From positions 1 through 12,508 of the forward strand of contig CAMWKY010000028.1 of the NCBI GenBank assembly GCA_947174965.1: a stretch of DNA of 12,508 bases, given 5' to 3'. Numbering within the stretch: position 1 is the stretch's first letter; every line of letters starts with the position of its first letter. The translations under genes were made by a program, and so were the position numbers. The stretch is from an uncultured Ruminococcus sp. (lineage in GTDB: Bacteria > Bacillota > Clostridia > Oscillospirales > Ruminococcaceae). Under the pieces are notes generated by a model. The model was not told the origin of the DNA. It saw only the letters and a program-made list of their open reading frames with translations, and did no database searches. This document shows positions 1-12,508 of this stretch, one piece after another.

Positions 1-79
1 ATTCCATTGTAAATATAGATAACTTTCACACCGAATATTTATATATTATATACAAAAAGCGGAAAAATCAAAAACTGTA

Positions 80-107
80 TTGACATTAATTTTTAAAGGA
101 ATATAAT
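80..107 (+). promoter_or_regulatory. Sigma-A promoter of the ABC exporter operon
   Basis: A perfect -35 box TTGACA (80-85) and a perfect -10 box TATAAT (102-107) are separated by 16 nt. Transcription should start near 113-115, immediately upstream of the CIRCE operator, leaving an untranslated leader of about 135 nt before the ATG at 251. This is the best promoter in the window and points at the ABC genes. Confidence 0.88.
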
Positions 108-131
108 AGTTGTATAGAAACATGATAATTG

Positions 132-158
132 TTAGCACTCTGCACACGAGAGTGCTAA
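132..158. promoter_or_regulatory. CIRCE operator (HrcA binding site)
   Basis: The inverted repeat TTAGCACTC (132-140), a 9-nt spacer and GAGTGCTAA (150-158) match the canonical CIRCE element at every arm position. CIRCE is the operator of the heat-shock repressor HrcA and normally sits before groESL or hrcA-grpE-dnaK. Here it lies roughly 18-44 nt after the predicted transcription start of the promoter at 80-107, the usual repressing position. The next gene is an ABC exporter subunit. No chaperone coding remnant is visible between the operator and that gene. Confidence 0.95.
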
Positions 159-250
159 TTTTCATCTTGCTTTCACATATTTATAATACTTTTATCAAAA
201 GACTGCTGTATTATAATGGTAAAATTTTGATTAAGAGAGGAGAAAAAGGA

Positions 251-2005
251 ATGTTCAGATTATTCAGAAACCTGAAAAAAAGAGAATTGCTATGTATAGT
301 CATTGCTTTTTTGTTCATTGTTGCGCAAGTATGGCTTGAACTGAAACTGCCCGATTATATGTCGGAGATAACAAGGCTCGTTCAAACAGAGGGAAGCGAA
401 ATGAATGACATAATAACAGCAGGTGCAAAAATGCTTGTCTGCGCAGGAGGAAGTCTTGTTTCGTCAATTCTTGTCTGTGTACTTTCGTCAAAGGTTGGCA
501 ATAACTTCGCCACAACTGTAAGAGAAAAGTTGTTCAGAAAAGTGCAGGATTTTTCTATGGAGGAGATAAACCATTTTTCAACAGCAAGTCTTATTACACG
601 TTCAACAAATGATGTACAGCAAGTACAGATGCTTATTGTAATGGGTTTGCAGGTTATTGTAAAAGCTCCTGTTATGGCAGTATGGGCGATACTTAAAATT
701 TACAACAAAAGCTGGCAGTGGACGACTGCAACAGCTGTTGCTGTTGTTTTCCTGCTTACAGTTGTAGGTATAATTGTTACACGTGCTATGCCGAAATTCA
801 AGATAATGCAGTCCCTTACGGACGATATAAACCGTGTAACAAGAGAAAATATCACGGGACTTAATGTTGTCCACGCATACAACGGCGAAAAATATCAGGA
901 AGAAAAATTTGAAAAAGCAAACGATAATCTTACGTCAGCACATCTTTTTACAAGCAGGACTATGGCTTTTATGATGCCATCAATACAATTTATAATGAAC
1001 GGATTATCACTTTCAATATACTGTATAGGTGCTTATCTGATTAATGCTTCTATGATGTCCGAAAAAATAACATTGTTTTCTGATATGGTTGTATTTTCGT
1101 CATATGCAATTCAGGTTGTAATGTCATTTATGATGCTTGTAATGATTTTCATGATACTGCCACGTGCATCTGTTGCCGCTAAAAGAATTATGGAAGTTCT
1201 TGACAAGAATATCAGAATAGCTGACGGCACAAAAACAGAAAGCAAATCTGATAATAAAGGTGAGGTTGAATTTAAGAACGTTTCTTTCCGTTATCCTGAT
1301 GCCTCTGCTGATGTTATAGAAAATATCAGTTTCACTGCTGAAAAGGGGCAGACTGTAGCATTTATCGGCTCTACAGGTTGTGGAAAAAGTACAGTAATAA
1401 ATCTTATACCACGTTTTTACGATGTTACAGGCGGTGAAGTTCTTGTTGACGGAATAAACGTGAAAGAGTATCAGCAGAAAGAACTCAGAAACAAAATCGG
1501 CTATGTATCTCAGAAAGCAATACTGTTTTCGGGTGATATTACATCTAATATTGCCTACGGCAACGGCAATGAAAGTATTTCTGATGATGATGTAAAAAAT
1601 GCTGTTGCTGTTGCACAGTCTACAGACTTTGTTGAAAGTCAGAAAAATCAGTATCACGGCTATGTCGCACAAGGCGGGAGCAATTTTTCGGGAGGACAGA
1701 AACAGCGTATTTCAATCGCAAGAGCAATTGCAAAAAATCCTGAAATACTTATTTTTGATGACTCATTTTCTGCACTTGACTATAAAACAGACAGAAAGTT
1801 ACGCAGTGCATTAAAAGAAAAGTGTAAAGATATAACAAAGCTTATTGTTGCACAAAGAATAGGCACTATCAAAGATGCAGACCAGATTATTGTGCTTGAC
1901 GGCGGAAAAATTGTGGGAAAAGGTACTCATGATGAACTTATACAGTCATGCGAAGTATATCAGCAGATAGCACTTTCTCAGCTTTCAAAGGAGGAACTGG
2001 CATGA
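251..2005 (+). CDS. ABC exporter subunit 1 (TMD-NBD half transporter, degenerate ATP site)
   Basis: This is a 584-aa half transporter of the multidrug/lipid exporter type, a six-helix membrane domain followed by an ATPase domain. The ATG at 251 is chosen because AGGAG (238-242) lies 8 nt upstream; the frame stays open further upstream but runs through the CIRCE operator. Walker A GSTGCGKST is at about 373-381 and the signature FSGGQ at 479-483. Walker B ends in FDD (503-504), with Asp where the catalytic Glu normally sits, and the switch His is replaced by Gln535 (VAQR). These two changes mark the degenerate-site partner in heterodimeric exporters such as TM287/288 and BmrCD. The stop overlaps the next start (ATGA), so the partner is translationally coupled. 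The substrate cannot be read from the sequence. CIRCE control suggests heat or protein-stress induction. Confidence 0.9.
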   Translation: MFRLFRNLKKRELLCIVIAFLFIVAQVWLELKLPDYMSEITRLVQTEGSEMNDIITAGAKMLVCAGGSLVSSILVCVLSSKVGNNFATTVREKLFRKVQDFSMEEINHFSTASLITRSTNDVQQVQMLIVMGLQVIVKAPVMAVWAILKIYNKSWQWTTATAVAVVFLLTVVGIIVTRAMPKFKIMQSLTDDINRVTRENITGLNVVHAYNGEKYQEEKFEKANDNLTSAHLFTSRTMAFMMPSIQFIMNGLSLSIYCIGAYLINASMMSEKITLFSDMVVFSSYAIQVVMSFMMLVMIFMILPRASVAAKRIMEVLDKNIRIADGTKTESKSDNKGEVEFKNVSFRYPDASADVIENISFTAEKGQTVAFIGSTGCGKSTVINLIPRFYDVTGGEVLVDGINVKEYQQKELRNKIGYVSQKAILFSGDITSNIAYGNGNESISDDDVKNAVAVAQSTDFVESQKNQYHGYVAQGGSNFSGGQKQRISIARAIAKNPEILIFDDSFSALDYKTDRKLRSALKEKCKDITKLIVAQRIGTIKDADQIIVLDGGKIVGKGTHDELIQSCEVYQQIALSQLSKEELA

Positions 2006-3996
2006 GGGGAATGAGACCTGCTCTTACAATGGAGAAAGAAAAAATCGACAAAGCTACATGGGGAAAACTTGTCAGCTATTGTCACAAGTATATTTTTGCT
2101 GTTATTATTGCTGTAATATGTGCTGCCTGCGGAACAGTTTTCACGCTTATAGGACCTGACAAATTATCAGAAATCACTAATATTGTAACAGAGGGAATCG
2201 CTCCTGATACCGACAAATTTGGTGAGATAACAGGAGCAGTTACACAGAACTTTCAAAGTGGTATGCCACAGGATATTACAATTGACGGAGCTGTAATTTC
2301 AATAGCTGACCAACAGAAAATGCTTGAAATTTTGAGCAATGTTGATAAAGATGATATGGATTCAGCATTGAAATCTATGGATAATCTGCCCGAATCAGTA
2401 TATGAACTGATTAAGCCGTCTGTTGATATAGATGCAATACTCAAAATAGTTATCACTTTAGGAATACTATATGTTATAGGCTGGTTTATGTCATCAGTTC
2501 AGGGCTTTACAATGGCAACAGTTACTCAGTCAGTTACAAAATGTTTCAGAACTGATATTTCAAAGAAAATAAACCGTCTGCCAATGTCATATTACCATAA
2601 AACATCAACAGGCGATGTGCTTTCAAGAGTTACAAACGATATTGACACTATCGGACAGACTCTTAATATGAGTATCGGTATGCTTGTATCAGCAGTGACA
2701 TTATTTTTAGGCTCACTGTTCATGATGCTTAAAACAAGCGTAACCATGACAGTATCGGGAATTATTGCTACTGTTATAGGATTTGCCCTTATGATGACTA
2801 TTATGAGACATTCACAGAAATATTTTACCCGTCAGCAGAAAAATCTTGGTGCTTTAAATGGTCATATAGAGGAAATGTACTCAGGACATACTGTTGTCAA
2901 GGCTTACAATGGTGAGGAAAATGCAATAAATGAATTTGTAAGACTTAATAACAATCTCAAAGACAGCGGATTTATGGCTCAAGCTTTATCGGGTCTTATG
3001 ATGCCGATTATGAACTTTATAGGAAATCTCGGCTATGTTGTTATCTGCATTGTGGGCGCATCACTTGTAATGAACGGCACAATAAAATTTGGTGTTATAG
3101 TTTCGTTCATGATATACATCAGATTCTTTACTCAACCGCTTTCACAAATTGCACAAGCGGCACAATCACTGCAACAGGCAGGTGCAGCAGCATCAAGAGT
3201 ATTTGAATTTCTTGAAGCAGAGGAAATGACGGACGAAAGCAACAAGAAAAAACTTGATATTGATGTAAAGGGTGATGTTTCATTCTCTCATGTCAGATTT
3301 GGCTATAATCCTGATAAAATTATTATCAACGACTTTTCAGCAGATGCAAAAGCAGGTCAGAAGATTGCAATTGTCGGACCTACAGGTGCAGGAAAAACAA
3401 CTCTTATCAATCTGCTTATGCGATTCTATGAGATAGACGGCGGTGAAATTAGAATCGACGGCATACCTACATCAGATATGACAAGAGAAGATGTACACAA
3501 TCAATTCTGTATGGTTTTACAGGATACATGGATATTTGAAGGAACTGTAAGGGAAAATCTTATCTACTGTTCTGAAAATAATTCACAGGAAAAAATGGAA
3601 CAGGCTTGCAAAGCTGTCGGTCTTGACCGATTTATCCGCACTCTGCCTGACGGATATGATACGGTACTTAATGACAATGTAAGTCTCTCACAAGGACAGA
3701 AACAACAGCTCACAATTGCAAGAGCTATGATTGATGATAAGCCGATTCTTATACTTGACGAGGCAACAAGCTCCATAGATACAAGAACAGAACTGAAAAT
3801 CCAGAATGCTATGGACGAACTTATGAAAGGCAGAACATCTTTTGTTATTGCACACCGTCTTTCAACTATTAAAAATGCCGACCTTATACTTGTATTAAAG
3901 GACGGCGATATAATAGAAAGCGGAAATCATGAGCAACTTCTTGAAAAGAATGGTTTCTATGCAGAACTCTATAACAGTCAGTTTGAAACAGACTGA
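2002..3996 (+). CDS. ABC exporter subunit 2 (TMD-NBD half transporter, canonical ATP site, extracellular insert)
   Basis: This is a 664-aa half transporter that should pair with the preceding subunit. The start at 2002 follows AAAGGAGG and overlaps the upstream stop by 4 nt. Walker A GPTGAGKTT is at 459-467, Walker B LDE has its catalytic Glu at 587, and the switch residue is His618. The signature is LSQGQ (562-566) instead of LSGGQ, which fits because this signature would complete the partner's degenerate site. Between TM1 (about 29-50) and TM2 (about 146-170) is an insert of some 75-95 hydrophilic residues, long for a type IV exporter loop. It should lie outside the cell; BmrD-like subunits have a comparable extracellular domain at this place. 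The gene ends 11 nt before a terminator hairpin. Confidence 0.9.
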   Translation: MRGMRPALTMEKEKIDKATWGKLVSYCHKYIFAVIIAVICAACGTVFTLIGPDKLSEITNIVTEGIAPDTDKFGEITGAVTQNFQSGMPQDITIDGAVISIADQQKMLEILSNVDKDDMDSALKSMDNLPESVYELIKPSVDIDAILKIVITLGILYVIGWFMSSVQGFTMATVTQSVTKCFRTDISKKINRLPMSYYHKTSTGDVLSRVTNDIDTIGQTLNMSIGMLVSAVTLFLGSLFMMLKTSVTMTVSGIIATVIGFALMMTIMRHSQKYFTRQQKNLGALNGHIEEMYSGHTVVKAYNGEENAINEFVRLNNNLKDSGFMAQALSGLMMPIMNFIGNLGYVVICIVGASLVMNGTIKFGVIVSFMIYIRFFTQPLSQIAQAAQSLQQAGAAASRVFEFLEAEEMTDESNKKKLDIDVKGDVSFSHVRFGYNPDKIIINDFSADAKAGQKIAIVGPTGAGKTTLINLLMRFYEIDGGEIRIDGIPTSDMTREDVHNQFCMVLQDTWIFEGTVRENLIYCSENNSQEKMEQACKAVGLDRFIRTLPDGYDTVLNDNVSLSQGQKQQLTIARAMIDDKPILILDEATSSIDTRTELKIQNAMDELMKGRTSFVIAHRLSTIKNADLILVLKDGDIIESGNHEQLLEKNGFYAELYNSQFETD

Positions 3997-4007
3997 AATA
4001 CAAAAAG

Positions 4008-4037
4008 TCCCCCACTTTGAAAGTGAGGGATTTTTTT
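4008..4037. terminator. Rho-independent terminator, probably bidirectional
   Basis: The arms TCCCCCACTTT (4008-4018) and AAAGTGAGGGA (4020-4030) form a hairpin with one mismatch and a tight loop, followed by seven T on the + strand (4031-4037). On the - strand the hairpin is followed by a T5 run (the A run at 4002-4006). It lies between two convergent genes and can end both the ABC operon and the zinc-ribbon gene. Confidence 0.85.
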
Positions 4038-4038
4038 A

Positions 4039-4536
4039 TCAGTCAATCTTTGCGCCACATTTGCTACAGAAAGCAGCTCCGTCCTGCAATTTTTCACCGC
4101 ATACAGAACAGAAATTTACTGTCTCTGCCTCTACCTCAACAACTTCCTGTTCTACAACAGGTTCAGGCTGTTTTACTTCTGCACCGCATTTATTGCATAC
4201 TCTTGAATCCTGTGGGATAGCTTCACCGCAGGCATCACAAATAAGCATACCATCCAAAAGGTTAACCTGCTTTTTAAGACCATCAACTTTTGCCTGCTTT
4301 TCCTTTATTGAAGTAAATTCAGCACTGAATGCAGTTGAATCAGGAGAGTTTTTATAAAGTTCTCTGCCGATATTAAGGAAAATATCATTGATTTCATTGT
4401 TAAGCTGATTTATTTCCTTATTGAGACGGTTTTTCTCTGTAATTTTCTGAACACCGTCAGAAGCGTCCTTGATGCCCTTGTCAACAGTTGTTGTTACTTT
4501 TCCTGCAATATCTTTAAATTTTTCTTTAAATCCCAT
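4039..4536 (-). CDS. Coiled-coil protein with two C-terminal zinc ribbons
   Basis: This 165-aa soluble protein has no signal peptide or membrane helix. Residues about 30-95 are rich in Lys, Glu, Asn and Leu in a heptad-like pattern, predicting a helical coiled coil. Two zinc ribbons follow: Cys100, Cys103, Cys114, Cys117 and Cys143, Cys146, Cys157, Cys160, each CxxC-x10-CxxC. An acidic Val/Glu-rich linker (about 122-140) separates them. Such proteins are common in clostridia and have no defined function; binding a protein or nucleic acid is only a guess. The start has AAGGAGG (4546-4552) at good spacing. It lies 45 nt after the phosphorylase gene, so it is probably co-transcribed. A TTGACG on the - strand near 4585-4590 could be part of a weak internal promoter, but its -10 partner is poor. 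Confidence 0.8.
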   Translation of the reverse strand: MGFKEKFKDIAGKVTTTVDKGIKDASDGVQKITEKNRLNKEINQLNNEINDIFLNIGRELYKNSPDSTAFSAEFTSIKEKQAKVDGLKKQVNLLDGMLICDACGEAIPQDSRVCNKCGAEVKQPEPVVEQEVVEVEAETVNFCSVCGEKLQDGAAFCSKCGAKID

Positions 4537-4581
4537 TTTGCAAGACCTCCTTAGTTATATAAATATTTTAATCAGATTGCT

Positions 4582-5868
4582 TTACGTCAAAGTTGAAATA
4601 CTCGAAGTAAGCGTTCTGAATCTTATTGAATTATAAGCCCTTAATGCAGGTTCTGAAAAATCACTGCACAAGTTTGAATAAAGGGTCATAAGCGGAGCAT
4701 CTACGGAAATTTTATCGCCTACAGAAAATTCAAGTACAATACCTGCTGTGCTGTCTATATCGTCATCTTTCTCAATTCTGCCTGCTCCTAACAGAAGTGA
4801 TGCCATTCCTATTTCTTCTGTATTTACGGAAATAATCTCCACATCTCTTGATGAACATATAGTATGGCTGAATTTTGCTTTCGGAAGAAGTTCCACATCA
4901 TCACATATTCTTTCATCACCGCCATGCAATCTTATTGTTTCTTTCAATACAGCCAAAGCACGTCCGGAATTTATGGAATCTTCTGCCATTGCAACACATT
5001 CCTCATAACTTCCCTTTTCGGCAAGTTCAAGCATATTTGCTGTAAGTTCAATGCAGGTATCATATAGTCTGCCTTTGGATTTGCCGTTCAGAATCTCTAT
5101 TGCTTCCTTTATTTCAAGAGCATTTCCGATACAGTTTCCAAGAGGTACATTCATATCAGTCACAATAGCACGACATTTCTTGCCTGCCATAGTTCCGACT
5201 TTCTCCATAAGTTTTGCAAGACGCTGAGCATCTTCTTCTGTTTTCATGAAAGCACCTGAACCACATTTTACGTCAAGCAACAGACAATCTGCATTTACAA
5301 CAAGCTTTTTACTCATAATGCTTGCACAGATAAGCGGAATACTGTCAACTGTACCTGTTGCATTTCGCAGGGCATACATTTTTTTGTCGGCAGGACAAAG
5401 CTCGTCGCTTTGTGAGATTACAGAAAATCCGGTCTTGTTTACAATATCAATAAATTCATTGAACTGTAATTCTGTACGATAGCCATTGATACTTTCAAGC
5501 TTGTCAATAGTACCTCCTGTATGTCCTAATCCACGACCTGACATTTTCGGAACTGCAACACCGCAAGCCGCCGCCATAGCCCCGATAATAATAGTAGTCT
5601 TGTCGCCGACTCCTCCTGTACTATGTTTATCAACAGTAACTTTATTTATACTGCTTAAGTCAAGAACATTTCCGCTGTCACGCATTGCAAATGTAAGGGC
5701 AATAGTTTCTTCATCTGTCAATCCGTTCAGACAAACAGCCATAAGCCATGAGGACATCTGATAATCAGAAATTTCTCCCGATATATAGCCATTTACAAGA
5801 TACTGTATTTCACTTTCTGAAAGAGGGATTGATTTTTTTGTTTTGTTAATTATATCAACTGGGTTCAA
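4582..5868 (-). CDS. pdp: Pyrimidine-nucleoside phosphorylase
   Basis: This 428-aa cytoplasmic enzyme reversibly cleaves uridine, deoxyuridine or thymidine with phosphate to give the base and (deoxy)ribose 1-phosphate, for nucleoside salvage. The family signature SGRGLGHTGGT is at about 110-120. The phosphate-binding segment DKHSTGGVGD is at about 80-89. The substrate-binding stretch with the pattern R-x(14)-S-x(3)-K follows (ALRNATGTVDS then IMSKK). Length fits Pdp (about 430 aa); thymidine phosphorylase DeoA is the close alternative. I place the start at TTG 5866-5868. A GTG at 5875-5877 is in frame, but it is part of the AGGAGGTG ribosome site. The TTG lies 8 nt after AGGAGG, and its product, MNPVDII, matches the N-terminus of known Pdp proteins. 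The last dozen residues do not resemble the usual family end. Confidence 0.92.
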   Translation of the reverse strand: MNPVDIINKTKKSIPLSESEIQYLVNGYISGEISDYQMSSWLMAVCLNGLTDEETIALTFAMRDSGNVLDLSSINKVTVDKHSTGGVGDKTTIIIGAMAAACGVAVPKMSGRGLGHTGGTIDKLESINGYRTELQFNEFIDIVNKTGFSVISQSDELCPADKKMYALRNATGTVDSIPLICASIMSKKLVVNADCLLLDVKCGSGAFMKTEEDAQRLAKLMEKVGTMAGKKCRAIVTDMNVPLGNCIGNALEIKEAIEILNGKSKGRLYDTCIELTANMLELAEKGSYEECVAMAEDSINSGRALAVLKETIRLHGGDERICDDVELLPKAKFSHTICSSRDVEIISVNTEEIGMASLLLGAGRIEKDDDIDSTAGIVLEFSVGDKISVDAPLMTLYSNLCSDFSEPALRAYNSIRFRTLTSSISTLT

Positions 5869-5876
5869 CTCTTTCA

Positions 5877-5882
5877 CCTCCT
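5877..5882 (-). promoter_or_regulatory. Ribosome binding site that fixes the pdp start at TTG
   Basis: On the - strand AGGAGG occupies 5882-5877 and runs directly into a GTG at 5877-5875 that is in frame. A start there would overlap the Shine-Dalgarno sequence. The in-frame TTG at 5868-5866 is 8 nt downstream, the usual distance, and is the likely start. Confidence 0.75.
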
Positions 5883-5889
5883 CATCTTA

Positions 5890-5918
5890 ATCATAACATA
5901 TTTTTAATAAAAAGTCAA
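5890..5918 (-). promoter_or_regulatory. Sigma-A promoter of pdp
   Basis: On the - strand a -35 box TTGACT (5918-5913) and a -10 box TATGAT (5895-5890) are 17 nt apart, with a TGT extension just before the -10. The predicted transcription start is near 5883. The leader would then be only about 15 nt, with the ribosome binding site at its very 5' end. Confidence 0.8.
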
Positions 5919-5946
5919 TAGCTTTCAGAAAAAAATTATGTAAAAT

Positions 5947-6201
5947 TCATATATATTTTATAATTATCATAACAGCAACAAACGGAACTCCTAAAACCGT
6001 ACTTCCGCATATGTTAAAAATATTAAGAGGGAGTTCCGCACCGATAATACCTCCGAATTTATTAACAAGAACAAGTGCAGTAAATCCCATAAATGTACCA
6101 AAAATCAAAGATGAAAAGCGTTTTCGTCTCTTGCTGTAATATATAATCATAATAAAAACAACAACTGCACATATCAAAAAGAATATTGTTTCTGTATTCA
6201 T
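5947..6201 (-). CDS. BofA-like small membrane protein (pro-sigma-K processing regulator family)
   Basis: This 84-aa protein has a first hydrophobic segment at about 5-22, a short basic loop (SKRRKR), and further hydrophobic stretches at about 32-47 and 58-83. The C-terminal pattern of an LPLN motif (about 57-60), then a short segment, then VLGVP and a run of Val/Ile ending in Lys resembles the BofA family. In Bacillus, BofA holds the intramembrane protease SpoIVFB inactive during sporulation. The ATG at 6201 is preferred over an in-frame ATG at 6240 because AAAGGA sits just upstream and the longer form would overlap the preceding gene. It is the last of four closely spaced small genes. The family call rests on pattern recognition only. 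Confidence 0.7.
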   Translation of the reverse strand: MNTETIFFLICAVVVFIMIIYYSKRRKRFSSLIFGTFMGFTALVLVNKFGGIIGAELPLNIFNICGSTVLGVPFVAVMIIIKYI

Positions 6202-6214
6202 TTTTTTCTTTCCT

Positions 6215-6382
6215 TTATAGTAATATATATATAAGTGCAAGAATAAGCTTCATATCGCTGTTTTCTTTTATCATAAGAAAAAGCAGGGCAGCAATAAGAA
6301 GTGTATCATCATCTATGCCGAAAAGAAACTTTTTTTCAGGTTCACTTATTTTTTTTTCGGGCAGACTGCTGTAAACAGACAT
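6215..6382 (-). CDS. 55-aa small membrane protein
   Basis: This is a short reading frame with good translation signals: AGGAGGG lies just upstream of the ATG at 6382, and that ribosome site overlaps the end of the preceding gene. The first 20 residues are hydrophilic and Lys/Glu-rich (SLPEKKISEPEKK). They are followed by FGIDDDTLL, then two hydrophobic segments (about 28-38 and 45-55) split by a charged turn, ending right at the C-terminus in IYILL. The downstream BofA-like start is 13 nt after its stop. I recall similar short proteins with an acidic DDTLL stretch and a Leu-rich tail in other clostridia, but I know of no function. Confidence 0.7.
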   Translation of the reverse strand: MSVYSSLPEKKISEPEKKFLFGIDDDTLLIAALLFLMIKENSDMKLILALIYILL

Positions 6383-6393
6383 TTTTTTCCCTC

Positions 6394-6753
6394 CTAAAAA
6401 AGATTATTGATTAATCCGCTCTCTTTTGCTATATTGTATACAGCAATAATTTTAAGCATCTTTATTGCGTGGTCAAGTTTCTGCTGTTTCTCCTCCCTGA
6501 GATGAGGGCGGAGAGCGAGCAGAAGTTCTGTATTTTTATCCTGACTGTTAAAAGTTCCCACAAGGCTCATCAATTTCATAATCTGCTCAATATCGGGCAT
6601 TCCGTTATCTGCATTGCAATCTGCATCTGTTTCATATTTTGGAGATTCTTCATTAAATTCTCCTGATTTGAACATTTTTGCAAGTTCTGCAATTTGCCGT
6701 ACGCTTTCTTCGTCGGAAAGAATACCCGAAATTTTACTCATTATATCTTCCAA
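6394..6753 (-). CDS. Conserved hypothetical protein, 119 aa
   Basis: This soluble, mostly helical protein has no signal peptide. The N-terminal third (MEDIMSKISGILSDEESVR) and the C-terminal third (LLLALRPHLREEK followed by a Lys-rich helix with IKMLKII) look conserved. An acidic variable linker with two Cys (about 36-52) separates them. The C-terminal pattern, LLxALxPHL then a basic helix, recurs in clostridial proteins of unknown function. The start is uncertain. A TTG at 6753 has AGGGTG about 6 nt upstream, and an ATG at 6741 has only a weak GGAAG. I keep the TTG because it gives the N-terminus I would expect. The upstream stop is 9 nt away, and the 55-aa gene follows after 11 nt, indicating one transcript. 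Confidence 0.7.
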   Translation of the reverse strand: MEDIMSKISGILSDEESVRQIAELAKMFKSGEFNEESPKYETDADCNADNGMPDIEQIMKLMSLVGTFNSQDKNTELLLALRPHLREEKQQKLDHAIKMLKIIAVYNIAKESGLINNLF

Positions 6754-6762
6754 AACAGCACC

Positions 6763-7014
6763 CTATTTCTTGCCTGTAAGCTTCTCATAAAGAGCTTTTG
6801 CCTGCGGTGTACTCATCATTTTTTCCACAAGTTTCGGATTATTTACCGCCTGACTGAATTTTTCTGAATCGCTTTTGCTCATGGCAGATAATGCACTGTC
6901 AAATTTACCTGCTTCAAGTTCACTTTTCAGCTTTTCAGGTGAAACGCCGATTTTTTTGCTGACTACATTCAGAAGCCCGCTAAGCTGATTCGGGTCAATA
7001 TTACTTTTATTCAT
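6763..7014 (-). CDS. Hypothetical helical protein, 83 aa
   Basis: This small soluble protein has alternating acidic and basic helices, no Cys and no membrane segment. It reads as two short helical repeats. The first centres on SGLLNVVSKKIGVSPEKLK (about 12-30) and the second on FSQAVNNPKLVEKMMSTPQAK (about 53-74). The tail is basic (TGKK). The ATG at 7014 has GAGGAG 8 nt upstream. It is the first gene of the four-gene cluster. No convincing sigma-A promoter is visible on the - strand between 7015 and 7102, so a different sigma factor or a weak promoter may be used. Function unknown. Confidence 0.7.
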   Translation of the reverse strand: MNKSNIDPNQLSGLLNVVSKKIGVSPEKLKSELEAGKFDSALSAMSKSDSEKFSQAVNNPKLVEKMMSTPQAKALYEKLTGKK

Positions 7015-7032
7015 AAAATATTCTCCTCACTA

Positions 7033-7061
7033 TTGCATTTTTTTTTAATATATGTTATAAT
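7033..7061 (+). promoter_or_regulatory. Sigma-A promoter (extended -10) of the phosphoesterase gene
   Basis: A -35-like TTGCAT (7033-7038) and a perfect TATAAT (7056-7061) are 17 nt apart, with TGT immediately before the -10 (extended -10). It points at the gene starting at 7103, whose ribosome site TGGAGG is at 7091-7096. Confidence 0.75.
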
Positions 7062-7102
7062 AATATAAATGTTCCCTATTATTTTTTATATGGAGGTTTT
7101 TT

Positions 7103-7585
7103 ATGCGTATCATTGTTATTTCTGACACACACGGCAATGTCAACAATCTTAAATCTGTCTTTCTCCGCAACCACGATGCTGACCTTTTTATCCATCTCGG
7201 TGACGGTGAAAGAGACCTGAACACTTTTCTTTCAGACCATACAGAATACATAGATAAAACTATCCATGTATGCGGAAACTGCGATATGTACAGCATGAGT
7301 CCCGGTTTTGTGATTCTTCCCATATCAGGTCACAAAATTTTTGCAACTCACGGACATTTATTCGCTGTTAAGAATGGTCTTGAAATCATAAAGAAAAATG
7401 CTAAAAAGAATGATTGTGATATTGTACTTTTTGGACATACTCACGTACGCTGTAACAGAAAAGAGGACGGATTATTTCTTCTCAATCCGGGAAGTGCAAG
7501 CTATCCTAATGACAGCAACAAACCATCTTTCGGTCATATCGACCTCTCCAGTGTCGGAGTTGTTATCAACATCGCTGATGTATAA
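7103..7585 (+). CDS. YfcE/MJ0936-family metallophosphoesterase
   Basis: This 160-aa cytoplasmic enzyme of the calcineurin-like superfamily probably hydrolyses phosphodiester bonds with two divalent metals. All family motifs are in order: SDTHGN (7-12), GDGERD (33-38), GNCD (58-61), THGH (82-85), GHTH (111-114) and LNPGS (127-131). These supply the expected metal ligands Asp8, His10, Asp34, Asn59, His83, His112 and His114. Length is typical for YfcE-like proteins. In many Firmicutes this gene follows a rdgB-type nucleotide pyrophosphatase; here it stands alone behind its own promoter. The physiological substrate of the family is not settled. A 120-nt gap without a convincing terminator separates it from the next gene, so read-through is possible. 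Confidence 0.9.
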   Translation: MRIIVISDTHGNVNNLKSVFLRNHDADLFIHLGDGERDLNTFLSDHTEYIDKTIHVCGNCDMYSMSPGFVILPISGHKIFATHGHLFAVKNGLEIIKKNAKKNDCDIVLFGHTHVRCNRKEDGLFLLNPGSASYPNDSNKPSFGHIDLSSVGVVINIADV

Positions 7586-7705
7586 TATGCTTTTTATACA
7601 GAATCTGTCACATCAGAAAACTAATAAAAAACATTTTACTATAATATATGCAGTAGTGTACGGTTCTTATACCTCTGTATAAATTTTTACTAAAGGAGAT
7701 TTTTT
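7586..7705 (+). other. Intergenic region without a clear terminator
   Basis: This AT-rich gap holds a perfect TATAAT at 7640-7645 but no recognisable -35 box at 16-18 nt upstream, and no hairpin with a T run. AAAGGAG near its end is the ribosome site of the next gene. It may carry a weak promoter, or the downstream genes may be read from 7033. Confidence 0.45.
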
Positions 7706-8278
7706 ATGGCTGATGATGAAATGCTGAAAAATGCCAGACTTATGAAAATGTGCAAAAAAACTGATGATAAAGTTACTATGATTTATATTCTGATATTCGG
7801 ACTTTATGTAATTGGTGCTTTATATATGACTTTTCTTGGACGAAATGAAGGTTTTATAAATTTCTTTGATAAAGTTATATCAAAACTTGCTGTCCTTGCT
7901 TCTGGTTATCTTGCCTGCTATAAGCATAACAATAAATTTACTCTGTTTGCTTTCGGTTTCTCTGCTGTAACCTTATCATTAAGCTCGATTAATATTATTT
8001 TAACAATTATTGTAATTATACTGTCCGTTATTACAGTTATGAATAACAAGTTATATCATAATCTCGAAACGCAGACAGGTTTCCCTTATTTCAGCGAACG
8101 TTTTGAGATGCAGAACATAGACAAAAAACAGCGTGAAATAAAAGACGAATATCAACAGAAGTATGAACAGTACAATAAAAGTTCGTCTGATGAAATGACT
8201 GATATTGATTTAAGTTATCGTCCTGAAAATGCAGGTACAAATGAATTTGACAACAGCGGAAAAATGGACGAAATATAA
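7706..8278 (+). CDS. Hypothetical membrane protein, 190 aa
   Basis: A short charged N-terminus is followed by about four hydrophobic segments: about 24-44, 54-72, 78-92 and 94-112. A hydrophilic C-terminal tail of some 75 residues comes next. The tail begins with FPYFSERFE (about 126-134), continues as a Lys/Gln/Glu-rich coiled-coil-like stretch (about 138-160), and ends in a Ser/Asp-rich disordered part. The tail is probably cytoplasmic. There is no signal for lipid attachment and no catalytic motif. I recall the FPYFxERFE-type motif from other clostridial membrane proteins but know no function for it. The start has AAAGGAG upstream. The DUF5662-type gene begins 20 nt after the stop, so the two are probably co-transcribed. 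Confidence 0.75.
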   Translation: MADDEMLKNARLMKMCKKTDDKVTMIYILIFGLYVIGALYMTFLGRNEGFINFFDKVISKLAVLASGYLACYKHNNKFTLFAFGFSAVTLSLSSINIILTIIVIILSVITVMNNKLYHNLETQTGFPYFSERFEMQNIDKKQREIKDEYQQKYEQYNKSSSDEMTDIDLSYRPENAGTNEFDNSGKMDEI

Positions 8279-8298
8279 ATTTATACAAGAGGAAAAAT

Positions 8299-8853
8299 AT
8301 GATTAAAAATTTTTTTGGTCACCTGAAAACAATTACTGCTCATCGTCACATGGTAATGATTCACTGCTTTAAAGCAGGTATTATAAAACGTGGTCTTCTG
8401 CATGATTTGTCAAAATATTCACCTACAGAATTTATTCCGGGAGTGCTTTATTTTCAGGGCAACAGAAGTCCGAATGAGCGTGAAAGAGAAGTAAACGGCT
8501 ATTCTATGGCATGGATTCACCACAAAGGCAGAAACAAGCATCATTTTGAATACTGGACGGACTACAGCACAAAAACAGGTACTCTTGACCCTGTAAAAAT
8601 GCCCGATAAGTACATTTTTGAGATGTTCTGCGACCGTGTTGCCGCATCAAAAATATACAAAAAAGATGAATATAATGATCGCTGTCCGCTTGAATATTTT
8701 CTGAAAGCAAAGAAAAAACGTGCAATTGAAACAGTTACAGCAAAAAAACTTGAGTTTCTGCTTACTATGCTTGCGGAAAAAGGTGAGGACTATACATTCA
8801 GATTTATAAGAAAACAAGTTAAAAAAATCAGAAAATCGGAGAAAAAAATATGA
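8299..8853 (+). CDS. DUF5662-family protein
   Basis: This 184-aa soluble protein has a clear family look. HLKTITAHRHMVM (8-20) is followed by CFKAG, then LLHDLSKYSPTEF (33-45) and YFQGNRSPNE (51-60). HHKGRNKHHFEYW comes next (74-86), then KMPDKYIFEMFCDR (100-113) and the C-terminal LLTMLAEKGEDYTF. The many invariant-looking His and Asp residues (His15, His35-Asp36, His74, His75, His81, His82, Asp112) suggest a metal-binding helical fold like the HD phosphohydrolases. That is an inference; the family has no established activity. The stop overlaps the start of the GH3 lipoprotein gene by 4 nt (ATGA), so the two are translationally coupled. The C-terminus is strongly basic. Confidence 0.85.
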   Translation: MIKNFFGHLKTITAHRHMVMIHCFKAGIIKRGLLHDLSKYSPTEFIPGVLYFQGNRSPNEREREVNGYSMAWIHHKGRNKHHFEYWTDYSTKTGTLDPVKMPDKYIFEMFCDRVAASKIYKKDEYNDRCPLEYFLKAKKKRAIETVTAKKLEFLLTMLAEKGEDYTFRFIRKQVKKIRKSEKKI

Positions 8854-10223
8854 AAAAATTCATTTCTCTCTTTATGCTTACAACTATAATTTTAAGTGGG
8901 TGCGGAGTTGTGGACAGTGTGGAAATTATATCAGACGGAAATTTTGCGTCAGAAATATCAACTACAACAACATCTGATTCCGCAAATGATGATGATATTC
9001 AACAGACAGAATCAGCAACAAGCTATAGCACTACAACTACATCATCACACACGGAACAGACAACAGAAAAAAGTATTTTCGTTGTTACAGCAGAAACATC
9101 TACAAAAACACAAGCTGTATATACTATACCGCCTATTGAAACAGCAATTCAGACAACAACAGCACCTGTTGCAGTTCAGATGAGTTCAAAAGTACAAAAT
9201 CATCTTGCTGAAATGTCTCTGCATGAAAAAATCTGTCAGATGTTTATTGTAATCCCTGAAGCTGTCTCCGGATATGATGTATTTACCTATGTTGACTGCA
9301 ATTTTCACAAGGGATATTCTGATTACCCTGTCGGAGGTTTTATTTTCTTTGCAAAAAATATAATATCGTCCGAACAGACTGCAATAATGATTACAGATAT
9401 GCAGAATGATGCTTTATATATGGGAACTGGTGCTTTTATGGCTGTTGACGAAGAAGGCGGTACTGTTACAAGAGTACAGTCACAACTTGGTGAACAGGCT
9501 GTATATGATATGAACTACTATGGCGGTCTTAATGACTGGAACACAGCTTATTCAGTCGGCGAAATTATTGGCAGTTATCTTTCGGGCTATGGATTCAATC
9601 TTGACTTTGCACCCGTTGCAGATGTAAATATAAGTCCATATAATGAACTTGGCTCACGTATTTTCAGTACTGACCCGCAAATTGTCGCCGATATGTCGGG
9701 GGCTGTCGTAGACGGTTTGCAGTCACAAGGTATTTGCAGTACACTCAAGCATTTTCCCGGTCTGGGAGCAGGAAACAGCAATACGCATTACAACTCCGTT
9801 TGGATTGACAGAACGCATGAACAATTACAGCAGACTGAATTTCCTGCATTTAAAGGCGGTATTGATGCAGGAAGTGACTTTGTTATGGTCGGTCATCAGA
9901 TTACATCAGCATCAGGTGACAATCTGCCCGGTAATTTATCAAAAGTTGTCGTGACAGACTGGCTAAAAAATGAACTTGGATTCAAGGGTCTTGTTGTTAC
10001 AGATTCGCACAGCATGGGTGCAATTACAAACGTCTATACAAGCGGTGAAGCATCTGTTCTTGCTATTGAAGCAGGTGTTGACATGGTGCTTATGCCGTCC
10101 AGTCTTGCTGACGCTGTTGCAGGAGTTGAACAGGCAGTTCAGTCGGGCAGAATATCGGAGGAACGTATAAACGAAAGTGTTGTAAAAATCCTCAGCAAAA
10201 AAAATGAACTTGGACTAATATGA
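8850..10223 (+). CDS. GH3-family (NagZ-like) glycoside hydrolase lipoprotein
   Basis: This 457-aa lipoprotein is predicted to be displayed on the outer face of the membrane. A signal peptide ends in the lipobox LSGC (Cys18). A Ser/Thr-rich linker (about 34-108) leads to one GH3 catalytic barrel. The barrel shows AEMSLHEKICQMF (120-132), DEEGG (200-204), FAPVADV and KHFPGLG (300-306). The nucleophile is Asp385 in VTDSHSMGAI. The family removes beta-linked N-acetylglucosamine (or related sugars), in bacteria often during peptidoglycan recycling. In NagZ the acid/base is an Asp-His dyad in a mobile loop; here the His is kept (His313) but the Asp position reads Asn311. Activity or specificity may therefore differ. 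The gene is coupled to the DUF5662 gene (ATGA) and followed by a terminator. Confidence 0.9.
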   Translation: MKKFISLFMLTTIILSGCGVVDSVEIISDGNFASEISTTTTSDSANDDDIQQTESATSYSTTTTSSHTEQTTEKSIFVVTAETSTKTQAVYTIPPIETAIQTTTAPVAVQMSSKVQNHLAEMSLHEKICQMFIVIPEAVSGYDVFTYVDCNFHKGYSDYPVGGFIFFAKNIISSEQTAIMITDMQNDALYMGTGAFMAVDEEGGTVTRVQSQLGEQAVYDMNYYGGLNDWNTAYSVGEIIGSYLSGYGFNLDFAPVADVNISPYNELGSRIFSTDPQIVADMSGAVVDGLQSQGICSTLKHFPGLGAGNSNTHYNSVWIDRTHEQLQQTEFPAFKGGIDAGSDFVMVGHQITSASGDNLPGNLSKVVVTDWLKNELGFKGLVVTDSHSMGAITNVYTSGEASVLAIEAGVDMVLMPSSLADAVAGVEQAVQSGRISEERINESVVKILSKKNELGLI

Positions 10224-10228
10224 AAAAA

Positions 10229-10256
10229 GCTCTGATTTGATTTCAGAGCATTTTTT
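10229..10256. terminator. Rho-independent terminator, bidirectional
   Basis: GCTCTGA (10229-10235) pairs perfectly with TCAGAGC (10243-10249) around a 7-nt loop. On the + strand T6 follows at 10251-10256. On the - strand the A6 at 10223-10228 gives T6. It separates the convergent GH3 and DHH genes. Confidence 0.9.
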
Positions 10257-10258
10257 AT

Positions 10259-11206
10259 TTATTTATGTGACATCAGATATTCTTTGCAGGTTTTTTCGAT
10301 AATCTCTCTTGCCTCAGCAGGACTTACAGGCAGTTCACAGCAGGACGCATGGAAATGACCGCCTCCGCCGTGAATTTCACATATCTCATTTGCCGACAAA
10401 TCGCCGTTTGTACGCATGGAGCATCTTGATGTACCGTTTGGAAGTTCTCTTATAGTACAGCCTATTTTTATACCCTCAACATTTCCGATTATTGAGTTGA
10501 TGCCCTCTAATTCAGAATCAGCTATATCTGCCGTTTTCAAGTCATCAAGAGTTATAATACCCGTGAGAATACTGTCATCACAGGTAAAATGAAAGCTGTT
10601 GCAGAGAATTTCCTCAACTTTCATACGCTGGCGGGACTTCATGAATACATTACGTTTGCCTATATGCTTAATATCAGCACCAGACTTTGCAAGTTCAATC
10701 GCTGTTTCAAATGTCTGTATACTTGTATCGGACGTGCTGAAACATCTTGTATCAGTTACAAGCGCAGTATAAAGCAAATCTGCCATTTGCTTTGTGATTG
10801 TTATTCCCATTTCTTTCATAAGCTTGAAAACAATTTCACTGCAAGCTCCGCAGTCTTTTTCAACATAGCGATAGTCAGCATTATCAAATGTATTTGCATG
10901 GTGGTCTATGCAGAATGTGAAATGCTTATCGGAATATGTTCCAACTCTATGCGGTGTTGCGGAATCAACTGCCACATATACGGGATTTTCAGGCTTGTCA
11001 AGTTCAATTTCATTTGTCATATGCTGATACATTTTCGGCACTTCGTCACGACCGACAACATCGCATTTCTTGCCGATTGATTTAAGTCCGATAGCAAGTG
11101 CAAATGCTGAGCCTATGCAGTCTCCGTCGGGACGAATATGGTACACTATTCTATATTCGTCATATTCCATAAATTTTTCAGCTATTTCTTTGATTGAAAC
11201 ATTCAT
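10259..11206 (-). CDS. DHH/DHHA1 phosphoesterase (NrnA-like oligoribonuclease/pAp phosphatase family)
   Basis: This 315-aa cytoplasmic enzyme has the DHH catalytic domain at the N-terminus and DHHA1 at the C-terminus. Motif I is HIRPDGDCIGS (about 23-33). Motif II has Asp81 in VAVDSATPH, motif III is IDHH (100-103), and motif IV has Asp152 in ALVTDTR. The DHHA1 substrate loop is GGGGHFHAS (about 280-288). These supply the usual manganese ligands. NrnA-type enzymes degrade short RNA oligomers, and some also dephosphorylate pAp; related proteins cleave cyclic dinucleotides. Which activity applies cannot be told here. The ATG at 11206 is chosen over a TTG at 11215 because AGGAG (11221-11217) would almost touch the TTG. 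It begins 20 nt after the secreted protein's stop, in the same transcript. Confidence 0.88.
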   Translation of the reverse strand: MNVSIKEIAEKFMEYDEYRIVYHIRPDGDCIGSAFALAIGLKSIGKKCDVVGRDEVPKMYQHMTNEIELDKPENPVYVAVDSATPHRVGTYSDKHFTFCIDHHANTFDNADYRYVEKDCGACSEIVFKLMKEMGITITKQMADLLYTALVTDTRCFSTSDTSIQTFETAIELAKSGADIKHIGKRNVFMKSRQRMKVEEILCNSFHFTCDDSILTGIITLDDLKTADIADSELEGINSIIGNVEGIKIGCTIRELPNGTSRCSMRTNGDLSANEICEIHGGGGHFHASCCELPVSPAEAREIIEKTCKEYLMSHK

Positions 11207-11226
11207 AAATAACAATCTCCTTTCTT

Positions 11227-12486
11227 TTAGTCAGTTACTCTTAATTCGCTTATAAGCTTACGCATAACTATAACATCATAGACATCTGCTCTGCCGTCAT
11301 TATTAACATCACAGGAATATTTGTAATCATCTGTATTAACTGCAAGAATATAGCTTGCGCAGTAAACCAAATCCGCTATTGAGACTTTACCATCATGATT
11401 GAGGTCGCCGTATTCATACTCAACATCAGGATTTTCACCATAATTCCATGATGCAATTTCAGGATATTTAAGACATACTGTAAAATATTTCTCACACGGT
11501 GAATGATTTGTGTTGAAATCGTCTGAACCTTTCAGAAAATACTTGCTTACAACTTCAACACCGTCTTTGCCGTCCTTGTCGTCCCATGTAACATCAACCG
11601 CATACCAGCAGTTATCTTCCATAAGCACATAATTCCACATATGAGCAACTTTTTCCTCTGCATTGTAGTTGCCGAAAACGCATATACAAGGTATGCCTAT
11701 TTTGTCGCAAATCATCTTGAATCCCTTTGAATATCCCTCACATACAGATGCAGTTGTTACAAGAGAACTCAAGGCAGAGCCTGAAAATACGCCGTTTTCA
11801 TCATAGTATGTAAATTCCGCAATTTTATCATGAATACATTTCAGTTTTTCAGAATTTGTATCGCCCTTTACCTCAAAATCTTCAACAGCTTTTTCAAGCT
11901 GAATCTTATAACTCATAATATCATCTATATCAGAAAATCCGCTGTAGGCAACAGGAGTTATTGTAATTGTCCTGATAGTGTAAGTATAGATTTTTGTCTT
12001 TATATCATATGAATATGTAAGATTATTCGGCGATACACTCATTTCATTTTGATTAAACCAGAAAATCTCCGGCTTATCAAACAATACAGCATGAACAGCA
12101 CTTGAACAAGTACCAAAAACAGCATTAATAAGATTCTGGTCTGTTGAGGTAAGTTTTGTTGTAGTAAATTTTACCGATTCAGGAAGTGTTATAGTGATTT
12201 TATCAAGCGACGGTGTAACAAGTTTTGCAAGTTCATCATATACTGCTTTATTATTGGCATCAAGATAATCACCTAAAAGATAGCAGTCTGAATCTGCAAG
12301 AATTTTCGGGAAATCAGAAAAATCAAGTGAAATTCCGTCATATTCTCCCATAACAAAACATTCGTCCGACATATCGGCAACACCCGTTTCAATTGAATCA
12401 TCAGCAACTGAAAAGACAGGTACAGACGCTCCGAAAACAGAAAATGCCATTACACATGACAGCATATGACATAAAATTCTTTTCAT
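11227..12486 (-). CDS. Secreted transglutaminase-like protein with C-terminal type I dockerin
   Basis: This 419-aa exported protein has a signal peptide at about 1-28 with a likely cut after SVA. Residues about 40-205 resemble no domain I recognise. A transglutaminase-like (papain-fold) core follows with a full Cys-His-Asp triad: Cys249 in SVCEGYSKGF, His282 in AHMWNYV and Asp298 in YAVDVTWDD. The C-terminus (about 360-413) is a type I dockerin with two calcium loops, DLNHDGKVSIAD and DVNNDGRADVYD, each followed by a helix. A dockerin docks a protein into a cohesin-bearing scaffold (cellulosome-type complex) or a surface anchor. The fold suggests protease, peptidase or cross-linking activity, not sugar cleavage; the substrate is unknown. 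GGAGG lies 8-9 nt before the ATG at 12486. No promoter is visible in the 22 bases left at the window edge. Confidence 0.88.
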   Translation of the reverse strand: MKRILCHMLSCVMAFSVFGASVPVFSVADDSIETGVADMSDECFVMGEYDGISLDFSDFPKILADSDCYLLGDYLDANNKAVYDELAKLVTPSLDKITITLPESVKFTTTKLTSTDQNLINAVFGTCSSAVHAVLFDKPEIFWFNQNEMSVSPNNLTYSYDIKTKIYTYTIRTITITPVAYSGFSDIDDIMSYKIQLEKAVEDFEVKGDTNSEKLKCIHDKIAEFTYYDENGVFSGSALSSLVTTASVCEGYSKGFKMICDKIGIPCICVFGNYNAEEKVAHMWNYVLMEDNCWYAVDVTWDDKDGKDGVEVVSKYFLKGSDDFNTNHSPCEKYFTVCLKYPEIASWNYGENPDVEYEYGDLNHDGKVSIADLVYCASYILAVNTDDYKYSCDVNNDGRADVYDVIVMRKLISELRVTD

Positions 12487-12508
12487 TTTAAAAACCTCCG
12501 TTAATTTC

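Follow-up and report, generated by a model that had tools for sequence, protein, structure and literature searches.

A heterodimeric ABC exporter operon behind a perfect CIRCE operator in Ruminococcus: a probable HrcA regulon member with an hsp20-like control region

We propose that the ABC exporter operon described here was brought into the HrcA regulon through a copied operator-promoter of the small heat-shock gene hsp20, and that it is repressed in unstressed cells and induced together with the chaperones; we put the probability of this reading at roughly three in four. The presumed copy, CIRCE (the HrcA operator) followed by about 57 bp of hsp20 leader, would have a strong sigma-A promoter (P1) on its 5′ side and the exporter genes on its 3′ side. 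As long as cells are unstressed, free GroEL/ES would keep HrcA active, and HrcA would occupy CIRCE and block P1, the operator falling at about +18 to +45 of the P1 transcript if transcription starts some 7 bp past the -10 box. Bound HrcA would probably also block the abutting copied promoter (P2). Once misfolded proteins occupy GroE, HrcA would be released and the exporter would be made along with the chaperones, the benefit probably being that compounds which are harmful or act on membranes, and which accumulate under stress, are exported. In this scheme we infer that HrcA binds, that stress induces the operon, that P2 is used, which way the copying went and what the benefit is. The regulatory principle itself is established: in the excerpts of three reports consulted, GroE keeps HrcA active, and titration of GroE by misfolded proteins leads to expression of the CIRCE genes (PMC3828012, PMC6362236, PMC8045354).

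The exporter operon and its leader

The window, by which we mean the whole stretch of 12,508 nucleotides analysed, is contig C28 of a 2.33 Mb gut Ruminococcus genome assembled in 371 contigs and 83% complete. The exporter operon is intact (251-3996), the start of the second gene overlapping the stop codon of the first. Both products carry PF00664 and PF00005, a membrane and an ATPase domain apiece, as two adjacent half-transporters. In heterodimeric ABC exporters one degenerate and one canonical ATPase site are expected; the Walker B region reads IFDDSFSALD in half 1 (degenerate) and ILDEATSSID in half 2 (canonical). By its domains, its overlapping genes and this IFDD/ILDE pair, the operon encodes a heterodimeric ABC exporter, as the preliminary description had claimed for the genes downstream of CIRCE. 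Solved relatives by sequence include TM287/288 (3qf4), 8wcw and 7ocy. None of the 25 NCBIfam models shown for each protein reached its curated cut-off, and therefore no substrate can be named.

The leader is ordered as a consensus promoter, CIRCE and then the exporter genes (Table 1). P1, with TTGACA at 80-85 and TATAAT at 102-107, is the sole 12/12 match in a promoter scan of window positions 1-4600; these 4.6 kb also returned 30 lower-quality sites against 17.6 expected, so that only P1 is striking. The operator, TTAGCACTC-N9-GAGTGCTAA, occurs once in the window, dinucleotide shuffles averaging 0.01 matches with up to three mismatches. The earlier claim of a perfect CIRCE behind a TTGACA-16-TATAAT promoter was thus confirmed in both parts, with no mismatch in the operator and 12 of 12 in the promoter. 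The P2-like site, absent from the preliminary description, begins at the base directly 3′ of CIRCE. A longer open reading frame starting at TTG 110 would place CIRCE within the gene; ATG 251, with GAGAGGAG ahead of it, is the likelier start on sequence grounds.

Table 1. Features of the exporter locus (window positions; all on the + strand)
Feature	Position	Strand	Support
P1, sigma-A-type promoter TTGACA-16-TATAAT	80..107	+	12/12 consensus; same in sister
Perfect CIRCE (HrcA operator)	132..158	+	0 mismatches; perfect in sister (L043:3582)
Putative copy of hsp20 control region (CIRCE + 57 bp)	132..215	+	69/84 identical to own hsp20 leader
P2-like site TTTTCA-17-TATAAT	159..187	+	10/12 consensus; putative promoter
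GTATTATA, end block common to hsp20 leaders	208..215	+	possible -10 of copied promoter; putative function
GAGAGGAG, likely ribosome-binding site	235..242	+	sequence
ABC exporter half 1, 584 aa, degenerate ATPase site	251..2005	+	domains, motif
ABC exporter half 2, 664 aa, canonical ATPase site	2002..3996	+	domains, motif

We noted that, on the transcribed strand, the CIRCE repeat with the T's that follow it (131-159) also scores as a hairpin resembling a terminator. Together with the presence of marR next to the exporter in some relatives, this could mean that a repressor other than HrcA uses the site, or that the inverted repeat acts at the RNA level, as a hairpin or attenuator. Against this, the same exact CIRCE consensus is common to hrcA, htpG and hsp20 of this genome, no regulator gene stands beside the exporter in the window or in its sister locus, and the T-run after the hairpin is weak. 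We therefore regard both versions of this explanation as most improbable.

The window starts at the contig end, with only 131 bp 5′ of CIRCE, and in a genome that is incomplete one might fear an assembly chimera. The gap is filled by the corresponding locus (L043) of a sister genome, the separately named MAG Ruminococcus sp. SC0367_S14_1, whose exporter is 96% identical and where P1, a perfect CIRCE and the leader are all present. Its contig extends about 3.6 kb further upstream than the window and reaches a divergently oriented gene whose product is a large secreted protein. Since the sister MAG has the same order on a longer contig, the association of CIRCE with the exporter is not an assembly accident, and the chance of a chimera is negligible. 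The intergenic regions of window and sister are so alike that intact CIRCE arms alone do not prove selection. Elsewhere in the window, a dockerin-bearing transglutaminase-like protein (11227-12486) and a glycoside hydrolase family 3 protein (8850-10223) are encoded; the dockerins suggest a cellulosome-making host.

Relation of the leader to the hsp20 control region

A search of the genome with window positions 60-262 returned one significant second match, the hsp20 CIRCE on contig C15 (83% over window 130-215, E 9.4e-19), the next-best match having an E of 0.22. The similarity is not confined to the operator: 3′ of CIRCE, a 56-bp ungapped alignment to the genome's own hsp20 scores 57, and none of 5000 shuffles exceeds 32. 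On the 5′ side, exporter and hsp20 resemble each other no better than by chance (a score as high arose in 225 of 2000 shuffles). Over CIRCE and the 57 bp that follow, the exporter leader matches the own and the sister hsp20 at 69 of 84 positions, tied best of 23 hsp20 leaders; the same positions give 53-64 matches for the 21 hsp20 leaders of other species, and 33-38 for the leaders of own hrcA, own htpG and sister groES. When only the 57 positions past CIRCE are counted, own hsp20 matches at 45, and the hrcA, htpG and groES leaders at 13-17. The 9-bp CIRCE spacer matches own hsp20 at 7 of 9 positions, the next best reaching 6. Because hsp20 of this lineage gives both the best leader match and the best spacer match, it is most likely the donor.

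CIRCE and the exporter leader could instead have arisen independently of hsp20, for example as a general promoter-operator module. CIRCE-like sites before exporters elsewhere are indeed built differently, the operator itself containing TTGACA or TTGAAA, so other routes to such an arrangement are possible. Such convergence would have to produce the ungapped match outside CIRCE and the preference for own hsp20 over the three other CIRCE leaders, and it sits poorly with the genus-wide occurrence of the hsp20 leader: CIRCE with up to three mismatches and the common leader were found at 22 of 30 genus hsp20 loci, with none in the stretch examined at the other 8. We consider it very unlikely. The preliminary description had also raised a rearrangement that removed a chaperone operon and left its control region behind. 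The chaperone-gene origin stands; the idea of a remnant does not, since the hsp20 region still exists and appears to have been copied.

The extent of the similarity bears on what was copied. It stops at GTATTATA (a GTATYATA-type block is present in most genus hsp20 leaders), just ahead of the conserved hsp20 5′ UTR block (CAATGAAACGAAAGGA), and this would mean that operator and promoter were copied and the UTR was not. Copying would have run from hsp20 to the exporter, in keeping with the 22 of 30 genus hsp20 loci that have CIRCE and the common leader. The TTTCA and TCACA blocks are kept along with the end block; unlike the exporter, which has a single CIRCE, own hsp20 has a pair. Judged by the 21 hsp20 leaders of other species, 28 of the 57 leader columns are at least 80% conserved, and in 27 of these the exporter leader shows the consensus base. 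Its 12 differences from own hsp20 fall once in these 28 conserved columns and 11 times in the 29 variable ones (Fisher p 0.0024, with sites treated as independent). Conserved leader positions were preferentially retained, a sign that the copy works.

Where the hsp20 promoter lies is indicated by one locus (L221), in which a terminator-like hairpin, seen by eye, stands directly 5′ of CIRCE; that hsp20 promoter should therefore sit at or after the operator. Comparison of 22 leaders did not fix its exact -35 and -10 boxes.

Two further observations concern hsp20 operators. The gene diverging from the hsp20 CIRCE pair is nadB in this genome (L004:137-282) and a transporter-like gene at another locus (L200:1380-1550); these genes might share HrcA control with hsp20. 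A second type of hsp20 (L188, L190-L195, L197) has a CIRCE with one mismatch and a -35 TTGACA within the right arm; CIRCE of this type is also found near serine-recombinase-like genes (L187-L189), a neighbourhood that suggests mobility.

The HrcA regulon and control of the exporter

HrcA is encoded in this genome (contig C94, PF01628). Sites with up to three mismatches are found before the exporter (C28), htpG (C53) and hrcA (C94), and as a pair on C15 by nadB. Contig C15 ends beside this pair, and own hsp20 was found on C150 (PF00011); the sister has the same pair between nadB and a divergent hsp20, and by this comparison we assign the C15 pair to hsp20. The sister also has CIRCE before groESL, plus two sites identical to the own htpG and hrcA sites. 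No groESL CIRCE was seen in the own assembly, which is 83% complete. The exporter site thus resembles the Gram-positive HrcA/CIRCE regulon in its operator sequence, in its leader position with respect to P1, and in the company of CIRCE at hrcA, htpG and hsp20 here and at groESL in the sister. The preliminary description had predicted an HrcA-regulated exporter; this is the best reading and is partly supported, by the encoded HrcA, by the sites at hrcA, htpG and hsp20, by the sister and by other lineages.

It could be objected that the hsp20 copy supplies only a promoter, P1 or other factors setting expression with little useful control by HrcA. Within the genus sample only a single species pair has the arrangement, and in P1 the exporter already possesses a fully consensus promoter, which shows no similarity to the region upstream of hsp20. 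On the other hand, CIRCE lies within the likely transcribed P1 leader, the classical position for repression; both of its arms are perfect and the conserved leader columns are kept; and CIRCE-like sites precede the same exporter family in other lineages. On balance we find this objection unlikely to be right.

In Clostridium acetobutylicum, the known HrcA targets are the hrcA operon, groESL, htpG and the membrane protein CAC2705 adjoining groESL; the excerpt consulted names no stand-alone exporter operon that carries a CIRCE itself (PMC3828012). More generally, the sources excerpted describe direct HrcA targets as mostly chaperones, with few exceptions such as CAC2705 and rpoH. HrcA-dependent expression of transporters has been reported, again in excerpted form, for Helicobacter pylori and Lactobacillus plantarum: one report includes dpp ABC subunits among the HrcA-dependent changes (PMC6843607), and in another an hrcA mutant showed altered expression of ABC transporters and multidrug transporters (PMC3842655). 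Those cases are transcriptome effects, whereas here a perfect CIRCE lies in the exporter's own leader. Among the titles and abstract openings listed from the open-licence literature, there was no report of a CIRCE-controlled ABC exporter. Control through CIRCE is itself classical; what provisionally appears new is a heterodimeric ABC exporter as a direct target, reached via a copied hsp20 region.

HrcA control acquired in this way would show concretely how the protein-stress response can take on an efflux system, through a copied operator-promoter. It predicts that the exporter removes something that accumulates once GroE is overloaded. Efflux by gut bacteria could then increase under stress from heat, bile, acid or solvents with no need for a sensor of its own.

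Related exporters within and beyond the genus

The arrangement is sporadic. In a genus sample of 100 genomes, 22 besides the own genome have an exporter match at E 5.1e-193 or better, and 21 of these homologues could be examined, L135 being without upstream sequence. CIRCE precedes the exporter in the sister only (1/21); G195 of this sample appears, by its coordinates, to be the sister genome itself, G148. The other 20 (52-64% identity) have no CIRCE within four mismatches in the locus examined, and they may not be orthologues. The preliminary description would have counted absence of CIRCE from close relatives against HrcA control: the sister, which has it, speaks the other way, and the 20 homologues lacking it agree with such an absence, subject to their doubtful orthology. 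A family sample gave no site in 29 loci (L014-L042, one of them also a genus member).

Among 80 loci of named genomes, four of which have less than 130 bp of upstream sequence, a site with up to three mismatches lies directly before the exporter at L043 (0 mismatches), L061 (2), L069-L071 (3) and L088 (3). The three nearly identical loci L069-L071, where the site is 59 bp before the exporter start and overlaps another imperfect hairpin seen by eye, were counted as one weak lineage. A candidate at L047 was rejected: its two-mismatch site (3316) precedes a DUF445 gene, and marR lies between that gene and the exporter. We record separately that the gene behind the CIRCE at this locus (L047:3316-4328) encodes a membrane-protein-like DUF445 product (PF04286) and that a marR-exporter operon lies downstream of it.

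The marR-linked heterodimeric ABC exporters belong to the same family as the one described here; they differ from it in that neither the window nor L043 contains marR. We compared 148 distinct relatives, after dropping those with less than 50% identity, an alignment start past residue 60, less than 500 bp upstream (the window included) or identical proteins. With marR just upstream (83 relatives) none had a CIRCE-like site, against 6 of the 65 without it (Fisher p 0.006), one of the six (L425) having been sampled because of its site and the rows being related. A stricter filter left 129 rows and four site-bearing loci (p 0.023), and a tree-aware test of marR against CIRCE was not significant (median p 0.25). 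That CIRCE replaces control by MarR is thus suggestive only.

Other lineages show the association too: a site with two or three mismatches immediately precedes the homologous exporter in a further MAG labelled Ruminococcus (L061) and in three small Bacilli. The L088 genome (G248, an uncultured member of the Bacilli, 0.9 Mb) has four sites with up to three mismatches, at htpG, a Clp ATPase gene, hrcA and the exporter. Its family has an exporter match in 152 of 291 sampled genomes, and 3 of 130 exporter upstream regions carry a site: G248 (three mismatches), G472 (two) and G368 (three). These 130 comprise 30 loci, one of only 258 bp, which yielded G248 and G472, and 100 stretches, which yielded G368; shuffles of the 100 stretches gave four mismatches in 1 of 3000 and three never. 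G472 likewise has four sites, at htpG, the Clp ATPase gene, hrcA and the exporter, and G368 has sites at these same genes plus one that is unassigned. Of the non-exporter sites of the three genomes, 9/10 lie before hrcA, htpG or the Clp ATPase gene. Sites with three mismatches may be weak operators; three mismatches are also seen at hrcA in G248 and at htpG in G368.

TTGACA or TTGAAA lies inside the operator in L061, L088, G472 and G368, as in the second CIRCE-hsp20 type of the genus, and these exporter sites therefore arose differently from that of the window. A tree of 149 exporter proteins calls for at least six changes of site state, or at least five without L069; their number does not distinguish gain from loss. 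In the family sample of L061, the site was found in 1 of 22 homologues, L061 itself, and the nearest relative (81%) is without it.

These scattered cases raise the tentative idea, towards which we are somewhat sceptical, that selection has repeatedly enlisted this exporter family in the protein-stress response. Separate lineages of Clostridia and Bacilli would have placed it under HrcA, one of them by copying the hsp20 operator-promoter, because it exports a substance harmful to folding or membranes when GroE is saturated. If so, HrcA in some small Bacilli would have no more than four or five targets, the exporter among them, efflux would belong to the core of the heat-shock response there, and CIRCE would take the place of a local MarR sensor.

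The L061 genome (G246) has seven sites: at hrcA, the groEL operon, htpG and the exporter, and three more (C57, C183, C152) without a chaperone assignment. The site on C57 (L239:1501-1527; G246:C57:7320) is a perfect CIRCE by a tRNA-like gene with no chaperone seen, and the nearest open reading frame found downstream, 300 bp away, encodes a membrane-transporter-like protein of 329 aa. On C183 (L254:27-53) a CIRCE with one mismatch lies near the contig end, and the first open reading frame of at least 90 aa, at 473, encodes a membrane-protein-like product.
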